Shown here piece by piece: positions 1 through 64,000 of a stretch of 64,000 bases of DNA. The stretch is from the IMG/VR virus record IMGVR_UViG_3300048925_000651, positions 1-64,000 of that record, one strand, 5' to 3'. The number at the start of each line of letters is the position of its first letter. Position 1 is the stretch's first letter. A program made the translations under genes and the position numbers. Under the pieces are notes generated by a model that ran no database searches, had not been told where the DNA came from, and saw only the letters and a list, made by a program, of their open reading frames with translations. Source of the stretch: a virus.

Positions 1-1023
1 CTACACGCGCGGGTCTGCCATGGCGCTCATGAACTTCTCCGACGGCACGACAGCCAGGTGGGCGTAGCGCTCCGTCACGCGGATGGAGGAGTGCCCCATC
101 AGCTTGCTCACCTCCTGGATAGACATCCCGCCCTGCAGGAGCCAGGAGGCGAACGTGTGGCGCAGATCGTGGATGCGGCCGCCGGGGCCGAACGGGGTCC
201 ATACGTCCCGGCGCCAGTTCGACGAGTTGGTGTACTGGAAGACGAAAGGGCCGCCGGCCTTCACGTAGGGCTTGATCTCTGCGGCAACCCAGTCCGGGAT
301 CGGAACGTCGCGGATCTTCCGACTCTTGGGGTACTTCTTGATCTGCCCCGTCGCCTGGTCGCGCACGTGGGTCACGCGGAGCATCTTGCGCTTCAGGTCC
401 ACGCGCTCGGGTGCCAGACCGGCCATCTCCCCCCAACGCAGGCCGCAGCCGACGAGCAGTGCGAGGATGGCTCGATCCCGCGGCCGAGCCTTGAGCTTCT
501 TCATCATCTTGGCGATCTGCTTGCGGGTGAAGAACCGCATCACATCCGTCTCGCCGGGCTCGAGGCCGAGCTTGAAGGTCGGGTTGGTCTTGATGATCTC
601 CGCGTCGACGGCGGCCGAAAGCGATGACGAGAACACGCGGACGGCACGCGCGACGGTCGACTCGGCGAGCTTCTTGCCCTTGAGGACGACCACCCACTCC
701 TTCACGGCATGCCGCGTTATGTCGACGAGGGCAACGTCTCCCCAGTGCGGTTCGATGTGGTTCTTAATGAGGGAGGCGTCGGCGCGCTTCGTCGAAGGAG
801 CAACATCGTGCGCGGCCCACCACTCCGGGTGCCAGTCCGACCACTTCCGCGCACCGGCCGCGGGGTCCCGCCACCCCGGAAGCCGAGCCTCCTCCTCACG
901 CTGGGTCGCCATGGCGAGAGCTTTGGACTTGTGCGCGTGCGTGCCGGCAGAGCGGGTCTTGCCATCGCGATCGCGATAAAGCCCGCGCCACTTCCCAGAT
1001 TGCAGTTGCTGAGTCCATGCCAC
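1..1023 (-). CDS. int: tyrosine-family integrase
   Basis: Site-specific recombinase of the phage integrase (tyrosine recombinase) family, 340 residues, complete. Residues 1-60 are a basic arm-binding-like segment, 61-150 a SAM-like core-binding domain, and 160-335 the catalytic domain. The catalytic set is visible: Arg196 in GCGLRWGEM, Lys233/236 region, His285 and Arg288 in HDLRHT, His311 in LMGHSS, and Tyr320 in ERYAHL. The GTG start lies six bases after a TAGAGT -10 box, so the mRNA is probably leaderless. It diverges from a small Xis-like gene, as expected of a lysogeny module. No att core can be assigned in the window. Confidence 0.96.
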   Translation of the reverse strand: MAWTQQLQSGKWRGLYRDRDGKTRSAGTHAHKSKALAMATQREEEARLPGWRDPAAGARKWSDWHPEWWAAHDVAPSTKRADASLIKNHIEPHWGDVALVDITRHAVKEWVVVLKGKKLAESTVARAVRVFSSSLSAAVDAEIIKTNPTFKLGLEPGETDVMRFFTRKQIAKMMKKLKARPRDRAILALLVGCGLRWGEMAGLAPERVDLKRKMLRVTHVRDQATGQIKKYPKSRKIRDVPIPDWVAAEIKPYVKAGGPFVFQYTNSSNWRRDVWTPFGPGGRIHDLRHTFASWLLQGGMSIQEVSKLMGHSSIRVTERYAHLAVVPSEKFMSAMADPRV

Positions 1024-1029
1024 ACCCCT

Positions 1030-1035
1030 ACTCTA
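1030..1035 (-). promoter_or_regulatory. integrase leaderless promoter (-10 TAGAGT)
   Basis: On the minus strand TAGAGT is followed by exactly six bases and then the integrase GTG. The dispersed 12-mer TTATCTAGATAA lies 17 bases upstream, in the -35 position. The same architecture recurs at 47363-47396. Confidence 0.6.
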
Positions 1036-1052
1036 GGACACACGAAGTTGAA

Positions 1053-1064
1053 TTATCTAGATAA
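1053..1064. promoter_or_regulatory. dispersed 12-bp operator, perfect palindrome
   Basis: TTATCTAGATAA lies in the int/xis divergent region. It covers the -35 position for int and abuts the AAAGGAGG ribosome site of the rightward gene. It could control both directions. Confidence 0.75.
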
Positions 1065-1074
1065 AGGAGGACTG

Positions 1075-1269
1075 ATGAGGTTCTTGAACATGGCCGAGAT
1101 GGTCGAGATGACCGGCATCTCGCGCTTCACCCTCACGCCTGCGCTGCAGCGCGGAGAGCTGCACGGCTCACAGCGTGTGAAGCGGGGCACCTGGCGCGCC
1201 GAGGAGTCGTGCGTCACCGCGTGGATGCTCGGCGAGCAGTGCGAGCACCGGAAGGCGGCGGCCGCATGA
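1075..1269 (+). CDS. small MerR/excisionase-like HTH protein
   Basis: 64 residues. Residues 4-30 (AEMVEMTGISRFTLTPALQR) read as a winged-helix/MerR-type HTH such as those of phage excisionases. The ATG is preceded by AAAGGAGG at 1063-1070, fixing this start over longer upstream in-frame possibilities. It is divergent from the integrase, so an Xis or recombination-directionality role is the obvious inference. A plain transcription regulator is the alternative. An operator 12-mer overlaps its leader. Confidence 0.7.
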   Translation: MRFLNMAEMVEMTGISRFTLTPALQRGELHGSQRVKRGTWRAEESCVTAWMLGEQCEHRKAAAA

Positions 1270-1637
1270 GCGCAGTACCGCCCACCCCTTCCGACGAGAT
1301 GGACCGCTTCAGCTTCGACGGCGCCGAGGGCATCGCGTTCTGGATCGATTTCGACGCGGAGCCCGAGGACCGCAAGTCGACCATCATGCATGATGATCTG
1401 CCGACGCTGCTGGCTTTCCTGCGGCACAACTTCCCCGGCCTCTTCGATCCCACCAAGGAGGACGTGGAGCGGGCAGCGAAGGCCATGTGGGTGGCTCAGC
1501 AGGACGACCGCGCGTGGGCTGAGAGCGTTGTGGATGACGTGTTCTCGCCCGCCGACGACTGGCCGGAGGAGTGTGTCGATCTGGCTACGCTTGCCCACGC
1601 CGCCCTCTCTGCTGTTCACCCGGAGGTGACCTGGTGA
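1266..1637 (+). CDS. hypothetical acidic protein
   Basis: 123 residues, acidic. The ATG overlaps the previous stop by four bases (ATGA), so translation is coupled. Residues 50-70 (FLRHNFPGLFDPTKEDVERA) suggest helices, but I recognise no family. It belongs to the rightward post-integrase cluster. Confidence 0.7.
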   Translation: MSAVPPTPSDEMDRFSFDGAEGIAFWIDFDAEPEDRKSTIMHDDLPTLLAFLRHNFPGLFDPTKEDVERAAKAMWVAQQDDRAWAESVVDDVFSPADDWPEECVDLATLAHAALSAVHPEVTW

Positions 1638-1957
1638 GCGGCCGTATCGTCTTCGCGCCGACGCCTGATTGTACTCATGGGTGCGTGGGCAAGCCATTGG
1701 CCGAGAACCTTGCACCCGGCACCGTCTGGCAATGCGACGGCTGCGAGAAGCAATGGGTCGTCATCCGCGGCTCTCAGTACAACGAGACCTACTCCGCCTG
1801 GCGCGACGCCAACTCGCCGACACCGCAAGGCGAGAGCCGCGGTCCTCGGGTGCGGCCGAGCTGCGGACGGTACGCGGCGCACGGACCGCATCAATACTCG
1901 GACATTGGCACCGATACTCTGCCGTGCCACGGATCTACCGGGGAGGTGACCCCGTGA
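1634..1957 (+). CDS. hypothetical Cys-rich protein, zinc-ribbon-like
   Basis: 107 residues from a GTG that overlaps the preceding stop (GTGA). Cysteines in CTHGC and CDGCEKQW near residues 13-40 form two CxxC/CxxxC-like knuckles, and WQCDGCEKQWVV resembles a zinc ribbon. The C-terminal half has a lone Cys/His-containing segment. Likely nucleic-acid or protein binding; function unknown. Confidence 0.65.
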   Translation: MSGRIVFAPTPDCTHGCVGKPLAENLAPGTVWQCDGCEKQWVVIRGSQYNETYSAWRDANSPTPQGESRGPRVRPSCGRYAAHGPHQYSDIGTDTLPCHGSTGEVTP

Positions 1958-2334
1958 GCGCCCTCGACAACGCGAAGGCGGTCGTGGAGAACCCGTTCGG
2001 CGTCAGCCACCGGGAGACGATCAAGGCCTTGCGACGACTGATCGCTGAGCATGAGCGTGTGCTGGCTGAGCGGGCGGCGCCCCAGGAGTGGGAGTACCGC
2101 TACGTAGTCGAGGGCTGGAAGGACTCACCCGACCGAACCTTCCGTGCGTCCGGCATGTGGACGACCCGTGAGAGCGCGGAGAGCAGTCGCGACTGGCAGC
2201 GAGCACGGATCGGCGAAGAGCTTGAGTGGTGGCAGCCGCACATCACCGCTGCATTCGTGGAGCGGCGGCGGAAGCCGGGCGAGCCGGAACCCCTTCCCGA
2301 GGACGCCAACCAGACCGAAGGAGAGAACCGATGA
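1954..2334 (+). CDS. hypothetical protein
   Basis: 126 residues, GTG start overlapping the previous stop by four bases with a GGGGAGGTGAC ribosome site. An N-terminal helical segment is followed by a WEYRYVVEGW beta-like segment and an aromatic-rich middle. No family recognised. The four-base overlaps on both sides indicate one operon with neighbours. Confidence 0.65.
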   Translation: MSALDNAKAVVENPFGVSHRETIKALRRLIAEHERVLAERAAPQEWEYRYVVEGWKDSPDRTFRASGMWTTRESAESSRDWQRARIGEELEWWQPHITAAFVERRRKPGEPEPLPEDANQTEGENR

Positions 2335-2558
2335 AGATCGCAGAGAGTGGGCACCTTGAGTCGGGCCCCTACCGCAACCAGGCGGGAGCCGTCCTGCACG
2401 TCACCGGGCCCTGGCGCGGACAGCGCGTGAAGACGCTGGGTCGCATCTACGAGGCGGAAGCGCGTGATGCGCTGTTTGGTGACACGCCCTATCTCGTGAC
2501 TGCTGAATCCCTCAGCGAAGCGGGGTACGAGCCCATCCCCACAGACGGGAGCAAGTGA
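2331..2558 (+). CDS. hypothetical small protein
   Basis: 75 residues. The ATG overlaps the previous stop (ATGA) and follows GAAGGAGAG. The sequence alternates short beta-like strands (VLHVTGPWRGQRV) and one helix (EAEARDALFG). No recognisable domain. Confidence 0.65.
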   Translation: MKIAESGHLESGPYRNQAGAVLHVTGPWRGQRVKTLGRIYEAEARDALFGDTPYLVTAESLSEAGYEPIPTDGSK

Positions 2559-2728
2559 TGAGCGCGCGCGAGGAGTACAACCTCGGGCTACTGCGTCGCT
2601 ACGCATGGCCGGGGCTCACCCCGAGGCAGCGTCACCGGCTGTGGCGGCTCGATCCGCTGCTCTACGCGACCGTGCGGGGACTCGCGGAGGAGTTGGTTTC
2701 GGTACCCCAGGAAGGGAACAAGAGATGA
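2558..2728 (+). CDS. hypothetical basic micro-protein
   Basis: 56 residues, Arg/Leu-rich and helical, beginning MSAREEYNLG. The ATG shares a base with the preceding stop (TGATG), and its own stop overlaps the next start (ATGA). The tight coupling on both ends is the main argument that it is real. Function unknown. Confidence 0.6.
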   Translation: MSAREEYNLGLLRRYAWPGLTPRQRHRLWRLDPLLYATVRGLAEELVSVPQEGNKR

Positions 2729-3546
2729 GCGAATCGATGACCGCGAAAGCTCTGGTGGACCGTCTGCGCGCGTCGCTCGTGAAGCCTGGCGACGAAATGC
2801 CCGGTGGCATGTTCATGACGGAGGTCGCTCTCGGCTCTCGTCGTATCGACGGGCTGTACTGCGGTTTCTTCGGCAGCCGCGGCCGGTTCCTTCGCGGCTA
2901 CGAAGTCAAGGTGGCGCGGTCGGACTGGCTCCATGAGCTCGACCAGCCGGCCAAGGCCGAAGCGTGGGAGCAGAACGTGCACGAGTGGTGGATCGTCGCT
3001 CCCGACACCGAGATCGTGCGACCGGAGGAGCTCCCTCACGGGTGGGGCCTGCTGGTCCCGTCTCCGAATCCGCGGACGAAGACGCGCATGGATGTGATCG
3101 TCAAGGCGGCACGGCACGAGAACCGTAACCCGTCGTGGGAGGCTACGCACGCGATCATCCAGAAGGCTGACTCCGAGCGGATGCGCGCCACCAACGAGCG
3201 TGTGCGAGCGCTGCAGGCGGAACACGCAGCCAAGCTCGCCGAAGAGGTGGAGCGACGCCTCTCGTACGACAGCGATTCGGCCGAGCACTGGAAGGGGCGA
3301 GCTGAGCGCGCCGAGGAGCTGAGCGCGGAGATAGGCGACATCCTCGGCATCCGCATCATCGACGGCCAGTACGCCTATGGGTCGGCGGCGGTGTCGGTGA
3401 AGGAGCTTCGGGAGCAGTTCGGGCGCTATCTGCTCGCCAACAAGCAGGTGGACAGCATCCTGCGGCACAAGGTCCACCAGATCGGAGCCGTCAGGACTGC
3501 GCTCGGCGAAGCGACGAAGGCTCTCAAATCGATCGGAGTGGAGTGA
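2725..3546 (+). CDS. PD-(D/E)XK nuclease-like (MmcB/VRR-like) protein with coiled coil
   Basis: 273 residues. The N-terminal half carries RRIDGLYCGFF (Asp42) and RGYEVKVARSDW (Glu60-x-Lys62), the spacing and context of a restriction-endonuclease-like active site as in MmcB-type DNA repair proteins. Residues 150-205 form a charged coiled coil (ERMRATNERVRALQAEHAAK). A nuclease of DNA repair or recombination is the likely role; the exact family assignment is inference. It is the last gene before the HTH protein. Confidence 0.6.
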   Translation: MSESMTAKALVDRLRASLVKPGDEMPGGMFMTEVALGSRRIDGLYCGFFGSRGRFLRGYEVKVARSDWLHELDQPAKAEAWEQNVHEWWIVAPDTEIVRPEELPHGWGLLVPSPNPRTKTRMDVIVKAARHENRNPSWEATHAIIQKADSERMRATNERVRALQAEHAAKLAEEVERRLSYDSDSAEHWKGRAERAEELSAEIGDILGIRIIDGQYAYGSAAVSVKELREQFGRYLLANKQVDSILRHKVHQIGAVRTALGEATKALKSIGVE

Positions 3547-3586
3547 TGCACGCCGTCGCCCCCCCCTCAGGAGACGGAGGCACCCC

Positions 3587-3826
3587 GTGACTGAACCCCG
3601 CGAGGATGTCCGAGAAATGTCGAAGCGGCTGGCCCGGCACGACCGCAACCACCGTCGCATGCTGGTCATCGAACGTCGGTTGCGCGGCCTCTCCCAAGCA
3701 GACGTGGCCAAGCGCCTCGGCGTGCGCACGAGCTGGGTCCGACGCATCGAGCAGTACGACAGCGACCCGCGACTTTCCGAGTTGCGCCGCTACGAGCGCG
3801 CAGTCCGCGCGATCGTCGATAGCTAG
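3587..3826 (+). CDS. XRE-family HTH DNA-binding protein
   Basis: 79 residues from GTG. Residues 34-60 (GLSQADVAKRLGVRTSW...) are a clear Cro/cI-type helix-turn-helix, and the rest is basic helices without a dimerisation or peptidase domain. A 14-codon open frame from 3546 ends over its GTG and may couple translation. A copy of the dispersed operator overlaps its stop codon. Its position near int and the presence of about 20 operators make it a candidate for the protein that binds them, but this is inference; other HTH proteins in the window compete. Confidence 0.8.
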   Translation: MTEPREDVREMSKRLARHDRNHRRMLVIERRLRGLSQADVAKRLGVRTSWVRRIEQYDSDPRLSELRRYERAVRAIVDS

Positions 3827-3830
3827 CTAA
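3819..3830. promoter_or_regulatory. dispersed 12-bp operator (variant)
   Basis: ATAGCTAGCTAA overlaps the TAG stop of the XRE gene and lies 19 bases upstream of the TAGACT promoter of the first connector gene. Confidence 0.65.
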
Positions 3831-3848
3831 TCCGGGGCGGGGTGCACC

Positions 3849-3854
3849 TAGACT
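3849..3854 (+). promoter_or_regulatory. late leaderless promoter (-10 TAGACT)
   Basis: CCTAGACT followed by eight GC-rich bases and ATG at 3863. It belongs to the recurrent CTAGACTCCG module found before several structural genes. No convincing -35 is visible. Confidence 0.6.
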
Positions 3855-3862
3855 GCGCGCCT

Positions 3863-4312
3863 ATGCCACTCCGCCCCATCCCCCGCGACCAGGACTGGCC
3901 CGACGAGATCCTCGAGGCCGCCAAGGAGGAGTTCTGGGCGCGCATCGATGTGATCGACCCAACAACCGAGACCCGCGGCACCTACAACCCGGCCACCGAC
4001 CAGCGCGAGGGCGGCACCCCCGCGGCGACAGTCATCACCAACCGCGCGGCCCGCGTCCAGCACATCCGCTCCGGCCTCGACACCGCCGGCTCCTTCGAGT
4101 GGGGCCAGAAGCGCCCCTACCGTGTGCAGTACGAGCCTCAGCCCGGTGACCCGCTCATCACCAAGGGCATGGTCGTGCGCGTGGTCGCCACGCGGCGCAA
4201 CCCGAACATGAAGCGCTACGCCTTCACCGTCACCGGAGCGCCCGGCTCCGACCACGCCGCCGTCGGCCTCATCGACACCGTCTCCGAGTACGGAGTCGTC
4301 GCCGATGGCTAA
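3863..4312 (+). CDS. probable head-tail connector (stopper-like) protein
   Basis: 149 residues. It begins the run of connector genes that precedes the tail tube genes. Its composition (beta-rich centre, GDPLITKGMVVRVVATRRNPNMKRYAF) matches small head-closure proteins of actinophages, which sit beneath the portal and adaptor. The ATG at 3863 is chosen because it lies eight bases behind a TAGACT -10; an ATG 21 bases upstream would lie before that box. It overlaps the next gene by eight bases. The function is placed mostly by synteny. Confidence 0.6.
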   Translation: MPLRPIPRDQDWPDEILEAAKEEFWARIDVIDPTTETRGTYNPATDQREGGTPAATVITNRAARVQHIRSGLDTAGSFEWGQKRPYRVQYEPQPGDPLITKGMVVRVVATRRNPNMKRYAFTVTGAPGSDHAAVGLIDTVSEYGVVADG

Positions 4313-4733
4313 GCCACCCTTCGCCGAGCTAACCAAGATCGTCACCGACTGGCACGACTCCGTCCACGACCAGTCTCGCGCTGCAATGGAGCAGACCGGC
4401 GAAGAGGGCGCCGAGCTCGTCCGCGAGATCATCCACCTGAAGACCACCGACTGGGGCCGAGCGCGCACGGCAGGCGTCGGCGGCCCCCCGCGACCCTTCG
4501 CCGGTCGTATTGAATCCAGCGACATGCACGACGCCGTCGACACTCGCACCAACGTCGAGTCCGACGGGACGATCGAGACGCGCTGGGGCTGGAAAGACCC
4601 CAAGGACTACTACATGGTCCAGGAACACGGGTTCCCCGAGTTCGACACCAAGATCGAGGGCATGCAGTCCCTCGTCACCTCGCTCGATCAGGCCGAAGAG
4701 AGCCTGAAGGCCAAGCTCGGGAGGATCGAGTGA
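4305..4733 (+). CDS. HK97-gp10-like neck/minor tail protein
   Basis: 142 residues. The C-terminal half contains WGWKDPKDYYMVQEHGFPEF, the HK97 gp10-type signature in which an aromatic patch and 'EHG' precede a helix. The N-terminal half is a long helix. Proteins of this family join the head-tail interface between stopper and tail terminator. The gene order here (stopper, gp10-like, terminator, tube) is the canonical one. Confidence 0.7.
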   Translation: MAKPPFAELTKIVTDWHDSVHDQSRAAMEQTGEEGAELVREIIHLKTTDWGRARTAGVGGPPRPFAGRIESSDMHDAVDTRTNVESDGTIETRWGWKDPKDYYMVQEHGFPEFDTKIEGMQSLVTSLDQAEESLKAKLGRIE

Positions 4734-5188
4734 GCTACATCGAGGGACCCACCGACTTCACCGGCGACACCGAGTGCGCCAACATCATGGACCGCATCGG
4801 CGATCTCGCCGGCGGCCGCGTCTGGGAGATCCAGGTCCCCGACGATGTGGACCTCGCACGCGAGACCGACGGTGGAGTCCTCCCCTACGTGATCGTCCGA
4901 TTCGCCGACCCCCTCGCGCTCGCGAGCGGACGGAGCATCGCCGACGGCGAGCAGCACCAGCCCCAGCGGCTCAGCTTCACGATCATCGTGATCGGGGGCG
5001 ACGCAGACTCCGTCCGCAAGACCCTCACAGCGGTCAAGCGGCAGCTGATCGACTTCTCCCCCTCAGACAGTGCCAACGCGATCAAGGCCAAGGGCGGGTT
5101 CTCGTACCCCAACAGCGACACCACCTCGCGACCCACCCGCTTCCAAAAGGCCGGCTTCTTCTCGTTCACCTGGACCCCGGGCATCTGA
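4730..5188 (+). CDS. tail terminator protein
   Basis: 152 residues, GTG start overlapping the previous stop. The central beta strands (LPYVIVRFADP, QRLSFTIIVIGGDADSVRKTLTAVKRQLIDF) match the alpha/beta fold of lambda gpU-like tail terminators, which cap the tail tube and join it to the head. It is located directly before the tube genes. Assignment is from pattern and synteny. Confidence 0.65.
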   Translation: MSYIEGPTDFTGDTECANIMDRIGDLAGGRVWEIQVPDDVDLARETDGGVLPYVIVRFADPLALASGRSIADGEQHQPQRLSFTIIVIGGDADSVRKTLTAVKRQLIDFSPSDSANAIKAKGGFSYPNSDTTSRPTRFQKAGFFSFTWTPGI

Positions 5189-5215
5189 CCCCCTCGATGG
5201 GCTGAAATCGGCGCC

Positions 5216-5221
5216 TAGACT
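5216..5221 (+). promoter_or_regulatory. late leaderless promoter (-10 TAGACT)
   Basis: CCTAGACTCCGGCGCC then ATG at 5230, an eight-base gap identical to that before the terminase small subunit and portal genes. Confidence 0.65.
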
Positions 5222-5229
5222 CCGGCGCC

Positions 5230-5445
5230 ATGCTGCAGAACCGCACCTACCGCCACGCCAAGACCGGCGTCGTCGGCGAGTACCCCGAGGCGATGGCTGA
5301 GATGTACCCCGATCTGGTGGAGGTGCCCGAGGGCACGAAGCCGCTGGCGTACACGCCCCTCGACTCGGAGGCCGTCGCGGCCGTTCTGGAGAAGGCGACC
5401 AAGGCCGCCGACCGATCCGCCCCCGACACCGACGAGAAGGACTGA
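5230..5445 (+). CDS. hypothetical small virion-region protein
   Basis: 71 residues: an N-terminal beta-like segment (YRHAKTGVVGEYPEAMAEMYPDL) and an acidic Ala-rich tail. It is probably translated from a leaderless mRNA. It lies between the tail terminator and the tube, where small accessory head-tail proteins are common. No family recognised. Confidence 0.65.
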   Translation: MLQNRTYRHAKTGVVGEYPEAMAEMYPDLVEVPEGTKPLAYTPLDSEAVAAVLEKATKAADRSAPDTDEKD

Positions 5446-5448
5446 CTC

Positions 5449-6030
5449 ATGGTCAAGACCCGCCCCGGCTATGAGCTCCTCATGCTCGTGCCCGCCGTTG
5501 AGATCAACGGCATCCCGTGGATCGTCACGCCCACCGGCCTGGTGAACTACGAGACGCCGACGACCGCGGCGCTCAACATCTACCAGTCCATCGTGCTGCC
5601 GAGCCAGACGTACGCCTCCCAGGGCGGCAACATCTCGTGCGCCGTGCTCGACGACCTGAACCTCGGCCTCACCGACTCCGAGACCGACGACCAGAAGACC
5701 ATCTGCTCCAAGGGCAACAGCGCCGCGCTGACGCTCTACAACTACAACGCGGAGCTCAACTTCAAGCGCGACAAGGACCTCACGGCCGACTCGCTCTGGA
5801 ACCTCGCGCGCGACCTGACGCGGGCCGCCGACATCCCCTACTTCATCGTTCACCGCGTCCGCGGCGAGAAGGACTCCTCGGAGCCCCTGGCCGTCGGCGA
5901 CGAGGTGGACCTCTACTACGTCCACACCGACCTCCCCGTGGCGGGCTACAGCGACGACGACCCCATCCAGTCGCAGAGCGCCTTCATCCCCAAGGGTGTC
6001 GTCAACGTCGGCTTCAAGCTGACCGCCTGA
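5449..6030 (+). CDS. tail-tube-like protein (first of two)
   Basis: 193 residues. The beta-rich sequence has VGDEVDLYYVHTDLPVAGYSDDDPIQ near the C-terminus, which parallels AGDEVSIFRVQTDSRQHNR in the next gene. The two therefore look like paralogous tube subunits. Lying between terminator and chaperone genes also fits a major tail protein. One may form the tube and the other a collar or decorated variant; which does what cannot be read from sequence. Confidence 0.65.
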   Translation: MVKTRPGYELLMLVPAVEINGIPWIVTPTGLVNYETPTTAALNIYQSIVLPSQTYASQGGNISCAVLDDLNLGLTDSETDDQKTICSKGNSAALTLYNYNAELNFKRDKDLTADSLWNLARDLTRAADIPYFIVHRVRGEKDSSEPLAVGDEVDLYYVHTDLPVAGYSDDDPIQSQSAFIPKGVVNVGFKLTA

Positions 6031-6046
6031 TAGGAGATCCAGCAGC

Positions 6047-6829
6047 ATGCCGAACACCGAGATCAGCACCACCGGCAACGTCGGATGGTTCGCCGGGCCC
6101 GACAGTGCCATCCCCTCCGCGTCCTGGAGCTCCGGCCCCACGCTGGCGCAACTCCTCACGCTCCTGAACGTCTCCGCGGGCGTGAAGATCGAGGGCACCG
6201 ACTTCAGCGTCGAGGCCTCCGAGCAGGTCGACGACCGCTCCTTCGCTGATCAGGCGGGCGCGCAGTCGCGCGGCCCCGTCCAGGCGTCGGGCAGCGTCGA
6301 GGTCTACACCCCCGGCAAGGGCGACAACACCAGCTCGCACGCCGTGGCGTACAACACCTTCTCGACGCCGCGCACGCGACTGGCTCTGTGCCAGCGCTTC
6401 GCCAAGCCTCAGGCGAGCGCGCTCGTTGCTGGCGACGAGGTGAGCATCTTCCGCGTGCAGACGGACTCCCGTCAGCACAACCGCAACGAGGCGTCCCGCA
6501 CCCTCGGCGTGGGCCTCGTCTTCCAGGACGACGCGCTCATCAACTACATCGTCCCGGCCGCCACCCCCCAGTCGCCCACCGTGGCGATCCAGGGCGGCGC
6601 CAGCCTGACGACCGGTTTCACCACCGGCAAGGTCGCGATGCTCAAGGTCACGTACCACGGCCGCAACATCACGGCTGGTGCGACCTACACGTCGAGCAAC
6701 GAGGCGGTGTTCACCGTCTCCAAGGGCGGCGTCATCATCGCCGTCGGCCCCGGCACCGCGCAGCTGAACGTCAGCTACCCGGGCGCCGGCACGGTCGCCG
6801 CCCAGACCGTCACCGTCACCGCCCCCTGA
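6047..6829 (+). CDS. major tail protein with C-terminal BIG2 Ig-like domain
   Basis: 260 residues. Residues 1-170 form the tube-like domain. Residues about 178-260 are a bacterial Ig-like group 2 domain (GKVAMLKVTYHGRNITAG..YTSSNEAVFTVSKGGVI..VGPGTAQLNVSYPG), a common exposed decoration of siphovirus tube proteins that can bind host glycans. A strong GC hairpin follows directly, as often seen after highly expressed major tail genes. Confident as a tail-tube component. Confidence 0.8.
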   Translation: MPNTEISTTGNVGWFAGPDSAIPSASWSSGPTLAQLLTLLNVSAGVKIEGTDFSVEASEQVDDRSFADQAGAQSRGPVQASGSVEVYTPGKGDNTSSHAVAYNTFSTPRTRLALCQRFAKPQASALVAGDEVSIFRVQTDSRQHNRNEASRTLGVGLVFQDDALINYIVPAATPQSPTVAIQGGASLTTGFTTGKVAMLKVTYHGRNITAGATYTSSNEAVFTVSKGGVIIAVGPGTAQLNVSYPGAGTVAAQTVTVTAP

Positions 6830-6839
6830 TCGACCCTGC

Positions 6840-6863
6840 GCGAGGGGGCTTCGGCCCCCTCGC
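6840..6863 (+). terminator. hairpin terminator after major tail gene
   Basis: A perfect 10-bp GC-rich stem closed by a TTCG tetraloop begins 11 bases after the stop. There is no U-tract, so it may be an attenuator or an mRNA-stabilising hairpin rather than a full terminator. Confidence 0.65.
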
Positions 6864-6865
6864 CA

Positions 6866-6877
6866 TCAGCTAGCTAA
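6866..6877. promoter_or_regulatory. dispersed 12-bp operator (variant)
   Basis: TCAGCTAGCTAA lies three bases after the hairpin and 20 bases before the ATG of the chaperone gene. Confidence 0.65.
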
Positions 6878-6897
6878 ATCACGAGAGAGAAGAAGCA

Positions 6898-7566
6898 ATG
6901 AGCGATTCCATCGACTCCGACATCCAGGCGATCGTCGACGACGCGCAGGACAACTTCGACCTGGGCGCGCGCCTGCGCGGCACCTCCGTCCGCACCAAGG
7001 AAGTGCGCGTCTACACCGATGAGGTGACAGGCGAGAAGCTCGGCGGCGCGGAGATCGTTGAGGAGTTCAACGCCGACGGCATACGCATGCGCAAGCCGCG
7101 CTCGTGGGGTCTCACCGCGGAGCTCATCGCACTCAAGGCCGTGAAGGAGCCCTCGAAGGAGGAGCTCGAGCGCATCGAGACTCTCAAGCTCGAGATCAAG
7201 GGCCTCGCCGAGAAGCTCGAGGCAAGCTCGATCGACTTCAAGCTCCGCGCCATCCCGAAGGTCATCAAGAAGGACGCCAAGCGTGCCGCGCGCGAGCACC
7301 TCGGGATCAAGGGCAAGCTCTCCGTCGAGGACCCCCGCTTCGAGGACTTCCTCGACGAGGAGGACGCGCAGCTCTTCCACCGCACGGTCGTCAGCTTCCA
7401 TGACCACCAGGACGGCCGCACGCGCCGCGGCATCACGGTCGAGAACGCGCGCGCACTGAAGGCCTACCTCCCCGACAGCGAGTACAGCCGCCTCGCTGGT
7501 GGGCTGCGGGAACTGCTCTACCAGAACGCGATCGCCGACAAGGTCACCGAGGACGCGGATTTCTAG
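6898..7566 (+). CDS. tail assembly chaperone (short form)
   Basis: 222 residues, acidic and helical. It sits between tube and tape measure, the invariant site of siphovirus tail assembly chaperones (lambda G analogue), which coat the tape measure before tube polymerisation. The ATG follows GAGAGAGAAGAAG. The end of the frame (GAT TTC TAG) overlaps the start of a -1 frame that stays open for another 150 codons, suggesting a G/GT-type frameshift. Confidence 0.75.
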   Translation: MSDSIDSDIQAIVDDAQDNFDLGARLRGTSVRTKEVRVYTDEVTGEKLGGAEIVEEFNADGIRMRKPRSWGLTAELIALKAVKEPSKEELERIETLKLEIKGLAEKLEASSIDFKLRAIPKVIKKDAKRAAREHLGIKGKLSVEDPRFEDFLDEEDAQLFHRTVVSFHDHQDGRTRRGITVENARALKAYLPDSEYSRLAGGLRELLYQNAIADKVTEDADF

Positions 7567-8039
7567 CGAGGTACCTGGCCAGCTCGGCCGGCGCTAGGTA
7601 CCTCATCGACATCCAGGCGGCGCTCCAGGCCGGGCAGCCGCCCACGGCCTTCATCCTCGAGCGACGCCCGCGCGCCTGGTCGCGCTGGGACGTGCTGCTC
7701 GCCAAGGCCGCTGCCATCCTCGACGCCGAGCGCTGCGGCTCCTGCGGGCGCCCCAAGTATGTCTGTCAGAACGTCGACAACGACATCGCCTTCCGTGTCT
7801 ACGAGGAGACGTGTCACGCCACACGCGAACGCGTCAAGCACGAGGAGAAGAAGAAGGACGCGAAGGACCGCGCCGGCATCTCGGTCGCCGTGGAGCCGTA
7901 CACGTACAGCAAGACGCCGCTCGAGGAGTTCCGCCTGCCCTTCTACGAGCGTGAAGCCGACCGCGCGCGCAAGCGCGACGCCGCCCGCCCCGTGATTCCC
8001 CGCGAAGCCCCGCCTTCTTATACCCCCGAGGACGAGTGA
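7563..8039 (+). CDS. tail assembly chaperone extension (-1 frame, GT-like)
   Basis: This frame is open from well upstream. Its only conventional start is GTG 7692, yet the stretch before it reads as good protein (RYLIDIQAALQAGQPPTAF). The natural product is therefore a -1 frameshift fusion to the preceding chaperone near 7558-7566, where GGATTTC directly precedes TAG. The slippery site is not canonical because the Asp codon re-pairs poorly. Residues encoded about 7735-7820 include CGSCGRPKYVC...C, a zinc-like cluster. Internal GTG initiation remains possible. Confidence 0.65.
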   Translation, partial: LARYLASSAGARYLIDIQAALQAGQPPTAFILERRPRAWSRWDVLLAKAAAILDAERCGSCGRPKYVCQNVDNDIAFRVYEETCHATRERVKHEEKKKDAKDRAGISVAVEPYTYSKTPLEEFRLPFYEREADRARKRDAARPVIPREAPPSYTPEDE

Positions 8040-8049
8040 AACCCGCACC

Positions 8050-8055
8050 TAGACT
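8050..8055 (+). promoter_or_regulatory. late promoter (-10 TAGACT) before tape measure
   Basis: CCTAGACTCCGGCGCGCT then ATG at 8066, the start of an eight-codon leader ORF. It is the same module as at the terminase and portal genes. Confidence 0.6.
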
Positions 8056-8065
8056 CCGGCGCGCT

Positions 8066-8092
8066 ATGCGACGACTGGGAGGTGAGCGATGA
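8066..8092 (+). CDS. leader micro-ORF coupled to tape measure
   Basis: ATG ten bases behind TAGACT opens MRRLGGER and stops at TGA 8090-8092, which overlaps the tape measure ATG (ATGA). The tape measure ribosome site GGGAGGTG lies inside it. Ribosomes entering a leaderless mRNA here would end exactly at the tape measure start. Predicted from sequence arrangement only. Confidence 0.4.
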   Translation: MRRLGGER

Positions 8093-11000
8093 GCGAAGGC
8101 GTTGAGTCCGAAGCCGTAATGCGGCTCCGCTTCATCGAAGAACTCGCCAAGTGGACGCGCGAGATCAACGAGATCCAGGAAGCGACCGGCGACTGGGGTG
8201 GAGAGCTCCGCAAGACCGAGAAGATCCTCGACTCCACCAAGTCCTCGCTCGAGGGGCTCGGCAAGGCCGCCGGCGAGACGAAGCGCGCACTGAAGGACGG
8301 GCCGTCCGCTTCCTCCAAGCAGTGGGACGACCTGGCAGAGCGAGTTGCCGCGGCCACCCAGGCCTACCGTGCCTTCCGCCAGGAGGTCGCCGTCGGCAAT
8401 CAGGCCGACATGGGCCTCGATGACTGGATCACCACCAACGGCGGCGTCAGCCGTGCGGACCTCGAGAAGTTCCGCCGCGGCAACGCCGGCGGGCTTGTCA
8501 CCGACGACACCGCAGAACTGCGTGAGCAAGAACGCCTCATGCAGAAGCGCATCAACGACGAGATCGCGCTCACACGCGAGATTCAGCGTCGCGCCGAGGC
8601 GTCGAAGCAGGCTCGAATCGCCGAGACCAGCGGGCGCGGCTACGCCAATGCCTCCGTCCTCAGCGACGCCGGCATCAGCGCCGACCGCCAGGCTGGACTC
8701 GACTTCTCCCGCCAGCTGCAGGCGCGGCTGCGCGAGGAAGAGGAAGCCACTCGCCGCGCGCAGCAGGCGCAGCAGGACTACATCAACACGCTCCCCCGCC
8801 TGCGGTACGCGCTCTATGACGTTGCCTCCTCGGCCACGTTCACCGGCGTCGCGCTCACCGGGCTCTCTGTCGCAAGCGCGGCCGCCGCGATCTCCATGGA
8901 TCGTCAGTTCGCCGATGTGGTGCGCACCTCGGGCACCTACATCGACCAGACCGGCCGGTCGACGGAGAACCTGCGCGGCCAGTTCAACGAGCTCTTCTCG
9001 ACACTTCCCGCCTCCTGGTCGGAGCTCACCGAGATTGGCACTCTGGCCGGACAGCTGGATATCGCGTCGGCCGACATGGCTGAGTTCACGCGGCTGGTCA
9101 CGATGTTCACGGCCACCTCGAACGTCGGCGTCGAGGACTCTGCCACCGCGTTCGGGCGGCTGTCGCAGCTGCTCGGTGTCTCCTCGGACCAGTACGAGAA
9201 CCTCGGCTCGTCGATCCTCGCTGTCGGCACGAGCAGCGTCGCGACGGAGTCGCAGATCGTCTCCACGTCCAAGGAGATCGCGTCGATGGGCGCGACCGCC
9301 GGCTTCTCCGCGGCAGACGTGTTCGGCCTCTCCGCAGCCCTCGCCTCCCTCGGCACGCAGCCCGAGCTTTCGCGCGGTGTCGTCACCCGCACCTTCACCA
9401 ACATCTCCACGGCGATCTCTGAGGGCGGTCAGCGCCTCGAGGACTTCGGCGCTCTCGCCGGCATGAGTGGACGCGAGTTCGCGCAGGCGTGGGGCAAGGA
9501 TGCCGCCGGAGCCTTCACCTCTCTCATGGAGGGCCTCGGACGCCTGCAGCAGTCGGACGCCACCGCCGTCCTCCGCGAGCTGGGCATCGAGGCCAGCCGC
9601 GACGTTCCCACCCTCCTCCGCCTCGCCCAGAACAGCGAGGTCCTCGCTCGTTCGATCGAGGTGGCCAACAAGGGCTTCGAGGACGGCACGGAGCTCCAGG
9701 ACCAGTACAACGTCATCGCGAGCACGGTCGCCGAGAAGCTCAGCGTGCTCGTCAACAATTTCCAGCTGCTCGTGGGCACCGCTGCGCAGGCCACCGGTGG
9801 ACTCGGGTTCCTCGTCGACGCGCTCATCGCTGTCACCCGCGGCCTCACATCCATCATCGACAACCCGGTCGCCAGCACCCTCGCCGGCATCGGCATCGCC
9901 GTCACCGCGATCCTCGGCGTCATGGCGCTGCTCGTCGGCGCGCTCGGTCGCGGCGCTGCCAGCTGGCTCGCCATCCGCACCGCCATGGCAGAGTACGCCG
10001 CGGCCACCGGCACCACCACGCTCTCGATCTCCGGGCTCACCGGCGCGCTCGTCGGACAGGAAGTCGCCGCCGGCCGGGCCGCGGTGGCCAGCCGGATCCT
10101 CTCGATCGCCCTGCGCAGTCTCTCCGTCATCGGCATCGCCACGGCCGCGATCCCGCTCGCCGAGTGGATGCGCAGCCTCGCGATCGCCAGCCGCGACGCC
10201 TCCGTCGACACGCAGAATCTCACCACCTCGCTCTCTGGCCTCAGCGGCACCGAAGCGAAGGACTCCATCGACGAGATCAACCGCGCCATCGAGCAGCTTG
10301 GCCGCTCCGCGAACATGGGCAGCGGCGCTTCGCTCATCCCGGTTGCCGGCACCTGGCTCTCCCTCGCCGAAGGCGTCGAGCAGGGCGTCACCAAGGCTGA
10401 GACGGAGCTCGACGCCGGTCTTGCCCGCCTGTCGATGAAGACGACCAACTGGTTCGCCAACGCCGGGAACTTCGGCCTGGGCGTCGTCAACGACGCGAAC
10501 GGCCTGGCGCCTTGGGCGTCGAGCGTCGACCAGTCCATCGGCGAAGTGCAGAAGGTCGTCGACGCGTACGTCCAGGCCTGGAACAGCGCCGACTCCGCCA
10601 CCGCGCAGCAGAAGATCCTCGACGACTACGAGCGCCTCAAGCAGGCATCGATGGACGCCGCCGTTGCTCTCGGCACCTCCGCCGAAGAGGCCGCGTCGGC
10701 ATGGGACTACAACTGGGGCGCGTTCGCAGCCGCGACCGAAGGCGGCGTCAGCGCCCTGGAGCTCGTCGGCGAGCAGGCCGAAGCCACGGCAGAGCAGGTC
10801 TCCTCCACGATCTCTTCGTTCACGGACGTTGCCAACGCCACCATCGGCGCCGAGAATGCGATCTGGGCCCTCGGCCAGTCGCTCGGCGAGAACGGCGCCC
10901 AGTGGAGCGAGTTCTCTGAGGGTGGCCGGGCGAACATGACCGCCCTCATGGACGTGGTCAACGCCATCGCTGCCCAGACCCCCGGCGACGCGTCGGCCAT

Positions 11001-12480
11001 CGCGAGCAACCTGCAGGCGCTCTTTGAGACCATCGTGAACGGCGGCTACGCCTCAGCGCAGCAGCTCAGCATGCTCTCCGGCATCATCTCCAGCCTCGCC
11101 GGCGGCAAGGCCGTCAAGGCATCCGCCCGCGACTTCTCCTCCTTTTTCGGCGGATGGCAGACGGGGGCGGCGAACGCGGAGAAGGCGACGCAGAAGGCTG
11201 GCCGCGCAGCCTCGCGCGCCGCCGCTGAAGTGCGCACGCTTGTCGACTACGCCGGCGACCTTGGCAACGTCTTCTCCCGCTCCTTCGACATCCGCTTCGG
11301 TGGCGCAGAGGCTCTGGACACCATCACTGGCGGCTGGATGAAGGTGGCGAACGCTTCGCAGGAAGCTCGCGACAACATCGCGGAGTACCAGCGCAAGCTC
11401 GGAGAACTCGGCGCGGACAAGGCGATCAAGGAGTATTGGCTCAGCGTCGCCGAGATGTATGGCGACGAACTGCGCGCGATGAAGCTGCGCGCCGAACTCG
11501 CAGAGATCAGCGCCGACCAGGCCGCCGAGCAGAAGAAGCTCGCCAAGGAGCAGGACAAGGCGTCCATGTCCCTCGAGGGCAACAGCGAGGCCGCCCTCGC
11601 CAACCGCGCCACGATCCTCGGCATGGTCGGCAACTACCAGGACTACCTCAAGGCCCTAGCCGCCAGCGGCGTGAGCCAGGCGGAACTGCAGGCCCAGAGC
11701 GCCCAGCTCAAGCAGGAGTTCATCGCCCAGGCGACCCAGGCGGGCTTCGGCCGAGCCGAGATCGAGAAGTACGCGGCGTCCTTCGACGACATGACGTTGG
11801 CGATCAGCCGCGTGCCGCGCAACATCACGGTCAACGCGGACCCGAACCCTGCTCTTCAAGCGCTTAACGAGCTCGAGTCTCGTGCGCGGCAGGTCGCATC
11901 CTCCATGGGGAGCGCGATCGGCGGGGCGCTGTCCAAGGGCATCGACACCTCCCCGATCGACGCTGTCGCCGACAAGAGCGCCCGCCTCGCCGGGGTTATT
12001 AGCGAGCTGGCCGTGCTCCAGGCGCGCGCACTCCAGTACGGCGTCAGTGGCAATGTCATCGGGGCCACTCTGATGGCGCCACTCATCGCCGCGAAGCGCT
12101 GGCAGATCGCCACTGGAAGCTACGCCACCGGTGGTTACACCGGATCCGGCGGTAAGTACACACCCGCGGGCATCGTGCACAAGGGCGAGTTCGTCTTCTC
12201 GAAGGAGGCCACGGCCTTCTTCGGCCCGAACCTGCTCAACCGCATGCACCAGGTCGGCGTCTCCGGCGGCGGCAGCTACACGGGAGGCGGCCGCGGAGCG
12301 CAGGCAGGCTTCCCCTCCAACGGCTCCGCCGGCGGCAGCGTGGTCGACCTGTCGGCCAACTCGGCGCGACTTCTTGCAGGCCTTATCAGCCAGTCGCTCA
12401 CCGTCGTCCTCCCTGGCGCACAGCTCGCCGGGTCTATCGGGGCCCACAACATCGTCAGCGCAGGAAGGGGCGCCGCCTGA
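8089..12480 (+). CDS. tape measure protein
   Basis: 1463 residues, by far the longest gene. Features: an N-terminal coiled-coil region, hydrophobic segments around residues 245-265, 590-630 and 665-700, long Ala-rich helical stretches, and the C-terminal motif GGYTGSGGKYTPAGIVHKGEF typical of actinophage tape measures. It sets tail length. At the usual ~0.15 nm per residue this predicts a tail of about 220 nm (inference). ATG 8089 follows GGGAGGTGAGCG and overlaps the leader ORF stop. The next gene starts on the last base of the stop. Confidence 0.95.
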   Translation: MSEGVESEAVMRLRFIEELAKWTREINEIQEATGDWGGELRKTEKILDSTKSSLEGLGKAAGETKRALKDGPSASSKQWDDLAERVAAATQAYRAFRQEVAVGNQADMGLDDWITTNGGVSRADLEKFRRGNAGGLVTDDTAELREQERLMQKRINDEIALTREIQRRAEASKQARIAETSGRGYANASVLSDAGISADRQAGLDFSRQLQARLREEEEATRRAQQAQQDYINTLPRLRYALYDVASSATFTGVALTGLSVASAAAAISMDRQFADVVRTSGTYIDQTGRSTENLRGQFNELFSTLPASWSELTEIGTLAGQLDIASADMAEFTRLVTMFTATSNVGVEDSATAFGRLSQLLGVSSDQYENLGSSILAVGTSSVATESQIVSTSKEIASMGATAGFSAADVFGLSAALASLGTQPELSRGVVTRTFTNISTAISEGGQRLEDFGALAGMSGREFAQAWGKDAAGAFTSLMEGLGRLQQSDATAVLRELGIEASRDVPTLLRLAQNSEVLARSIEVANKGFEDGTELQDQYNVIASTVAEKLSVLVNNFQLLVGTAAQATGGLGFLVDALIAVTRGLTSIIDNPVASTLAGIGIAVTAILGVMALLVGALGRGAASWLAIRTAMAEYAAATGTTTLSISGLTGALVGQEVAAGRAAVASRILSIALRSLSVIGIATAAIPLAEWMRSLAIASRDASVDTQNLTTSLSGLSGTEAKDSIDEINRAIEQLGRSANMGSGASLIPVAGTWLSLAEGVEQGVTKAETELDAGLARLSMKTTNWFANAGNFGLGVVNDANGLAPWASSVDQSIGEVQKVVDAYVQAWNSADSATAQQKILDDYERLKQASMDAAVALGTSAEEAASAWDYNWGAFAAATEGGVSALELVGEQAEATAEQVSSTISSFTDVANATIGAENAIWALGQSLGENGAQWSEFSEGGRANMTALMDVVNAIAAQTPGDASAIASNLQALFETIVNGGYASAQQLSMLSGIISSLAGGKAVKASARDFSSFFGGWQTGAANAEKATQKAGRAASRAAAEVRTLVDYAGDLGNVFSRSFDIRFGGAEALDTITGGWMKVANASQEARDNIAEYQRKLGELGADKAIKEYWLSVAEMYGDELRAMKLRAELAEISADQAAEQKKLAKEQDKASMSLEGNSEAALANRATILGMVGNYQDYLKALAASGVSQAELQAQSAQLKQEFIAQATQAGFGRAEIEKYAASFDDMTLAISRVPRNITVNADPNPALQALNELESRARQVASSMGSAIGGALSKGIDTSPIDAVADKSARLAGVISELAVLQARALQYGVSGNVIGATLMAPLIAAKRWQIATGSYATGGYTGSGGKYTPAGIVHKGEFVFSKEATAFFGPNLLNRMHQVGVSGGGSYTGGGRGAQAGFPSNGSAGGSVVDLSANSARLLAGLISQSLTVVLPGAQLAGSIGAHNIVSAGRGAA

Positions 12481-13346
12481 TGGCCGCGAACGTCTGGATG
12501 GGAACACGAGGATCCGAGCGCTGGCTGAAGGCCCCCGCTCCTTCTGGCGCGTTCCAGGCCACCGGATGGTCTGCCCTCAACCAGCAGCGGAACGGTCGCG
12601 TCAACGGCCGCACCTCGCGCTCGACGCACATGGTCTACAACCTGTCGTGGCCTACCGCCGACCGAGACACTGCTCGTCAGCTCAGCGACATGTACTACGG
12701 CGTGCACGGCGACGGTCTCATCCACTGGATCGACCCCACGATCGACAACCAGCTCCCCGCGCACTGGTCCTACCCCGGCCTGGGGTGCGTGGACGGTCCC
12801 GTGATCTACGGCACCAGTCGCCCCGCGTCCGCAGTCACCGCGGCGAACCCGCATGAGCTCCCTGCGCGATCCGCCGTTTTCACCCGTCCCTTCGCCGGCT
12901 ACGTCCCGCCGAGCATGTACCTTCCGATCCCGCCCGGCTACGCGGCGCACATCGGCGTGCACGGCGTCGCCAGCGCGGGCGCTCTCATCGCGCGCCCGAT
13001 GAACGACACCACGCCCGTCGGCGCCGCCGCCATCATCCCGACGCTCGCAGCATCATCCGCCACCCGCTTCAGCACTGTCGTCACTCAGACCGGGAGCGTG
13101 ACCGGCATCGAGCTGCGCCTGGCTCTCGGCGAAACGGTCGGATCGACCACCCTGCCCACGAGCGCAACCATCGCAGGAATGATGGTCGAGGTTCTCCCCG
13201 TCGGCCAGACGCCCCGATCGGGCGGCTACCGTCGCGGCGAAGGCAACTCCGGCTGCCGCATGTTCGATCCGCCCGTCGAAGCGCCGATCTCGAGCATCTA
13301 CGACATGGTGAGCGTCTCCGCCGTCCTGACGGAGGTGGGCCCGTGA
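12480..13346 (+). CDS. distal tail / minor tail protein
   Basis: 288 residues, first gene after the tape measure, where Dit-like tail-tip proteins lie. The N-terminal WMGTRGSERWLKAP and MVYNLSWP...RQLSDMYYG segments resemble the beta-sandwich belt of Dit proteins, and the C-terminal part is beta-rich (carbohydrate-binding-like). Function assigned by position and composition. Confidence 0.7.
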   Translation: MAANVWMGTRGSERWLKAPAPSGAFQATGWSALNQQRNGRVNGRTSRSTHMVYNLSWPTADRDTARQLSDMYYGVHGDGLIHWIDPTIDNQLPAHWSYPGLGCVDGPVIYGTSRPASAVTAANPHELPARSAVFTRPFAGYVPPSMYLPIPPGYAAHIGVHGVASAGALIARPMNDTTPVGAAAIIPTLAASSATRFSTVVTQTGSVTGIELRLALGETVGSTTLPTSATIAGMMVEVLPVGQTPRSGGYRRGEGNSGCRMFDPPVEAPISSIYDMVSVSAVLTEVGP

Positions 13347-14845
13347 CCGCCGTCGACCTCCGCATCGGCAATACCTGGCACTTCGGCTTGGCGAACTACA
13401 GCGTCGTCGGTGACTCCACCGGCACTGTCGTCGGTGACATGACCGGCGGCGCCGGCACGATGTCCGTCGATTTGCCCGAGACCGTCGACTCGAAGCTCCT
13501 CTCGGGCCGCCCGGTGCTCCTGCGCGACGCTCACATGGGCGAAACCAGCGGGATCCTGCGCACGGGCTCTGGGAACGGCGTCAACGCGACGACGACCGCG
13601 GTCTCGCGCATCGCGCTGCTCAACGTGAACCGCACCGCCGAAGCCTTCAGCGGCACCTTGCGCGCTGCGCTGCTCTACTACTTCGGCCTCGCCGGAATCA
13701 CGACCAACGTCGTCATCGAGTCCAATCTCGCGTCCCGCGCGGTGAACTTCCCCGGCTGGCAGGGCAACGTCCTCGACTACCTCAAGGACCTCTGCGTCGC
13801 GCAGCGCATGGAGCTCAGCCTGATCGGCGAGAAGTACGTCATCCGACCGATTCGCCGCCGCACGCTCGACCTCTCGAGCGCAGCCGAGCCGTCCTGGTCC
13901 ACCGACGAGTCGTCCCTCGCCCAGGCTGTCGAGGTCCTCTGGTACCAGACCAGCCCGGTCCAGAACGGACTCGTCTATCCCGCCGGCGGATGGAGCGAGG
14001 AAGTCACCCCGCTGCAGGTCGACGAAGGAGAGCTCGTCGAGATTGAGCTCTCGCTCGCCCCTGAGGATGACGAAGGCCAAGGCGTCTCCGCCGTCACTGT
14101 CCAGCAGCCGGTGTGTGTCGACAGCGTCTCGCGCACGCACGCCACCTCCTCCGTCTACACGGTCTCCGGCAAGGACGGCCTGCCCATCAAGCCGGCACAG
14201 TGGAACGCCAGCGGCGGCAAGCTCACCGTCGGGCTCAAGGACGGCGGTTCCACCCTCGTCGTCACCATCCAGGGGCCCCGGGGCGTCGAGAACGGCCCCT
14301 ACTCGATCGCCATGGCGTCCGGCACCAGCGACCAGTATTCATCCCTGCGTGTGTACGGGTCGCGCATGTACTACAAGCGGAATCTGCTCACGATGCAGAC
14401 CGGTCTCAGCGAAGACGTGGCGACCCAAGAGAGTGCACCCCGCGCCGAGAGCCGCTTCATCAACTCGTACGAGAACGCTTGGCGCGCAGCGTCCAACCTC
14501 CTGGCGCAGCACGGCGGCGCACAGATGAGCGTGACCGTGCAGCTCGGCGTGATTGAAGGCACGACGATCGCCCACTCCTTCTTCGGCGGCGACACCGTCA
14601 AGGAGGGGCTGAGCGAGCAGCCCTTCGGCAACGTCGAGGGCGCTCGCCTCCGACACGACGGGACCATGTTCCGCACCCGCTCGGTCACCTCGACCGCCAG
14701 CGTCAGCACAGCGACGGCGACGCAGGACACCATCTCGCAGGATCTCGCGACCGAGTTCGGCACCCTCACCGCCTCGCAGTGGAACGCGCGCCTGCCCGCA
14801 GGCATGACCGCCTCCCAGTTCAACGCTCGACAGATGAACGGATGA
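13343..14845 (+). CDS. minor tail protein (baseplate hub-like)
   Basis: 500 residues from GTG, overlapping the previous stop. The N-terminal third is beta-rich with a hub-like segment (YLKDLCVAQRMELSLIGEKYVIRPI), and the remainder includes VSGKDGLPIKPAQWNASGGKLTV. It sits in the place of tail-associated hub (Tal-like) proteins that connect the tube to fibres. It ends in a short helical motif (TASQWNARLPAGMTASQFNA) containing an internal repeat. The overlap with the next gene is ATGA. Confidence 0.7.
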   Translation: MTAVDLRIGNTWHFGLANYSVVGDSTGTVVGDMTGGAGTMSVDLPETVDSKLLSGRPVLLRDAHMGETSGILRTGSGNGVNATTTAVSRIALLNVNRTAEAFSGTLRAALLYYFGLAGITTNVVIESNLASRAVNFPGWQGNVLDYLKDLCVAQRMELSLIGEKYVIRPIRRRTLDLSSAAEPSWSTDESSLAQAVEVLWYQTSPVQNGLVYPAGGWSEEVTPLQVDEGELVEIELSLAPEDDEGQGVSAVTVQQPVCVDSVSRTHATSSVYTVSGKDGLPIKPAQWNASGGKLTVGLKDGGSTLVVTIQGPRGVENGPYSIAMASGTSDQYSSLRVYGSRMYYKRNLLTMQTGLSEDVATQESAPRAESRFINSYENAWRAASNLLAQHGGAQMSVTVQLGVIEGTTIAHSFFGGDTVKEGLSEQPFGNVEGARLRHDGTMFRTRSVTSTASVSTATATQDTISQDLATEFGTLTASQWNARLPAGMTASQFNARQMNG

Positions 14846-17268
14846 CGATGACCCGGCCCATCTCCAACCTCCCCGACGAAGCGCAGGCCTGGCGTCGCGC
14901 GATCGAAGAGGACATCGACGCTGCACTGCGCAACGCCCGCCTCGCGAGCTCCTCGGCGAAGGCCGGCCGAAGCGCCGCCGCCGGTGCCGCCCGTGGACTC
15001 GTGGCCGCAGGACTCAGCGCGGCCGAGGCGAACGCCGCGATCGCCAACGCAGCGCGCATGCCGGCGGCGCCGGCAGACTCCACTGCCAGCTCGAGCACCT
15101 ACTTCGACGAGTTCGGCCGTCCGCGCGCCACGGTGTACAGCTCGTGCAGCCCGGTCACTCTCGACACTCGAGGCCGAGACATCGACGTGGAGTATTACGA
15201 GCTGTTCGGCCGCCCCGACATCGAAGGAGAGGCCTGGCGCAAGCTCTCTGAGACCTTCCTCACCCCGCCGGAGATGAGCTTCAACCCGCTCCCGGCGGGT
15301 GACAACTGGGCCTTCAAGATGCGCGGCGTCTCCACGAGCGGGACCCCCGGCGAGTTCGGAGCAGTCATCCCGCTCCTGCTCGCCAAGGACGAGACCCCGC
15401 CACCCAAGCCCGCCGCGCCGACGCCAACCTCCCGCCTCGGTCAGATCACGCTCGGCTGGTCGGGCACGACCGCCGACGGCAACCCGCAGCCGCCGGACTT
15501 CTCGCACGCGGATGTCTACATGGCAACCACGAGCACCGGCGCCGGTGCGGTCGTCGGCCGCATGACCGGATACGACGGCGACACCTTCGTCGCGCCCGAG
15601 CAGCCCTACGGTCAGGAGCGCTGGTTCTGGCTCGTCGCCGTCGACTACGCCGGCAACCGTTCGGTGCCGTCCGACAAGCAGACCGCCACCGCGCAGTCCG
15701 TCGTCGAGGACGACATCGACAGCGCGATCATCGACGCCATCACGGAGTCGGTCTCGTCGAACATCGGTGGCACGGCGACATGGAGCACCGCCGCTCCTAC
15801 CGCTGCGGACGGAGTGGGCAAGGCGTCGGGCGCCATGTGGTGGCGTCGTGACGGCAACAACGACGTGATCGGCGTCTGGGAGTGGACCGGGGTTGAGTGG
15901 AGCCCACGCGCGCTCTCGAACGAGGTGATCGCGAGCCTCGACGCCGGCAAGATCAATGCAGGATTCATCGACGTGGCCCGCCTGCAGGCCAACACCATCA
16001 CGGCGAGCAAGCTCCTGGTCAGCAACTTCCAGAACCTCGTCGAGGACCCCGGCATGGTGCGAGCGATCGGCGCCGCATGGACCGACGGGAACGGCCTGGC
16101 TTCGATCTACAGCGACCCAGACGTGGACCGCCTTCTGCGCATCCTGGGTGTTGCAGGCACTGGCGTCACCGTGCGCAACTCGAACCTCTTCACGGTCAAG
16201 CCTGGCGAGACCTACCTGGTCACCGCCCGCACCTACAACGGCGCATCCGCGGGCTCCGCCGGGTTCGGCATCATGTGGTACGACGCCAGCAACACCTACA
16301 TCTCAGCCAGTCTCGTCTCGGCTCCTGCTGGCGGGGGATGGCGAGACCTTTCGGGCCGCGTCGACGCCCCCGCGAGAGCCGTCACCGGCGTCTACTGCCT
16401 GTCGACATCAGCGGCTTTCGCCGGCGGAAACGTCCACCTCTCCAAGCCCGGAGTCTTCCGAGCTGTCGACTCGGAGCTCATCGTCGACGGCGCCATCACA
16501 GCGCGCTCCATCGCGACCGACGCTGTCACGGCGGCCAAGATCGAGGCCGGCGCCGTCACAGCCGTCAAGGTCGCTGCCAACGCGATCTCGGCCGACAAGA
16601 TCCAGTCGAACGCGGTGACCACCGACAAGATCAACGCCAACGCGGTGACGGCGACGGAGATCGCGGCCGCTGCGATCACGTCGAAGCACACGATCACCGG
16701 CGCTCTCGTGCGCACGGCGGCATCCGGCGCTCGCACCGAGATGAACAGCAGCGGCCTCCAGGTCATCAACTCCTCCGGCAACCCACTCGTTCGCCTCGGG
16801 TACGGCATCCCGACTGGCCTGCAGGTTGCTCAGCCCGATACGGGCTCCTTGGTGGCGCTGGCGCCGTTCGTCTTCGGCATGCAGAACGCCACGAGCAACA
16901 CCGCCTTCAACCTCACCTGGCCCGGATCCGACAACGTGTGGGGAGCCACGACACTCGTGACTCCCGGCCTGACGGTCACCTCGCCGACCGGCAAGTTCAT
17001 GGTGATCCTGACGGTGAAGGCGGCCGAGAACTCTCGTCAGAACTACGCCGTCGCGATGGGTATGGAGTTCATGGTCGGTACCGGCATCGCCGGCACCGTC
17101 GGAAACGCCTTTGCCCAAGGCGAGTACCCCTCGCCCCACTTCGGCATCGTCCAGCTCACCCCGAACGCCAACTACACGGTGCGTCTCGGATTCACGCCGA
17201 AGCGCTTCTTTGGTGGCACGGCCCCAGCGACCGTTGCTGGATATTCCGTTGCCATCTGGCCCGTTTAG
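14842..17268 (+). CDS. tail fibre-like minor tail protein with decapeptide repeats
   Basis: 808 residues. The N-terminal part is helical (SSSAKAGRSAAAGAARG), then beta domains including an FN3-like module (PKPAAPTPTSRLGQITLGWSG...YAGNRSVPS). Around residues 545-615 come tandem ~10-residue repeats of type AVTAxKIxAN, characteristic of trimeric fibre stalks, followed by a globular C-terminus suitable for receptor binding. ATG 14842 is used because it overlaps the previous stop; an upstream in-frame GTG lies inside that gene. Confidence 0.75.
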   Translation: MTMTRPISNLPDEAQAWRRAIEEDIDAALRNARLASSSAKAGRSAAAGAARGLVAAGLSAAEANAAIANAARMPAAPADSTASSSTYFDEFGRPRATVYSSCSPVTLDTRGRDIDVEYYELFGRPDIEGEAWRKLSETFLTPPEMSFNPLPAGDNWAFKMRGVSTSGTPGEFGAVIPLLLAKDETPPPKPAAPTPTSRLGQITLGWSGTTADGNPQPPDFSHADVYMATTSTGAGAVVGRMTGYDGDTFVAPEQPYGQERWFWLVAVDYAGNRSVPSDKQTATAQSVVEDDIDSAIIDAITESVSSNIGGTATWSTAAPTAADGVGKASGAMWWRRDGNNDVIGVWEWTGVEWSPRALSNEVIASLDAGKINAGFIDVARLQANTITASKLLVSNFQNLVEDPGMVRAIGAAWTDGNGLASIYSDPDVDRLLRILGVAGTGVTVRNSNLFTVKPGETYLVTARTYNGASAGSAGFGIMWYDASNTYISASLVSAPAGGGWRDLSGRVDAPARAVTGVYCLSTSAAFAGGNVHLSKPGVFRAVDSELIVDGAITARSIATDAVTAAKIEAGAVTAVKVAANAISADKIQSNAVTTDKINANAVTATEIAAAAITSKHTITGALVRTAASGARTEMNSSGLQVINSSGNPLVRLGYGIPTGLQVAQPDTGSLVALAPFVFGMQNATSNTAFNLTWPGSDNVWGATTLVTPGLTVTSPTGKFMVILTVKAAENSRQNYAVAMGMEFMVGTGIAGTVGNAFAQGEYPSPHFGIVQLTPNANYTVRLGFTPKRFFGGTAPATVAGYSVAIWPV

Positions 17269-17285
17269 TCGCCCGAAATTGGGCT

Positions 17286-17291
17286 TAGACT
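17286..17291 (+). promoter_or_regulatory. late leaderless promoter (-10 TAGACT)
   Basis: TTAGACTCCGGCGGC, then ATG 11 bases after the hexamer. It decides the start of the following gene. Confidence 0.6.
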
Positions 17292-17302
17292 CCGGCGGCA
17301 CA

Positions 17303-17896
17303 ATGGCAACCACTTCCCGCGGGATTCCGCTCGCTGACGGCGACACGATCGTTAACCCGATCCAGACGCCGCTCAATGCGATGGCGAATGCCCTGGACAC
17401 TGCCCTCGGCAACCTCGTCACCGAGCTGGGCCCCGCGATCGGGTGGCGCCGCGCTGGCACGAACGCCGATCGACTCGCTCTCGCCGCACCGGCGCTGGCC
17501 CGTGGAGTGCAGTTCTACTGCACCGACACCGACCGCGAGTGGGAATACAGCGGCTCCGCCTGGTACTGCACGCGGATGCCGTTCACAGACCTGAGCTACG
17601 CAACTGGCTGGAGCACCGTCGCCAATGCCCCGGGGGCCTACGTCCGCATCCGAGGCGGCATCGTCACCATCGGAGGCCGAGTCAGCGGCACCGGCACCGC
17701 TGGGACCACCATCGCGACCCTCCCCGCCGAAGCACGCCCCGCAAAGGAGCTGACCTTCCAGGTCTACGTCGACTCAGTCAGCGCATGGGGCGCCATGCGC
17801 ATCGGCACCGATGGCGCCATCGCCTTCTACAGCAAGACCACCCCGCTCTCCGATGTGCGACTCGACGGAGCCCCCTCCTGGTCGGTGTCCTCGTGA
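17303..17896 (+). CDS. minor tail / fibre-tip protein
   Basis: 197 residues. MATTSRGIPLADGDTIVNPIQTPLNAMANALDT is the typical N-terminus of actinophage receptor-binding or fibre-tip proteins, and the C-terminal 100 residues are beta-rich. The start is placed at 17303, behind the TAGACT box. An in-frame upstream ATG at 17111 would run inside the preceding fibre gene and is rejected. Confidence 0.65.
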   Translation: MATTSRGIPLADGDTIVNPIQTPLNAMANALDTALGNLVTELGPAIGWRRAGTNADRLALAAPALARGVQFYCTDTDREWEYSGSAWYCTRMPFTDLSYATGWSTVANAPGAYVRIRGGIVTIGGRVSGTGTAGTTIATLPAEARPAKELTFQVYVDSVSAWGAMRIGTDGAIAFYSKTTPLSDVRLDGAPSWSVSS

Positions 17897-17924
17897 GCGC
17901 TTCCCCTGATCTGAACGGACGAGC

Positions 17925-18635
17925 ATGAAGTACGGCAACGGAGAGATCCCCCTTGAGGAGCTCGTGCTCCTCGCCTCAGGCACGAACGAGGACGGCTATT
18001 GGGAGCACCGGCTCTCCCCCGCCTCCGCAGCGCGCTGGGCGGCCCTCGTGCGCGACGTATGGCTCAACGAGGGCGTCGCGCTCTACATCTCTCCCGGCTG
18101 GAACGCCTACCGCCCACTCGCCGCGCAGATCCTCGCGAAGCAGAAGTATGGCCGCAATGCCGCCGCCCCTCGCTACTCGTCCCACGGCGGGTACTTCGAG
18201 GGACGCGACACTCTCGCGATCGACGTGGCCAACTGGGGCGATCTCGGCGCCGAGAAGTTCTTCGCGTACGCCCGCAAGCACGGCTTCATCGCCAACTACT
18301 TCGACGGCAGGAACGGCCGCCCGCTCGAACAGTGGCACATCATCGACCCCAATCCCTTCACCGGAGGCGCGGCGATCGCCGGCGGATCCTCCACATCCAT
18401 CACCCCTGTCCCCGAGGAGGACGACATGTCGACACTGTTTCTCATGACCACCGAGGCGCAGGCCGGCCAGGGTTACGCCAAGGGCATCCTGCGATGGCTG
18501 GTCAACTCCTGGCCGAAGGGCCGCCGCGAGATCACGACCGAGGAAGAGGCGCTCTACAAGTCCCTCAACTACAAGGCCATCGCCGGCCTGCAGCCGCTCG
18601 CTCGAGCTGAGATCTACCCGCTCACGAACGCCTGA
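17925..18635 (+). CDS. endolysin, M15-family peptidase
   Basis: 236 residues. Residues 55-140 are a VanY/DD-carboxypeptidase-like M15 peptidase domain: His87 in SSHGGYFEG, Asp100 in TLAIDVANW and His138 in EQWHI are the expected zinc ligands. The insertion between His87 and Asp100 is longer than in the classic SxHxxGxAxD motif. The C-terminal 80 residues after a short linker may be a wall-binding region. It cleaves peptide cross-links of host peptidoglycan. Holin-like genes follow immediately. Confidence 0.85.
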   Translation: MKYGNGEIPLEELVLLASGTNEDGYWEHRLSPASAARWAALVRDVWLNEGVALYISPGWNAYRPLAAQILAKQKYGRNAAAPRYSSHGGYFEGRDTLAIDVANWGDLGAEKFFAYARKHGFIANYFDGRNGRPLEQWHIIDPNPFTGGAAIAGGSSTSITPVPEEDDMSTLFLMTTEAQAGQGYAKGILRWLVNSWPKGRREITTEEEALYKSLNYKAIAGLQPLARAEIYPLTNA

Positions 18636-18669
18636 CGCCCGCCCCACTCCTTCACGCAGAGAGACCTTC

Positions 18670-19041
18670 ATGGCCGCCGACGAGATCCCACCCTGGGTTG
18701 AGTTCGTGCTCGCCCAGGTGAGCAAGCAGTTCGACGGCGTCAACGCGCGCCTCGACAGTCTCGTCACCCGCGACGCGTTCACCGAGGAGCAGAAGCGCGT
18801 CAACGAGAAGTTCGACTCGCACGGCAGGGAAATCTCGTCGCTCAGGGCTGACCTAGCCGCTGAGGCCACGGCGCGAGCTGCAGAGCGTCTCGAGTCGGCG
18901 AACAAGGCGGCGGCGGACGCTCAGGCAAACCAGCGCACGGCCCGTCAGACCAATTGGCAATGGCTCGCTCTCATCGCGTCGCCCTTCATCGGCGGATTTG
19001 CCCTCTGGATTCTCAACGGCGGATTGGCGGCGACTCCGTGA
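18670..19041 (+). CDS. holin-like protein: coiled coil with C-terminal membrane segment
   Basis: 123 residues. Residues 10-90 are a long charged coiled coil ([21 protein letters not shown]), and residues 96-118 ([21 protein letters not shown]) are one membrane span. A single-span, coiled-coil protein directly after the endolysin is typical of actinophage holin or antiholin-type lysis proteins. Exact role inferred. Confidence 0.65.
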
Positions 19042-19802
19042 CCGAAGAGCCCTTCGTTCCCACTCCCGGGGCGATCATCCCCGTCGAACAACCGCCGGCG
19101 CCTCGTCGTCAGTGGGTGCTCATGGCCACCATCACGGTGTTCGGAGTTCTGGCACTCGTCCTCGGAGGCGGCTGGATCTCGAACCTCGTGCAGCGCAACG
19201 AGCACCTCAACCAGCAGGTCTCCCAGATCTACGACGACCTGCACGCCTCCGAGCAGAACGCGCAACGGCTCTACGACCAGCTCCTTGAACTCGGCGAAGC
19301 GCCAGAAGGCGTCGACCCTGCAACGATCACCGGCCCGGCCGGCGCGCGCGGGGAAGCCGGTCGCCCACCGACCGCCGCGGAGATCGCGGATGCTGTGAGC
19401 GCATTCTGTGCCGCACGCGGAGACTGCCGCGGCCCGGTCGGTGCAGTCGGCCCGGCAGGCGTGGCCGGTGCTGCAGGTGAGGACGGCGCTCCCGGCCCTT
19501 CTGGTCCGAGCGGACGCGACGGCCTCAACGGAACCACGGGCCCCGCAGGTCCAGCAGGACCACCTGGCGCCGACGGAGCTGCTGGCCCGGCCGGCCCTGT
19601 GGGGCCAGCTGGCGAGCCAGGCGCCACGGGCCCGCAGGGTGCCCCTGGACCCCAGGGCGAGCCGGGACCCACAGGCCCGCAAGGACCCGCCGGCCCGGCC
19701 TGCAGCGACGGCTACACGCTCCGTCAGGTGACCGTCCTGCTTCAGGACCCCGAAACCGGCGAGTCTCAGCCGACTCTCGCCGAGGTGTGCCTGCCCGCCT
19801 GA
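19038..19802 (+). CDS. membrane-anchored collagen-like protein
   Basis: 254 residues from GTG overlapping the previous stop. It has a cytoplasmic-type N-terminus, a membrane span at residues 26-46, a coiled coil at 48-86, then about 30 Gly-X-Y collagen triplets at roughly 131-225, and a small globular tail with [10 protein letters not shown] and EVCLPA cysteines. Collagen repeats are common in phage fibres. Here the transmembrane anchor and the position behind holin-like and endolysin genes suggest a cell-envelope or lysis role instead. Confidence 0.7.
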
Positions 19803-19821
19803 CGGACGCACACCACCCGAT

Positions 19822-19833
19822 TTAGCTAGCAAA
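19822..19833. promoter_or_regulatory. dispersed 12-bp operator (variant)
   Basis: TTAGCTAGCAAA overlaps the AAAGGAG ribosome site of the metallophosphoesterase gene. Confidence 0.65.
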
Positions 19834-19842
19834 GGAGAGAGC

Positions 19843-21093
19843 GTGGCTAGGTCACCCCTCAGAGATAACCCGGACTTCCTCGCCGACTGCGCGTCGACCA
19901 TGCGCAAGAAGGACATCGTCGAGAAGTGGGAGTGCTCCTCCGGCCTCGTCGTCGACGTGCGCCGAGAGCTCAACGGCCCCATCGACACGGCGCGTACCTC
20001 CCTGAAGGCGGGCGAGTCCGACGATGTGCAGGACGGCCCGGACGGCAAGGTCTTCAACTTCGTACGCCATCGCCCGATCACGCTCGAGGACGCGCGACAG
20101 TGGATCCGCTCGAGCGGTGACGATCCCGACCTCTTCCACATCTCTCTGCGCACGATCGCCTACGGTGGTGACCGGTCCTCCAACCGCATGTCAGCCTGGC
20201 CGAAGACGGGGAAGGCACTCGTGGAGTCCCTCAAGCTCGAGCAGCTGTACGCGGCCGCCGAGCGCCACACTCCCGCGCGTCCCACGCCGTCCGGCGACCG
20301 GGGCACGGTCACCGCACTGTGCGACTGGCAGGTCGGAAAGACCGGTCGCCGCGGGGGAACCCCCGAGCTCCTCCAGCGACTCGCTGAGAGCCGCGAGCGT
20401 GCAGCGCTCGAGTACGAGCGACGGGCACCTGCCCGCATCCTGCTCGCGGATGGCGGCGACGGCATCGAGAATTTCGAGTCCGGCGGCAACCCGATGTTCA
20501 CCAACGATCTGAGCCTCCCGGACCAGCTCGACTGCTACGCGACAGAACTGTTCAAGTGGGTCGAGCTGGCCGCCCGGTTCGCCCCCGTCGACGTGATGGT
20601 CGTCTCCTCGAATCACAGCAGTTGGCGCCGCGGGAAGCAGGTGCTCGGCAAGCCGAGCGACGACTTCGGGATCTTCGTGCACAAGCAGGTCGAGAAGCTC
20701 GCGCAGCGCGCCGGCATCGACGCAACCTGGCACTACCCCGACGAGTGGGACGAGTCGGTGTGCGTGGATCTCCTCGGCACGCCCATCGGCCTCGTGCATG
20801 GATCTCAGTTCGGCCCCGGCGGCGCGATCGGCTGGTGGGAGAAGCAGGCGTTTGGCAGCCAGGCCATCACGCGCGCGGACATCCTCGTCACCGCGCACTA
20901 CCACACGTACGGCGCGGGCGTCGCAGGCATCAACCCGTTTAGCGGCCGCGAGCGCATGTGGCTCGGCGCCCCCACCATGGACAACGGCTCCGATCACTAC
21001 CGCCACACCGCAGGGCGCGACTCGCTGCCCGGCACGCTCATCTTCGACGTGGCGCCGAGCGGCTTCGACATCTCGAGCCTCAACATCATCTGA
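19843..21093 (+). CDS. HTH-metallophosphoesterase fusion protein
   Basis: 416 residues from GTG. Residues 18-42 form an HTH-like segment (MRKKDIVEKWECSSGLVVDVRR). Residues 155-400 carry calcineurin-like phosphoesterase motifs: CDWQVGK, LLADGGDGIE, SSNHSSWRRG, VHGSQFGPGG and VTAHYHTYG, providing Asp/Asn/His metal ligands. Such genes lie near the lysis or terminase regions of many actinophages; substrate unknown (nucleic acid or nucleotide phosphodiesterase). An operator overlaps the ribosome site. Confidence 0.75.
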   Translation: MARSPLRDNPDFLADCASTMRKKDIVEKWECSSGLVVDVRRELNGPIDTARTSLKAGESDDVQDGPDGKVFNFVRHRPITLEDARQWIRSSGDDPDLFHISLRTIAYGGDRSSNRMSAWPKTGKALVESLKLEQLYAAAERHTPARPTPSGDRGTVTALCDWQVGKTGRRGGTPELLQRLAESRERAALEYERRAPARILLADGGDGIENFESGGNPMFTNDLSLPDQLDCYATELFKWVELAARFAPVDVMVVSSNHSSWRRGKQVLGKPSDDFGIFVHKQVEKLAQRAGIDATWHYPDEWDESVCVDLLGTPIGLVHGSQFGPGGAIGWWEKQAFGSQAITRADILVTAHYHTYGAGVAGINPFSGRERMWLGAPTMDNGSDHYRHTAGRDSLPGTLIFDVAPSGFDISSLNII

Positions 21094-21103
21094 GCGACAG
21101 GCT

Positions 21104-21109
21104 TAGACT
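21104..21109 (+). promoter_or_regulatory. late promoter (-10 TAGACT)
   Basis: CTTAGACTTCGCCGCC follows the phosphoesterase stop. The next ATG is at 21145 behind AAGGAGG, so this copy would drive a leadered mRNA. Confidence 0.5.
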
Positions 21110-21144
21110 TCGCCGCCACAACGACCTTGAAGGAGGCTCCCCCG

Positions 21145-21435
21145 ATGGCAGAGCAGTCCACCCAGAGCGCGCACCCCTGGCGCGCCTCCGTCCGAACGGC
21201 AGCCGCCGTCGGCATCGCGGCTCTTGCCGCTCTCGCCGCGATCGGCCCCGAGCTGGTGAACTTCGTCGCCGAGCAGTTCCCGGGCTCGCCCGCCGCGGGG
21301 ATCGTCGCCGCCGGCTCCGGCTTCATCGTCGGCCTGTCGCTGCTCGTGAACCGCATCGCGCTCCTGGCGCCGGTGGCGAGCTTCCTGCAGAGCATCGGGC
21401 TCGGCCCGACGCCCAAGACCGGAGGTGACGACTGA
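21145..21435 (+). CDS. small membrane protein, holin candidate
   Basis: 96 residues with two or three hydrophobic segments: residues 18-38 (AAAVGIAALAALAAIG), 49-69 (AAGIVAAGSGFIVGLSLLV) and 70-85. Short charged ends. The ATG lies behind GAAGGAGG; an upstream TTG is discounted. Two-span small membrane proteins at the end of a lysis arm are usually holins. Last gene of the rightward arm. Confidence 0.7.
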   Translation: MAEQSTQSAHPWRASVRTAAAVGIAALAALAAIGPELVNFVAEQFPGSPAAGIVAAGSGFIVGLSLLVNRIALLAPVASFLQSIGLGPTPKTGGDD

Positions 21436-21439
21436 CGCC

Positions 21440-21478
21440 CCTCTCAGGATCAGCTAGCTAAACGCCGGCCCTGAGAGG
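21440..21478. repeat. inverted repeat enclosing an operator
   Basis: CCTCTCAGG (21440-21448) and CCTGAGAGG (21470-21478) form a 9-bp stem whose loop contains the dispersed operator at 21450-21461. Confidence 0.6.
21450..21461. promoter_or_regulatory. dispersed 12-bp operator (variant)
   Basis: TCAGCTAGCTAA in the loop of the preceding inverted repeat, between the last rightward late gene and the bidirectional terminator. Confidence 0.65.
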
Positions 21479-21494
21479 AGCGTGGTCCGCATCT

Positions 21495-21547
21495 GCAAAT
21501 AAGCCCCTGGCTTATAGATCGAAAAGATCAGCCAGGGGCTTATTTGC
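21495..21547. terminator. strong bidirectional terminator
   Basis: A perfect 18-bp inverted repeat (21495-21512 with 21530-21547), with an inner GATC/GATC stem-loop, lies between convergent arms. The stem begins with GCAAATAA, so each strand ends in a short AT-rich tract, consistent with termination in both directions. Confidence 0.9.
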
Positions 21548-21556
21548 GCGCACGGG

Positions 21557-21763
21557 TCAGTTGCGCACAGCCTCGACAACGTAGTGCTGCGACTCCGGAA
21601 GCGGGAACGCTTGCTCGGCGATCGTCAATGCTTCTTCGACCGAGTTTGCGCGGACGACGGGGTGAGGTTCTCGCCCCGAGAAGATATTCATGACGCCCGG
21701 ATTCGACGCCGGCCGCAGTGTGTAGACGAAGAGCTTCGCTCCGCAGGAGCACGACGCGGTCAC
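21557..21763 (-). CDS. hypothetical small CxC protein
   Basis: 68 residues. The GTG at 21763 lies just inside the end of the upstream gene's ribosome site GGGAGGGG and is preferred to the earlier in-frame GTG. It begins MTASCSCGAKLFVYT; the CSC pair and a central beta-helix pattern are visible. It is the last gene of the leftward arm, ending ten bases before the terminator. Function unknown. Confidence 0.65.
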   Translation of the reverse strand: MTASCSCGAKLFVYTLRPASNPGVMNIFSGREPHPVVRANSVEEALTIAEQAFPLPESQHYVVEAVRN

Positions 21764-21765
21764 GG

Positions 21766-22275
21766 CTACCCCTCCCGCCGCGGCGGCCACAAACGCCTCA
21801 TCGTCGGCGCATGCCGGCGCGCGCGCAGCGAGACTGCAATGTGCGTAATCGCATCGTTTGAGTCGTCATTGCCCGTCCCCGCCTTGAACAAGCCGTGCTC
21901 CTCGAGGAAGTCGAAGCGCACCCGCTGGCGCTGCACCTTCGTCCTCGCGCTCGGCGGGTAACCGGTCAGGCGGCCCTTGTCGAAGCGGTTCTGCTCGATG
22001 AGGGGGATGTGCAGCTGCCGAGCCCACCAGGCGAGCACTCCTTCGATCGGGATGCCGGAGAAGTCAGCACCATCCGCACTCTCGTCGTAGAGGAACTTCT
22101 CGTAGACGATCTCCGACGGCGCCTCGCAGACGCCGCTCTCCAGCCAGTCGAGGAAGCCGTCGACGCCGCGGTGGATCTGCCAGCGATCGAGGACCTGCAT
22201 GGGGGTGGTGGCGTCGTAGTACGCCAGCGCGGCGCCCGTCTCCAGGCCCGGGTCGACGCCGAGGATGAGGGTCAC
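21766..22275 (-). CDS. RuvC-like Holliday junction resolvase
   Basis: 169 residues from GTG. RNase H-fold motifs: LGVDPGLETG (Asp8), VYEKF (Glu59) and NDDSNDAITH (Asp138/Asp141) supply the four acidic metal ligands of RuvC-type resolvases. It resolves branched DNA before packaging or during recombination. It sits at the distal end of the recombination and replication operon with Sak4-like and Cas4-like genes, which supports the role. Confidence 0.85.
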   Translation of the reverse strand: MTLILGVDPGLETGAALAYYDATTPMQVLDRWQIHRGVDGFLDWLESGVCEAPSEIVYEKFLYDESADGADFSGIPIEGVLAWWARQLHIPLIEQNRFDKGRLTGYPPSARTKVQRQRVRFDFLEEHGLFKAGTGNDDSNDAITHIAVSLRARRHAPTMRRLWPPRREG

Positions 22276-22649
22276 GATTCCTCCTCGAGCAGCTCGATGC
22301 CATAGTTGGCGCCGCGCTTCACTGCGATCCAGGTTCCCGTGACGACGCCGTGGTCGAGGGTGACCTTCGAGAGCATGTCAGTGAGGCCCTGGCCGAAGAA
22401 GGGGTACTCGGTGCCATCGGTGCCGACGAACCAGAAGCGGGCGGCGCTACGGCCACGCTCCAGGCGGTCCAGACGGAGGGTGTCGGCGAAGGGCTCGTTG
22501 GGGCGCCACTCGACCTTCTTGTCGTAGTCGCTCGCCCATTCGAGCAGGCGTGCTCGCTCCTCCCATCGGAAGTCCGCATCTCCAAAGTGGCCTACGCCGA
22601 CCCGGCGAGTGCCGAACGGGACGAGCTTGAGGCTGTTCTTCTTCGCCAT
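22272..22649 (-). CDS. hypothetical protein
   Basis: 125 residues starting MAKKNSLKLV at an ATG that overlaps the previous stop (TGATG); the longer upstream frame lies inside that gene. Mixed alpha/beta, with RFWFVGTDGTEYPFFGQGLTDML as the most striking segment. No family recognised. Co-transcribed with replication genes. Confidence 0.7.
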   Translation of the reverse strand: MAKKNSLKLVPFGTRRVGVGHFGDADFRWEERARLLEWASDYDKKVEWRPNEPFADTLRLDRLERGRSAARFWFVGTDGTEYPFFGQGLTDMLSKVTLDHGVVTGTWIAVKRGANYGIELLEEES

Positions 22650-23155
22650 CACGCCACCGCCTTCACGGGCACCGCGCGCGAGGGGTCCTTCTGCACACGG
22701 ATCTCGCGCCACGCGCGGAGGCTGAGTTCGCCCGTTGGGAACGGGATGATGATCTCGTCCAGCAGCTTGTCCTCTGGGCCGCCGGCGAGCTCATCGAGAA
22801 GCGTGTGCAGGTGCTCCTTCCACATCGACACACGGAGCGCGTTGTAGCCCTCCATCCAGGTGACACGCTTCTCGGTCACGTCGATCACTCCGAGGAGGTG
22901 GCGTCGGAAGGCGACCGTCTTGCGGTAGACCTCTGCGGGGCAGTTGGGGTCCTCGGCGCGCTGGGCGATCACGCTGTCGATGTACCAGAGCTGCTCGATC
23001 AGGGCAGTCAGGGTCCTGCGGATCACCGCGGGATCTTGGAAGGGGCTGCGGTGGCGGCCGGTGAAGCGGAGGTCGTCGGTCACGACCTCCTGGAAGTCGT
23101 CGTCGCTCATTGCGACCAGTTCCTCGGCGGTGTAGTCGGCGGTGCTTTCAGTCAT
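22649..23155 (-). CDS. hypothetical helical protein
   Basis: 168 residues, largely helical and acidic at the N-terminus (YTAEELVAMSDDDFQEVV), with a regular helix bundle pattern (VIRRTLTALIEQLWYIDSVI). Lies in the replication operon; function unknown. Confidence 0.7.
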   Translation of the reverse strand: MTESTADYTAEELVAMSDDDFQEVVTDDLRFTGRHRSPFQDPAVIRRTLTALIEQLWYIDSVIAQRAEDPNCPAEVYRKTVAFRRHLLGVIDVTEKRVTWMEGYNALRVSMWKEHLHTLLDELAGGPEDKLLDEIIIPFPTGELSLRAWREIRVQKDPSRAVPVKAVA

Positions 23156-23306
23156 TTTCGTTCCTTTCGATGGGGTCTTCGAGTGCTTTCATTCGGACGT
23201 AAGTCGCGGTGGGGAGGTTGTGGAGGGCGGCGTGCTGTTCGATGACACGCTTCTGCTCGCGAGTGACCTCGATGTTGATGAGCACCTTGCCTTTGGAGAT
23301 CGTCAT
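23148..23306 (-). CDS. small ribbon-helix-helix-like protein
   Basis: 52 residues. KVLINIEVTREQKRVIEQ followed by HAALHNLPTATYVRMKAL has the strand-helix-helix pattern of Arc/MetJ-type regulators. ATG 23306 overlaps the end of the upstream gene, and its stop overlaps the start of the downstream one. Likely a DNA-binding autoregulator or antitoxin-like protein. Confidence 0.65.
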   Translation of the reverse strand: MTISKGKVLINIEVTREQKRVIEQHAALHNLPTATYVRMKALEDPIERNEND

Positions 23307-24103
23307 GCCGCCCACTCCTGGCCGGCGAGAAGGGCGGCGTCGGATGGCGGCTGCGGCGTAGCTTCCGGCTCAGTTGCCGGCCCCTTCCTCTTCGGCGTCA
23401 TGCGCTTCGCATCGGGCGCGAGGAGAGCGAGCCACTCATCCACCCAGAGCGAGAAGTCGCCGCCGACCTGGAAGATGTGGTCGTGCACGATGCGAGTGGT
23501 GCCGTCGTTGACCCGACGGTTCATCGCCATGCCCTCTTGGATGCGGCGCTCCTCGGTCCAGTTGAGCTCCTTGGCGCGGTTCTTGTCGACGGTGTAGTCG
23601 ACCTCGTTGGGCCGCACGATGCCGACAGGGTCGGCCACGCGCGCGACCTGGAAGGCCGCTGTGGAGCCTTCCGCACCCTTACCCATGTAGGAAGCTCGGA
23701 AGCCGAGAGCGTGCTCTGGGTGGCGCGCCTCGACCGTGTAGCGGCGTGCCACGTACCCCTCGTAGCGCACGTCGCCCGCGCTGTACGTCTTCTTGTTGCC
23801 CTCCTTGGAGTCAGCCAGGTAGAGCACGGGTGAAACGTCGCCGACTGTGAGCCACGCCTGCACCTCGAGGCCGAGGGCGACGGCGGCGTTGAATGCCTTC
23901 TTGGGGGATACGCCGAGCGCGCCAGCATCGATCTTGTGGTTGGGGATTGTGACCGTCGTCACACCGCCGACGACAGGCTCTTCCTCGTCGTCGATCGGAG
24001 CGCCTGCCTTCTCCGCGAGCCACGCTCGGCGCTGATCGGCGTACTCGCGCATGTATTCCTCGGCGGTGAGCCCCATGCGCGACGGCCGGAAGTCGAAGCT
24101 CAT
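23303..24103 (-). CDS. hypothetical protein of the replication operon
   Basis: 266 residues. A helical N-terminus (LTAEEYMREYADQRRAWLAEK), a beta-rich middle (VGGVTTVTIPNHKID; WLTVGDVSPVLYLADSK) and an acidic, Pro-rich C-terminal tail. The tail resembles that of ssDNA-interacting proteins, but no family is recognised. Both ends overlap neighbours by four bases or so. Confidence 0.65.
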   Translation of the reverse strand: MSFDFRPSRMGLTAEEYMREYADQRRAWLAEKAGAPIDDEEEPVVGGVTTVTIPNHKIDAGALGVSPKKAFNAAVALGLEVQAWLTVGDVSPVLYLADSKEGNKKTYSAGDVRYEGYVARRYTVEARHPEHALGFRASYMGKGAEGSTAAFQVARVADPVGIVRPNEVDYTVDKNRAKELNWTEERRIQEGMAMNRRVNDGTTRIVHDHIFQVGGDFSLWVDEWLALLAPDAKRMTPKRKGPATEPEATPQPPSDAALLAGQEWAA

Positions 24104-24501
24104 CGCCCGGGCCCTCCGAAGCCGTCCCCGCCGACCAGCTGGTCGAGTCGGTCAGGGAGGATCTCGTACGCGAGCTTCGTCCCCTCGCCGAACATCGCTT
24201 GCATCCACATCTCCTCCGTGAAGGAGCCTGCAGCGCCGGCGGGCGCGTTGAGCATGAAGTCGAGTGCGGCCTTGACGCTCTCGAGTCGCTCGACGTTCTC
24301 GGGACGGATGACGACGCTCTCGGTGTAGAAGGGCGCGGGCTCGCCGAAGCACAGCATCCGGCCAGGAGAACCGGGCACCGCCGGGACCACCTGCACCAGG
24401 TAGGGCAGGCCGAGCTCCGCCTTCGCCTGGCGCAGCACGGTCTCCTGCGCCGCCGTCAGTGGGTACGGGTGGACGGGGAGGGGGCGAACGTCGGCGCTCA
24501 T
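24100..24501 (-). CDS. hypothetical protein
   Basis: 133 residues from ATG 24501, which overlaps the preceding stop (ATGA); a longer open frame upstream is inside that gene. Residues 15-60 include a helix and beta strand pair (PYLVQVVPAVPGSPGRMLCFG), and the C-terminus is Gly-rich. Function unknown. Confidence 0.65.
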   Translation of the reverse strand: MSADVRPLPVHPYPLTAAQETVLRQAKAELGLPYLVQVVPAVPGSPGRMLCFGEPAPFYTESVVIRPENVERLESVKAALDFMLNAPAGAAGSFTEEMWMQAMFGEGTKLAYEILPDRLDQLVGGDGFGGPGR

Positions 24502-24893
24502 GCTGCAGCTCCTTCGCTGGCGCGGCGCACGCGCCACTTGACACTGGACCAGGGCTGACCGAGGAGGCGGGCGAGGAAGCCGCTGCTGGTGCCCTGCTTG
24601 ACGATGTGCGCGGTCAGGCGCGGGTTGGTCTCCCGCGCATCCTTCAGCGCGAACTCCTCGAGGATGAGCTCGAGAGTGTCGGGGTTGAAGCGGCCGCCGG
24701 TGTGGTCGGTCTTGTCGAACCTCTGACGGGCGTAGTGCTTCGAGACGCCGGCGATCTGGGTGATGTGCATGATCGACCACACGCCGTGCTCGACCAAGAG
24801 CTTCACGGCCTCGTCGCGCTGGAACTCGTCGAAGCCCGCGTTGCGCCTGTAGATGTCCAGGGCCTCCCGGACAGCCTTTCGGTTGTCAGCCAT
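24498..24893 (-). CDS. HTH DNA-binding protein
   Basis: 131 residues. Residues 28-65 (AVKLLVEHGVWSIMHITQIAGVSKHYARQRF) contain a convincing helix-turn-helix, and a second basic helical segment near the C-terminus includes SSVKWRVRRASEG. It lies between the primase and small replication genes. A regulator or replication accessory factor; one of several candidates to bind the dispersed 12-mers. Confidence 0.65.
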   Translation of the reverse strand: MADNRKAVREALDIYRRNAGFDEFQRDEAVKLLVEHGVWSIMHITQIAGVSKHYARQRFDKTDHTGGRFNPDTLELILEEFALKDARETNPRLTAHIVKQGTSSGFLARLLGQPWSSVKWRVRRASEGAAA

Positions 24894-27507
24894 TGGTGGT
24901 CACTCCTTTGAGTCGGACGACATCGACGCCGCCTTCGGTCTTCCTGTCCACGCGACCCTGCGCGACGAGTTCTTGGATGAGGTCTTCGACTTCCCTGCGC
25001 CTGTTTTTGAACCTCGGGAGCCTGTGAATGGCGGCGAGGGGCATGAATCCGCCGGAGCCGATGACGGCCTGCTCGATCGCGTTCACCTCTCGGGTGCGAA
25101 GGGACTCGTCTGTCCACTCCACGAGGAGCATGATGTTGGTCGCCCACTCCTCCGCCTGCTCGATCGCGACGAGCATGTCGTCCATCGTGATGTTGAGGCG
25201 CCCCTCGCTGAGTGCGACGAGGGCGGCGCAGCGCATGGTGGTTTCCCGGAGGCGGCGGAAGGTCGGCTTAAGGCGGTCGACGTAGTGGGGCCTGCTGTTG
25301 GCCAGGGAGGTCAGCGCGCGCTTGAACTCGCCGTGACGGGCAATGACCTCGCGCGGGATGACCATGCGGTTCGGCTCGAGGGAGTCGGGGCGCGAGACGC
25401 GCTGCAGCGCGCTGGCGAACTCGCTGGCCCACTGCTGATACATCATCGAGCCGGATGCGACCGCTTCGGTGTCCTGGTCGAGCTCGCTGGCGTCGAGGTA
25501 GTCATCGTCGTCATCGTCCTCTGTGGGAAGCTCGCCAATCGCCCAGACGAAGCGGTTGAGGAAGCCGGACTCCCAGTCTTCCGGCGCCATCACATCGGTC
25601 ATGCCGCGGGGCGTCCCCATGAAGTGCGCCGTCATGAACGCGCGCGCGCTCTTGCCCGAGATGTCCTTCTTCGTGGCTCGGTAGACCGCGCCCACGTCGC
25701 CGTCATAGACATCGGTGATGATGCCGGGCATCTCCGAGTAGGGGCCCTGGATCTTCTTCCAGACCTGGATCTTGGTGTGCGCCTCGTCCATGTGGAACCA
25801 CGTTGGTTTGCGGTCCTTGGCGATCAGGGTCTCGACGAGCGACTCGGGCGTGTGGTTGCCGCCGATGTCGGGGGTCTCCTCGAGGAGGAAGTAGGCCTTG
25901 AAGATGTGCTTGGCGACCCGCAGGGCCTCGGTCTTGCCGGAGCCGGTGGTACCGACGATGCCTTGGTAGAGGTTCAGGGGGCGGTCATTCTGGCCGGGGC
26001 GCGGGAGGACCGCGGCGGGGCTGAAGATGACGGACAGCACGGTCCACCGGTTCATGCGGTAGTAGGGCAGGTTCACGGTGTCGAACGTCAGCCGCGCCCA
26101 GTCGATCATCCGGCTGCCGAACCAGTCGGCGGCCAGCGCGCGTGAGCGCTCAGCCTCCGTCATGAAGCTGACTCGCTCAGGGCCGGCGTAGTTCGGGCGC
26201 TCGTCGGCGGGTGCTGCGGCCACGGTGTCACCGGTGGAGGTTGCAGCCTCGCCGCGTGCCGCCTCGAGCTCACGCCAAAGCTGCTCGTAGGTGATGCACT
26301 TCGAATGCTCGTCGACGTACTGGATGCCGTCGAAGGTGATGCCAGCGAGGCGCGCTGCCGCGGAGTGCCAGACGATCGTCGCGGCCTCCTGGTCGGTGAA
26401 GCCCGATGCCAGGAGCGCCGCGAGCAGCTGACGCCTTCTCCCCCACAGGGCGGCGTCCGTGCCCGCATCGGGGCGCGTCGACCACACCTGATAGAACATC
26501 TCCGATCCGATCGAAGGGAAGCCCTTGTCGAGCGGGAAGCCGTTCCAGGGAAGGAGCTCTGGGAGGTCGGGCTCCGGCGGCGCCTCGTACTGCCCAGCCG
26601 TCTGCTTCTGCGCGGACTCCCACTGCTCGACGATCTTGTCGGTGCCCCAGGATGGGTAGGTGGGCACGTACTCGAGGAGCAGCTGGAGCGCCTGGTCGTC
26701 GTTCAGTGCGTAAGCGTTCGAGCGCGCGATCCGGGCGAGCCAGCATGCGGCCGCGAAGACGGTGTCGTGCCAGCCGGCGCCGGGAGCCCAGACCTCAGGG
26801 AGTCCCTGCAGGTTCGACACGATCGCGCGCAGCTTGCGCGCCTCCGTCGACGAGGCTACGTCCGGGATGTCACCGTCCCACTGCTGGCTCTGGTGCTCGT
26901 GCGAGTTGGGGTCGACGCGGAGGTAGTCGATCCACGCCTGCGGCAGGTACTCGAGGTCCGTGATGTGCGGCGGCTCTGTCATCGGCTCGCCGTCGGCGTC
27001 ATACCAGACGTACATCGCGCCGTCAGCGTCTGGGTTCACCGAAGGTGCTACCAGCGAGTACCGGTGACGGTACTGGATCACGTCGATGTCGGGCGCGGCC
27101 TTGCCGTCCAGGTCGACCGGCTCCGGGAGCAGGAAGAAGTGCTGTCGGCTCGGGCTGTCGGCGCCACGGCAGGTCGACGAGGGCGTGGCCGGCAGAGGGC
27201 CGAGCTTCGCCTCCAGCTCGGCGAGCTGCTCGGCGCCGTGCTTCGTGCCATAGTCGTCCACGTCGATGCGGACCTCGAGCGGGCCTGCGCGGAGGGCGGT
27301 GTTGGCGGTGCTCGGATCTTGCGTGTGCCATTCGTCAGTCTCGCGGTCGTACCAGCGGAAGCCGCTCTTGACCCACTCTGCGACCTTCTCGGGAGTGACG
27401 CTGCCCTGTGCGCCCGTCGCTCCGGCGGGGACCGGGCGCTTGCCCTTCACCGGGATGGGCAGGAACCCTCGCTCGAGGTAGAAGGGGGCGACGCTGGAGT
27501 ACGTCAT
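24886..27507 (-). CDS. prim-pol primase fused to P-loop ATPase/helicase
   Basis: 873 residues. Residues 5-200 are a bifunctional primase-polymerase domain with catalytic acidic cluster IDVDDYG (residues 81-87) and RQHFFLLP. A linker region follows. Residues about 470-790 are a DUF3987-like/helicase P-loop domain with Walker A GTTGSGKT at 519-526 and a Walker B-like WFHMDEAH. It should prime and help unwind phage DNA. No separate replicative polymerase is visible in the window. A degenerate operator copy lies 48 bases upstream of its ATG. Confidence 0.85.
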   Translation of the reverse strand: MTYSSVAPFYLERGFLPIPVKGKRPVPAGATGAQGSVTPEKVAEWVKSGFRWYDRETDEWHTQDPSTANTALRAGPLEVRIDVDDYGTKHGAEQLAELEAKLGPLPATPSSTCRGADSPSRQHFFLLPEPVDLDGKAAPDIDVIQYRHRYSLVAPSVNPDADGAMYVWYDADGEPMTEPPHITDLEYLPQAWIDYLRVDPNSHEHQSQQWDGDIPDVASSTEARKLRAIVSNLQGLPEVWAPGAGWHDTVFAAACWLARIARSNAYALNDDQALQLLLEYVPTYPSWGTDKIVEQWESAQKQTAGQYEAPPEPDLPELLPWNGFPLDKGFPSIGSEMFYQVWSTRPDAGTDAALWGRRRQLLAALLASGFTDQEAATIVWHSAAARLAGITFDGIQYVDEHSKCITYEQLWRELEAARGEAATSTGDTVAAAPADERPNYAGPERVSFMTEAERSRALAADWFGSRMIDWARLTFDTVNLPYYRMNRWTVLSVIFSPAAVLPRPGQNDRPLNLYQGIVGTTGSGKTEALRVAKHIFKAYFLLEETPDIGGNHTPESLVETLIAKDRKPTWFHMDEAHTKIQVWKKIQGPYSEMPGIITDVYDGDVGAVYRATKKDISGKSARAFMTAHFMGTPRGMTDVMAPEDWESGFLNRFVWAIGELPTEDDDDDDYLDASELDQDTEAVASGSMMYQQWASEFASALQRVSRPDSLEPNRMVIPREVIARHGEFKRALTSLANSRPHYVDRLKPTFRRLRETTMRCAALVALSEGRLNITMDDMLVAIEQAEEWATNIMLLVEWTDESLRTREVNAIEQAVIGSGGFMPLAAIHRLPRFKNRRREVEDLIQELVAQGRVDRKTEGGVDVVRLKGVTTNG

Positions 27508-27554
27508 GCGAGCGTCGTCTTCTGGTACTGCAAGAGGGTCGCGCTCCTTGTCGA

Positions 27555-27566
27555 TTAGCTGGATAT
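27555..27566. promoter_or_regulatory. dispersed 12-bp operator (degenerate)
   Basis: TTAGCTGGATAT, two mismatches from consensus, between the tRNA gene and the primase start. Confidence 0.45.
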
Positions 27567-27570
27567 CTGC

Positions 27571-27646
27571 TGGCTCCCCGGGCAGGACTCGAACCTGCGA
27601 CCAACGGCTTAACAGGCCGCCGCTCTGCCAACTGAGCTACCGGGGA
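27571..27646 (-). tRNA. tRNA-Asn (GTT)
   Basis: A 76-base cloverleaf with encoded CCA: acceptor TCCCCGG/CCGGGGA, D arm GTAGCTCAGTTGG, anticodon loop CTGTTAA with GTT at 27611-27613, and T arm GCAGG-TTCGAGT-CCTGC. It lies on the same strand as the replication operon and may be processed from its mRNA. Confidence 0.95.
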
Positions 27647-27680
27647 ATGTGGGCGGGGAGGGGGGCTCCCCGCCCGGGTC

Positions 27681-27833
27681 TTACTCGGCCGTGAACTCCA
27701 CCTCGTCGAGCGCCGTGAGGTACTCGAGGGCTTCATCCTGGCCTTCGGCGGTCAGGCCGCTCTCGTGGTCGGGATCGAAGTGGTCGTCGATGTCCGGGGT
27801 GTAGTAGCCCGTGACCTTGATCCGGCCAGCCAT
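27681..27833 (-). CDS. hypothetical acidic small protein
   Basis: 50 residues from ATG 27833, overlapping the SSB-like gene's stop. Very acidic (YTPDIDDHFDPDHESG...EALEYLTALDEVEFTAE). Such acidic small proteins often bind basic partners or mimic DNA, but nothing specific can be claimed. Confidence 0.65.
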   Translation of the reverse strand: MAGRIKVTGYYTPDIDDHFDPDHESGLTAEGQDEALEYLTALDEVEFTAE

Positions 27834-28630
27834 CAGAAGCCCGTCCCCGGCGCCGCAGCGGCCTGCTGCAGGTTCGAGTTGGCGGCGGGCTGCGCCCAGC
27901 TGGGCGCCGGCGTGCCGGCCGGGGCGGCACCACCCGGGGCCTGCGCCCACGTCGGCTGCGGCGCGCTGGCCTGAGCTCCGGCCGCCGGCGCGGCCTCGCC
28001 GGTCAGCTCGGCGATGTACGCCTTCGCCTCGTCGGAGGTGAACGGGTACTCGAGGATCAGATCGTTCGACGGCGTGAGCCAGGGCGCGACCGACTCACCC
28101 TCCTTGCGGCGGGGCGTCGTCTGCGGATCGCCGGCCTTGTTGAAGAAGTTCACCTCGTTGGAGCCGAGCGGGTTCCACTTGTCGGGTTCGATCGGGTCCG
28201 AGATGGTGCCGCCGAGGCGCTTGCCCATCATCTCGTTCACCTCGAGGAGCTTGCCTGCGACGAGGTCCTCCTCGCTCACGCCGATCGCGCCCCAGAAGTC
28301 GAAGTAGTTCTTGGCGGGCTTCCCCTTCGGTGCGCCATCCTTCGGCGCGAAGCGGGTGAAGAGGGGGATGCGCACCTGGAAGTACCGCTTGGCACCGGTC
28401 GGCGAGTCGTCGATGACCTGCAGCGCGACGCGCAGCACCTTCTTCTTGCCGTTGGGGCCGGCGCCGCCGAAGTCGGCCACCTCGACGCGCTTGTTGGGGT
28501 CGTCCTTCTTGAGGGGGACGATGACGAACTGGTACTCGCCCCTGGGCAGCGGCGGGAACTTGCCGTTGCCGGTCTGGGACTCGGCCAGCGCCTCGGCGGC
28601 GTACTGGTCCGTTTCGACTGCGAATGACAT
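27833..28630 (-). CDS. single-stranded DNA-binding-like protein
   Basis: 265 residues. A beta-rich N-terminal 200 residues with GEYQFVIVPLKKDD and RYFQVRIPLFTRFAP resembles phage OB-fold/DUF669-type SSB substitutes. The C-terminal 60 residues are Ala/Pro/Gln-rich and disordered, like SSB tails. It is located between Sak4-like and primase genes, fitting an ssDNA-binding role in replication or recombination. Assignment by composition and synteny. Confidence 0.6.
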   Translation of the reverse strand: MSFAVETDQYAAEALAESQTGNGKFPPLPRGEYQFVIVPLKKDDPNKRVEVADFGGAGPNGKKKVLRVALQVIDDSPTGAKRYFQVRIPLFTRFAPKDGAPKGKPAKNYFDFWGAIGVSEEDLVAGKLLEVNEMMGKRLGGTISDPIEPDKWNPLGSNEVNFFNKAGDPQTTPRRKEGESVAPWLTPSNDLILEYPFTSDEAKAYIAELTGEAAPAAGAQASAPQPTWAQAPGGAAPAGTPAPSWAQPAANSNLQQAAAAPGTGF

Positions 28631-28644
28631 GGAGTTGTCCTCTC

Positions 28645-29505
28645 TTAGGCCGCGGCCGCGGCGGGGGTGGTGAAGATGGATGCCGGGGGTGCGGCGGGAG
28701 TGGCGCTCGGGGTCGCGAGGTGCTCGTCGAGCTTCGCGTACAGGTCGAGCAGGGAGAAGTCGGTCATCCGGTTCTCGAGGAACTTGGAGTACCGGTTCTT
28801 GGTCACGTGGATGTCGGACTCGCCGAGGTTGGCGACCAGCTCCGTCTCATCGGACTCCCCCTTCTTCTGGAAGGAGAGGTGCGCGACGATCGAGGGAACG
28901 CTGGCGATCGAGTCCTTTGCGCCACCCTGGAGCTTGGGCACGAGCGAGACCGAGCCGGTCTCCTCGGTGGCGACGCGCTCGTGCAGGACGAAGATCGGTG
29001 TGATGTGCGGGGCACTGTGCAGCGCGCGGACGATGCGCATGGTCTCCTGGCCGACGATGCCCCACGCGGCCTGCGTGTCGATCTTGCCCTGCGAGTTGGT
29101 CGTGGTCGCCAACAGGTACTTGACCATCACTTCCTGGAACACGTTGAGCGTGTCGACGAGAACGAACTCGAAGCCGTAGTCGTTCACGGCCAGGTCATCG
29201 AGGATGGCCAGCGTGTTCCCATAGGCGTTGGCCGCGGTGGGGTTCACGTTGTTCGACTCGATGACGAGGCGACCCTCCCGGCGAGCCTGCAGGATCTCGT
29301 CGTCGTTGATGACGGACTCGGCGCCCTGGTCGATGTCCAGGAGCAGCACGCGGGGCTTGTTCGGCCGCTTGACCAGCTCGGCAGCCAGGCTGGTCTTGCG
29401 GGTGCCGGGGCGGCCGTAGAGCAGGATGCTCTTGGGGTAGCCGAAGCTGTCGGTCTCGCCGGCGACGGCGGAGAGCCACGGAGGAGTGGCGAAGGTGGTG
29501 TCCAT
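28645..29505 (-). CDS. RecA-like ATPase (Sak4-type annealing protein)
   Basis: 286 residues. Walker A GRPGTRKTS (residues 31-39), Walker B-like VLLLDIDQG and a second acidic strand EFVLVDTLN define a RecA/KaiC-type core without extra domains, as in Sak4 single-strand annealing proteins. A Pro/Ala-rich tail may contact SSB. It is partnered with adjacent SSB-like and Cas4-like exonuclease genes, the usual Sak4 recombination set. An operator lies 36 bases upstream. Confidence 0.8.
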   Translation of the reverse strand: MDTTFATPPWLSAVAGETDSFGYPKSILLYGRPGTRKTSLAAELVKRPNKPRVLLLDIDQGAESVINDDEILQARREGRLVIESNNVNPTAANAYGNTLAILDDLAVNDYGFEFVLVDTLNVFQEVMVKYLLATTTNSQGKIDTQAAWGIVGQETMRIVRALHSAPHITPIFVLHERVATEETGSVSLVPKLQGGAKDSIASVPSIVAHLSFQKKGESDETELVANLGESDIHVTKNRYSKFLENRMTDFSLLDLYAKLDEHLATPSATPAAPPASIFTTPAAAAA

Positions 29506-29541
29506 TTCTGTTCCTCTCTCGAACTGAAGTGTAGGTGGCGA

Positions 29542-29553
29542 TTAGCTAGATAA
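29542..29553. promoter_or_regulatory. dispersed 12-bp operator
   Basis: TTAGCTAGATAA between the Cas4-like stop and the start of the Sak4-like gene. Confidence 0.75.
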
Positions 29554-29561
29554 GGCGGGGT

Positions 29562-30548
29562 TCAGGCGCCGACGGGCGGCGCAACCTCGATGTCGGGGAT
29601 CTCGAGCCGCTCCTGCTCGAACGAGCAGGCGTAGCAGTCGGGGTGGCTGGCGAAGTCCACGAATGCGGCGCCGGCCTCGAGGCGGGCGTACGTGTCCGCG
29701 CCGCGGGCGATGAGCGCCAGCGCGTAGTCGTGGTTGTAGTCGAACGACAGCATCCAGACATCGCGGTTCTTCGTAGGGTCGTCGTAGCCGGCGGCGCCCG
29801 GGTCGTCGAAGTACCCGTTGCCGTCGCGGTTCAACCACGCGATGGTCCCACGGTGAGCGGGGCGGCCCTCGAGGAAGCGAGCGTGCATGTAGAGGGTCTG
29901 CTGGCCGAAGTAGCCGTCCATCTTGTAGACCATCTTGGCCATCTCAGCCTCGAACTGAGTGTGAGAGAGGCTCGCGACGGCATCGCCGCCGAGGTTCAGC
30001 TTGTAGCCGCCTCGGTAGGCCTTCGTGTCCTTCTGCTTCGCCCAGCGGCGCTCGGGGAGCCCTCGCTTCTCAGCGAGGAAGTCCTGGAGCAGAGCGCTCT
30101 TCTTGCGTGTCGACCCCTTCAGGTCGACGATCTGCCACGGCAGGTCGATGTCGATCGTTCCGTACACCGGGCCATAGCCGGGGATCTCGCAGATCAGCAC
30201 CCGGCGCTCGGAGCGCGTGCCGTGCGGCAGGCCGAAGGTGGCCTGGACGATGCGGGCGAACGCCTCACGCTCCTCCGGGCTCAGTTCGGTTTCGCCCTGC
30301 CAGGCGTTCACCTCGTTAATGCGGGACTCGATGAGTCCGTGCACCGCAGTCCCCCACTCTGCGCCGAACCACGGCCGGTCGGCCTGGGGGCTGGTTCGTT
30401 CGATGCCGCGCATCTTCATGGCGAGGCACCGGTCACAGCGATCGCAGAGATCGCTCGCACCGATTCTGGTCTGCAGCGTGCGCTCCGAAGGCTTGCGGAG
30501 CAGCTGCACCAGCGAGTACCGGAGCTCGTCGTCGCTCAGGATGTTCAT
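29562..30548 (-). CDS. Cas4-family PD-(D/E)XK exonuclease
   Basis: 328 residues. Motifs: N-terminal cysteines CDRCDRC (35-41), GTAVHGLIE (His70), GTIDI (Asp123) and QIVDLKGS (Asp132/Lys134), with a C-terminal CYAC pair. This is the Cas4/RecB-like nuclease plan with a cysteine cluster for iron-sulfur or zinc. No CRISPR array or other cas gene is in the window, so a recombination exonuclease is the sensible role. ATG 30548 is favoured over an upstream GTG because the preceding micro-ORF stops exactly over it. Confidence 0.85.
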   Translation of the reverse strand: MNILSDDELRYSLVQLLRKPSERTLQTRIGASDLCDRCDRCLAMKMRGIERTSPQADRPWFGAEWGTAVHGLIESRINEVNAWQGETELSPEEREAFARIVQATFGLPHGTRSERRVLICEIPGYGPVYGTIDIDLPWQIVDLKGSTRKKSALLQDFLAEKRGLPERRWAKQKDTKAYRGGYKLNLGGDAVASLSHTQFEAEMAKMVYKMDGYFGQQTLYMHARFLEGRPAHRGTIAWLNRDGNGYFDDPGAAGYDDPTKNRDVWMLSFDYNHDYALALIARGADTYARLEAGAAFVDFASHPDCYACSFEQERLEIPDIEVAPPVGA

Positions 30549-30670
30549 CGTGCTGCCCACCTCCTCACCTTGTACGGGTCGCGGCCCTTACGGGCGCTGG
30601 TCGGTTCAGTGCGGATCGGGCGCTTGGCGCCCTGCTCCTGCCTCCTTGGGAGACCACCTGCTCGTCGCAT
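30545..30670 (-). CDS. basic micro-protein coupled to Cas4-like gene
   Basis: 41 residues, strongly basic (MRRAGGLPRRQEQGAKRPIR...). ATG 30670 follows GGAGAAAAG. The stop overlaps the Cas4-like ATG (ATGA). It is the first gene after the operator-promoter at 30716-30745. Either a small nucleic-acid-binding protein or a leader controlling its neighbour. Confidence 0.6.
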   Translation of the reverse strand: MRRAGGLPRRQEQGAKRPIRTEPTSARKGRDPYKVRRWAAR

Positions 30671-30715
30671 CTTTTCTCCTTCGTTTCGTGATCTTCGCCC
30701 TGCGGCGATGACTCA

Positions 30716-30745
30716 ACGATAGCCGTATTTAGCTAGCTAATTCAA
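30716..30745 (-). promoter_or_regulatory. leftward promoter with operator in the spacer
   Basis: On the minus strand, -35 TTGAAT (30740-30745) is 18 bases from -10 TATCGT (30716-30721). The perfect palindrome TTAGCTAGCTAA occupies most of the spacer, a textbook repression arrangement. Confidence 0.7.
30729..30740. promoter_or_regulatory. dispersed 12-bp operator, perfect palindrome
   Basis: TTAGCTAGCTAA between -35 and -10 of the promoter for the recombination/replication operon. Confidence 0.8.
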
Positions 30746-30776
30746 GATGCGAGCACCGCTTAATTTGCGGCAGTTT

Positions 30777-31067
30777 CTATGCAGTGTGCCCCAGCTTCTC
30801 GAGCCAGTGGCGCTGCTTCCCCTTGTCCCAGGCGATGCCACCCTTGACTCCCCAGGCGGGCTTGTCGACGAGCGCCGAGCGCCGGCAGATATCCAGCAAA
30901 GGGCAGCCGGAGCACAGGGCCTTCGCCTCCTCTTCACCCGGCGGCTTGTCGTAGTCAACGTACAGGTCGAAGCGCTCGACACACTTCGGCTGCGGCTGCT
31001 TAGGATCCTTCTCGGCGAGGGCAAGCGCGACGCGAAGCTCGAAGGTGTCGCCGCGGTTGGTCCTCAC
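30777..31067 (-). CDS. whiB: WhiB-family iron-sulfur transcription factor
   Basis: 96 residues with the family's four cysteines: Cys29, Cys52, Cys55 and Cys61 (CSGCP..DIC), then GVKGGIAW in place of the usual GVWGG turn and a basic C-terminus for DNA or sigma-factor contact. WhiB-like proteins are restricted to Actinobacteria and their phages and act through the principal sigma factor. A phage copy may redirect host transcription or affect superinfection. Its start overlaps the upstream gene. Confidence 0.92.
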   Translation of the reverse strand: MRTNRGDTFELRVALALAEKDPKQPQPKCVERFDLYVDYDKPPGEEEAKALCSGCPLLDICRRSALVDKPAWGVKGGIAWDKGKQRHWLEKLGHTA

Positions 31068-31300
31068 AGCGCAGCCTCGAGCGTGCGGCGAGCGGACTCC
31101 ACCGCATCCCGCAACTGCGAGGGCTCGGCAAACTCGCCGTTGTCGAGCATGCCGATCGCATCACGCACCGCCTGGGTGCGCGCCTGCTCAGCCTCGTGGG
31201 CCTTGAAGGATGCGATGGCTTGCTCGTCGGTCTGCCCATAGCAGTCGCTCTCGCGGAATCGCAGGAAGCGTCGGATGATGTCGGTCGGGTCGTTCCCCAT
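31064..31300 (-). CDS. hypothetical helical protein
   Basis: 78 residues, helical (DPTDIIRRFLRFRESDCYGQTDEQAIASFKAHEAEQ kind of composition), single Cys. Its stop overlaps the WhiB start, so the two are co-translated; a partner role for WhiB is possible but unsupported otherwise. Confidence 0.65.
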   Translation of the reverse strand: MGNDPTDIIRRFLRFRESDCYGQTDEQAIASFKAHEAEQARTQAVRDAIGMLDNGEFAEPSQLRDAVESARRTLEAAL

Positions 31301-31354
31301 GGTGCCCTCTCTCGGCTGGAGCCGCGCAGTCTAGCTGCGAGGGCGCCAAGGGCG

Positions 31355-31777
31355 CTAGAGGACTCGACGGCCGTTCTTCGGTGCGAACTCTCGATGCAAC
31401 TCCAGAAGCCTCTCCGACGCCGCGATCTGCTTCCACACCGGGTTCCACTCGGCACTGAAGTTGGACCTGACCTCAAGCCTTCGCAGTCTCCTGCGCACCG
31501 CGTTGGCGCTGAAGGGGTGCAGATCTTCGGCGATCCACGTGGCCGGCAGCCCTTCCTTCCCTAGCTCCGCGAGGCGTTTGAGCGTCTGCTCACCCATCGG
31601 CTTCGACACCGCACCACTGCGCCTGCCGCGACGATGCAGTCGCTTCTGGAGCGTGTCGGATGTCCATGGCGTCCCCCGGCGGGTCTTGTGGCCGGCGAGG
31701 TTGAGTGCATACGCGGCCTCGCGGTAGCTACTGGTCGACCTGACGGCTTCGTCAATCGCCTGATCGAGATCTGTCAC
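31355..31777 (-). CDS. HTH protein with recombinase-like DNA-binding segments
   Basis: 140 residues from GTG 31777 behind GGGAGGGGAG. Residues 16-50 (SYREAAYALNLAGHKTRRGTPW...) resemble the DNA-binding part of serine recombinases and Hin-like HTHs. Residues 65-95 form a second HTH-like unit (LAELGKEGLPATWIAEDL). No catalytic domain is present. Likely a DNA-binding accessory protein. Confidence 0.6.
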   Translation of the reverse strand: MTDLDQAIDEAVRSTSSYREAAYALNLAGHKTRRGTPWTSDTLQKRLHRRGRRSGAVSKPMGEQTLKRLAELGKEGLPATWIAEDLHPFSANAVRRRLRRLEVRSNFSAEWNPVWKQIAASERLLELHREFAPKNGRRVL

Positions 31778-32121
31778 CACTCCCCTCCCTCCCGCCTGTT
31801 GCATCCCGGGGATGCGGCCATCGCGCGCATCCGCTCTGCCGACCGGGTGACGCCGTTGAGCATCACCCGCGACAGCTCCGGCAGATCGCTCACACGGGCC
31901 ACGTCGTGCAGGGCGCATTCGTCCGCACGCGCCTCGCGTTCGATCCGGTCAGCCGCTTCGCGCAGCGCTTCTGCCCGCACCTGCGCAAACCACCGGTCGT
32001 ACTCGCGGCCGCGCTCGTAGTAGACGCTCTTAAAGTCGATACCGTCGTCGGCCTGCTGGTAGGACTCCCGTACTTCGTCGTTGCTGGGGGTGTACGTTCG
32101 CAGCGATCGCTGGCCGCTCAT
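31774..32121 (-). CDS. hypothetical charged helical protein
   Basis: 115 residues. Charged helices (YERGREYDRWFAQVRAEALREAADRIEREAR) suggest a coiled coil. Overlaps both neighbours by four bases. Function unknown. Confidence 0.65.
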   Translation of the reverse strand: MSGQRSLRTYTPSNDEVRESYQQADDGIDFKSVYYERGREYDRWFAQVRAEALREAADRIEREARADECALHDVARVSDLPELSRVMLNGVTRSAERMRAMAASPGCNRREGGEW

Positions 32122-32369
32122 CGCTCCTCCGATCCGTTCAGGCCATGCTTGTCGGTGACGTGCTGAGACATCCGCTTCACGGTCTTACCTCGGCTGCCGT
32201 AGTCGCTCTCGTACCCGCACAGGTGGCAGTAGCCCTTGTACTCCCCGCCGAACTGCGAGTAGCGGATGCCGAAGTATCGGAACGACGGGCGGCGTGCGGG
32301 GCGACGGGGAAGGCGCACGGCCTCGTCCTCCATCTGCTCGCTCAGCGCTGCACCCTCGGTGTCGCTCAT
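32118..32369 (-). CDS. C2H2-like zinc-finger small protein
   Basis: 83 residues. GYCHLCGYESDYGSRGKTVKRMSQHVTDKHG has the CxxC-x12-17-HxxxxH arrangement of a classic zinc finger. The N-terminus is Arg-rich. Probably binds nucleic acid. Part of the overlapping gene train. Confidence 0.65.
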   Translation of the reverse strand: MSDTEGAALSEQMEDEAVRLPRRPARRPSFRYFGIRYSQFGGEYKGYCHLCGYESDYGSRGKTVKRMSQHVTDKHGLNGSEER

Positions 32370-32575
32370 CCCTGCTCACCCCCGGAGTGATATGGGCAAA
32401 GGTCGCGCCCATTCCGATAGACCCAGCCCGCTGCCCTGCCACCGTCCCGAGCGGCCTTCACGGTGGGGGTGTCTCCGATCGCACCGCCGCCCATGCCGTC
32501 GTGCCACTCGACGCACCCGGAACCGTCATCTTCGATACCGTCACACCAGATGGTGACCGCCTTCGTGTAGCTCAT
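32366..32575 (-). CDS. hypothetical Cys-containing small protein
   Basis: 69 residues. Pattern C...C..H (TIWCDGIEDDGSGCVEWHDG) plus a terminal CPYHSG suggests a zinc-bound fold, similar to small zinc-ribbon proteins common in actinophages. Overlaps at both ends. Confidence 0.6.
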   Translation of the reverse strand: MSYTKAVTIWCDGIEDDGSGCVEWHDGMGGGAIGDTPTVKAARDGGRAAGWVYRNGRDLCPYHSGGEQG

Positions 32576-33279
32576 CCCTGCTCACCCCCGGCCGTATCGC
32601 GCCACCGACGATCCGCGCTGGCGTGCAGCGGCTCTGGGTGGCCTTCAGCACCCCAGCATCGGCTGAAGCCGCGGCTCGAGGTGCACCATGCCTCCCCGTC
32701 CTTGCGCGGCCGCGGAGTGTCACGCGGGTTCTCGCTCACGCTCCACTCCCCAACCCGAGCAGCAGCCTCCACGGGCTCCGGCGCTCCCGCCTTCTTGCGA
32801 CGCAGCAGCACGACGATCGGGTCGTGTGAATACTGCCCGAGGTCGTGCTCCGCCACTTCACGGAAGCGATACCAATCACCGAGCGGGAACCACTGGCCGC
32901 TGGAGCCCTGGTAGCCGACTGCGTACTCCCACTGCTCCTCGGTGGGCGGGGACGGGCGACGGGTGCTCATCCAGGCGAGGATGCGGTCAGCCGCGTCGAA
33001 GTAACCCGACAGGTGCTCGACACCCTCGGATGTTGCGATACCCCACTCGCGATCGTCCAGGCCGGTCAGAATCTTCGCGACTGCTTCGCGGTCGTCGGTG
33101 GTGGGCGTCTCCCCCTCGAGCGCATACGCGCCGCCGGCGATGAAGGCGAGCCGAGCCGTCTCCTCGTAGCCGTAGGGGTCGGACTCCGCCTCTCCGGTCT
33201 CGCCGAAGGGGTCGTCGACGATGTGGTTGTGCGGGTGGCGGCGCTGTGCCTCAGCGATGATCTCGTCGTGTGTGCGCAT
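32572..33279 (-). CDS. hypothetical protein
   Basis: 235 residues. Segments ETARLAFIAGGAYALEG and TEEQWEYAVGYQGSSGQWFPLGDWYRFREV resemble small composite actinophage proteins assembled from short mobile modules. The C-terminal WCTSSRGFSRCWGAEGH holds two Cys and a His. It ends by overlapping the next gene and starts five bases after RtcB ends. Function unknown. Confidence 0.65.
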   Translation of the reverse strand: MRTHDEIIAEAQRRHPHNHIVDDPFGETGEAESDPYGYEETARLAFIAGGAYALEGETPTTDDREAVAKILTGLDDREWGIATSEGVEHLSGYFDAADRILAWMSTRRPSPPTEEQWEYAVGYQGSSGQWFPLGDWYRFREVAEHDLGQYSHDPIVVLLRRKKAGAPEPVEAAARVGEWSVSENPRDTPRPRKDGEAWCTSSRGFSRCWGAEGHPEPLHASADRRWRDTAGGEQG

Positions 33280-33283
33280 CTTG

Positions 33284-34504
33284 TCAGCCCTTCACGCAGA
33301 GGATTGTGTCGAGCTTCTGCACGACTTCCACCAGATCGCTCTCGGCGGCGATGACGCTGTCGAGGTCCTTGTAAGCGAGCGAGATCTCGTCGATCACGCC
33401 CGCATCGGTGCGCGCCTCGATGCCCTTCATGGTGCGCTCGACATCCTCGACGGTGAACCGGCGCTTGGCTTCGCCGCGGCTCATCTTGCGGCCGGCGCCG
33501 TGGCTGGCCGACTGGAAGGAGGCTTCGTTGCCGAGTCCACGCACGATGTACGAGCCGGTCGCCATGCTGCCGGGGATGAGCGCCAGCTCCCCCTTCTTCG
33601 CGCTGATCGCGCCCTTGCGGGTGACGATCATCTGTCGACCGTCGATGATCTCCTCGGCGACGTAGTTGTGGTGGCAGTTGATCTCCTCGTCGTAGTCGAC
33701 GAAGTAGCGCCCCTCGAGGTGGTCCGACAGCTCACGCTTGACGAGCTCCATCATGATCGTGCGCGAGCGCATCGCGTACTCCTGGGCCCAGTGCAGGTCG
33801 TGGAGGTACTCGTTCATCTCGGGCGTGCCCTTGTAGAAGAGGGAGAGCTCCTGCAGGTGCTTCGGAAGGTCCTGGTTCACCTCGAGCGACTTGGCCTTCT
33901 CGATGTGGCGGGTGCCGAGCACGTTTCCGATGCCGCGGGAGCCGGAGTGCAGGGTGATCCAGATGCGCTTCTGCGCGTCGGTCGTCAGCTCGATGAAGTG
34001 GTTGCCGCCGCCAAGGCTGCCCATCTGCCGCCAGGCGCGCTCCTCCATCGCCCCCACGGGCGCGAACAGGTCGAGGAAGCGTTCCATGAAGCGGTGGTGA
34101 TTGTTGGCCCATGCGTGCCCGAGGAGCTTGCTCACGCGCACGTCGCTCGCGTGCATGTTGTTGCCGACGGGAATGGCGTCCTGGAACCGCTGGCGAAGCA
34201 TCTTCAGATCGCGCTCGTCCAGGTCGTCGAGCACGAGGTTCGTGCGCACGGCGTTCACACCGCAACCGATGTCGACGCCGACGGCGGCCGGCGCGAGCGC
34301 CTGCTCCATCGCGATCACCGAGCCGACGGTGGCGCCGTTGCCCCAGTGCACGTCGGGCATGACCCTCAGGCCGTACAGGCCCGGCAGCTGGGAGACGCTG
34401 CGCAGCTGGTCGAGCGCGCTGTGCTCGATCTCGTGCTCGTGCGCCCAGGCGAGGACCGGGGCTGCAGTGCCGGAGAGGGTGGTGGGGAACTCGTGGTTGG
34501 TCAT
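33284..34504 (-). CDS. rtcB: RtcB RNA ligase
   Basis: 406 residues. A full-length RtcB: DIGCG (Asp78-Cys81), GGGNHFIE (His169), LHSGSRG (His186), HHN (278-280) for manganese, and SHGAGR with His335, the residue that becomes guanylylated. RtcB joins RNA 2',3'-cyclic or 3'-phosphate ends to 5'-OH ends. In phages it is best explained as repair of tRNAs cut by host ribonuclease defences. The window also encodes tRNA-Asn and a tRNA-like RNA. No archease is seen. Confidence 0.95.
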   Translation of the reverse strand: MTNHEFPTTLSGTAAPVLAWAHEHEIEHSALDQLRSVSQLPGLYGLRVMPDVHWGNGATVGSVIAMEQALAPAAVGVDIGCGVNAVRTNLVLDDLDERDLKMLRQRFQDAIPVGNNMHASDVRVSKLLGHAWANNHHRFMERFLDLFAPVGAMEERAWRQMGSLGGGNHFIELTTDAQKRIWITLHSGSRGIGNVLGTRHIEKAKSLEVNQDLPKHLQELSLFYKGTPEMNEYLHDLHWAQEYAMRSRTIMMELVKRELSDHLEGRYFVDYDEEINCHHNYVAEEIIDGRQMIVTRKGAISAKKGELALIPGSMATGSYIVRGLGNEASFQSASHGAGRKMSRGEAKRRFTVEDVERTMKGIEARTDAGVIDEISLAYKDLDSVIAAESDLVEVVQKLDTILCVKG

Positions 34505-34517
34505 ATTGCTCCTTCGA

Positions 34518-36404
34518 TCAGGCGGCGATGCCGCCGGCCATTGCGTTTCGGACAGCCCACTCCTTGGCGATGAGCTGCTGCAGAGAGATCTCGTCGACGC
34601 TGCCGCGCATGACGAGCTCGACGTGCTGGAAGCCGCCCCACTGCTGGGTCATGCCGGGGCGGAAGTAGCGGCGGATGGACTGCTCGTTGACGGCGGGGTT
34701 TCCGTCGGCCTTGCTGATCCAGATCACCTTGTTGGCGCGGTGCTGGAACCCGTCGAGGCCAGTCCCGAAGGACTGGACGGTGGAGATGAGGTAGGGGAAC
34801 TCGCCCGCGAGGAACGCAGCCTTGAGCTTCGCGCGCTCCGGCCGGGACAGGTCGCCGGTCCACGCCCGGGCGTCGTAGCCGGCGCGCTGCATGCGCTTGG
34901 CGATGAAGTGGGCGCCGATCTTCGAGTCGGTGTAGATCGCGACCGGCTGTCCGGCGTAGGCGATGTCCAGGAGGTTCCTCAGGGGAAGGAGCTTGGCGCT
35001 GGCGGCGTCGTCGGCCATGTAGACCGTCTCCTCACCCGTGACCGGATCGACCGTCATCGACAGCTCGGCGATCGCCACCTGGCGCAGGCGTAGGCGCAGG
35101 ATCGGCGGCATGTCCACGACGAGCGGCATCTCCTCGCCCTGCCAGTCGCGCACCCACGTCATGAGGTCGCGCTGCAGGTCATCCATCTGCCGCTGCTGCG
35201 CCGGCGTCGGGTCGCACCGCACGACCTCCGCCTTGGGCACGGGCTCAGTCTCGCGACGGATGTAGCACGGCAGCGTCGCGACGAACTCGCCGGGGATCTT
35301 CTCGCCGGCGACCTTCGTGATCGCATCACCACGCTCACTTGTCAGCGCCTTGCCGCCGCGGCCCAGCACGGGATCGACGGCGAGGTACCGCTCCTTCCAG
35401 CGCGAGAAGCTGGTCTCGATGTACGAGTAGCCCGTCTCCGGGTTCACGCCCGGCCACACCCACCGCGTGATCGACCACATGTTCTCGATCGCGTTCAGGA
35501 ACCACGTCCCCGACAGAGCCGCGCGGTAGTCGGCCTTGATCGAGAGGATCGTGCGGCGCGTGTTCGAGCTCTTGTTCGCGATGGCCTGGCACTCGTCGAA
35601 GATGATCGCCTGGAGCGGCTTCCGCGCGAAGCGCCGATACGTCCCCTGGTGCACGCTCTTCGTCTTCACGATCGGCTCGAGCGCCGGCCCGATGGTGTTC
35701 TTGCGCGTCTTGCGGCGCTCGAGGTGCGGCTCCTGTGCGGGGCCGATCGCACCCTCGGGCCGATCACGCAGCAGCAGCTCGCCCTGGAGCGGCCCGTCGG
35801 GGCGCGGCTTGAGCTCCAGGTCTCCCGTCTTCTTCGAGACGCGGTAGACAGGCGAGCCATCCTCCTTGCGCACGACGACGCTCTTCCAGTCCTTCTCGCG
35901 CAGGAAGTCGGCGGTCGCGATGAACACGCCATCCTCGTGCTTCATGAAGGCTTCGTACTGCGCGCGGCCGGGGGTGGAGCCGTTCATGATCCGCACACCC
36001 CTGGTGCCATCGCTCTGCGCGAGCAAGCGGTCGTTCCACTGCTCGTGCGTGTCGCCCAGCCCGATCAGCAGCATGCGCGTCCATCCGGCCCGGAGGATTA
36101 CCTCTGCACCAATGGCGGTCTTCCCAAAACCGGGCTCGTCGCCGATCAGGATGCCGTCGGACTTCCCCACCTCACCGAGTGCCGCCTGGATCGCGATCTC
36201 CTGGCTCGGCGTGATGCGGCCGCGCAGTTTCGACTGCTCGTCATCGAGCGACCAGTCGACGGGCAGGAACTTCACGATCTTGCGCACGGCGTCGCCCTCG
36301 TGGATGTGCACGAAGCGGAGAAGGTGCTCGGGCGCCTTCTTGTTCGGCTCCCAGAGGGACTCGCCACACGCAGCGCAGAGCTCGACGGGGGTGGGGATGG
36401 TCAT
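34518..36404 (-). CDS. SNF2-like DNA helicase/translocase
   Basis: 628 residues. Walker A GDEPGFGKTAIG (88-99), motif II DECQ in AIIFDECQAIANKSS, motif III ALSGTW, and C-terminal motifs ending NEQSIRRYFRPGMTQ (motif VI with Arg finger). An N-terminal CAACGE may be half a zinc knuckle. Two RecA lobes are complete. It could remodel nucleic acid or act in replication restart or anti-restriction. ATG 36404 is used because the longer open frame runs into the neighbouring gene. It follows RtcB's operon upstream. Confidence 0.8.
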   Translation of the reverse strand: MTIPTPVELCAACGESLWEPNKKAPEHLLRFVHIHEGDAVRKIVKFLPVDWSLDDEQSKLRGRITPSQEIAIQAALGEVGKSDGILIGDEPGFGKTAIGAEVILRAGWTRMLLIGLGDTHEQWNDRLLAQSDGTRGVRIMNGSTPGRAQYEAFMKHEDGVFIATADFLREKDWKSVVVRKEDGSPVYRVSKKTGDLELKPRPDGPLQGELLLRDRPEGAIGPAQEPHLERRKTRKNTIGPALEPIVKTKSVHQGTYRRFARKPLQAIIFDECQAIANKSSNTRRTILSIKADYRAALSGTWFLNAIENMWSITRWVWPGVNPETGYSYIETSFSRWKERYLAVDPVLGRGGKALTSERGDAITKVAGEKIPGEFVATLPCYIRRETEPVPKAEVVRCDPTPAQQRQMDDLQRDLMTWVRDWQGEEMPLVVDMPPILRLRLRQVAIAELSMTVDPVTGEETVYMADDAASAKLLPLRNLLDIAYAGQPVAIYTDSKIGAHFIAKRMQRAGYDARAWTGDLSRPERAKLKAAFLAGEFPYLISTVQSFGTGLDGFQHRANKVIWISKADGNPAVNEQSIRRYFRPGMTQQWGGFQHVELVMRGSVDEISLQQLIAKEWAVRNAMAGGIAA

Positions 36405-36411
36405 GGCGGAG

Positions 36412-37011
36412 TCAGGCAGCCTTCCGTGCGGCGAAGCTGGCGCCCTGCACCCAGGTCTGGATGCGCGTGGCGTAGGGCGCGTGCTGAGACAGCGCGACGA
36501 CCGGGTGGCGACCGATGGAGGGCACGAAGGCGGCCGTCTCGGCGCGCCAGAGGCCGGACTTGGCGTCGTAGGAGAACTCGGCGCTCTGCAGCTCCGGGTT
36601 CGCATCGAACGTCTCGCGGCTCATGGAGAGGGCATCGAGGATGGGGTCGATGTCTGCGGCCTTCGGCGTGACGATGAACCGGCCGGCGCCGGCCGTCTCG
36701 AACTCGGGGCGAGCGTCCTGGGCGATGGCGTCGGCGCTCTCCTTAGCCAGATAAGCCTGGCCCTCGCGGATCGCGTTGTAGGCCGTGATCGTGGCCGTGG
36801 TGTGCAGGCCCTCCTTCGAGATCCTGGTCACGGGGCGGCCAGCGGCCTGCGCCTCGGCGGCCTTGATGCAGCGGAAGACGCGGGCGGCCTCGATCTCCTC
36901 CTCCATCTCCTCGCGGATGCGACGCTCGAGCGTCTTGCGGAGTTCACGCCAGCGGTTGTCGGCGTCGGCGACGGCCTGGATGTACGGGTCGACGTTGGTG
37001 GCGGCGGTCAT
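36412..37011 (-). CDS. hypothetical protein with helical N-terminus
   Basis: 199 residues from ATG 37011. Residues 15-50 are a coiled coil (RWRELRKTLERRIREEMEEEIE). Residues 60-85 have an HTH-like pattern. The C-terminal half is alpha/beta. It is immediately upstream of the helicase gene and may be its partner. An operator-like 12-mer at 36743-36754 falls within the coding sequence. Confidence 0.65.
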   Translation of the reverse strand: MTAATNVDPYIQAVADADNRWRELRKTLERRIREEMEEEIEAARVFRCIKAAEAQAAGRPVTRISKEGLHTTATITAYNAIREGQAYLAKESADAIAQDARPEFETAGAGRFIVTPKAADIDPILDALSMSRETFDANPELQSAEFSYDAKSGLWRAETAAFVPSIGRHPVVALSQHAPYATRIQTWVQGASFAARKAA

Positions 37012-37181
37012 TTGGTGATGCTCCTGTTCTGCGAGAGCTCTTTGAGGAGCTCTTCTCTGGTGCGGACGAGGCGGAAGTGGGGGTTGTTGTCGGGGATGAG
37101 GCGGTACTCGCCCGGGCCGATCTGCTCGACGCGACAGCGACCGTGCTCGGGGTGCTGGGCGTAGTAGGCGGACGCGCTCAT
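37008..37181 (-). CDS. hypothetical small protein
   Basis: 57 residues beginning MSASAYYAQHPEHG. Its stop overlaps the next ATG (ATGA) and its own ATG overlaps the upstream stop. A beta-hairpin-like middle (CRVEQIGPGEYRLIP) is followed by a charged helix. Function unknown. Confidence 0.6.
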   Translation of the reverse strand: MSASAYYAQHPEHGRCRVEQIGPGEYRLIPDNNPHFRLVRTREELLKELSQNRSITK

Positions 37182-37444
37182 GTGTGGCCGTACCTCTCTC
37201 GGATGGCTTCGCCCGCCTTCGCGATGAGGATGAACACGTCATCGCCGTAGCGGTGCTGGAAGGTGGCCGTGAGAACGGGCTGGCGTGCCGGGATTCTTTG
37301 CTGCACCTCGACTTCGTACTCGCGCACCTGTTCGTGGTCGGGATGCCCTTCAGAGTCCTTCGCGATCACGTTGCTGATGCAGTAGATCGCCATCCGGCGA
37401 AATGCTGCGCCCGACGCGATCTGAACATCGACGATCACGCTCAT
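37178..37444 (-). CDS. hypothetical protein
   Basis: 88 residues from ATG 37444 (ATGA overlap). Beta-rich N-terminus (MSVIVDVQIASGAAFRRMAI), charged middle. No family recognised. Confidence 0.6.
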   Translation of the reverse strand: MSVIVDVQIASGAAFRRMAIYCISNVIAKDSEGHPDHEQVREYEVEVQQRIPARQPVLTATFQHRYGDDVFILIAKAGEAIRERYGHT

Positions 37445-37803
37445 GCGGCACGCGCCCGCTGGTGTGCGCGGATCGCGGCGGCGCCCGCGGCGACGATCTC
37501 CCGGCCACGCTTGCGCCAGTCGAACGGCTCCAGCGTCACCTCGTAGATCTCGTCGTAGTCGAAGCCTAGACGCTCCACGGCGACGGTGCGAATGACGTGC
37601 CAGACCTGCTCGTCGGCCAGTTGGGGCCAGGTGCCGATCTCGTCGGCCGCCCGCTCGCAGGACGCGAGGATCGCGCCTTCGATCGCGTCGTCGGCCATGG
37701 TGGCGAAGCGCGCCGGCTGCAGCGCGGTCCAAAGGTCGTCGCGCAGCTGCGCGGTGCGATCGCGGAACGCGCGCGTCTCGGCGAAGCTCTCGCTCGTGGT
37801 CAT
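37441..37803 (-). CDS. hypothetical helical protein
   Basis: 120 residues, mostly helical, with WPQLADEQVWHVIRTVAVERLG and an acidic centre; C-terminus Arg/Ala-rich. Member of the overlapping train; function unknown. Confidence 0.65.
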   Translation of the reverse strand: MTTSESFAETRAFRDRTAQLRDDLWTALQPARFATMADDAIEGAILASCERAADEIGTWPQLADEQVWHVIRTVAVERLGFDYDEIYEVTLEPFDWRKRGREIVAAGAAAIRAHQRARAA

Positions 37804-38024
37804 CGGGCGTCCTCCTTCGCGGGGTTGAGCCAGCCCGCGGCCTCGCCGGCGAGCTTCAGCTGGTGGTAGATGGCTGCGAGGGGGCCGGGCGCATTCTCGG
37901 TGACGTAGGTGAACTCCTCGCCGCTCGGGTCGACGCCAAATGCGATCCAGGGGCGGATGCGCGCGCTCGCTTCGCGGAAGTCGGACTCCCAGATGTCTCG
38001 CTCGGTCATGGCGGTGACGCTCAT
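37800..38024 (-). CDS. hypothetical protein
   Basis: 74 residues from ATG 38024. Contains RIRPWIAFGVDPSGEEFTYV, a beta-hairpin-like segment, and a short helix. Overlaps both neighbours by four bases. Confidence 0.6.
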   Translation of the reverse strand: MSVTAMTERDIWESDFREASARIRPWIAFGVDPSGEEFTYVTENAPGPLAAIYHQLKLAGEAAGWLNPAKEDAR

Positions 38025-38404
38025 GCTGCGAGCCTCCTCTCCTCGAGCTCCCGCTCGTACCGGGCGAGCGCCTCGCCCCAGCTCTTGCCGTTGTCCTGCG
38101 CCGCCTGCGCCACCTGGGCGGCGATGAGCACGCTGCCCGGCAGGCCGAAGCCCCTGAGAATCAGGCTGGCACCCGCCCAGGTGCCGTATGCCGGGACGAT
38201 GGAGGGGTCGATCTTGTGGAGCGCCAGGCCGATGATGCAGCCGGGCTCGCCGTCGAGGGTCGTGTACTGGCACAGGCCGCTGCTGTCGCGCCAGCCGGTG
38301 TCGTAGGCGACCTGATCGTTGGCGGGGTACACCCAGTCCTCGCCGCGCTCGGCGACGGCGGCGCGCATGGCTTCGGTGAACTGCCTGGCGGTGATGGTGG
38401 TCAT
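38021..38404 (-). CDS. hypothetical conserved-type actinophage protein
   Basis: 127 residues from ATG 38404. DWVYPANDQVAYDTGW..LCQYTTLDGEPGCIIGLAL resembles a small protein often seen in actinophage accessory regions (tyrosine-rich N-terminus, CxxG core). A helical C-terminus follows. No function known. Confidence 0.65.
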   Translation of the reverse strand: MTTITARQFTEAMRAAVAERGEDWVYPANDQVAYDTGWRDSSGLCQYTTLDGEPGCIIGLALHKIDPSIVPAYGTWAGASLILRGFGLPGSVLIAAQVAQAAQDNGKSWGEALARYERELEERRLAA

Positions 38405-38550
38405 GCTGAGGTCCTTCCCTGGCGGGCGTAGCGGGTGCGGCGGCGGCCGCGGCGCGAGGTGATGGCGAAGAGGGTGGCGGAGAAGAGGAGGAGGGCGGCC
38501 GCCGTGAGCGTGACGAGGATCACGACTGCCTCGGCCCACTGCCCGCTCAT
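38401..38550 (-). CDS. single-span membrane micro-protein
   Basis: 49 residues. Residues 8-32 (AVVILVTLTAAALLLFSATLF) are one membrane span, followed by a strongly basic tail (SRRGRRRTRYARQGR), so the tail should lie in the cytoplasm. Overlaps both neighbours. Confidence 0.65.
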   Translation of the reverse strand: MSGQWAEAVVILVTLTAAALLLFSATLFAITSRRGRRRTRYARQGRTSA

Positions 38551-38867
38551 GCGCCCATCCGTTTCGCGTTGGCGAGGGCGGTGAGGTAGTCCTCGGGCGT
38601 GGGATCGGTGCAGCCTCCCGAGGCGCGCTGCAGCGTGATCGGCAGGCCGTTGTCCGAGACCCCGAGCCGAAGCTCCCGAACGAGGCGCCACCGCTGCGCG
38701 TACTCCTGGCGGTGGTCGTACTCGGCGTCGGCGTCGGGCGCCATGTCGATGGCCTCGAAGAGGAGAATGCGCTGGAGTTCGGTCAGGCGGGGGAAGTCAT
38801 CGAGCGCGACCATGATGCGGTCGAGATGCTGTGCTTCCTCGGTGAGGATCGGGTCTGCGAGGCTCAT
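38547..38867 (-). CDS. hypothetical acidic protein
   Basis: 106 residues. Helical N-terminus (LDRIMVALDDFPRLTELQRILLFEAIDMAPD) and a C-terminal CTDPTPEDYL motif. Four-base overlaps on both sides. No family recognised. Confidence 0.6.
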   Translation of the reverse strand: MSLADPILTEEAQHLDRIMVALDDFPRLTELQRILLFEAIDMAPDADAEYDHRQEYAQRWRLVRELRLGVSDNGLPITLQRASGGCTDPTPEDYLTALANAKRMGA

Positions 38868-39145
38868 GCCAGCACCTCTCCAACGATGATGCGGAGCGCG
38901 TCGGGGATCGACGAGTACGGCACGCAGCGGCAGACAGCCTCAAACTGTGCTTCGGTGAGCGGGGTTTCGGTGACTGTCTCCACGAAGACGCGACCGACGG
39001 GGGGCTGGTGGCGCTGCGCGCGGTCGACCTTGATGGCGGCGATGATGGCGGCCTTGATGACCCGGCCATGCGCCGATACGTCCGGGTTCGCGATGCGCCC
39101 GTGCAGCACCTCGGCCGCGATCTCTTCGGGGGTCTTGTGGGTCAC
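38864..39145 (-). CDS. hypothetical protein
   Basis: 93 residues from GTG 39145 (GTGA overlap). TPEEIAAEVLHGRIANPDVSAHGRVIKAAIIAAI resembles the helical region of small actinophage proteins; C-terminus CRCVPYSSIP. Function unknown. Confidence 0.6.
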   Translation of the reverse strand: MTHKTPEEIAAEVLHGRIANPDVSAHGRVIKAAIIAAIKVDRAQRHQPPVGRVFVETVTETPLTEAQFEAVCRCVPYSSIPDALRIIVGEVLA

Positions 39146-39654
39146 CTGTAGTCCTCCTTGTTCTGGCTGTAGTCGCGGCGTGGGGCGAGGCTCGCGAGGT
39201 TGTAGACGATGCCGCCCCACTCGCCATCGTTCGCGCTCTCGCGGACGGCTTCGACGGTGTAGCGACCGGCGTCGGGCCCCTGCCCCTCGTCCACCTCTGC
39301 GACGTAGTAGGGCTTCGGGTCCAGCGGGATAGCATCGCGCTCGTGCACGGCGAGCATGTACTCGCGGATGCTGTTGGCGAGACCGCGCACCTCGGAGGCG
39401 ATCTCGTCGGCGGGTAGGCCGTCGGCCCACGCCTCGTAGCGGGCCAGCGCGAGGCTCGGGGCAACCGGGGCGGTTGAATCGGACTGCGGGAACGCGCCGG
39501 TCGCGACGACGCGATTCGCCGCGATCCAGGCCTCGAATCGCTCCTGCGCCTCGTCGGCCCAGGAGGCTGTGAAATGCCCCCATCTCGGGGTCTCGTTCGG
39601 GGCGCTGGTCTCGGCGCTGTAGCCGATGATCTCGGTGATGCGAGGGGTGGTCAT
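39142..39654 (-). CDS. hypothetical protein
   Basis: 170 residues beginning MTTPRITEIIGYSAETS. Regular helices in the centre (RYEAWADGLPADEIASEVRG) and an alpha/beta C-terminus. It overlaps neighbours by four bases. No family recognised. Confidence 0.65.
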   Translation of the reverse strand: MTTPRITEIIGYSAETSAPNETPRWGHFTASWADEAQERFEAWIAANRVVATGAFPQSDSTAPVAPSLALARYEAWADGLPADEIASEVRGLANSIREYMLAVHERDAIPLDPKPYYVAEVDEGQGPDAGRYTVEAVRESANDGEWGGIVYNLASLAPRRDYSQNKEDYR

Positions 39655-40034
39655 GTGGATGCTCCTTCGGTGAGTCGGGCAAGACGGGTGAGAACGCGGC
39701 GGGCATGGTCGATACGGGCAGGCGTGTGCTCATGCATCCGAGGGTCGATCATGCGGGGATCGTTCAGCATGTAATCCACGATCTCGGCGTGCGTCCCACA
39801 CTTCGGGTCGTCCCAGATCGCTCGAAGCCACACGAGAATCGGGTTCGGCGGGTTGTGCTGGACGTGATCGAACTCGGGGCGCGGGTCGTAGCGGGTTCCG
39901 CATGCCTGGCAGTGGTCAGGCGTCGAGTACGGCTCGGAGAAACGGCGACCGAAGCCTGCCGTGTCCAAGTGTCCATCGACGTATGGCTCCCTGTCGTGGT
40001 TCAGGTCGCGGGGCGTCTTGCTGGCGAAGATCAC
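39651..40034 (-). CDS. hypothetical Cys-containing protein
   Basis: 127 residues from GTG 40034, overlapping the previous stop. A possible zinc knuckle CQACGTRYDPRPEFDHVQHN lies mid-protein (CxxC then His), with a further Cys-His pair after it. Function unknown. Confidence 0.6.
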   Translation of the reverse strand: MIFASKTPRDLNHDREPYVDGHLDTAGFGRRFSEPYSTPDHCQACGTRYDPRPEFDHVQHNPPNPILVWLRAIWDDPKCGTHAEIVDYMLNDPRMIDPRMHEHTPARIDHARRVLTRLARLTEGAST

Positions 40035-40210
40035 ACGACCACCTCGTTCTGGCAGAACCACTGCTCGTACTCGACGCCGCGGGCAACGCCACGGTCGAAG
40101 GCGTCTTGGATGGCGGATGCGTCGGCGGCGCTCTGGAGGGAGCTTCCGAGTACGACGCCGCCTGCAGCTGCGAAGAGCGCGAGGGTCAGGGCTGCGGTGA
40201 TGCGCTTCAC
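40031..40210 (-). CDS. small exported or membrane protein
   Basis: 59 residues from GTG 40210. Starts MKRITAALTLALFAAAGGVVLG, a short positively charged end plus hydrophobic stretch, i.e. a signal peptide or single anchor. The rest would lie outside the membrane and includes WFCQNE. Both ends overlap neighbouring genes. Confidence 0.6.
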   Translation of the reverse strand: MKRITAALTLALFAAAGGVVLGSSLQSAADASAIQDAFDRGVARGVEYEQWFCQNEVVV

Positions 40211-40734
40211 TTCTGAGCTCCCTTCGGATCGAGCGCGTCAAGCAAGGCCAAGATCGCCTCGCCTCCTGCGTGAAAGTTGTTCGGAGTGGTCACGTCACCG
40301 TGACGATCTCGCCAAACGTTTCTGCGCACATCGGCGATCAGGGCGGCGAGGTTGGCCGGAACCATCGCGCTCTCCAGGCTCTCGGCCTCGACGTACTCTC
40401 CGTTCACATAGACGGTCGTCTCGGCACCAGGGGCATCGTCGTCCCACTCCTGGTGATGAGTGATGCGGCCCGTTGCCTTGGAGAGCTCCACGATGGCCGC
40501 GATGGCCTCCTCTGCGCGCCACTTGCTGCCGCCCGCGATGATGAGGGAGCCGTCGGGGTTACCGGGGCGCCCCGGGAAGATGAAGGCCTCAGTTCGACGC
40601 TCGGGTACGTCGATGCGCTCATCGGTGGCGTCATAGTCCTCCCAGATCTCGCCATCGCTTGTGAGGGCTTCGGGCAGGGTCTCGATGGTCAACGCGCCGG
40701 GATTCTCGATGGTGATGCTGTTGTAGGTGCTCAT
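40207..40734 (-). CDS. hypothetical protein
   Basis: 175 residues from ATG 40734. Beta-rich N-terminus (SITIENPGALTIETLPEALT), central helix (AEEAIAAIVELSKATG) and C-terminal AGGEAILALLDAL helix. Acidic overall. Unknown function. Confidence 0.65.
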   Translation of the reverse strand: MSTYNSITIENPGALTIETLPEALTSDGEIWEDYDATDERIDVPERRTEAFIFPGRPGNPDGSLIIAGGSKWRAEEAIAAIVELSKATGRITHHQEWDDDAPGAETTVYVNGEYVEAESLESAMVPANLAALIADVRRNVWRDRHGDVTTPNNFHAGGEAILALLDALDPKGAQK

Positions 40735-41036
40735 GCGTCCTCGTCCTCCTCGATCGGCGCGTCGATGCTGACGAGCGTGTATCCGCACCACTCCAGGAAC
40801 TCAGGGATACCGCGTACGGCTCCGGCGTGAGTGACGTAGTTCAGCACGTCGCTGGTCACACGACCGGTGCGCTCGTCATAGCCGTCGACCTGCCACGGGT
40901 AGTCATCCGTCAGGGCGGCGACCTCGGCGGGGGTGCCGAAGGGGGCATCCTCCAGGCGGTAGATGCGCACCTTCGTGATCTCGGACCCGGTGTAGCGGCT
41001 CATGTCCCCCGGCGCGTGCAGGGTGCTGGTGCTCAC
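40731..41036 (-). CDS. hypothetical acidic protein
   Basis: 101 residues from GTG 41036 (GTGA overlap). KVRIYRLEDAPFGTPAEVAALTDDYPWQVDGYDE has the look of a small alpha/beta accessory protein; the C-terminus is highly acidic. Unknown function. Confidence 0.6.
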   Translation of the reverse strand: MSTSTLHAPGDMSRYTGSEITKVRIYRLEDAPFGTPAEVAALTDDYPWQVDGYDERTGRVTSDVLNYVTHAGAVRGIPEFLEWCGYTLVSIDAPIEEDEDA

Positions 41037-41233
41037 TGGATCGCCCACTCTCCGACGCGCGCGCCCGTGAGGAGGATCGAGCCTCCGTCGTCGGGCAGCG
41101 TCATACCGTCCCAGCGGTTAGCCAGATAATCGGCCACACTGCGCAGGGCCTCGGCGGCGTCGTCGCCGGAGCGCACGCCTCCGTCGCGACCATCGGTCAC
41201 GCGCAGCGTCAGGGTCAGGGTGCGGGCGCTCAC
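41033..41233 (-). CDS. hypothetical small protein
   Basis: 66 residues: strand (RTLTLTLRVTDG), helix (AAEALRSVADYLANRW), strand (SILLTGARVGEW). An operator-like TTAGCCAGATAA at 41118-41129 lies inside the coding sequence and may be coincidental. Confidence 0.6.
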   Translation of the reverse strand: MSARTLTLTLRVTDGRDGGVRSGDDAAEALRSVADYLANRWDGMTLPDDGGSILLTGARVGEWAIQ

Positions 41234-41613
41234 GCTGCGCCCTCCAGCTTGTACGTGATGCGCGCGTGCTCACGCTGCTTGTAGCCCACGGCCTCCATCT
41301 GCGAGTAGTAGGTCACGAGCACCGGGTTCCCGTCCGCATCCTCGTACCACTCGTCTTGCAGTGTCTCCGCGAATCGCGTGGCGGCGGTCGGCTCCCATCC
41401 GCCCAGTCGGTCCTTGTAGTAGACGCCCGTGCCGGTGACGCGCGCGATCTCGCGCCGCACGCCGACAATGGGGCGCTCTCGGTGCGTGCCGGGACTGTTC
41501 GTCGGGGCATCTTCCCCACGGATCGTTCGAGCGACGATGGTGGCGTGTGATGCAGCCCGAAACCGGCGCACGGCTTCAGCTCGGGGGATTCTCGTGAGGG
41601 TGCTGGTACTCAT
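41230..41613 (-). CDS. hypothetical protein
   Basis: 127 residues. Basic N-terminal helix (RAEAVRRFRAASHATIVAR) followed by a beta-rich part with GVYYKDRLGGWEPTAATRF and a C-terminal YKQREHARITYKLEG. Four-base overlaps with neighbours. Unknown function. Confidence 0.6.
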   Translation of the reverse strand: MSTSTLTRIPRAEAVRRFRAASHATIVARTIRGEDAPTNSPGTHRERPIVGVRREIARVTGTGVYYKDRLGGWEPTAATRFAETLQDEWYEDADGNPVLVTYYSQMEAVGYKQREHARITYKLEGAA

Positions 41614-41870
41614 CGGTTGGCCTCTCTCTCGGCGTTGTGGGCAGACTCGACAGCGTCCAGGAAGGAGCGGCCGATCTGTCGGGCTTCGTCTTCGGTGTGC
41701 GCTCGCACGCTGTATTCGGCGTGCAGGTCGGCCAGCGATTCGCCGGCCATCCAGCGCTCTTCAACCTCTCGGGCGGCCTCCGTGCCCAGGTAGAGCGGTG
41801 GCAGGCTCGTGCCGTAGAAGTGCACGAGTTCGATCGGAATGCGGGTGTCCTCGCGGGTGATGGTGACCAT
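41610..41870 (-). CDS. hypothetical protein
   Basis: 86 residues. ATG 41870 shares one base with the upstream stop; two in-frame GTGs just before it are alternatives. LYLGTEAAREVEERWMAGESLADLHAEYSVRAHTEDEARQ suggests a small helical bundle. Unknown function. Confidence 0.6.
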   Translation of the reverse strand: MVTITREDTRIPIELVHFYGTSLPPLYLGTEAAREVEERWMAGESLADLHAEYSVRAHTEDEARQIGRSFLDAVESAHNAEREANR

Positions 41871-42133
41871 CACCACTCCCCCTCGCCAAGATCGACGGTC
41901 ACGAGCTCCCCGGGACACTCCTGTACGACGTAGCTCCCGCGCTGAGGCACGCCAGGCTGACTCAGCAGCGCGGCGACCTGCTCAGCGGCATCCTGCGCGC
42001 TTTCCGCATCCACGTCGATGGTGTACGAGACGCGATAGGCGCGCTCTTCGGTCACGGGGGCAGTGAATGCCGCCTCGCGCGGCAGGCAGGGGCCGGGGTG
42101 CTCAAACCGGTAGCAGCGGTGACATAGCTTCAT
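41870..42133 (-). CDS. hypothetical Cys-rich small protein
   Basis: 87 residues. MKLCHRCYRFEHPGPC holds CxxC-x8-C, zinc-knuckle-like. The following YRVSYTIDVDAESAQDAAEQVAALLS resembles the ferredoxin-like alpha/beta fold of small accessory proteins. Function unknown. Confidence 0.6.
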   Translation of the reverse strand: MKLCHRCYRFEHPGPCLPREAAFTAPVTEERAYRVSYTIDVDAESAQDAAEQVAALLSQPGVPQRGSYVVQECPGELVTVDLGEGEW

Positions 42134-42480
42134 CGCACGGCCTCCATGATGATCTGAGGGATAGTGTCGAACGGTCCCGCGGCGTGCCCGCTCGTGTGCC
42201 GCCTGGCCTCGTTACGGAAGGCGTCGAAGTCATCGGGGAGCGTGCCGCCTTCGCCACACTCTGCGCACGTCCACTCCCATTCCTTGACCGGGCGCAAGTC
42301 CGGCACCGGCTCCCCGGGGTATTCCGCGATCCAGTCGTCGCGGTGTTCGGCGCAGATGTGGCGCTCATCGTCAGTCTCGACGCCACACAGCCCCGACCAT
42401 GCCGTCTCTCCGTCGGGCTCGTTGGCCCACACGGGGCCCACGGTTCCATAGTGGGTCTGCCACTGGCATCGAACGCTCAT
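42130..42480 (-). CDS. hypothetical zinc-binding protein
   Basis: 116 residues from ATG 42480. Two Cys/His groups: CQW...CGVETDDERHICAEH and WTCAECGEGG, likely two zinc sites. C-terminal helix. Overlaps at both ends (ATGA). Unknown function. Confidence 0.6.
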   Translation of the reverse strand: MSVRCQWQTHYGTVGPVWANEPDGETAWSGLCGVETDDERHICAEHRDDWIAEYPGEPVPDLRPVKEWEWTCAECGEGGTLPDDFDAFRNEARRHTSGHAAGPFDTIPQIIMEAVR

Positions 42481-42809
42481 CGCACGGCCTCCAGCTCTGC
42501 CATTGCGAGGGTGGCGGCGACGATCGTTTCGTGGATGCTCGGGCGCTTGCCGTCGCGGAGGTCGGCCTCGTACCGCTCCATCCCCTCGCGCGCCAGGCGG
42601 TCGGCGTCCGCGCGGCGCATCTCGGCTACGGAGGCCTCTCGGAGAGCGATGTACGCCTCTGAGACTTCCTGACCGAAAGCGCGGGGGCACACCCATGTAT
42701 TCGCCTGCGCGCGATCGCGCATGAGGGCATGCGGGTCGGTCGGGTGGGCATCGGGGCAGCGGTGCGGACCGATGCCGTGGCGCACGTAGCGCGTCGCCTT
42801 GTAGGTCAC
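42477..42809 (-). CDS. hypothetical helical protein
   Basis: 110 residues from GTG 42809. The N-terminus has HRCPDAHPTDPHALMRD (Cys/His), then a long charged helix (AYIALREASVAEMRRADADRLAREGME). Unknown function. Confidence 0.6.
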   Translation of the reverse strand: MTYKATRYVRHGIGPHRCPDAHPTDPHALMRDRAQANTWVCPRAFGQEVSEAYIALREASVAEMRRADADRLAREGMERYEADLRDGKRPSIHETIVAATLAMAELEAVR

Positions 42810-43075
42810 TGGTCGACCGCCTCGATGGAGCGCACGAGGATGGGCACCGTCAGACACTCCTGACAGCCCAGCACCGCGACCCGCGCGAGCGCCGCGAAGT
42901 GCGCTTCCTGGGTCGCCTCGGCGTGCGCGGTGCACGCCAGGTCAACGCACCCGCACGTGTACGTGATGCGGTAGCGCACGGGCGGCGGGGCGTCGTCGGC
43001 GTGCTGCTCGCACGGGATCACCGGCGCCGGGAAGTCGAGCGCGGCGAGCTCTGAGGGGGTGGTGGTCATGCTCAC
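42806..43075 (-). CDS. hypothetical Cys/His-rich protein
   Basis: 89 residues from GTG 43075 (a near ATG at 43069 is possible). CEQH, YTCGCVDLACTAH and LGCQECL give up to six cysteines and two histidines, so metal binding is likely. The GTG overlaps the previous stop. Unknown function. Confidence 0.6.
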   Translation of the reverse strand: MSMTTTPSELAALDFPAPVIPCEQHADDAPPPVRYRITYTCGCVDLACTAHAEATQEAHFAALARVAVLGCQECLTVPILVRSIEAVDQ

Positions 43076-43485
43076 AGTGCACGCTCCAGGAGGTACAGGG
43101 CGCGGTCACGCGCCTCGGCGGTCGGGTAGAACTCCGTAATCAGGTCGCCCTCTGCGTAGGTCGTGATGACGTAGGGGTGCGTCTTGGTGATCCGCGGGTG
43201 GGCGGCGTTGCCGTAGGTGTTGCGCGCGTCGTAGGCGGCGAACAGGACATGCGGCGCGCTCTGCATGAGGTTGCTCGCGGTCGGCTCGCTGATCGTCACG
43301 CCGTAGACGGACGCCGCGCTGCGCATCCGCAGCGCCCACCCTGCGGACATGAGCGGCGTGTGCGCCCGCATGTAGTAGGGCGTCGGCTCCGTTCCGGGCA
43401 TGCTCGCTTCGGTGGCCTTCGCGTCGGCGTAGGCGTAGGCGGCGGCGTGCTCGCGGTACTTGGTCCAGGGGGCCGGGGCGTTCAT
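43072..43485 (-). CDS. hypothetical protein
   Basis: 137 residues. Ala/Tyr-rich helices at the N-terminus (REHAAAYAYADAKATEA), a mixed centre, and an EARDRALYLLERAL C-terminal helix. Unknown function. Confidence 0.6.
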   Translation of the reverse strand: MNAPAPWTKYREHAAAYAYADAKATEASMPGTEPTPYYMRAHTPLMSAGWALRMRSAASVYGVTISEPTASNLMQSAPHVLFAAYDARNTYGNAAHPRITKTHPYVITTYAEGDLITEFYPTAEARDRALYLLERAL

Positions 43486-44069
43486 GCGGTCACCTGCAGG
43501 CTCTCGGCGGCGTGGGCGCTGAACGCGTCGACCATGGCGGCGTGCATCGCGCGTCGAGTGTTGGCGTCTATGGCCGCGCTGTAGAACTCGCGCGCGCCCT
43601 CATCCTGGCGGTACTTGTCCCACGGGGCGCGGTTGTTGTTCGAGAGGTAGCCGAGGCTGTGCCCGTAGTCCTTCGCGGCGGCGATGAGCGCGGCGCGGTA
43701 TTCCTGCACGGTCCACGCGGGCAGGTCGAGCGTGAGGGCGTCGAACTCGGTGCTGAGCGTCGCGCTCATGCGGTCGGTGAGCGCGTTGGACCAGATGCCG
43801 CCGCGCAGGCCGTAGCCCGCGTGCTCGATCTGGTGATACGTGCCCACGTCCGACAGGTGCCGCGTGGTGCGCCCGATCTTGACCAGGGTTTCCCCGCTCA
43901 GACGGTCGCCGTTCGGCTGCACCGGCGAGATCACGGCTCGCTTGTGGTACATGTCGCCGGCGTCGTCCACGCTGCGCGCGTCCCAGATCATCCAGAGCAC
44001 GGGTTCACCGGTTTCGGCGATGGTGAGGCTCGGCAGGGAGAACGTGTCGCCGTAGGTGAGGGTGCTCAC
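43482..44069 (-). CDS. hypothetical protein
   Basis: 195 residues from GTG 44069 overlapping the previous stop. Beta-rich first half (FSLPSLTIAETGEPVLWMIWDARSV), helical second half (VQEYRAALIAAAKDYGHSLGYL). Unknown function. Confidence 0.65.
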   Translation of the reverse strand: MSTLTYGDTFSLPSLTIAETGEPVLWMIWDARSVDDAGDMYHKRAVISPVQPNGDRLSGETLVKIGRTTRHLSDVGTYHQIEHAGYGLRGGIWSNALTDRMSATLSTEFDALTLDLPAWTVQEYRAALIAAAKDYGHSLGYLSNNNRAPWDKYRQDEGAREFYSAAIDANTRRAMHAAMVDAFSAHAAESLQVTA

Positions 44070-44932
44070 AGGGACACCTCCCCGGCGATGACGCGGCGCG
44101 CGAAGTCGGCGGCCCACTTAGACACGTCCTGCTCGCTCAGCGAGCCCTCACGGCTGTAGTCCTCCGCGGCCTCAAGCGCCAGGTTCTCGACGTAGGCGAC
44201 GGTGGGCCCGCTCTCCTCCCCGCGGGCGATGCGGACGGCGGCGATCGCAATGTCGCGCGCCTCGTCGGCATCCTGTGACAGAATCCAGTTCGAGCTACTG
44301 ACGATCCGCTCGGCGATCTGCTCGGGGGTAGCCGCGAGCGTCTCGCGTACCGCGGCGGCGAGCACGTCAGCGGTGTTCTCGTCGCCCCCCTCGCGGTCAT
44401 ACCGCGCATAGGCCTCGGCGAGCGGCGTCCGGAGAGCGAGTCCCTTCTCTGCCAGCGTGTCGCGCTCGCTCCACCCGCTCACGTAGGCGTCGGTGAGCAT
44501 GGACAGAACGCCGTCCAGCTCGATCAGGCTCGGGATGCCGTCGAAGGCGTCACCTGCGGCGCTGCGCGCGTAGGCGCGTCCGCGCTCGTGCAGGACTTCC
44601 ATGTCGACGGCGATGCGCAGTGCAGTGGTCGCTCCCTTGACGCCCTGAGCGTCGGGAGCGCCGGTCGCCAGGGCGTAGGCCTCGATGCTGGGCGGCTCGA
44701 TCTCGTCGGCGCGGGCGGTCAGGTCGGCGGCGAGGGTGCGAGCCTGTTCAGGCGTGAGCCTCGCGGCGGGGCCGTTGTACTCGCTCGCGTAGCGCATCCA
44801 CAGGCCGATAGCTTCCGCGCCGCTGTTGGCGCCGATCTCGGTTTCAGTGGCGTCATACGCATTGTGCGGCACGGCGGGCACGGTCATCGTCAGGGCGTGG
44901 TGTGCCTTGCGGGGCGTGGGGTTCGTGTTCAT
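44066..44932 (-). CDS. hypothetical protein, first gene of the leftward train
   Basis: 288 residues from ATG 44932 (MNTNPTPRKAHHALTM); GGAGATACCTCCC upstream gives a GGAG-type site. Largely helical with internal similarity of segments around LAADLTARADEIE and LAAAVRETLAATPEQIAERI. It heads the array of overlapping small genes and lies about 70 bases downstream of the main leftward promoter, with an operator copy in its leader. Unknown function. Confidence 0.7.
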   Translation of the reverse strand: MNTNPTPRKAHHALTMTVPAVPHNAYDATETEIGANSGAEAIGLWMRYASEYNGPAARLTPEQARTLAADLTARADEIEPPSIEAYALATGAPDAQGVKGATTALRIAVDMEVLHERGRAYARSAAGDAFDGIPSLIELDGVLSMLTDAYVSGWSERDTLAEKGLALRTPLAEAYARYDREGGDENTADVLAAAVRETLAATPEQIAERIVSSSNWILSQDADEARDIAIAAVRIARGEESGPTVAYVENLALEAAEDYSREGSLSEQDVSKWAADFARRVIAGEVSL

Positions 44933-44984
44933 GGGAGGTATCTCCGGTCTGTGGAGCGGGTGTCTAGGTGGGGGCGCGGGGCCT

Positions 44985-44996
44985 TTATCTAGATGA
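44985..44996. promoter_or_regulatory. dispersed 12-bp operator (one mismatch)
   Basis: TTATCTAGATGA lies just downstream of the predicted start point of the leftward promoter, in stoperator-like position. Confidence 0.7.
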
Positions 44997-45008
44997 TCCG
45001 ACGATCCC

Positions 45009-45038
45009 ACCCTAGGGGCGGTGTGTGCTGTGAGTCAA
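45009..45038 (-). promoter_or_regulatory. main leftward early promoter
   Basis: Minus strand: -35 TTGACT (45033-45038), 18-base spacer, -10 TAGGGT (45009-45014). Flanked on both sides by 12-mer operators (44985, 45043). It should drive the overlapping small-gene train toward WhiB and RtcB. Confidence 0.75.
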
Positions 45039-45042
45039 CACT

Positions 45043-45054
45043 TTATCTAGATAA
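45043..45054. promoter_or_regulatory. dispersed 12-bp operator, perfect palindrome
   Basis: TTATCTAGATAA four bases upstream of the -35 of the main leftward promoter. Confidence 0.8.
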
Positions 45055-45130
45055 TCTGAGCGGTCGTGATGTGCACAGGCCGCTGTGGAGGGCGTGGACG
45101 GGGCTCGACGTTGTGCGAATCGTCAATCGG

Positions 45131-45313
45131 CCGTATTTGGCTGAGTCTGGAGAGGCCGTCCGTATTTGTTCGTGCTTAAGGCCGTATTCAGTTGCTTATC
45201 CCCGTATGTATGCTTACGACTTCGTATAAAGTATCGCGAACAAATAAGCGAATCCGTAAGCATGCTTATGCCGATATGCAAGTGCTTATGGCGATATGCA
45301 CGGCTAAATACGG
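45131..45313. repeat. AT-rich iteron cluster, candidate replication origin
   Basis: CCGTATTTG-type boxes at 45131, 45160, 45182 and 45202 and an inverted relative at 45304-45313. GCTTA cores occur near 45174, 45194, 45212, 45264 and 45284, with inverted TAAGC at about 45246 and 45257. Two tandem 20-bp units at 45263-45282 and 45283-45302 differ at two positions. Periodicity is about 20 bp. It is clearly AT-richer than the rest and no gene is convincing here. Origin, partition site or regulatory iterons are the options. Confidence 0.6.
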
Positions 45314-45319
45314 GGAGTC

Positions 45320-45518
45320 ATTTCCCATGGATAAAGGGAAGTAGGGGTGTAGAGGTGTGGGGGTGTGTGTGTGGTGTGTGTAGTTGTATATTCACAAACA
45401 TTCGTACATGGGGGTACGGCGTGCGGCGTTTGGGGGCTCAAAAATCGGGCCTGAAAACGTCGCTGTGGGAACCTACAAACACACGGGGCCTGTTGAGTTG
45501 TTCTGAGGGCGGGGTGGC
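45320..45518. other. noncoding G/T-rich tract
   Basis: No convincing gene on either strand. The plus strand carries a purine- and GT-rich run (repeated GGTGTG around 45345-45385) followed by AT-richer sequence. It flanks the iteron cluster and may be an unwinding or single-strand initiation element; nothing more can be said from sequence. Confidence 0.5.
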
Positions 45519-45662
45519 CTAGCTCGAGAGGGGCGGCGGGGTGTACCGGATGCGGCCGGATCGGGTGAGGTTGGCATCCGGGGCGATGCGCTTGACGTGG
45601 CGGGCGCAGCGGCGGGCGAGGGTGGCAGCTTTGGCACCGGGGGTGCGGGTGCGGTCCGACAT
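45519..45662 (-). CDS. basic small protein
   Basis: 47 residues, Arg-rich (TLARRCARHVKRIAPDANLTRSGRIRY). ATG 45662 follows GAAAGGA. Located directly beside the iteron region. Likely nucleic-acid binding if real. Confidence 0.5.
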   Translation of the reverse strand: MSDRTRTPGAKAATLARRCARHVKRIAPDANLTRSGRIRYTPPPLSS

Positions 45663-45692
45663 GATGGGCGATCCTTTCGGGGTGGGGGTGGG

Positions 45693-45779
45693 TTAAGCGG
45701 GGAGCGAGAGAGCGAAGATGAGGATGAGGAGGGCTCCCAGGGCGATCTGGGAGAGGACGGCGGCGAGGGTGCGGATCAT
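45693..45779 (-). CDS. single-span membrane micro-protein
   Basis: 28 residues, MIRTLAAVLSQIALGALLIL onward, almost entirely one hydrophobic helix. The ATG overlaps the stop of the upstream small gene. Too short for family assignment; the coupling supports it. Confidence 0.45.
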   Translation of the reverse strand: MIRTLAAVLSQIALGALLILIFALSLPA

Positions 45780-45904
45780 CCGTGGCGCCAATCCGTGTTG
45801 GCGAAGGCGTGATAGCCGCACGCGAGGATGGGGAAGGGGCGCCCGGTGTAGATCGTCACAGTGTCGTCACTGTGGTGCGGGCCGGGGGCCTGACAGAGCG
45901 TCAT
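45776..45904 (-). CDS. hypothetical small protein
   Basis: 42 residues (MTLCQAPGPHHSDDTVTIYT...). ATG 45904 overlaps the HTH gene's stop and its stop overlaps the micro-membrane gene. Aromatic and His-rich; function unknown. Confidence 0.5.
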   Translation of the reverse strand: MTLCQAPGPHHSDDTVTIYTGRPFPILACGYHAFANTDWRHG

Positions 45905-46092
45905 GCGGACACCTCATCCCCGTTAGCGGCGATGATTCGCCGCGTTTGCGCAACGCTCAGTCGTGCGGCACGCGCGATCTCAGCGGCAGGCACACCCTCG
46001 CGGTGCGCGGCGAGAATCTGGCGGTTGCGACCCTCCGCGCTAACCCGCGAGGCGGCGCGTACTGTGTCGAGAATCAGCGGCCACGCGATCAT
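45901..46092 (-). CDS. small HTH protein
   Basis: 63 residues. VPAAEIARAARLSVAQTRRIIAA is a clear helix-turn-helix of resolvase/MarR-like spacing, preceded by a basic helix. It is one of two adjacent tiny HTH proteins that share the ARAARxS motif, suggesting duplication. Candidate regulators of the early region. Confidence 0.65.
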   Translation of the reverse strand: MIAWPLILDTVRAASRVSAEGRNRQILAAHREGVPAAEIARAARLSVAQTRRIIAANGDEVSA

Positions 46093-46304
46093 GCGGTCAC
46101 CGTCCGGGCGCGGGTGAGGCTGACGCGGGCGGCACGGGCGAGGGTGCGGGGCGAAAACCCGGCACCACGCGCCACTCTCATGAGGGCGTCGCGTCCGGCA
46201 GTGCGGGCGGCGTCGCTTGCTGTCCGAATACGGGCGAGCATGAGGCGGTCGAAGAGGGGTGTCGCGTCGGCTTGTGCGGCGAGGCGGTCGTAGATGGGTG
46301 ACAT
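46089..46304 (-). CDS. small HTH protein (paralogue)
   Basis: 71 residues from ATG 46304. The C-terminal FSPRTLARAARVSLTRARTV matches the HTH of the next gene (ARAARLSVAQTRRII). An N-terminal helical part precedes it. An operator copy lies 13 bases upstream of the ATG. Candidate autoregulated DNA-binding protein. Confidence 0.65.
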   Translation of the reverse strand: MSPIYDRLAAQADATPLFDRLMLARIRTASDAARTAGRDALMRVARGAGFSPRTLARAARVSLTRARTVTA

Positions 46305-46317
46305 GCTGTGCTCCGGT

Positions 46318-46329
46318 TTAGCTAGATAC
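46318..46329. promoter_or_regulatory. dispersed 12-bp operator
   Basis: TTAGCTAGATAC, 13 bases upstream of the ATG of the small HTH gene. Confidence 0.7.
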
Positions 46330-46368
46330 GGGCGGGTTAGGCGGTGCGGGCCGCGGTGGCCGTGGCGC

Positions 46369-46893
46369 TCATGCGGACGCCCGGTCATAGGTAATCCAGC
46401 GCTTGCGCGCGTTCTCGGTTTCGACGTAGGCGGCGACGGCATCTCGCAGCGCTCCGGCGTCGTGCTCGCGCTGGAATGCGGTGGCGATGGTCTTGAACTT
46501 GCGGCGCGCGGTGGGGATATCGTCGGGCGTCCGGTAGGCGTCGCGATTGATCCGGTAGCCGACGCGCTCGCCCGTGCTCACCGCGGTGAGCATGTGGTCA
46601 GTGGTCGACGCGTAGAGCGTGACGGTAGCGGAACCGTCGGCGAGGATGCCGTGGCCGATCTGCTCGCCGATCCGGGTGGATAGTTGCGCGTCGAGCGCGA
46701 GGGACCGATCGAGCAGAGCATTCGTGACGACGCCCAGCGCCGCGGCGATGACGCTATTGGTCGTCGTGTTCGCGGTGAACTCGGCTTCGTGTTCGGCGAC
46801 GTACTGCGCCAGTGCGGCGCGTTCCATCTCGCTCATGTCGGCGCGGGTGGCGGCATCCTCCCAGAATGGGGAGAGCGTGGTGGTCATGGTCAT
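46369..46893 (-). CDS. hypothetical protein
   Basis: 174 residues beginning MTMTTTLSPFWEDAAT. Helical (MERAALAQYVAEHEAEFTANTTTNSVIAAALGVV) with a beta-rich centre. Followed by an 11-codon open frame whose start overlaps its stop. An operator lies 17 bases upstream of the ATG. Unknown function. Confidence 0.65.
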   Translation of the reverse strand: MTMTTTLSPFWEDAATRADMSEMERAALAQYVAEHEAEFTANTTTNSVIAAALGVVTNALLDRSLALDAQLSTRIGEQIGHGILADGSATVTLYASTTDHMLTAVSTGERVGYRINRDAYRTPDDIPTARRKFKTIATAFQREHDAGALRDAVAAYVETENARKRWITYDRASA

Positions 46894-46910
46894 GGTGGCT
46901 CCCAGGTGTG

Positions 46911-46922
46911 TTAGCTAGATAC
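46911..46922. promoter_or_regulatory. dispersed 12-bp operator
   Basis: TTAGCTAGATAC in the short gap between two leftward genes. Confidence 0.7.
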
Positions 46923-46924
46923 GG

Positions 46925-47356
46925 TCAGGCGGTGTAGTCGGCATAGCCGTTGGATGCGTACCACGCGTAACACTCGGCGAGGGTGAGGAAGTGGACAGCC
47001 CTGACAAGGCCGACGCCCGTGTGGTACCACTCGATCCGATAGTCACACCCGTCGGTGTACGTGTTCGCTTCGTACTCGGCGGACTCTGCGTCCTCTGGGA
47101 TGTAGAGCCACACATCGCCGATGGCGCGATACTCCCCGGGCTCACCCTCCCCCATGTACGGGCCGTACTCACCGCCCGTCGTGCGGGCGTCGGCTTCGGC
47201 CTGCGTGATGGGCTCAGGGGTGGCGCGTCCGGCCTGCGTGGCGTGCATGAATGCCACGGCGTCGGCGTAGCCGCCCCGCGTGGTGAATCCCACGATCGCA
47301 CCCGCGACGCGGGCATACACAGTGAACAGGGGGCGGGTGTCCAGCGCTTCGTTCAT
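46925..47356 (-). CDS. hypothetical protein, first leftward gene of the divergent control region
   Basis: 143 residues beginning MNEALDTRPLFTVYARVAG. Aromatic-rich C-terminal third (DYRIEWYHTGVGLVRAVHFLTLAECYAWYASNGYADY). ATG lies six bases after a TAGACT -10, so it is probably leaderless, and an operator lies in the -35 position. Expression is thus likely shut in lysogens. Function unknown. Confidence 0.7.
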   Translation of the reverse strand: MNEALDTRPLFTVYARVAGAIVGFTTRGGYADAVAFMHATQAGRATPEPITQAEADARTTGGEYGPYMGEGEPGEYRAIGDVWLYIPEDAESAEYEANTYTDGCDYRIEWYHTGVGLVRAVHFLTLAECYAWYASNGYADYTA

Positions 47357-47362
47357 GGAACA

Positions 47363-47368
47363 AGTCTA
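47363..47368 (-). promoter_or_regulatory. leaderless leftward promoter (-10 TAGACT)
   Basis: TAGACT, six bases, ATG. The operator TTATCTAGCTAA (minus-strand reading) lies 16 bases upstream. Same layout as the integrase promoter. Confidence 0.7.
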
Positions 47369-47384
47369 CCGTGAGTGCTTAGGT

Positions 47385-47396
47385 TTAGCTAGATAA
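47385..47396. promoter_or_regulatory. dispersed 12-bp operator
   Basis: TTAGCTAGATAA in the divergent region, at the -35 position of the leftward promoter. Confidence 0.8.
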
Positions 47397-47588
47397 ATAT
47401 GTAGTGTGGGGGAAGTGAGAACCATACTCAACACACGACGGGGAGGGTGGGAGCGGGGCAAGCGACACGAGCGCGCGGATTGGCGACCGCGGGAAACCAC
47501 TCAGATTTTCAGAGCGCGGGCGAAGGGCGCGGAGGGTGGGGCGCCCCCACGCGCAGATTTTTCTTCTCCCCCAAATCGGCCATTCCGC

Positions 47589-47594
47589 TACCAT
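47589..47594 (+). promoter_or_regulatory. leaderless rightward promoter (-10 TACCAT)
   Basis: TACCAT, seven bases, then ATG 47602. It fits TANNNT. No operator is adjacent, so it may be active in the lysogen. Confidence 0.45.
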
Positions 47595-47601
47595 CGGCCC
47601 C

Positions 47602-47928
47602 ATGACGCTCCACTCCCCCGCCCGGCCCCGCATGCGCTTCAGCCCGATCTTCTGGATCGCCCTGGCCGGCCTCATTGCGATCGTCGCCGTGGGCGTCTAC
47701 TACAACCTCCCCGCCGTCGCAGACGCCAAGGCCACCGCCGCATGCGAGGACGCCGTCAAGCCGGCCCTCACCGCCCCCGCGTCAGCCTCCTTCCACAGCT
47801 GGAAGGTCGACGGCGACACCGTCCGAGGCTCCGTCGACAGCCAGAACGGCTTCGGCGCCCTGCTCACGAGCTCCTTCGAGTGCCGCGTCGTCCCCAACGG
47901 CACCGCCGCGCTCATCAGCATCAGCTGA
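47602..47928 (+). CDS. membrane-anchored small exported protein
   Basis: 108 residues. A basic start (SPARPRMRF), one membrane span at residues 14-38 (FWIALAGLIAIVAVGVYYN), then an exported domain with two cysteines (AACEDAVKP..., FECRV) that may form a disulfide. The promoter lacks an operator, unlike its divergent neighbour, so prophage-stage expression and a superinfection-exclusion role are conceivable (inference). Confidence 0.65.
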   Translation: MTLHSPARPRMRFSPIFWIALAGLIAIVAVGVYYNLPAVADAKATAACEDAVKPALTAPASASFHSWKVDGDTVRGSVDSQNGFGALLTSSFECRVVPNGTAALISIS

Positions 47929-47955
47929 GCCCCCAGGGCGCCCCGGAACCGCCCA

Positions 47956-48011
47956 TAGACTCCGCGTCAGCCCCCGGTCGAGACGAGTCCTCTCTCCTTG
48001 TCCACCGGGGG
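47956..48011 (+). ncRNA. candidate small RNA: TAGACT box plus hairpin
   Basis: ATAGACTCCGCG (hexamer 47956-47961) is followed not by a start codon but by an 8-bp stem CCCCCGGT/ACCGGGGG (47971-47978 with 48004-48011) enclosing a pyrimidine-rich 25-base loop. It could be a short transcript or simply the terminator of the preceding gene. Confidence 0.35.
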
Positions 48012-48103
48012 CCTTCGCGTTGCCCTAGTTCCACGCCGCCACCACGCGCAAACCCCTCGAGAAGAGCCCACCTCCCACCGAAACGGCCGGTCGCCGCATA
48101 TTT

Positions 48104-48115
48104 TTAGCCAGCAAA
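48104..48115. promoter_or_regulatory. dispersed 12-bp operator (degenerate)
   Basis: TTAGCCAGCAAA, 20 bases before a perfect copy; the pair flanks the region upstream of the rightward promoter. Confidence 0.5.
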
Positions 48116-48132
48116 TACACGCTCAAGCCCCC

Positions 48133-48161
48133 TTGTTATCTAGATAAATGGGCGATAATCT
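48133..48161 (+). promoter_or_regulatory. rightward early promoter with operator in spacer
   Basis: -35 TTGTTA (48133-48138), 17-base spacer, -10 TAATCT (48156-48161). The palindrome TTATCTAGATAA fills the spacer. It would drive the 48-58 kb rightward operon. Confidence 0.65.
48136..48147. promoter_or_regulatory. dispersed 12-bp operator, perfect palindrome
   Basis: TTATCTAGATAA inside the rightward promoter and directly abutting an in-frame ATG at 48148. Confidence 0.8.
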
Positions 48162-48528
48162 GGCTACGCGCCACACGGCGAGACACGCCCCAGAAGCGCA
48201 ATCACCCAGATCCCCGTCGAGAGAGGACGAGATCATCCCTTACCCCTTCATCCTGGAAGCCACCGCCAGTGTCGAGACCCGCCTGTTCGTGTGGGCAGAC
48301 GACTACGAGCAGGCCCAAGAGCTGCTCCGCGAGCGCGCCGAAGAGCTGGTCGCCTCGATCACCGACCACTTCCCCGGCCTGAAGGGCGCCGACGGTGTCG
48401 GCTACACGCTGAACGCGCGCGGTGCGCACGGATACGAGGTGATCGGCGCTGAGGCCCTCCAGGTCGGCATCCCCACCGTCAGCACCGACGGGGACATCTG
48501 CGACGACCCGGACCACGAGCACGCATGA
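48148..48528 (+). CDS. hypothetical protein with ambiguous start
   Basis: Up to 126 residues. The only canonical start is ATG 48148, but the predicted -10 box lies downstream of it, so that ATG may be untranscribed. A ribosome site GAGAGGA at 48221-48227 precedes in-frame ATC codons at 48232/48235, where good coding sequence begins (PYPFILEATASVETRLFVWADDYEQAQELL). A non-canonical ATC start is therefore possible. The protein is alpha/beta with an acidic end (DGDICDDPDHEHA). Unknown function. Confidence 0.6.
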   Translation: MGDNLATRHTARHAPEAQSPRSPSREDEIIPYPFILEATASVETRLFVWADDYEQAQELLRERAEELVASITDHFPGLKGADGVGYTLNARGAHGYEVIGAEALQVGIPTVSTDGDICDDPDHEHA

Positions 48529-48683
48529 TCCTCCTCGGCATCGCCCTCGTCTGTCTCGCGCTCGGCGCGACCACCACGATCCTCGTGCTCGCTGCCCGCG
48601 GTGCCCAGCTGCAAGCGCGCCGGGACCGCGCCCGCACCGCCCAGCCCACCCACGCCACCCAGACCATCAACGGAAGGAAGTAA
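48525..48683 (+). CDS. single-span membrane protein
   Basis: 52 residues: MILLGIALVCLALGATTTIL membrane helix, then a basic hydrophilic tail. The ATG overlaps the previous stop (ATGA). It sits just before the SPFH gene and may act with it. Confidence 0.65.
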   Translation: MILLGIALVCLALGATTTILVLAARGAQLQARRDRARTAQPTHATQTINGRK

Positions 48684-48691
48684 CCCTCCCC

Positions 48692-49630
48692 ATGTTCCTG
48701 CTCATCCTCGCGATCGCGCTCGCGCTCGTCGGCCTGGTGGCCGCCGCGGCCGCGTTCTTCTCGCGCAACGTCAGATTCGCCGCGGTGATCGTCGCGATCA
48801 TCGCCTTCATCGGTGGCGGCGTGTCGCTGTTCTCCGCCACGTTCTACGCCAACGGCGTCGGCGAGGCCAAGGTGCTCGTCAACAGCGTCGACAAGACCGT
48901 CGTCGGCACCATCGAGGAGCCCGGTTCGGGCTTCAAGGCGCCCTGGATCGACTTCGTCGACTTCGACTTGTTCTCCCAGGAGCTCCTCTACGCCGGCTCC
49001 GGTGACTCCACCCCTTCGTACTCCGGCGGCTCGGTCTCGGGCGCTGAGGTGACCGTCTCGGTCGGCGGCGCGAACGGCGGCTCCACTCAGGCCAACGTCG
49101 ACATCTCGGTGACCTACAGCGTCGACGCGGATGCCGTCGAGGCGATCTACGAGGGCTACCGCTCGCAGGAGCGCTTCACCAAGCAGGTCATCGAGAAGAC
49201 GATCCTCTCGACGATCCGCAGCGTCCCCTCGGCCTACTCCGCAACCGACTTCCGTGGCGCATCGCGCACCGAGGCCGCCGACATCATCACGAAGCAGCTG
49301 AACGAGAAGCTGCAGCCCCTCGGCGTCAACGTCGACTTCGTGAACATCCAGAACGTCACCTACCCCGACGAGGTGGAGGCCGCGCTGAAGGACGTGGAGG
49401 TGGCGAACCAGAAGCAGCAGAAGGCCCAGGCTGACCTGCGCGCCGCGGAGACCGCCGCCCAGCAGAAGGTCGTCGAGGCCCAGGCCGAGTCGGACGCCAA
49501 CGGCATCCTGAGCGCCAGCCTCACCCCGCAGGTGCTCGAGCAGCGCCGCATCGACGCCCTGCTGAAGGCCGCCGAGTCCGGCAGCCTCATCGTCGACGGC
49601 GGTGGCGGCGGGATCCTCATCCAGAAGTAA
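48692..49630 (+). CDS. SPFH/band 7 (prohibitin-like) membrane protein
   Basis: 312 residues. Two hydrophobic segments at 1-23 and 29-51 anchor it. Residues 60-240 are the SPFH domain (VDISVTYSVDADAVEAIYEGYRS...), and residues 235-285 form the Ala/Glu/Lys coiled coil typical of prohibitins (QKQQKAQADLRAAETAAQQKVV). A Gly-rich C-terminus follows. These proteins form membrane rings or scaffolds. Band-7 proteins occur in several actinophages with unknown role; membrane protection or superinfection immunity is speculative. Confidence 0.88.
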   Translation: MFLLILAIALALVGLVAAAAAFFSRNVRFAAVIVAIIAFIGGGVSLFSATFYANGVGEAKVLVNSVDKTVVGTIEEPGSGFKAPWIDFVDFDLFSQELLYAGSGDSTPSYSGGSVSGAEVTVSVGGANGGSTQANVDISVTYSVDADAVEAIYEGYRSQERFTKQVIEKTILSTIRSVPSAYSATDFRGASRTEAADIITKQLNEKLQPLGVNVDFVNIQNVTYPDEVEAALKDVEVANQKQQKAQADLRAAETAAQQKVVEAQAESDANGILSASLTPQVLEQRRIDALLKAAESGSLIVDGGGGGILIQK

Positions 49631-49640
49631 CCCCACCCCA

Positions 49641-49722
49641 GCGCCGATGCGGCAACTCCTCCCCACCGCCCCACGCGGGCACCAGGCTGAGGAGTCCGGG
49701 TTCGACCCCCGGCGGCGCACCA
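49641..49722 (+). ncRNA. tRNA-like RNA lacking a D arm, with encoded CCA
   Basis: The 5' GCGCCG (49641-49646) pairs with CGGCGC (49713-49718), followed by A-CCA. A perfect T arm CCGGG-TTCGACC-CCCGG occupies 49696-49712. Between them is a perfect 7-bp helix ACTCCTC/GAGGAGT (49655-49661 with 49689-49695) stacked directly on the T stem, with an inner GCCC/GGGC hairpin and no D stem or normal anticodon loop. The acceptor has six pairs only. The topology recalls the tRNA domain of tmRNA. A decayed tRNA is the alternative. Confidence 0.55.
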
Positions 49723-49756
49723 GAACACCCCACGACCCCAGACCGAAGGAGAGAGC

Positions 49757-50515
49757 ATGACGAACCCCAACAGCAAGGCGGGCCTCCGCGAGAGGCTCAT
49801 CGAAGAGCTTGAGCTGACTTCCCGCCTTGACAGCAAGCTGGCCAAAGCCGAGAGCGTGCTCCGCAACCTCGGCTACGAGCGTGTGACGGATGAACGCCCC
49901 ATCCCTGGCTCCTCGGGTATCGTCCTCTTCGATCTTGGTAGGACAGACTGGCGCCTCTCGCGCGAGGCTCTCGAGGAGAAGCGCAAGGTGAGCGAGGACG
50001 CCAAGGCTGCCCACCAGAAGGACATCGCCGCCGCCGTGGAGCAGTCCCGCCTCGACACCCTCGCCGCGGTCATCGACGCGCTCGAGCTGAGCGAGTACGG
50101 CTACCAGCGCCCCAACAGCACGGGCTTCGCGTACCCCGCTGCGGACATCCGAGGAGCCCTCGGTCTCGGACCCAAGGGCCCCGAGCGCCTCTGGTCGGAC
50201 ATCCAGACCGCCCTCGCGCTGCGCGCTGAGGCGAAGACCGACGCTGACCGCCGGGCCGCCGCGGAACGGCTCAAGCGCGCCACGCGGCCCGCCTTCGCCA
50301 CTGGCGGCTACACCGGCACGACCGGTGACCCGGCCGGGCTTGTTCAGCATGCCCTGCTGAAGGTTGGTTACGCCGGTCCTCTCTCCGCCGCCGACACCGA
50401 GAGCATCAGGGCTCTCGCCAAGCGGTTCTCCACCTCGACCACCGCCAAACCGAGTCCCGCCCCCGCCGCCGCCCCGAAGAAGCCGAAGGCCAAGAAGAAG
50501 GCGGCCAAGAAGTGA
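49757..50515 (+). CDS. hypothetical protein with Lys-rich histone-like tail
   Basis: 252 residues. The N-terminus is helical and coiled-coil-like. A middle segment FATGGYTGTTGDPAGLVQHALLKVG echoes the tape measure C-terminal GGYTGSGGKYTPAGIVHKGE. The last 30 residues are Pro/Ala/Lys (PKKPKAKKKAAKK), like histone H1 tails, suggesting DNA or RNA binding. ATG follows GAAGGAGAG, right after the tRNA-like RNA. Unknown function. Confidence 0.7.
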   Translation: MTNPNSKAGLRERLIEELELTSRLDSKLAKAESVLRNLGYERVTDERPIPGSSGIVLFDLGRTDWRLSREALEEKRKVSEDAKAAHQKDIAAAVEQSRLDTLAAVIDALELSEYGYQRPNSTGFAYPAADIRGALGLGPKGPERLWSDIQTALALRAEAKTDADRRAAAERLKRATRPAFATGGYTGTTGDPAGLVQHALLKVGYAGPLSAADTESIRALAKRFSTSTTAKPSPAPAAAPKKPKAKKKAAKK

Positions 50516-50751
50516 GCGGCCTGCTGTCGGTCGACTCCCGCCGCGTCGACGCCGTCGTCAGCGTCGTCGGCGGCTCGCTGGAGATCGCCCTCTTCGACGA
50601 GGAGCAGGACGCCGAACGCTACAGCGCGTACGTCGGTCGCATGAAGCCGTGCGTGGTGATGCCCGACCTGAAGGTGATGCGAACCAGCTTCGCTGAGCAC
50701 TTCCGTGACGACCCGCGTCTGGTCGAGGTCCTCGATCGGGGTGAGGCATGA
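50512..50751 (+). CDS. hypothetical protein
   Basis: 79 residues from GTG overlapping the previous stop. Pattern of strands (AVVSVVGGSLEIALF) and a C-terminal helix; one CVVMPDLKV strand. Unknown function. Confidence 0.6.
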   Translation: MSGLLSVDSRRVDAVVSVVGGSLEIALFDEEQDAERYSAYVGRMKPCVVMPDLKVMRTSFAEHFRDDPRLVEVLDRGEA

Positions 50752-51131
50752 AGGTCATCGACCTCCCCCAGGGCGCCGGCAAGACCACGCAGCTCGTCGA
50801 GTCCATGCTGCAGCCCGGCAACGAGGACGTGATCTACATCGCGCCCACCATCGCCCAGGCTGACCACGCCCGTCGCATGGCCGCCAGCATGATCCTCGAT
50901 CGCGCGAGCGCTTTGCTCGGCTTCGACATGAGCGTCATCGTGCCCACGGTCTCCCGGGCGGGCAAGCTCGGCCGACGCTTCATGGGCGCCAGCCAGCTGG
51001 CGAACCACCCGCGCCAGCTCATCGACGCCCGCGTCGTGATCGACGAGCTCCCCGGGGTGCTCTACGTGCTCGCCGGCTGCGCCCGCGTGGAGACGGTCGC
51101 CCTCACCAGCAATGAGGAGCGGACGCCGTAA
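50748..51131 (+). CDS. small P-loop ATPase/NTPase
   Basis: 127 residues. MKVIDLPQGAGKTTQLVE is a Walker A at the extreme N-terminus, VIYIAPTIAQADHARR a helicase motif Ia-like segment, and ARVVIDELPGVLYVL a Walker B (DELP). It is about the size of a single truncated RecA-like lobe. Could be an NTPase related to phage terminase/helicase lobes; function unknown. Confidence 0.7.
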   Translation: MKVIDLPQGAGKTTQLVESMLQPGNEDVIYIAPTIAQADHARRMAASMILDRASALLGFDMSVIVPTVSRAGKLGRRFMGASQLANHPRQLIDARVVIDELPGVLYVLAGCARVETVALTSNEERTP

Positions 51132-51370
51132 TGAACCCCGACGCACCCCTCGGACTCGTCCCGGCACCAGGCTGGCCTGTTCGGATCAACGAGCGCCTGG
51201 ACCCGACGATGGACATGGTCGAGGTCCGCATACGCCCCGACCAGGAGGCGATGATCCTCATCCCGCTCGAGGCCGCCGGCGACAAGGGCTACGTCGCCGA
51301 GGCCGTCCGTTACGCAGCGGAGAACCTCGCCAACCGTGTCATCTCCCAGTTCCAGGAGGCAGTGAAGTGA
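51131..51370 (+). CDS. hypothetical protein
   Basis: 79 residues; the ATG starts on the last base of the previous stop. MDMVEVRIRPDQEAMILIPLEAAGDKGYV is the main motif. Unknown function. Confidence 0.6.
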   Translation: MNPDAPLGLVPAPGWPVRINERLDPTMDMVEVRIRPDQEAMILIPLEAAGDKGYVAEAVRYAAENLANRVISQFQEAVK

Positions 51371-51687
51371 CCAGCCGCCGCCTCCAGACTCGCCGTCTGC
51401 GGCTGCGCGGCGCGCCTCCGCTCGAGCACAACGCACACATCTCAGCGGCCAAGGCGAGCGCCCGCCGCATCCGCCGACAGATCGCCGCTCAACGACGCCT
51501 CGCAATCGCGTATCGGAAGCTCTATCACACGCTTGGGGCACTGAGCCTCGGTGCCAACCAGGCCGCAAAGGCCATCGGTGGCTTCACTGACGCGCTGTCG
51601 GACCAGCAATCCGTGCGGACCCGCCACGTAGCCGTCGGCGTGGTCCACCGTGGCAAGTTCTACTTCCCAGCCCAGCCCAACTTCTGA
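51367..51687 (+). CDS. basic helical protein
   Basis: 106 residues from GTG. Extremely Arg-rich N-terminal half (SRRLQTRRLRLRGAP; ASARRIRRQIAAQRRLAIAYRKLY), then a more neutral C-terminus. Probable nucleic-acid binding protein. Coupled to the previous gene by GTGA overlap. Confidence 0.6.
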   Translation: MTSRRLQTRRLRLRGAPPLEHNAHISAAKASARRIRRQIAAQRRLAIAYRKLYHTLGALSLGANQAAKAIGGFTDALSDQQSVRTRHVAVGVVHRGKFYFPAQPNF

Positions 51688-51711
51688 CCCATAGCCCCCC
51701 CGAGAGAGGAA

Positions 51712-51723
51712 TTAGCTAGATAT
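51712..51723. promoter_or_regulatory. dispersed 12-bp operator over a start codon
   Basis: TTAGCTAGATAT lies between the GAGAGGA ribosome site and ATG 51722, overlapping the first two bases of the ATG. Confidence 0.75.
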
Positions 51724-51997
51724 GTCCAACTTCAACAGTGACATCGTTCTCGGCGACGAGTACGAGGACACCCAGACCGAGTTTCGTGGCATCGCCACGG
51801 CGATCTACTTCTACCAGTACGGCTGTGAGCGGGTGAACCTCGAGGCCTTCGACAAGAAGACCAAGGACATCCGCTCGCTCACCTTCGACGCGCCCCGCCT
51901 GCGACACGTCAAGACCGGCAGGGTCGCGACCGTGACGCGTACAGGTGGTCCCGGAAACGGACGCGAGGCGCGCCGTGACGAGGGGGCTCGTCGATGA
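51722..51997 (+). CDS. hypothetical protein
   Basis: 91 residues. FRGIATAIYFYQYGCERVNLEAFDKKTKDIRSLTFDAPRL is a small beta-rich domain; the C-terminus is Arg-rich. Its start codon is embedded in an operator copy. A common small actinophage protein type; function unknown. Confidence 0.65.
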   Translation: MSNFNSDIVLGDEYEDTQTEFRGIATAIYFYQYGCERVNLEAFDKKTKDIRSLTFDAPRLRHVKTGRVATVTRTGGPGNGREARRDEGARR

Positions 51998-52251
51998 GCC
52001 ATTTCAACCCCGCCTTCAAGTCCAGCGCTGACCAGGATGCCGCGATCGCCCTGATCGTAGATCACGGTCTCGACCCGAGGCTCATCCTCGCCGACGCACT
52101 CAGCGCGGAGGGCTACTACGTCTTCCGTGAGGGTGAGCCGAGGTTTCTCGACCCGGACTCGGACGAGCCGAACGTCGAGCTCCGCCCCTGGCCCGAGGGT
52201 TTCCCCTGGAGCGAGCTCGAGTCCCACCTCACGTCGGAGGTGCTCCGATGA
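51994..52251 (+). CDS. hypothetical protein
   Basis: 85 residues, acidic, with a helical N-terminus (SADQDAAIALIVDHGLDPRLILADAL) and a Pro-rich C-terminus. Four-base overlaps with both neighbours. Unknown function. Confidence 0.6.
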   Translation: MSHFNPAFKSSADQDAAIALIVDHGLDPRLILADALSAEGYYVFREGEPRFLDPDSDEPNVELRPWPEGFPWSELESHLTSEVLR

Positions 52252-52406
52252 GCAGCGCCACATCCATCACCGGCGGTCTCGCCCGGCTCGGCGCCCGCGA
52301 GGTGTTCGCCCTGGCCACCGCCAAGCGACTCGCTCGCGAGGCGACTGACCAGGACTTCCACAACGTCGTCACGGTCGACGAGAACGGCAAGGAGGACTGG
52401 TCGTGA
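52248..52406 (+). CDS. hypothetical small protein
   Basis: 52 residues, helical (LARLGAREVFALATAKRLARE), ATGA and GTGA overlaps to neighbours. Unknown function. Confidence 0.6.
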   Translation: MSSATSITGGLARLGAREVFALATAKRLAREATDQDFHNVVTVDENGKEDWS

Positions 52407-52789
52407 ACGCCGAAGAACTTGAGCCCTTGACCGAGGCCCGCGAACAGCTCGCCACCGCGGTGATCGGACGCAAGATCACGCGAGTCGAGCGCTCTGGTCG
52501 GGGCCGCGACTGGGATCCGATCGAGATCACTCTCGATGATGGAGCGGTCGTGAAGCTGGATGGATACGGCGACTGCTGCGCATTCGCTGGCGTCGACGCG
52601 TTCACCTTCCTGCCCGGAGTAGAACACGTCATCACCAACGTCACCCCATCTGGCAATGGTGAGCAGTGGTTCATCCTGGCGAACCTCGCCGAAGTTCTCA
52701 CCCTCGACGTTTCGGCTAGCGAAGGCAGCGGCTACTACAGCTTCGGCATCGCAGTAAGCGTCACCCGATCGAAGGAGGCAGCAGCGTGA
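52403..52789 (+). CDS. hypothetical beta-rich protein
   Basis: 128 residues from GTG. IGRKITRVERSG..WDPIEITLDDGAVVKLDGYGDCCAFAGVDAF reads as a compact beta sandwich common in small actinophage proteins of unknown function (the GYGDCCA motif stands out). Coupled to its neighbours. Confidence 0.65.
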   Translation: MNAEELEPLTEAREQLATAVIGRKITRVERSGRGRDWDPIEITLDDGAVVKLDGYGDCCAFAGVDAFTFLPGVEHVITNVTPSGNGEQWFILANLAEVLTLDVSASEGSGYYSFGIAVSVTRSKEAAA

Positions 52790-53052
52790 GCGACCGCATC
52801 TACCAGTCCATCGACATGCCTCAGGACTATCACGCCCAGCCGGCGACCATTGCGGCCGCCGTGGCTGCAGCCCTGACCAACCTCGAGGACAAGGTCAAGG
52901 CGCGCGGCCTGCGCCCGATCTGGGACACCGTCGAGATTGCCACGGAGGCTAACGAGATCGACGAGTCGACCTTCGCCGAGAGCGACACCTACCGCATCAC
53001 CACCGGCGAGGTGTCTGTCCTCGCCGTCGACCCCAAGGAGGTCTCCGAGTGA
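52786..53052 (+). CDS. hypothetical protein
   Basis: 88 residues from GTG. Central helix (IAAAVAAALTNLEDKVKARG) and a strand (LRPIWDTVEIA). Unknown function. Confidence 0.6.
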   Translation: MSDRIYQSIDMPQDYHAQPATIAAAVAAALTNLEDKVKARGLRPIWDTVEIATEANEIDESTFAESDTYRITTGEVSVLAVDPKEVSE

Positions 53053-53330
53053 GCACCGCATCCACCCTCACCGTCGACGAGTTCATCGAGGTTCGCACCG
53101 AGGTCGCGAAGCGCCTCGGCGAGAACAGCCAGACGCAGGTCCCCACCCGTGAGCGCCAGGCCGAGAAGCTCATGCGTCTCGGGTACATCAACTTCGAGGC
53201 CGTGCTGCTGGTGTTGCACCCGCCGGCTCCGCCCGAGCCGGCCGAAGGCGAGAAGACCGTCACCCGACTCCTGGAAGACCTCGAGGAGCCCGACGCCAAC
53301 CCCTACGACTACCAGGAGGACCCCCAGTGA
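53049..53330 (+). CDS. hypothetical acidic protein
   Basis: 93 residues from GTG. TLTVDEFIEVRTEVAKRLGENSQTQVPTRERQAEKLMRLGY suggests a helical domain; Pro/Glu-rich tail. Unknown function. Confidence 0.6.
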   Translation: MSTASTLTVDEFIEVRTEVAKRLGENSQTQVPTRERQAEKLMRLGYINFEAVLLVLHPPAPPEPAEGEKTVTRLLEDLEEPDANPYDYQEDPQ

Positions 53331-53656
53331 CCGCTCTCGACCTCGATGAGGCCTTCAAGCGCCTCGACAGCTACAACAACGAGACGAAGAGCCTCGCCAG
53401 GCAGGAGATCCGCCGCGAGTTCGCCCGTCTGCAGCTCCTTGAGCCGCAGGCTGCGGCATACCGCGAGATCGCAGAGAGTCAGGCGCGCGACATTGCGATC
53501 CTGTCCACCCAGCTCGCCGTCAAGGCCAACGAACCACTCGCCGTCTCCCTCGGCCAGAACGAGTACGCGAACATCGCCGCGACCGTGCACCAGCTCCTCG
53601 TGGATCTCGAGCTCGTGCCGGCACCGACCGTCCCGTCGGGAGGGCAGCTCTCGTGA
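53327..53656 (+). CDS. hypothetical protein
   Basis: 109 residues from GTG. A helical N-terminus (ETKSLARQEIRREFARLQLLEPQAAAYREI) suggests a coiled coil. Unknown function. Confidence 0.6.
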   Translation: MTALDLDEAFKRLDSYNNETKSLARQEIRREFARLQLLEPQAAAYREIAESQARDIAILSTQLAVKANEPLAVSLGQNEYANIAATVHQLLVDLELVPAPTVPSGGQLS

Positions 53657-54156
53657 CCACGACCACCGAGTACGAGTTCCAGGTCCTCTCCCCCGGCCAG
53701 GTCGACGCGATCCGTTCGTTGCAGAGTTTCATCGGCGCGATGAACGCTGAGAAGGGCTTCCACGACGAGGGCGACAACCTCCGGTCGATGGACAACGTCT
53801 TCGACGACGAGGGCTTCACCGCTCCCTACCTGCGGAACTACTACACCGCGCGCCTGGCGCTCGTCACCACCGAGGTCGCCGAGGCGGTCGAGGAGTTGCG
53901 CAACGGCCGCGCCGTCGATGAGACGTACTACCTCTACGAGGATGGCGGCGAGGCTGTCGCGCACGGGAATCGTCCAGCCTCCGTCGACCCGATGGACCGC
54001 CCTCGCAAGCCCGAAGGCGTCCCCTCCGAGGTCGCCGACGTAGTGGTGCGCTCGTTCGACTTCGCGGACGAGGCCCAGTTCGACCTCGCCGAGATCCTGG
54101 ACCGCAAGCTCGCCTACAACGCGAGCCGGCCCAAGATGCACGGCCGGAAGTTCTGA
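53653..54156 (+). CDS. MazG-like nucleotide pyrophosphohydrolase
   Basis: 167 residues from GTG. VTTEVAEAVEELRNG and SEVADVVVRSFDFADE are the two acidic helix motifs (ExxE and ExxD) of all-alpha NTP pyrophosphatases of the MazG/dUTPase-like superfamily. An extra loop lies between them. It would hydrolyse (d)NTPs or lower alarmone-linked signals. It lies among other nucleotide-metabolism genes, supporting the assignment. Confidence 0.75.
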   Translation: MTTTTEYEFQVLSPGQVDAIRSLQSFIGAMNAEKGFHDEGDNLRSMDNVFDDEGFTAPYLRNYYTARLALVTTEVAEAVEELRNGRAVDETYYLYEDGGEAVAHGNRPASVDPMDRPRKPEGVPSEVADVVVRSFDFADEAQFDLAEILDRKLAYNASRPKMHGRKF

Positions 54157-54158
54157 CC

Positions 54159-54392
54159 ATGAGCGCGCCATCCCCCGCCGTCGGCCAGCGCTGGCTCCGC
54201 GACCGTGACGGTCACGAGGTCGCGATCACCGGCATCCTCGACAACCACCGCGGCGATGTCCTTGAGATTGCCTACCGTCGAGTCCAGGAGGATGGCGCGC
54301 TCCTCGGCAGCACGAGCCGCCTGCTCCCCCACACCTTCGCCCGCCGCTTCACCCTCATCGAGAAGGAGACCCGAGATGGTTCTGCTGGATAA
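54159..54392 (+). CDS. hypothetical beta-rich protein
   Basis: 77 residues. VGQRWLRDRDGHEVAITGILDNHRGDVLEIAYRR has an SH3-like strand pattern, and RLLPHTFARRFTLIE follows. It overlaps the next gene by 17 bases. Unknown function. Confidence 0.6.
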   Translation: MSAPSPAVGQRWLRDRDGHEVAITGILDNHRGDVLEIAYRRVQEDGALLGSTSRLLPHTFARRFTLIEKETRDGSAG

Positions 54393-54492
54393 CCGCCCCC
54401 GTGGCCCGAGGTTCAACCCTGGCGTGTACCTCTTCCTCATGCTCGCCCTCTGCGGCCTCGCCGCACTCGGCGCACTCGCCGTCGGCGCCTGA
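54376..54492 (+). CDS. single-span membrane micro-protein
   Basis: 38 residues: a short basic start, then a membrane helix (VYLFLMLALCGLAALGALAV). The ATG follows GAAGGAGACCCGAG. Unknown function. Confidence 0.55.
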   Translation: MVLLDNRPRGPRFNPGVYLFLMLALCGLAALGALAVGA

Positions 54493-54508
54493 GAGAACGG
54501 AGAAGCAC

Positions 54509-54727
54509 ATGGGAGCACGCGTAGCGTTCCGAAACCGAGCCAACGGCGCACGACTGGATGGGGAGTTCATTGCGGACACCGGCGTCGCCTGGCTCGTCAA
54601 GCCCGACGGGGGCTACCCCGTCTACACGGTCCAGCGCAGCGAGTGGGACTCCGTCGAGCCCGCACCGACGCGCGGCGGCCGCAACAGCCCGTTCGACGAC
54701 CTGTTTCGGGGTCAGTGGCATGGCTGA
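54509..54727 (+). CDS. hypothetical protein
   Basis: 72 residues. ARVAFRNRANGARLDGEFIADTGVAWLVKPDGG resembles an SH3-like beta barrel. The ATG follows AACGGAGAAG. Overlaps the next gene by eight bases. Unknown function. Confidence 0.6.
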   Translation: MGARVAFRNRANGARLDGEFIADTGVAWLVKPDGGYPVYTVQRSEWDSVEPAPTRGGRNSPFDDLFRGQWHG

Positions 54728-54983
54728 GCAGATCGCCGAACTCGAGGCGCTTATCGCCGCCCCCGTCGGCCCCTTCGTGCGGCTGAGCATCGCCGTCGAT
54801 GAATCCCCCGCCTCAGACGCCCCCGTGGGCACCAAGGTCGAGAGTCGCGTGCTCAGCTTCGGCCACACACTCCCCGCCGGCTTCCCTGAGCGCTTCAACG
54901 AACCCGCTCAGCGAGCCTTCGCCAACCTGTTCGGCGCCGCCGCTGCACAGATGTTCCTCGAACACTTCAAGGAGTCCGAATGA
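54720..54983 (+). CDS. hypothetical protein
   Basis: 87 residues. A helical start (AEQIAELEALIAA), a beta segment (FVRLSIAVDES) and a C-terminal helix. Unknown function. Confidence 0.6.
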   Translation: MAEQIAELEALIAAPVGPFVRLSIAVDESPASDAPVGTKVESRVLSFGHTLPAGFPERFNEPAQRAFANLFGAAAAQMFLEHFKESE

Positions 54984-55195
54984 GCCCTCACCGCTGGCAG
55001 GTCGTCGTCAAGCCCGGCCCCTTGGGCATCGGGTGGATCGTCAGGCTCGAGAAGAGTCTGCTGCTGTACGGCCCGCGCCTCCGCTCGGCCCTCGGGCCCC
55101 GGTTCGCCTGGTGGTGGCGCCCCACGCACGCCGCCGCAGTCACGAAGGGTTTCGCGCTCGTCACCGAACTCGAGCGACCGAAGGGAATTAGCTAG
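54980..55195 (+). CDS. hypothetical protein
   Basis: 71 residues. IVRLEKSLLLYGPRLRSALGPRFAWWWRPTHAAAVTKGFAL is aromatic and basic, possibly membrane-peripheral. Its stop TAG lies inside an operator copy. Unknown function. Confidence 0.6.
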   Translation: MSPHRWQVVVKPGPLGIGWIVRLEKSLLLYGPRLRSALGPRFAWWWRPTHAAAVTKGFALVTELERPKGIS

Positions 55196-55199
55196 ATGA
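55188..55199. promoter_or_regulatory. dispersed 12-bp operator over a start codon
   Basis: TTAGCTAGATGA includes both the preceding gene's stop TAG and the ATG of the following gene. Confidence 0.7.
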
Positions 55200-55429
55200 C
55201 CGCCTACCTCGACCGCACCCGCAGCTGGGGCGAGCGCAACGGCGGCGTATCCGACCCCCGCCTCATCCGCCGCCTCGACAACATCCCCGCCAACACCGAA
55301 GAGGAGATCGCCGCCGTGAAGCGCATGATCGCCACCCACTTCCCCGGCGCCGACCCCGCGTCGACGACGACCCGCCACCAGCTGGAGGCCATGCTCCTTC
55401 CCGCAGACGACCTGGCGCTGGCAGCATGA
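55196..55429 (+). CDS. hypothetical protein
   Basis: 77 residues. ISANTEEEIAAVKRMIATHFPGADPAST-like helical core and a C-terminal HQLEAMLLPADDLALA. The start codon overlaps an operator. Unknown function. Confidence 0.6.
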   Translation: MTAYLDRTRSWGERNGGVSDPRLIRRLDNIPANTEEEIAAVKRMIATHFPGADPASTTTRHQLEAMLLPADDLALAA

Positions 55430-56154
55430 CCGGCCAGCTGCTCGTCTTTGACACCGAGACAACTTCGGCGAACCCGGAAGAGGCCCGGATCGTCAGCGCC
55501 TACCTCGGCATGCTCGCCGGCGACGGCTCGATCGTCATCGAGAAGGAGTGGATCGTCCAGCCCGACGGCTGGGTCATCCCTGACGAGGCTGCCGCTATCC
55601 ACGGCATCAGCACGGAGGAGGCGACCGAACGTGGCGCCCCACTCGAGGACGTGCTGCGCGAGATCTGCCAGATCATCGCCAACCAGGTGGGGGCGCACTA
55701 TGCCCCGCTGGCGGGCCAGAACCTCCAGTACGACCTGACGCTCCTCGACCGCGAGATGAAGCGCCTGTGGCCCGGCTCCGGCGTCCAGGAGGTGCTCGGA
55801 GACGGCGTGGTGCTCGACTCGCTCGTCATCGACAAGGAGATCGACAAGTACCGCAAGGGCAAGCGCATCCTCACGGCGATGACGGCGCACTACGGCGTGT
55901 CGCTCTCCGAGGAGGAAGCCCACGGCGCTCGCGCCGACGCCGTCGCCGCCGGCCGCGTCATCCAGGCGATGGCGCGACACCCCAAGGGCGGCGTGCTGCG
56001 CGCCCTGCCGCTGCGACTGCTGCACCAGAAGCAGGTCCAGTGGAAGGCCGAGCAGGCCGCCAGCCTGCAGCACTACTTCCGCACCAAGGGAGGCGAGCCG
56101 GACGCCGTCGTGCGCGGCGAGTGGCCCTTCATCCCCGCGGCGACCGCCGCCTAA
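55426..56154 (+). CDS. DnaQ-like 3'-5' exonuclease
   Basis: 242 residues. DEDDh motifs: LLVFDTETT (Asp9/Glu11), GQNLQYDLTLLDRE (Asp in Exo II) and HGARADAVAAGRV (His and Asp in Exo III). It digests 3' ends of DNA or RNA, probably for proofreading or nucleotide recycling. The C-terminal 70 residues (QKQVQWKAEQAASLQ) form an extra helical region as in other phage DnaQ proteins. Confidence 0.85.
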   Translation: MTGQLLVFDTETTSANPEEARIVSAYLGMLAGDGSIVIEKEWIVQPDGWVIPDEAAAIHGISTEEATERGAPLEDVLREICQIIANQVGAHYAPLAGQNLQYDLTLLDREMKRLWPGSGVQEVLGDGVVLDSLVIDKEIDKYRKGKRILTAMTAHYGVSLSEEEAHGARADAVAAGRVIQAMARHPKGGVLRALPLRLLHQKQVQWKAEQAASLQHYFRTKGGEPDAVVRGEWPFIPAATAA

Positions 56155-56170
56155 TCGACCAGGAGAGAAC

Positions 56171-56485
56171 ATGACCCCCACCCCGAAGCCCACGCCCCGC
56201 CCGCAGGCGACCGCCACCCCTTCCGCGGCCCAGTCGGCCCCCGCCGCAGATCTGTCCTTGCTCGACAAGGAGCTCGAGGATCTGCTCATCGAGGAGGTCT
56301 CACTCAAGGATGCGGTCGCGTCCCTGATCGCCGCGCTCGAGCTGGATGAGCGCGATGTCCAGTCGATCGACATCCGCCCGCACGGCACAATCCGCCTCCG
56401 CCTCGAGGGCAACGTCGCGCGCTCGATCACCTTCCCCGCCCTGCAGCGTCACAAGCGCGACGACGAGAACCGCATCATCCGATGA
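56171..56485 (+). CDS. hypothetical protein
   Basis: 104 residues. A Pro/Thr/Ala-rich flexible start, then an acidic helix (LLDKELEDLLIEEVSLKDAV) and a strand pair (VQSIDIRPHGTIRLRLEG). Unknown function. Confidence 0.6.
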   Translation: MTPTPKPTPRPQATATPSAAQSAPAADLSLLDKELEDLLIEEVSLKDAVASLIAALELDERDVQSIDIRPHGTIRLRLEGNVARSITFPALQRHKRDDENRIIR

Positions 56486-57060
56486 ACGGGCTCAGGATCC
56501 TCGTCGACCTGGACGGCGTCGTCGCCGACTGGGGAGGCGCCTACGGGCGCCGCCTCGACGCCTACGGCGCCGCAGCCGCCGGCATCCCTCGACACCGCGA
56601 CCAGCTCACCTTCGACCTGAACGAGGGGCGCACGGACGCCGAGAAGCGCATCATCGCCGCCATCATGGTGGAGCCCGGCTTCTACGCCGAGCTCGAGCCG
56701 ATCGCCGGCGCGCGCTCCGTGCTGAAGGCGCTGCGTGCACAGGGCCACGAGATCTACTTCGTGACCAGCCCGTGGGTGTCCAATCCCACCTGCGCGAGCG
56801 ACAAGCTCAACTGGGTCGCCCGCGTCTACGGCGACCACTGGGCCCAGCGCACGATCATCACCTCCGAGAAGCACCTCGTCCGCGGTGACGTGCTCATCGA
56901 CGACAAGCCCGAGATCAAGAACGCCGCCGACGCCGAGTGGCGCCACATCCTCTTCACGCAGCCCTACAACGCACACATCGACGATCATCGAGCGCGGCTC
57001 GACAGCTGGACGCTCGATGGCGCGGCGTGGGCGATCACGCAGGCGGTGATGGGGCGATGA
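56482..57060 (+). CDS. 5'(3')-deoxyribonucleotidase, HAD family
   Basis: 192 residues. HAD motif I VDLDGVVADWG (nucleophile Asp9, Asp11), motif II FVTSPW, and motif III/IV LIDDKPEI. The overall spacing and the HYF-type cap match NT5C-like deoxyribonucleotidases used by phages to reshape dNTP pools. ATG overlaps the previous stop. Confidence 0.8.
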   Translation: MNGLRILVDLDGVVADWGGAYGRRLDAYGAAAAGIPRHRDQLTFDLNEGRTDAEKRIIAAIMVEPGFYAELEPIAGARSVLKALRAQGHEIYFVTSPWVSNPTCASDKLNWVARVYGDHWAQRTIITSEKHLVRGDVLIDDKPEIKNAADAEWRHILFTQPYNAHIDDHRARLDSWTLDGAAWAITQAVMGR

Positions 57061-57284
57061 CCGCCGCGAATCTCGTCCCTCACGGCCACATGAAGCAGTG
57101 GAACGTCACCGGCGTCGCGCTCTTCCCCGCCAGCAAGCCTGACCAGAAGCCGCAAGACCGTACGGTCATGGCCGAGCTCTTCATCGGTGGCATCTGGGCG
57201 CCGACGATCGCCGAGGCCGAGCAGAAGTTCGCCGAGGCGTTCACCTTCGACGTGCGCGTCACGAAGGTCGAGGGGCACCGATGA
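57057..57284 (+). CDS. hypothetical protein
   Basis: 75 residues. MTAANLVPHGHMKQWNVTGVALF, then VMAELFIGGIWAPTIAEAEQKF. Alternating strands and a helix; typical small actinophage protein, function unknown. Overlaps both neighbours by four bases. Confidence 0.6.
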   Translation: MTAANLVPHGHMKQWNVTGVALFPASKPDQKPQDRTVMAELFIGGIWAPTIAEAEQKFAEAFTFDVRVTKVEGHR

Positions 57285-57883
57285 CCGCCCTCGTCGTCGG
57301 CCTCGGTGGCGCGCTGCGCTCCGGCAAGGACGCCATCGCAGATCACCTCGTCGCTCGCCACGGCTTCGTGAAGAAGGGCATGAGTGACCCGCTGCTCGAG
57401 CATGCCCTGATCCTCGATCCGTACATCCCCGTGAACGCACACCCGGCTCGGGACATGCAAGGCGCCCTCAACGGCACCTTCATCCGGCTGTCGCACCTCG
57501 TCGAGGCTGTCGGCTACGTCGAAGCCAAGACCAACCCGGAGGTGCGCCGATTCATGCAGCAGGACGGCACCGAGGGTGGGCGTGACTTCCACGACGAGAA
57601 CGTCTGGGTCAACCGCGCTGCGCGCGCGATCGACGACCACCTCTACGCCGACCAGCGCGTCGTGCTGACCGGCGTCCGCTTCCCGAATGAGCTCGCCATG
57701 GTGCGCCAGTTCGCCGGGAGCACCTGGTGGGTCTCACGGCCGGGCCTAGACTCCGCCTCTTCGGCCGCGGCGCACGCCAGCGAGAACGGCGTCGATGCGG
57801 CCATGTTCGACCACATCATCACGAACGCCGGCTCGCTGGAGGATCTCTACGCGGCCGTCGACAGACTCATGGAGACCCTGTGA
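57281..57883 (+). CDS. deoxynucleoside monophosphate kinase
   Basis: 200 residues. P-loop GLGGALRSGKDAIADHL at the N-terminus, LVEAVGYVEAKTNPEV and VLTGVRFPNELAMVRQF (the conserved R-F-P-N-E block of T4-gp1-like dNMP kinases). It phosphorylates dNMPs toward dNTPs, working with the nucleotidase and MazG-like enzymes around it. A TAGACT sequence lies inside at 57747-57752. Confidence 0.8.
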   Translation: MTALVVGLGGALRSGKDAIADHLVARHGFVKKGMSDPLLEHALILDPYIPVNAHPARDMQGALNGTFIRLSHLVEAVGYVEAKTNPEVRRFMQQDGTEGGRDFHDENVWVNRAARAIDDHLYADQRVVLTGVRFPNELAMVRQFAGSTWWVSRPGLDSASSAAAHASENGVDAAMFDHIITNAGSLEDLYAAVDRLMETL

Positions 57884-58104
57884 ACACCCACTCCGCAACC
57901 GGCACCCACGAGATCGGACACACGCCGACCCTGACCATCTCGGGCGGCGCCGGCAACACCGACTCCCCCGAGGTGCACCTGCAGTTCCGCGAGAGCGACG
58001 AGAACTCGATCCGCTCCCTCTTCGGCTGGTTCGACGCCGAGGCGCTCATTCGAGACATCGCGGCCGCCGCCGGCCTCGAGGTCTCCGTGGCGGCCGCCGC
58101 GTGA
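57880..58104 (+). CDS. hypothetical protein
   Basis: 74 residues from GTG (GTGA overlap). Middle strand-rich (TPTLTISGGAGNTDSPEVHLQFRE) and a C-terminal helix. Unknown function. Confidence 0.55.
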   Translation: MNTHSATGTHEIGHTPTLTISGGAGNTDSPEVHLQFRESDENSIRSLFGWFDAEALIRDIAAAAGLEVSVAAAA

Positions 58105-58388
58105 CCCGCCTGCACCTCTACGTCACCACCACCTGCCCCCGCTGTCGCGCCGTCGAGCGCTGGCTCAACGATCGAGACATTCCCTTCACCGAGACCAACA
58201 TGGAGGCGTTGCCGCCGGCCGAGGCCGACGCGATCCGCTCCAGTCTCGCTGCTGATGGATACACGCAGGCACCCGCCGTCTACTTCACCGACGACGAGTC
58301 GGGCGTCGCGCTCTCCTTCACCGGTTTCGATGTGACCCAGCTCGAGACTATCCATGCCCATTTAGCTAGCAGATTGAACAACTCGTGA
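58101..58388 (+). CDS. glutaredoxin/NrdH-like redoxin
   Basis: 95 residues from GTG. The active site CPRC at residues 12-15, cis-proline motif TQAPAVYF, and C-terminal helix FTGFDVTQLETIHAHL. It reduces disulfides, plausibly to supply ribonucleotide reductase or phage thiol proteins; no ribonucleotide reductase is visible here. An operator copy lies within its last codons. Confidence 0.8.
   Translation: MTRLHLYVTTTCPRCRAVERWLNDRDIPFTETNMEALPPAEADAIRSSLAADGYTQAPAVYFTDDESGVALSFTGFDVTQLETIHAHLASRLNNS
58362..58373. promoter_or_regulatory. dispersed 12-bp operator (variant, in coding sequence)
   Basis: TTAGCTAGCAGA in the final codons of the redoxin gene, 12 bases before the next gene's GTG. Confidence 0.55.
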
Positions 58389-58657
58389 CCCAGCAAAAGA
58401 AGCCCGGCCCCACCTACAAGCTCGTGGCGTCCCGGCGCGGCTACATCCGACGCGCGGGTGGACTCGAGGTGAGCGAGGCGCGCCTCGCGGACCTTCCCGA
58501 GCAGCCGCGGTCATTCGCCGAAGTGACTGGTACGTATGAGCATGTCGCGGCCGCCGCAGTGAAGGCGAACAACGTCCAGGAGCGCGCGAGCTACCTCGAC
58601 TATCTCTACTTCCCGGAGCTCGTCGACGAGAAGGAGCTCGCTCATGGGTCCGTTTAG
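58385..58657 (+). CDS. hypothetical protein
   Basis: 90 residues from GTG. KLVASRRGYIRRAGGLEVSEARLADLPEQPRSF has a basic start; the C-terminus is helical and acidic. Overlaps the next small gene. Unknown function. Confidence 0.6.
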   Translation: MTQQKKPGPTYKLVASRRGYIRRAGGLEVSEARLADLPEQPRSFAEVTGTYEHVAAAAVKANNVQERASYLDYLYFPELVDEKELAHGSV

Positions 58658-58796
58658 CGCGGGCGAGCAGCTCCTCCTGGACCGGAGCCTTAAGGTCGAG
58701 TTCGTGCGAGAACTCGCCCCTGACCAGGCGATCGTGTCTATGGCTGGATCAACTCACGTTGTCCCCCTGCTGGCTCTTTCGCGCTCCGAAGGATAG
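58644..58796 (+). CDS. hypothetical small protein
   Basis: 50 residues (MGPFSAGEQLLLDRSLKVEF...). ATG 58644 lies inside the end of the previous gene, and the 3' end overlaps a convergent minus-strand gene. Last rightward gene before the packaging region. Unknown function. Confidence 0.5.
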   Translation: MGPFSAGEQLLLDRSLKVEFVRELAPDQAIVSMAGSTHVVPLLALSRSEG

Positions 58797-59037
58797 GGCA
58801 GGCCTCCGACACGAGGTGGGCGTCCCCGTTGGCGCCCGCCTTGCATCGGTGTGTTTCGAGGAGGAAGTCGATCGCCTGTGATGCGACATCCGCCCCGATC
58901 TCCCGCCGAAACGCGTTGGCCAGGATGTTCAGGTCGAACTCATAGCTGAAGCCTCGACCCCAGATGAATGCGCTGCCGTTGCGCACTTCCACCTGAACAC
59001 TCCTGCCACCGTCGATGTCTTTCAGCACCGTCGCCAT
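58738..59037 (-). CDS. hypothetical protein on the opposite strand
   Basis: 99 residues from ATG 59037 (MATVLKDIDGGRSVQV...), with an upstream in-frame GTG at 59079 as an alternative. RGFSYEFDLNILANAFRREIGADVASQAIDFLLE is a plausible alpha/beta fold. It faces the rightward genes and is divergent from the DGQHR gene, so it may be a lysogeny or host-fitness cargo gene. Unknown function. Confidence 0.55.
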   Translation of the reverse strand: MATVLKDIDGGRSVQVEVRNGSAFIWGRGFSYEFDLNILANAFRREIGADVASQAIDFLLETHRCKAGANGDAHLVSEACPILRSAKEPAGGQRELIQP

Positions 59038-59159
59038 CGTCAAAGTCCCCACAATCTCGGCGCGTCCTTGTAGCGCCACCTAGTTCCGAGCGTAAGCTAT
59101 GTCCGAGCACGGTATAACCGGCTTCAGACATTCGAACACAAATACGATCCGGAGCTGTC

Positions 59160-60584
59160 ATGGAAACCGTTACGGATAAGGCCAGCCGTGCGCTGCCCAC
59201 CTCATCCATCAGTACCGACAAGGAATACTTCGCCACCCGCTACAAGCAGGGTGGTCGCACCGTTTACTCCCTGGCCCAGAGCCCAACGCAGGTCACCGGC
59301 CTGGTCAAGCGTCCTGACCCTAGCGCGTCGAACCCGGGAAACCGCCGAATCCGCCCGGACCACGCGAGCGCCTTCGCGCGCTACCTCATCGAGAACGACA
59401 ATTGGGTCATCCCGGGCATCATCCTGCGCGCGCCGAGCATCTTCAGCTTCGAGGAGGACGCCGACGCGGTTGGCTTCCAGACGGGCGTGATGCGCTACGC
59501 CGAGCGCAACCAGGGCGATATCCAGATACTCGACGGCCAGCACCGAATCCTCGGCTTCCACATGGCTCACGACATGCTGGACGCTCGCATGGACAAGGCG
59601 CGGTCGGCCCGAGCCACCGCGCGCCGCGTGCAGGACGACAACGCAATCAAGGCCGCCGAGGCCGAGATCCGCCAGCTTGACGCCGTGCGCGAGCGCCTCG
59701 CGACCGAGCGCTTCACGGTCGAGATCCACGTAACCGACGACCTGCAGGCGTACCGCCAGATGTTCTTCGATATCGCGGAGAACGCGCTCGGCATCACCGC
59801 CTCCGTCAAGGCGCGCTTCGATGCGCGGAAGGTCGTCAACCGCGCGCTGCCGACGGTGCTCGAGCAATCCCTCCTTGAGGGGCGAGTGGACCTCGAAGCC
59901 GACCGCATCCCGCCGACGAGCACCTACTACCTCGCCGCGCGACACGTCATGGAGACGCTGCGGGTGCTGACCGTCGGCTACGACGGCCGTGTGAGCAAGC
60001 GGATGGACAAGGAGATGAGCGAGGTGGAGATCGCACGCCGCGGCGTGGAGTTCTTCGACGGCCTCGTCGCTGCCTTCCCCGTTCTCACCACGCTCAAGGC
60101 CGGTCAGATCACGCCCGAGCAGATCCGCAAGAGCTCGCTCATGGGCTCGCCGGCCTTCATCCGCGTGCTCGCCGGTGTCTTCTACGAGCTGACCACGAAC
60201 CACTCCTACACGCCGAGCATGGTGTTCGAGTTCTTCGGCCGCCTGGCGAAGCACACCAACGCTTCTGCGCACGCCAACTCGATCTGGCGCAAGTACGCTG
60301 CTCCCGAGGCGTTCCACGAGGGCGCCTGGGGCCCGAACCAGCGCCGCCAGGACGCCAAGGGCCTCGTCATGACGATCGCCGACTGGGCGATCGACAAGGA
60401 GCCCTTCGTCGACGCCGAGGCCGAGCCGGCGCCGGTGATCGAAGAGGAAGAGATCGACGAGGACGCACTGATCGACTTCGCCATGGGCCACAACACGAAG
60501 CCCCTGGACGTGGAGCTGCGCAACGAGGCCGAGGATATCGCCGCTGCGTCGAAAGCCCGCGTGAAGGCCAAGACCACGTCGTAG
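59160..60584 (+). CDS. DGQHR-domain (DndB-like) protein
   Basis: 474 residues. The signature DGQHR lies at residues 125-129 (IQILDGQHRILGFHMA), preceded by RPDHASAFARYLIENDNWVIPGI and followed by the FFDIAENALGITASVKARFDARKVVNRAL block typical of the DndB/DGQHR family, a ParB-like fold. DndB regulates phosphorothioate DNA modification in bacteria. No dndCDE genes are in the window, so this copy may interfere with, mimic or read host modification, or act at the packaging site. It stands just upstream of the terminase. Confidence 0.8.
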   Translation: METVTDKASRALPTSSISTDKEYFATRYKQGGRTVYSLAQSPTQVTGLVKRPDPSASNPGNRRIRPDHASAFARYLIENDNWVIPGIILRAPSIFSFEEDADAVGFQTGVMRYAERNQGDIQILDGQHRILGFHMAHDMLDARMDKARSARATARRVQDDNAIKAAEAEIRQLDAVRERLATERFTVEIHVTDDLQAYRQMFFDIAENALGITASVKARFDARKVVNRALPTVLEQSLLEGRVDLEADRIPPTSTYYLAARHVMETLRVLTVGYDGRVSKRMDKEMSEVEIARRGVEFFDGLVAAFPVLTTLKAGQITPEQIRKSSLMGSPAFIRVLAGVFYELTTNHSYTPSMVFEFFGRLAKHTNASAHANSIWRKYAAPEAFHEGAWGPNQRRQDAKGLVMTIADWAIDKEPFVDAEAEPAPVIEEEEIDEDALIDFAMGHNTKPLDVELRNEAEDIAAASKARVKAKTTS

Positions 60585-60626
60585 ACTGCGCTCCACCCTG
60601 CCAGGCCTCCTTCCCGAGGCCCGATT

Positions 60627-60663
60627 GACACCCCTCCGGGATTCACACCCCCGGAGGGGTGTC
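60627..60663 (+). terminator. intrinsic terminator before terminase
   Basis: A perfect 14-bp inverted repeat (60627-60640 with 60650-60663), nine-base loop, followed by GTTGTTCG. It separates the DGQHR gene from the late TAGACT promoter. Confidence 0.8.
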
Positions 60664-60674
60664 GTTGTTCGACC

Positions 60675-60680
60675 TAGACT
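60675..60680 (+). promoter_or_regulatory. late leaderless promoter (-10 TAGACT)
   Basis: CTAGACTCCGCCGCC directly before ATG 60689, identical over 18 bases to the module before the portal gene. Confidence 0.75.
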
Positions 60681-60688
60681 CCGCCGCC

Positions 60689-61201
60689 ATGTACGGGGAG
60701 ATCAAGCTCGGCAAGAACAGGTCGATCGACGACGCGCTGCTCGAGGCCGCCGTCATGGACCTGTCCGCCGAGGAGACCTCCGCTCGGCTCAACGGCGTGC
60801 TCTCCCCCGCGCGCGTGATGGTCCGATGGAAGGAGCTCCTGCGCTCGAACACCTGGCTCGAGGCAGCAGAGCGTGAGCAGGCCCTCCTTCGCGTCCTCCA
60901 GAAGAACCTCGTCGATCTCCAGAACGCCGAGCTCATGGGGGCGGAGGGCTTCAAGATCCAGCTGAGCTACATCCGCCAGCTCTTCGAGCGCCTCGACAAG
61001 CGCCAGGCCGCCACCGAGGAGCAGCTGAACACCTACAACGAGAACGTCGGCCGCCAGCTCGGACGCGTCGTCGACATGACGCTCAAGTACATGCAGGGCG
61101 CCCTCCGCGAAGTCATCGAACCTGCCAAGTGGGACGAGCTCGTGCAAGAAGCGCTCGTCATGGCCCAGGTCGAGATCGCGAAGAAGCAGGTCGAGGCCTG
61201 A
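60689..61201 (+). CDS. terS: terminase small subunit
   Basis: 170 residues. The N-terminal part (SIDDALLEAAVMDLSAEETSARLNG) has the DNA-recognition HTH-like helices, and the remainder is a long helical oligomerisation region (LFERLDKRQAATEEQLNTYNENVGRQLG). Directly followed by the large subunit. ATG 60689 is chosen from the leaderless promoter; an in-frame upstream start at 60659 lies before the -10 box. It recognises the packaging site. Confidence 0.75.
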   Translation: MYGEIKLGKNRSIDDALLEAAVMDLSAEETSARLNGVLSPARVMVRWKELLRSNTWLEAAEREQALLRVLQKNLVDLQNAELMGAEGFKIQLSYIRQLFERLDKRQAATEEQLNTYNENVGRQLGRVVDMTLKYMQGALREVIEPAKWDELVQEALVMAQVEIAKKQVEA

Positions 61202-61202
61202 C

Positions 61203-62900
61203 GTGATGCTCGACTCCCGCATTTTCGATGCCGCGATGGACGAGCTCGCGCAGAAGTCCAAGAAGGCGCTGTACCAGCGCGACTTCGAGGCCTGGCTCGC
61301 CGACGTGCTGCACGAGCGCATGTACCGGAAGATGGCCGAGGTCAGCCATGACGTGCTTTTCGGTAAGCACCCGCGCACCCTCGTCAAGTCGGCCAACGGT
61401 ACCGGCAAGACTCACTCGGCCGCTCGCTGGGTCATGTGGTGGGTGACCGCCTTCCCGAAGGAGGAGTCGCTCGCGATCCTCACAGCCCCGACTCTAAAGC
61501 AGGTGCGTCTCGGCGTGCTCGCATACCTCAAGGAGTCGTACGGCTACGTCAAGACTCACGCCCAGTCGCAGGGCAAGCAGATGCCCTGGCCAGGCTGGAT
61601 CAGTGAGCAGGACGAGTGGCGCTACTCGACCCTCGGAGGTAACCAGACACTCGCCGTCGCGCGCGTGCCCGGCGCATCCGACGCGATCTCGACCTTCCAG
61701 GGTCTCCGCAAGACCGGTGGTCGCAACTTCATCTCGCTCGATGAGGCCGGCGGTGTCTCGCGTGACATCTTCACCGCGATCGACGCGCTCATGACCTCGG
61801 GCGACGCACGCATGGGCGGGATCGGGAACCCCGACCGCCGCGGCACCGCGTTTTACGACGCCTTCACCGATCCGCGTCTGGCGCGCGAGTATCAGCTGCA
61901 CACGATCTCCGCCTACGACACCCCGAACCTCACCGGCGAGGTCGTCTACAAGGACGACCCCGAGAAGGAGCGGATGCTCCGAAACGGTCTCATCTCCGCG
62001 CGCTGGGTGTTCGAGCGCGAGCGCATGTGGAAGACCGGCGGCGAGGTCGTCTACGACGAGGCGGTCGAAGCAGAGCGCAACCTCACCGGGCGCCCCGACG
62101 GCCGCTTCAAGGCCAAGGTCGGCGGGCAGTTCCCCGACGAGGACGACCACACATTCTTCCCCGAGGAGCCGATCACGGCCGCCCGTCACCGCGAGCTCAC
62201 CGACGAGCAGATTGCGACCTCGCCGATCGTCCTCGGGGTCGACCTCGCAACCATGGGTACTGACGAGACCGTCGTGATGATGAACAAGGGCGGCCGATGC
62301 CGCGTGTTCGACGGCCGCGTGAAGTACGACGACGGCGGCGAGATCCGCGAGACCAGCGGAACCTGGGCCAAGGAGGACGAGCTCTCCAACGCCCGCCGCG
62401 TGCACGCCGTGGCCACCTACCTCGGCGCGACAGAGGTGCGCCTGGACGCCGGCGGCATCGGCGCCGGCATCGCGACGAACCTCATGCGACTCGACGAGTT
62501 CGCCGGCAAGCAGTACATGGTCATCCGCGTCGACGGCTCCAAGGCGTCAGCCGACAGCGCGCGCTGGGCGAACGCGCGCTCCCAGAACCACGACCAGCTC
62601 CGCGAGCTCCTCGCCGAGGGCGTCCTCGACATCGACTACGACGACGACGTGCTGAAGGAGCAGCTGCTCGCCGTCACCTACGACCTGAACAAGCGCGGCG
62701 CCGTGCAGATCACCCCGAAGAAGGACATGCGCACCGAGATGCACGGCTCGCCTGACCGTCTCGACGCCCTCATCTACGCCGTCATCAACACCGACGCGCT
62801 CTCCGACCCATTGAACCAGCTCGAGCGCGGCGATCGCGTGTTCGTCGATCCGTGGGAGCTACTGGCGATGTCTCGCGCGGGCGCCGGCATGCCTTTGTGA
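61203..62900 (+). CDS. terL: terminase large subunit
   Basis: 565 residues (an ATG three bases downstream of the GTG is equally possible). Walker A SANGTGKT (residues 63-70), Walker B FISLDEAGG (Asp180/Glu181), and coupling region. The RNase H-like nuclease has GVDLATMGTDETV and a second acidic site near VRLDAGGIGAG, with HGSPDRLDALIYAV at the C-terminus. It packages DNA into the prohead and cuts concatemers. It follows terS without a gap. Confidence 0.95.
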   Translation: MMLDSRIFDAAMDELAQKSKKALYQRDFEAWLADVLHERMYRKMAEVSHDVLFGKHPRTLVKSANGTGKTHSAARWVMWWVTAFPKEESLAILTAPTLKQVRLGVLAYLKESYGYVKTHAQSQGKQMPWPGWISEQDEWRYSTLGGNQTLAVARVPGASDAISTFQGLRKTGGRNFISLDEAGGVSRDIFTAIDALMTSGDARMGGIGNPDRRGTAFYDAFTDPRLAREYQLHTISAYDTPNLTGEVVYKDDPEKERMLRNGLISARWVFERERMWKTGGEVVYDEAVEAERNLTGRPDGRFKAKVGGQFPDEDDHTFFPEEPITAARHRELTDEQIATSPIVLGVDLATMGTDETVVMMNKGGRCRVFDGRVKYDDGGEIRETSGTWAKEDELSNARRVHAVATYLGATEVRLDAGGIGAGIATNLMRLDEFAGKQYMVIRVDGSKASADSARWANARSQNHDQLRELLAEGVLDIDYDDDVLKEQLLAVTYDLNKRGAVQITPKKDMRTEMHGSPDRLDALIYAVINTDALSDPLNQLERGDRVFVDPWELLAMSRAGAGMPL

Positions 62901-62934
62901 GTGGTTAGCCCCCGGTTTACCCCCGTTTCAACCC

Positions 62935-62940
62935 TAGACT
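62935..62940 (+). promoter_or_regulatory. late leaderless promoter (-10 TAGACT)
   Basis: CCTAGACTCCGCCGCC then ATG 62949. It lies in the 48-base gap after terL. Confidence 0.7.
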
Positions 62941-62948
62941 CCGCCGCC

Positions 62949-64000
62949 ATGACCAGTTCCGGCTCCATCCTGCTCGAGAGCATGTACAACTCCGCGGCTC
63001 TCGCGTTCGAGCAGGCTGACGCCAGTCAGAAGCCCGCGATCCTCGAGATGATGGACGGGCTGCGCATGATGCTGCAGCGCGAAGACCAGGGTTGGACGCC
63101 GTTCTACGGCGGCACCGACGAAGGATTCCAGCTCGCCATCACCCTGGACCAGCTGAAGGGCTGGGAGAAGGACCTCTCGGAGCTCGCACTCGGCGCCGCG
63201 TGGATGCGCCGCGGCCTCATGCTGCACTGCGGCTACATCTGGAACGGCGGCATCCGCTACTCCCCTCTCAGCGAGGGCGGCTCCCAGGGCATCAAGAACG
63301 TCAAGAAGTTCTTCGACGACGCAGAGAACCAGCAGAACTTCTTCGGCCCCGACGCGCGCCGCCGGCGCCAGTCGCGCCTGTACTACTCCGGCATCGTCCT
63401 CTACCTCGGCAACGAGAAGACGAAGAAGCTCACGCCGATCCCCCTCCACCAGATCACCGACCAGATCCTCGCGCCCGACGGCACTGGCGAGATCTGGGCC
63501 TACAAGCGCGAGTGGTCCGAGCGCAATCTCAAGACCGCGAAGGTGATCGAGAAGAAGGAGTGGATCTTCACGCACCGGGCGATCGGGCACCGCGTGGACA
63601 AGATCAAGGAGGCCGGCGCTGAAGAGACATGGACGCCGGTGTCGCAGACCGAGCGCATCTTCGACATGCACGCCAACCGCCTCGAGGGCATGGCCTACGG
63701 CGTCCCCGACGCCCTCGCTGCGGCGTCCTGGCACAAGATCGCCAAGAACGCGTTCCTCGACGGCATCACCATGACCCAGGCCCTCGCCTCCTTCGCCTTC
63801 CAGGTGACCAACCGCAGCGCAAAGGGCGGCGAGAACGCGGCGCTCCAGTTCGCGACACCCCAGGGCGCCGGGCAGACGATCGTCGGCGCCAGCGAGCTCC
63901 GCTCCGTGAACTCCGCCGGCAGCAGCTACGACTTCCAGGGCCTCACGCCCGTCCTGGCGATCATGGCGACATCCCTCGACGTGTCGGTGATCCACCTCTC
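62949..64000 (+). CDS. portal protein (partial, 3' end outside window)
   Basis: About 350 codons are visible without a stop before the window ends. It is the gene after terL with the mixed alpha/beta look of siphovirus portals: MLQREDQGWTPFYGG, MLHCGYIWNGGIRYSP, DARRRRQSRLYYSGIVLYLG, and EGMAYGVPDALAAASWH, the helical ring segment. Portals form the dodecameric DNA gate. The start follows the leaderless promoter. Confidence is limited by the missing C-terminus. Confidence 0.8.
   Translation, partial: MTSSGSILLESMYNSAALAFEQADASQKPAILEMMDGLRMMLQREDQGWTPFYGGTDEGFQLAITLDQLKGWEKDLSELALGAAWMRRGLMLHCGYIWNGGIRYSPLSEGGSQGIKNVKKFFDDAENQQNFFGPDARRRRQSRLYYSGIVLYLGNEKTKKLTPIPLHQITDQILAPDGTGEIWAYKREWSERNLKTAKVIEKKEWIFTHRAIGHRVDKIKEAGAEETWTPVSQTERIFDMHANRLEGMAYGVPDALAAASWHKIAKNAFLDGITMTQALASFAFQVTNRSAKGGENAALQFATPQGAGQTIVGASELRSVNSAGSSYDFQGLTPVLAIMATSLDVSVIHL

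Follow-up and report, generated by a model that had tools for sequence, protein, structure and literature searches.

A tRNA-like element behind a viral SPFH gene

What kind of RNA carries the acceptor, T arm and 3' ACCA of a tRNA but no arm for decoding, and what would it do in a virus that encodes it between two protein genes? This question is raised by the virus record IMGVR_UViG_3300048925_000651 (IMG/VR), which comprises 69,909 bases and contains a tape-measure protein and a terminase; we analysed its positions 1 to 64,000, hereafter the window. The element spans positions 49641-49722 on the plus strand and its RNA reads GCGCCG-AUGCGGCA-ACUCCUC-(27 nt)-GAGGAGU-CCGGG-UUCGACC-CCCGG-CGGCGC-ACCA. 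A first-pass annotation had described it as D-armless, with a T arm, a helix (P2) stacked on the T stem and a 3' ACCA; this layout is exact to the base, and the helices drawn there are those of the minimum-energy fold. P2 is a 7-bp helix placed directly on the perfect T arm (Table 1). Among the features of tRNA (RF00005), canonical T arm and loop, acceptor, A73 and CCA are all present; D arm, anticodon arm with 7-nt loop and 7-bp acceptor are absent. The element decodes nothing, as a variable hairpin stands where the anticodon arm would be, and the loop part beyond P2 varies in length and sequence between relatives. The suggested decoy for anticodon nucleases is unlikely, since no anticodon loop is kept. 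The GG of the D loop may be able to dock on the T loop and form an elbow. The acceptor/T stack comprises 11 pairs versus 12 in tRNA, which could weaken cleavage by RNase P, and pair 3-70 is G3-C70 and not the G3.U70 alanylation mark of tmRNA.

Table 1. Positions of the parts of the element and of other features in the window.
Feature	Position	Strand	Basis
SPFH / Band 7 membrane protein gene, 312 aa, immediately upstream of the element	48692-49630	+	Pfam Band_7, E 5e-22
Acceptor stem, 5' strand GCGCCG (6 bp)	49641-49646	+	sequence and fold
D loop AUGCGGCA, 8 nt, without D stem, contains GG	49647-49654	+	sequence and fold
Helix P2, 5' strand ACUCCUC (replaces anticodon stem)	49655-49661	+	sequence and fold
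P2-closing loop, 27 nt; small hairpin CCGC/GCGG possible; no anticodon loop	49662-49688	+	
Helix P2, 3' strand GAGGAGU, abuts T stem, no variable region	49689-49695	+	
T arm CCGGG-UUCGACC-CCCGG, canonical T loop	49696-49712	+	sequence and fold
Acceptor stem, 3' strand CGGCGC	49713-49718	+	sequence and fold
Discriminator A and encoded CCA	49719-49722	+	sequence
Lys-rich protein gene, 252 aa, downstream, RBS GGAG in front	49757-50515	+	
tRNA-Asn(GTT), ordinary, encoded CCA	27571-27646	-	ARAGORN, Rfam
Tyrosine integrase domain, start of window	52-534	-	
RtcB-type tRNA ligase gene	33284-34504	-	

The element lies between an SPFH gene and a Lys-rich gene, as stated in the first-pass annotation. The element starts 10-11 nt past the SPFH stop codon and ends 34 nt before the Lys-rich ORF, whose product has no Pfam or PHROGs match. 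The SPFH protein is 45-64% identical to SPFH proteins of other phage loci.

Annotation tools and chance expectation

Neither ARAGORN nor Rfam at gathering threshold called the element site, the tRNA-Asn being the only tRNA found in the window, and ARAGORN detected no tmRNA. The best sub-threshold Rfam match of the element is mascRNA-menRNA (RF01684) with 17.7 bits (E 0.21), the gathering cut-off being 42.5 bits. Fold energy is unremarkable (z -1.42, with 16 of 200 shuffles equally good) and was dropped as proof. We then counted a motif in which T arm and acceptor are combined with a P2 that directly adjoins the T stem. In the window it occurs only at the element and the tRNA-Asn; of 150 dinucleotide shuffles, two contain the motif at all and none contains it with CCA. 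This definition was chosen after the element had been seen and the count is weak by itself, therefore relatives were sought. DNA similarity of the window element within phage records yielded only short T-arm matches to tRNAs and similar. A chance arrangement of a GC-rich intergenic spacer would accord with the modest fold energy and with a covariance model score near the noise of whole bacterial genomes (see below), but the rarity of the motif in shuffled windows, a syntenic element in another phage and the enrichment of candidates behind SPFH genes speak against it, and we hold it to be very improbable. In our judgement the main evidence is comparative, namely synteny with phage Count and compensatory changes in relatives.

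Relatives of the element in other phages

The search went from the SPFH gene to other phages and from there through DNA comparison, pattern scans and further SPFH searches. In Microbacterium phage Count the same layout lies at +8 nt behind the stop of a homologous SPFH gene (GCGCAC-GGGGCGGCAGC-GUCCUCA-UGUUCCUACCUC-UGAGGAU-CUGGAG-UUCAAGU-CUCCAG-GUGCGC-ACGC), with a P2-closing loop of 12 nt as compared to 27 nt in the window. DNA comparison with the Count stretch revealed Footloose and Camille, where the similarity is confined to the element and a few leader bases and where the element carries no annotation in the records. L024, L019 and L205 came from the pattern scans and from additional searches with SPFH. 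The same layout is thus present in Count, Camille, Footloose and three metaviral contigs, and the window element shares the features of this type: a 6-bp acceptor, a GG-containing D loop without stem, a 6-7-bp P2 abutting the T stem and a T loop UUCRA. In L019, L205 and Camille a small gene lies directly in front of the element; by our reading the encoded proteins appear to be related and membrane-spanning.

The six-pair acceptor, already pointed out in the first-pass annotation, recurs in Count, Footloose, Camille, L019, L024, L205 and in the L218-type contigs and halovirus elements described below; because the same length recurs across relatives and both other groups, it is not a defect. The encoded CCA did not hold up as a defining trait, as ACCA is found only in the window and Camille and GCCA in L024, while the others end in ACGC, ACUU, ACAC or ACUC. 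In two further loci, L002 and L012, the slot is occupied by tRNA-like elements whose acceptors also have 6 bp, but these possess a D arm; L002 passes the Rfam tRNA cut-off with 36 bits. A CYUAC loop motif of Count-type elements was considered as an anticodon and rejected, since L024 and L019 do not have it in a 7-nt loop. The hairpin-rich spacers behind SPFH in L001 and L011 have 6-bp ends and no canonical T arm and were left out of the counts. Elsewhere in Count, gene 50 (L017:2530-2600) is annotated as tRNA-Arg(agg), and ARAGORN gives it a 2-nt anticodon and the label tRNA-???; it may be another unusual tRNA-like element.

Compensatory changes and a covariance model

Among the four closest members every cell is paired and 7 of 19 pairs change on both sides. 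Alignment A5 contains these four, L019 and the window; it was fitted to the model and hence leans towards it. Every cell in it is paired, with both-sided changes at 9 of 19 pairs; none of 500 shuffles and no slid register was as good. Most covariation falls in acceptor and T stem, with both-sided changes at five of the six acceptor pairs and pairing kept, and P2 is nearly invariant in the six sequences with some both-sided change. In L019 and L205 P2 is shorter by one base in either strand and stays paired; both-sided P2 changes occur in alignments A5, A8 and A10. The compensatory changes that the first-pass annotation had proposed to look for were thus found, in the Count-type set and in two further groups. 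Within groups, the sequence of D loop and P2 is better conserved than that of acceptor and T stem, where it is the pairing that is kept; the conservation of D loop and P2 suggests specific recognition. As far as a comparison of sequences can, the alignments demonstrate a structured RNA gene under selection for pairing and without a decoding arm, and the description as a tRNA-like RNA lacking a D arm, laid out like the tRNA domain of tmRNA without its mRNA-like insert, is supported by both fold and relatives.

A model, R1, built from four relatives and without the window sequence, scored L019 at 57 bits and L205 at 66 bits. It gave the window element 22.5 bits (E 0.015-0.04) as the top match in its own genome; this score is suggestive of membership and no more, because 23-28 bits arise by chance in whole bacterial genomes, and we regard the synteny with Count as the stronger argument. 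In 400 Microbacteriaceae-centred genomes R1 found a single match, a partial tandem copy of tRNA-Lys, which is not a member. At this bacterial site (L192:1438-1570) a tRNA-Lys precedes an incomplete tandem repeat of its own 3' half, which mimics the model by chance and is conceivably an old att site. A pattern scan of bacterial and archaeal genomes gave 110 stretches, most of those listed having no T stem of at least 4 pairs and looking like coding sequence; they were taken as chance.

L218-type contigs and the likeness to tmRNA

The same layout was found in a second group of mostly isolate-derived phage contigs (L218, L228-L230 and others). The L218 type has a 6-bp acceptor with G3.U70, an 11-nt D loop (GCAGGUUNGCC), a 7-bp P2, one A, the T arm and A73. 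Its P2 variants are compensatory (CCCGCUG/CAGCGGG, CCCGGCC/GGCCGGG, CCCGGUC/GACCGGG), and alignment A8 shows both-sided changes at 7 of 18 pairs. All L218-type contigs keep the alanine set of G3.U70 and A73, and G3.U70 is confined to this group, so that alanine charging is plausible for the L218 type only. One amino acid common to the whole family seems unlikely, because pairs 2-71 and 3-70 differ between groups. In L304, L307 and L309, the SPFH-less members whose flanking ORFs were inspected, the element follows a small protein gene and precedes another gene; as we read them, the 5' gene product is apparently membrane-spanning and the 3' one looks like SSB.

With the alanine set at hand, one may ask whether the element is a charged mini-tmRNA-like RNA which interferes with trans-translation or partly replaces it (SmpB, alanyl-tRNA synthetase). 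The elbow without D stem and the P2 stacked on the T arm are as in tmRNA, and all L218-type contigs add G3.U70 and A73; but the variable loop, as short as 12 nt in Count, retains no reading frame for a tag, G3.U70 is missing in the window, Count and most others, and ARAGORN calls no tmRNA. We consider such a role unlikely.

Elements in haloarchaeal viruses

A third group with the same layout comprises haloarchaeal viruses from three genera, including HF1 and HF2. The element (GCGACC-AAUGGC-P2-GGCG(x)GG-UUCGAUU-CCCGCC-GGUCGC) lies behind SPFH and a small gene; 39 records matched, 32 of them over most of the query, and none of the 39 has a tRNA annotation at the element site (HF1 and HF2 are unannotated there). 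HRTV-25 and HRTV-27, from other genera, carry the acceptors GCUCCC/GGGAGC and GUCCUC/GAGGAC, wholly re-paired over 6 bp, and have no recognisable SPFH gene beside the element. The halovirus alignment A10 has all of its 168 cells paired, with both-sided changes at 7 of 28 pairs. A GG occurs in the D loop of each of the three groups, window/Count, L218-type and halovirus. The groups may be convergent, as no profile links them.

In HRTV-10, HRTV-17 and VOLN27B a genuine tRNA-Gly(UCC) with the same acceptor occupies this slot, which suggests that the element is competent for tRNA processing. Just 3' of the tRNA in two of the tRNA-Gly haloviruses (L290:2133-2250 and L291:2136-2302) we noticed a P2 hairpin with complementary ends and without T arm, which points to recombination of the tRNA-like element with a tRNA. 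The shared slot and acceptor, together with the tRNA-level score of L002, could mean that the elements are decayed or recombined tRNA genes without function, a possibility raised in the first-pass annotation. This reading is disfavoured by the compensatory changes seen in each of the three groups, by the recurring layout of 6-bp acceptor and P2 on the T stem, and by persistence across three viral genera, among them genera without SPFH neighbour; we judge it quite improbable.

The HF2 papers describe other tRNA-like genes, one of which serves as attP (PMC8707807). With this precedent and the tyrosine integrase gene at 52-534 of the window, the element might be a phage attachment site, in which the 3' portion of a host tRNA gene is duplicated for integration; against this, its 5' acceptor strand pairs and co-varies, neither of which an attP core needs, and the integrase lies about 49 kb away in the record. 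Moreover, the 3' half had no match with at most 1 mismatch in 300 genomes from the family to which an Agromyces genome belongs, a family that may not be the host's, and searches with two integrase families gave nothing in Count or Camille. An attachment site is accordingly extremely unlikely.

Association with SPFH genes

A scan of 45 SPFH loci gave 14 candidates within 600 nt downstream (0.52/kb) and 16 in 484 kb elsewhere (0.033/kb), an approximately 16-fold enrichment. The nominal Poisson value of 1e-12 is too small, because some loci are related, two matches are ordinary tRNAs, one locus gives two and the prompting window is included. Although the enrichment is large, the element is not tied to SPFH: no SPFH gene was detected alongside it in Footloose, L024, Camille, HRTV-25/27 and about 10 L218-type contigs.

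Several other loci are of note here. Behind SPFH in L216 there are two tandem tRNA-like elements (3275-3386 and 3504-3639) with D arms and 7-bp acceptors, in which extended helices of 10 pairs or so replace the anticodon arm. About 50 nt behind SPFH in L221 (3368-3456; also L223, L225 and L243) an element has a 7-bp acceptor, a 10-nt D loop with GG, a 6-bp P2 and no anticodon arm. In Microbacterium phage Cece a gene for a Ro-like RNA-binding protein lies downstream of SPFH (L007:4157-5657), and TROVE is also present in Magritte, L010 and L013, which show no detected element. RtcB genes occur in Count, L012, Cece and L013 as well as in the window, but RtcB was rejected as a constant partner of the element, being present in the window, Count and L012 and missing from Footloose, Camille and others. 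As a tendency, RtcB and viral SPFH may travel together, because two proviruses in a halovirus study are without both RtcB and prohibitin (PMC7230728).

Proposed processing and function

Judging from these comparisons, the element is probably a virus-encoded non-decoding tRNA-like RNA that tRNA-processing enzymes excise from mRNA and that serves either as a mimic of tRNA or as a processing signal. Excision is likely because RNase P and RNase Z recognise their substrates by the acceptor-T stack. The element would be transcribed together with the SPFH gene, RNase P would cut at its 5' end, and the 3' end would be finished by RNase Z or by 3' exonucleases, with CCA addition where CCA is not encoded; this would leave the SPFH mRNA with a discrete 3' terminus and set free a stable, L-shaped RNA of some 80 nt. 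Less certainly, the excised RNA may act in trans, as a tRNA mimic occupying a factor that recognises the tRNA elbow or acceptor, with P2 and D loop as its putative specific contact. We infer a mimic in trans from the sequence conservation of D loop and P2, which exceeds what the fold requires, and from the persistence of the element in differing gene neighbourhoods.

The foremost alternative is a signal that works only in cis: the tRNA-like structure would serve as punctuation, its cleavage giving the mRNA of SPFH or small membrane protein a 3' end, as mascRNA does for MALAT1, and the small RNA would be a by-product. The element follows the SPFH stop at 7-15 nt in the window, Count, L002 and L216, relatives without element often have an intrinsic terminator in this slot, and mascRNA-menRNA is the best sub-threshold Rfam match. 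Yet the exclusion of terminator and element is not significant (p 0.105), the sequence of D loop and P2 is more conserved than a signal of structure alone needs, and in Footloose and L024 the element does not closely follow any gene. We regard action in cis only as possible but less likely. More speculative still, and doubtful at present, would be an ancient or repeatedly evolved class of viral tRNA mimics in bacterial and archaeal tailed viruses, linked to SPFH or small membrane proteins and acting as a dedicated trans RNA, perhaps as an RNA partner of the SPFH assembly or as a sponge for a host factor that binds the tRNA elbow.

Comparison with known tRNA-like RNAs

This kind of RNA is absent from Rfam and from the annotations examined and looks like an overlooked viral RNA class; in the open-access literature we found no earlier description of SPFH-linked tRNA-like RNAs or of tRNA-mimic or decoy RNAs of phages. 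Annotation programs seek whole tRNAs or tmRNAs and such RNAs are passed over, as for example in HF1 and HF2. If they are processed and stable, bacterial and archaeal tailed viruses make tRNA mimics unable to decode. If true, this would offer a handle on the roles of phage tRNA clusters, RtcB ligases and viral SPFH proteins in infection, and it is directly testable, as laboratory virus-host pairs are available for Count, Camille, Footloose and HF2.

Phage tRNA genes, including those that evade tRNA-targeting defences (PMC10264068), are likewise viral, likely have processed ends and sometimes occupy the same slot (tRNA-Gly in haloviruses), whereas the viral element has no anticodon arm with 7-nt loop, hence neither decodes nor offers a target to anticodon nucleases. 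With the tRNA-like domain of tmRNA it shares acceptor and T arm, the stemless D loop, P2 stacked on the T arm and A73; it differs in having no mRNA-like domain or tag, six instead of seven acceptor pairs and G3.U70 only in the L218 type, and in being missed by ARAGORN and Rfam. MascRNA and menRNA (RF01684) are also non-decoding tRNA-like RNAs at the 3' end of a longer transcript, which for the virus is inferred, but mascRNA has a short D arm and a small anticodon-arm hairpin, these RNAs derive from animal nuclear transcripts, and the score of the window is far under the family cut-off. The tRNA-like module of bacterial Y RNA (YrlA) similarly has a tRNA-mimicking elbow without anticodon function. 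The ends of YrlA RNA differ from those of the viral element, and Y RNA is bound by Ro/Rsr. No PF05731 (TROVE) match was found in the window genome or in the Count, Footloose, Camille, L024 and L019 records, some of which may be fragments, and a Y RNA/Ro reading was rejected for want of a TROVE gene in element carriers. The 3' tRNA-like structures of plant viruses, finally, are tRNA mimicry by viral RNA as well; they form the 3' ends of genomic RNA, often with pseudoknotted acceptors, whereas the element described here is a gene inside the operons of DNA viruses.
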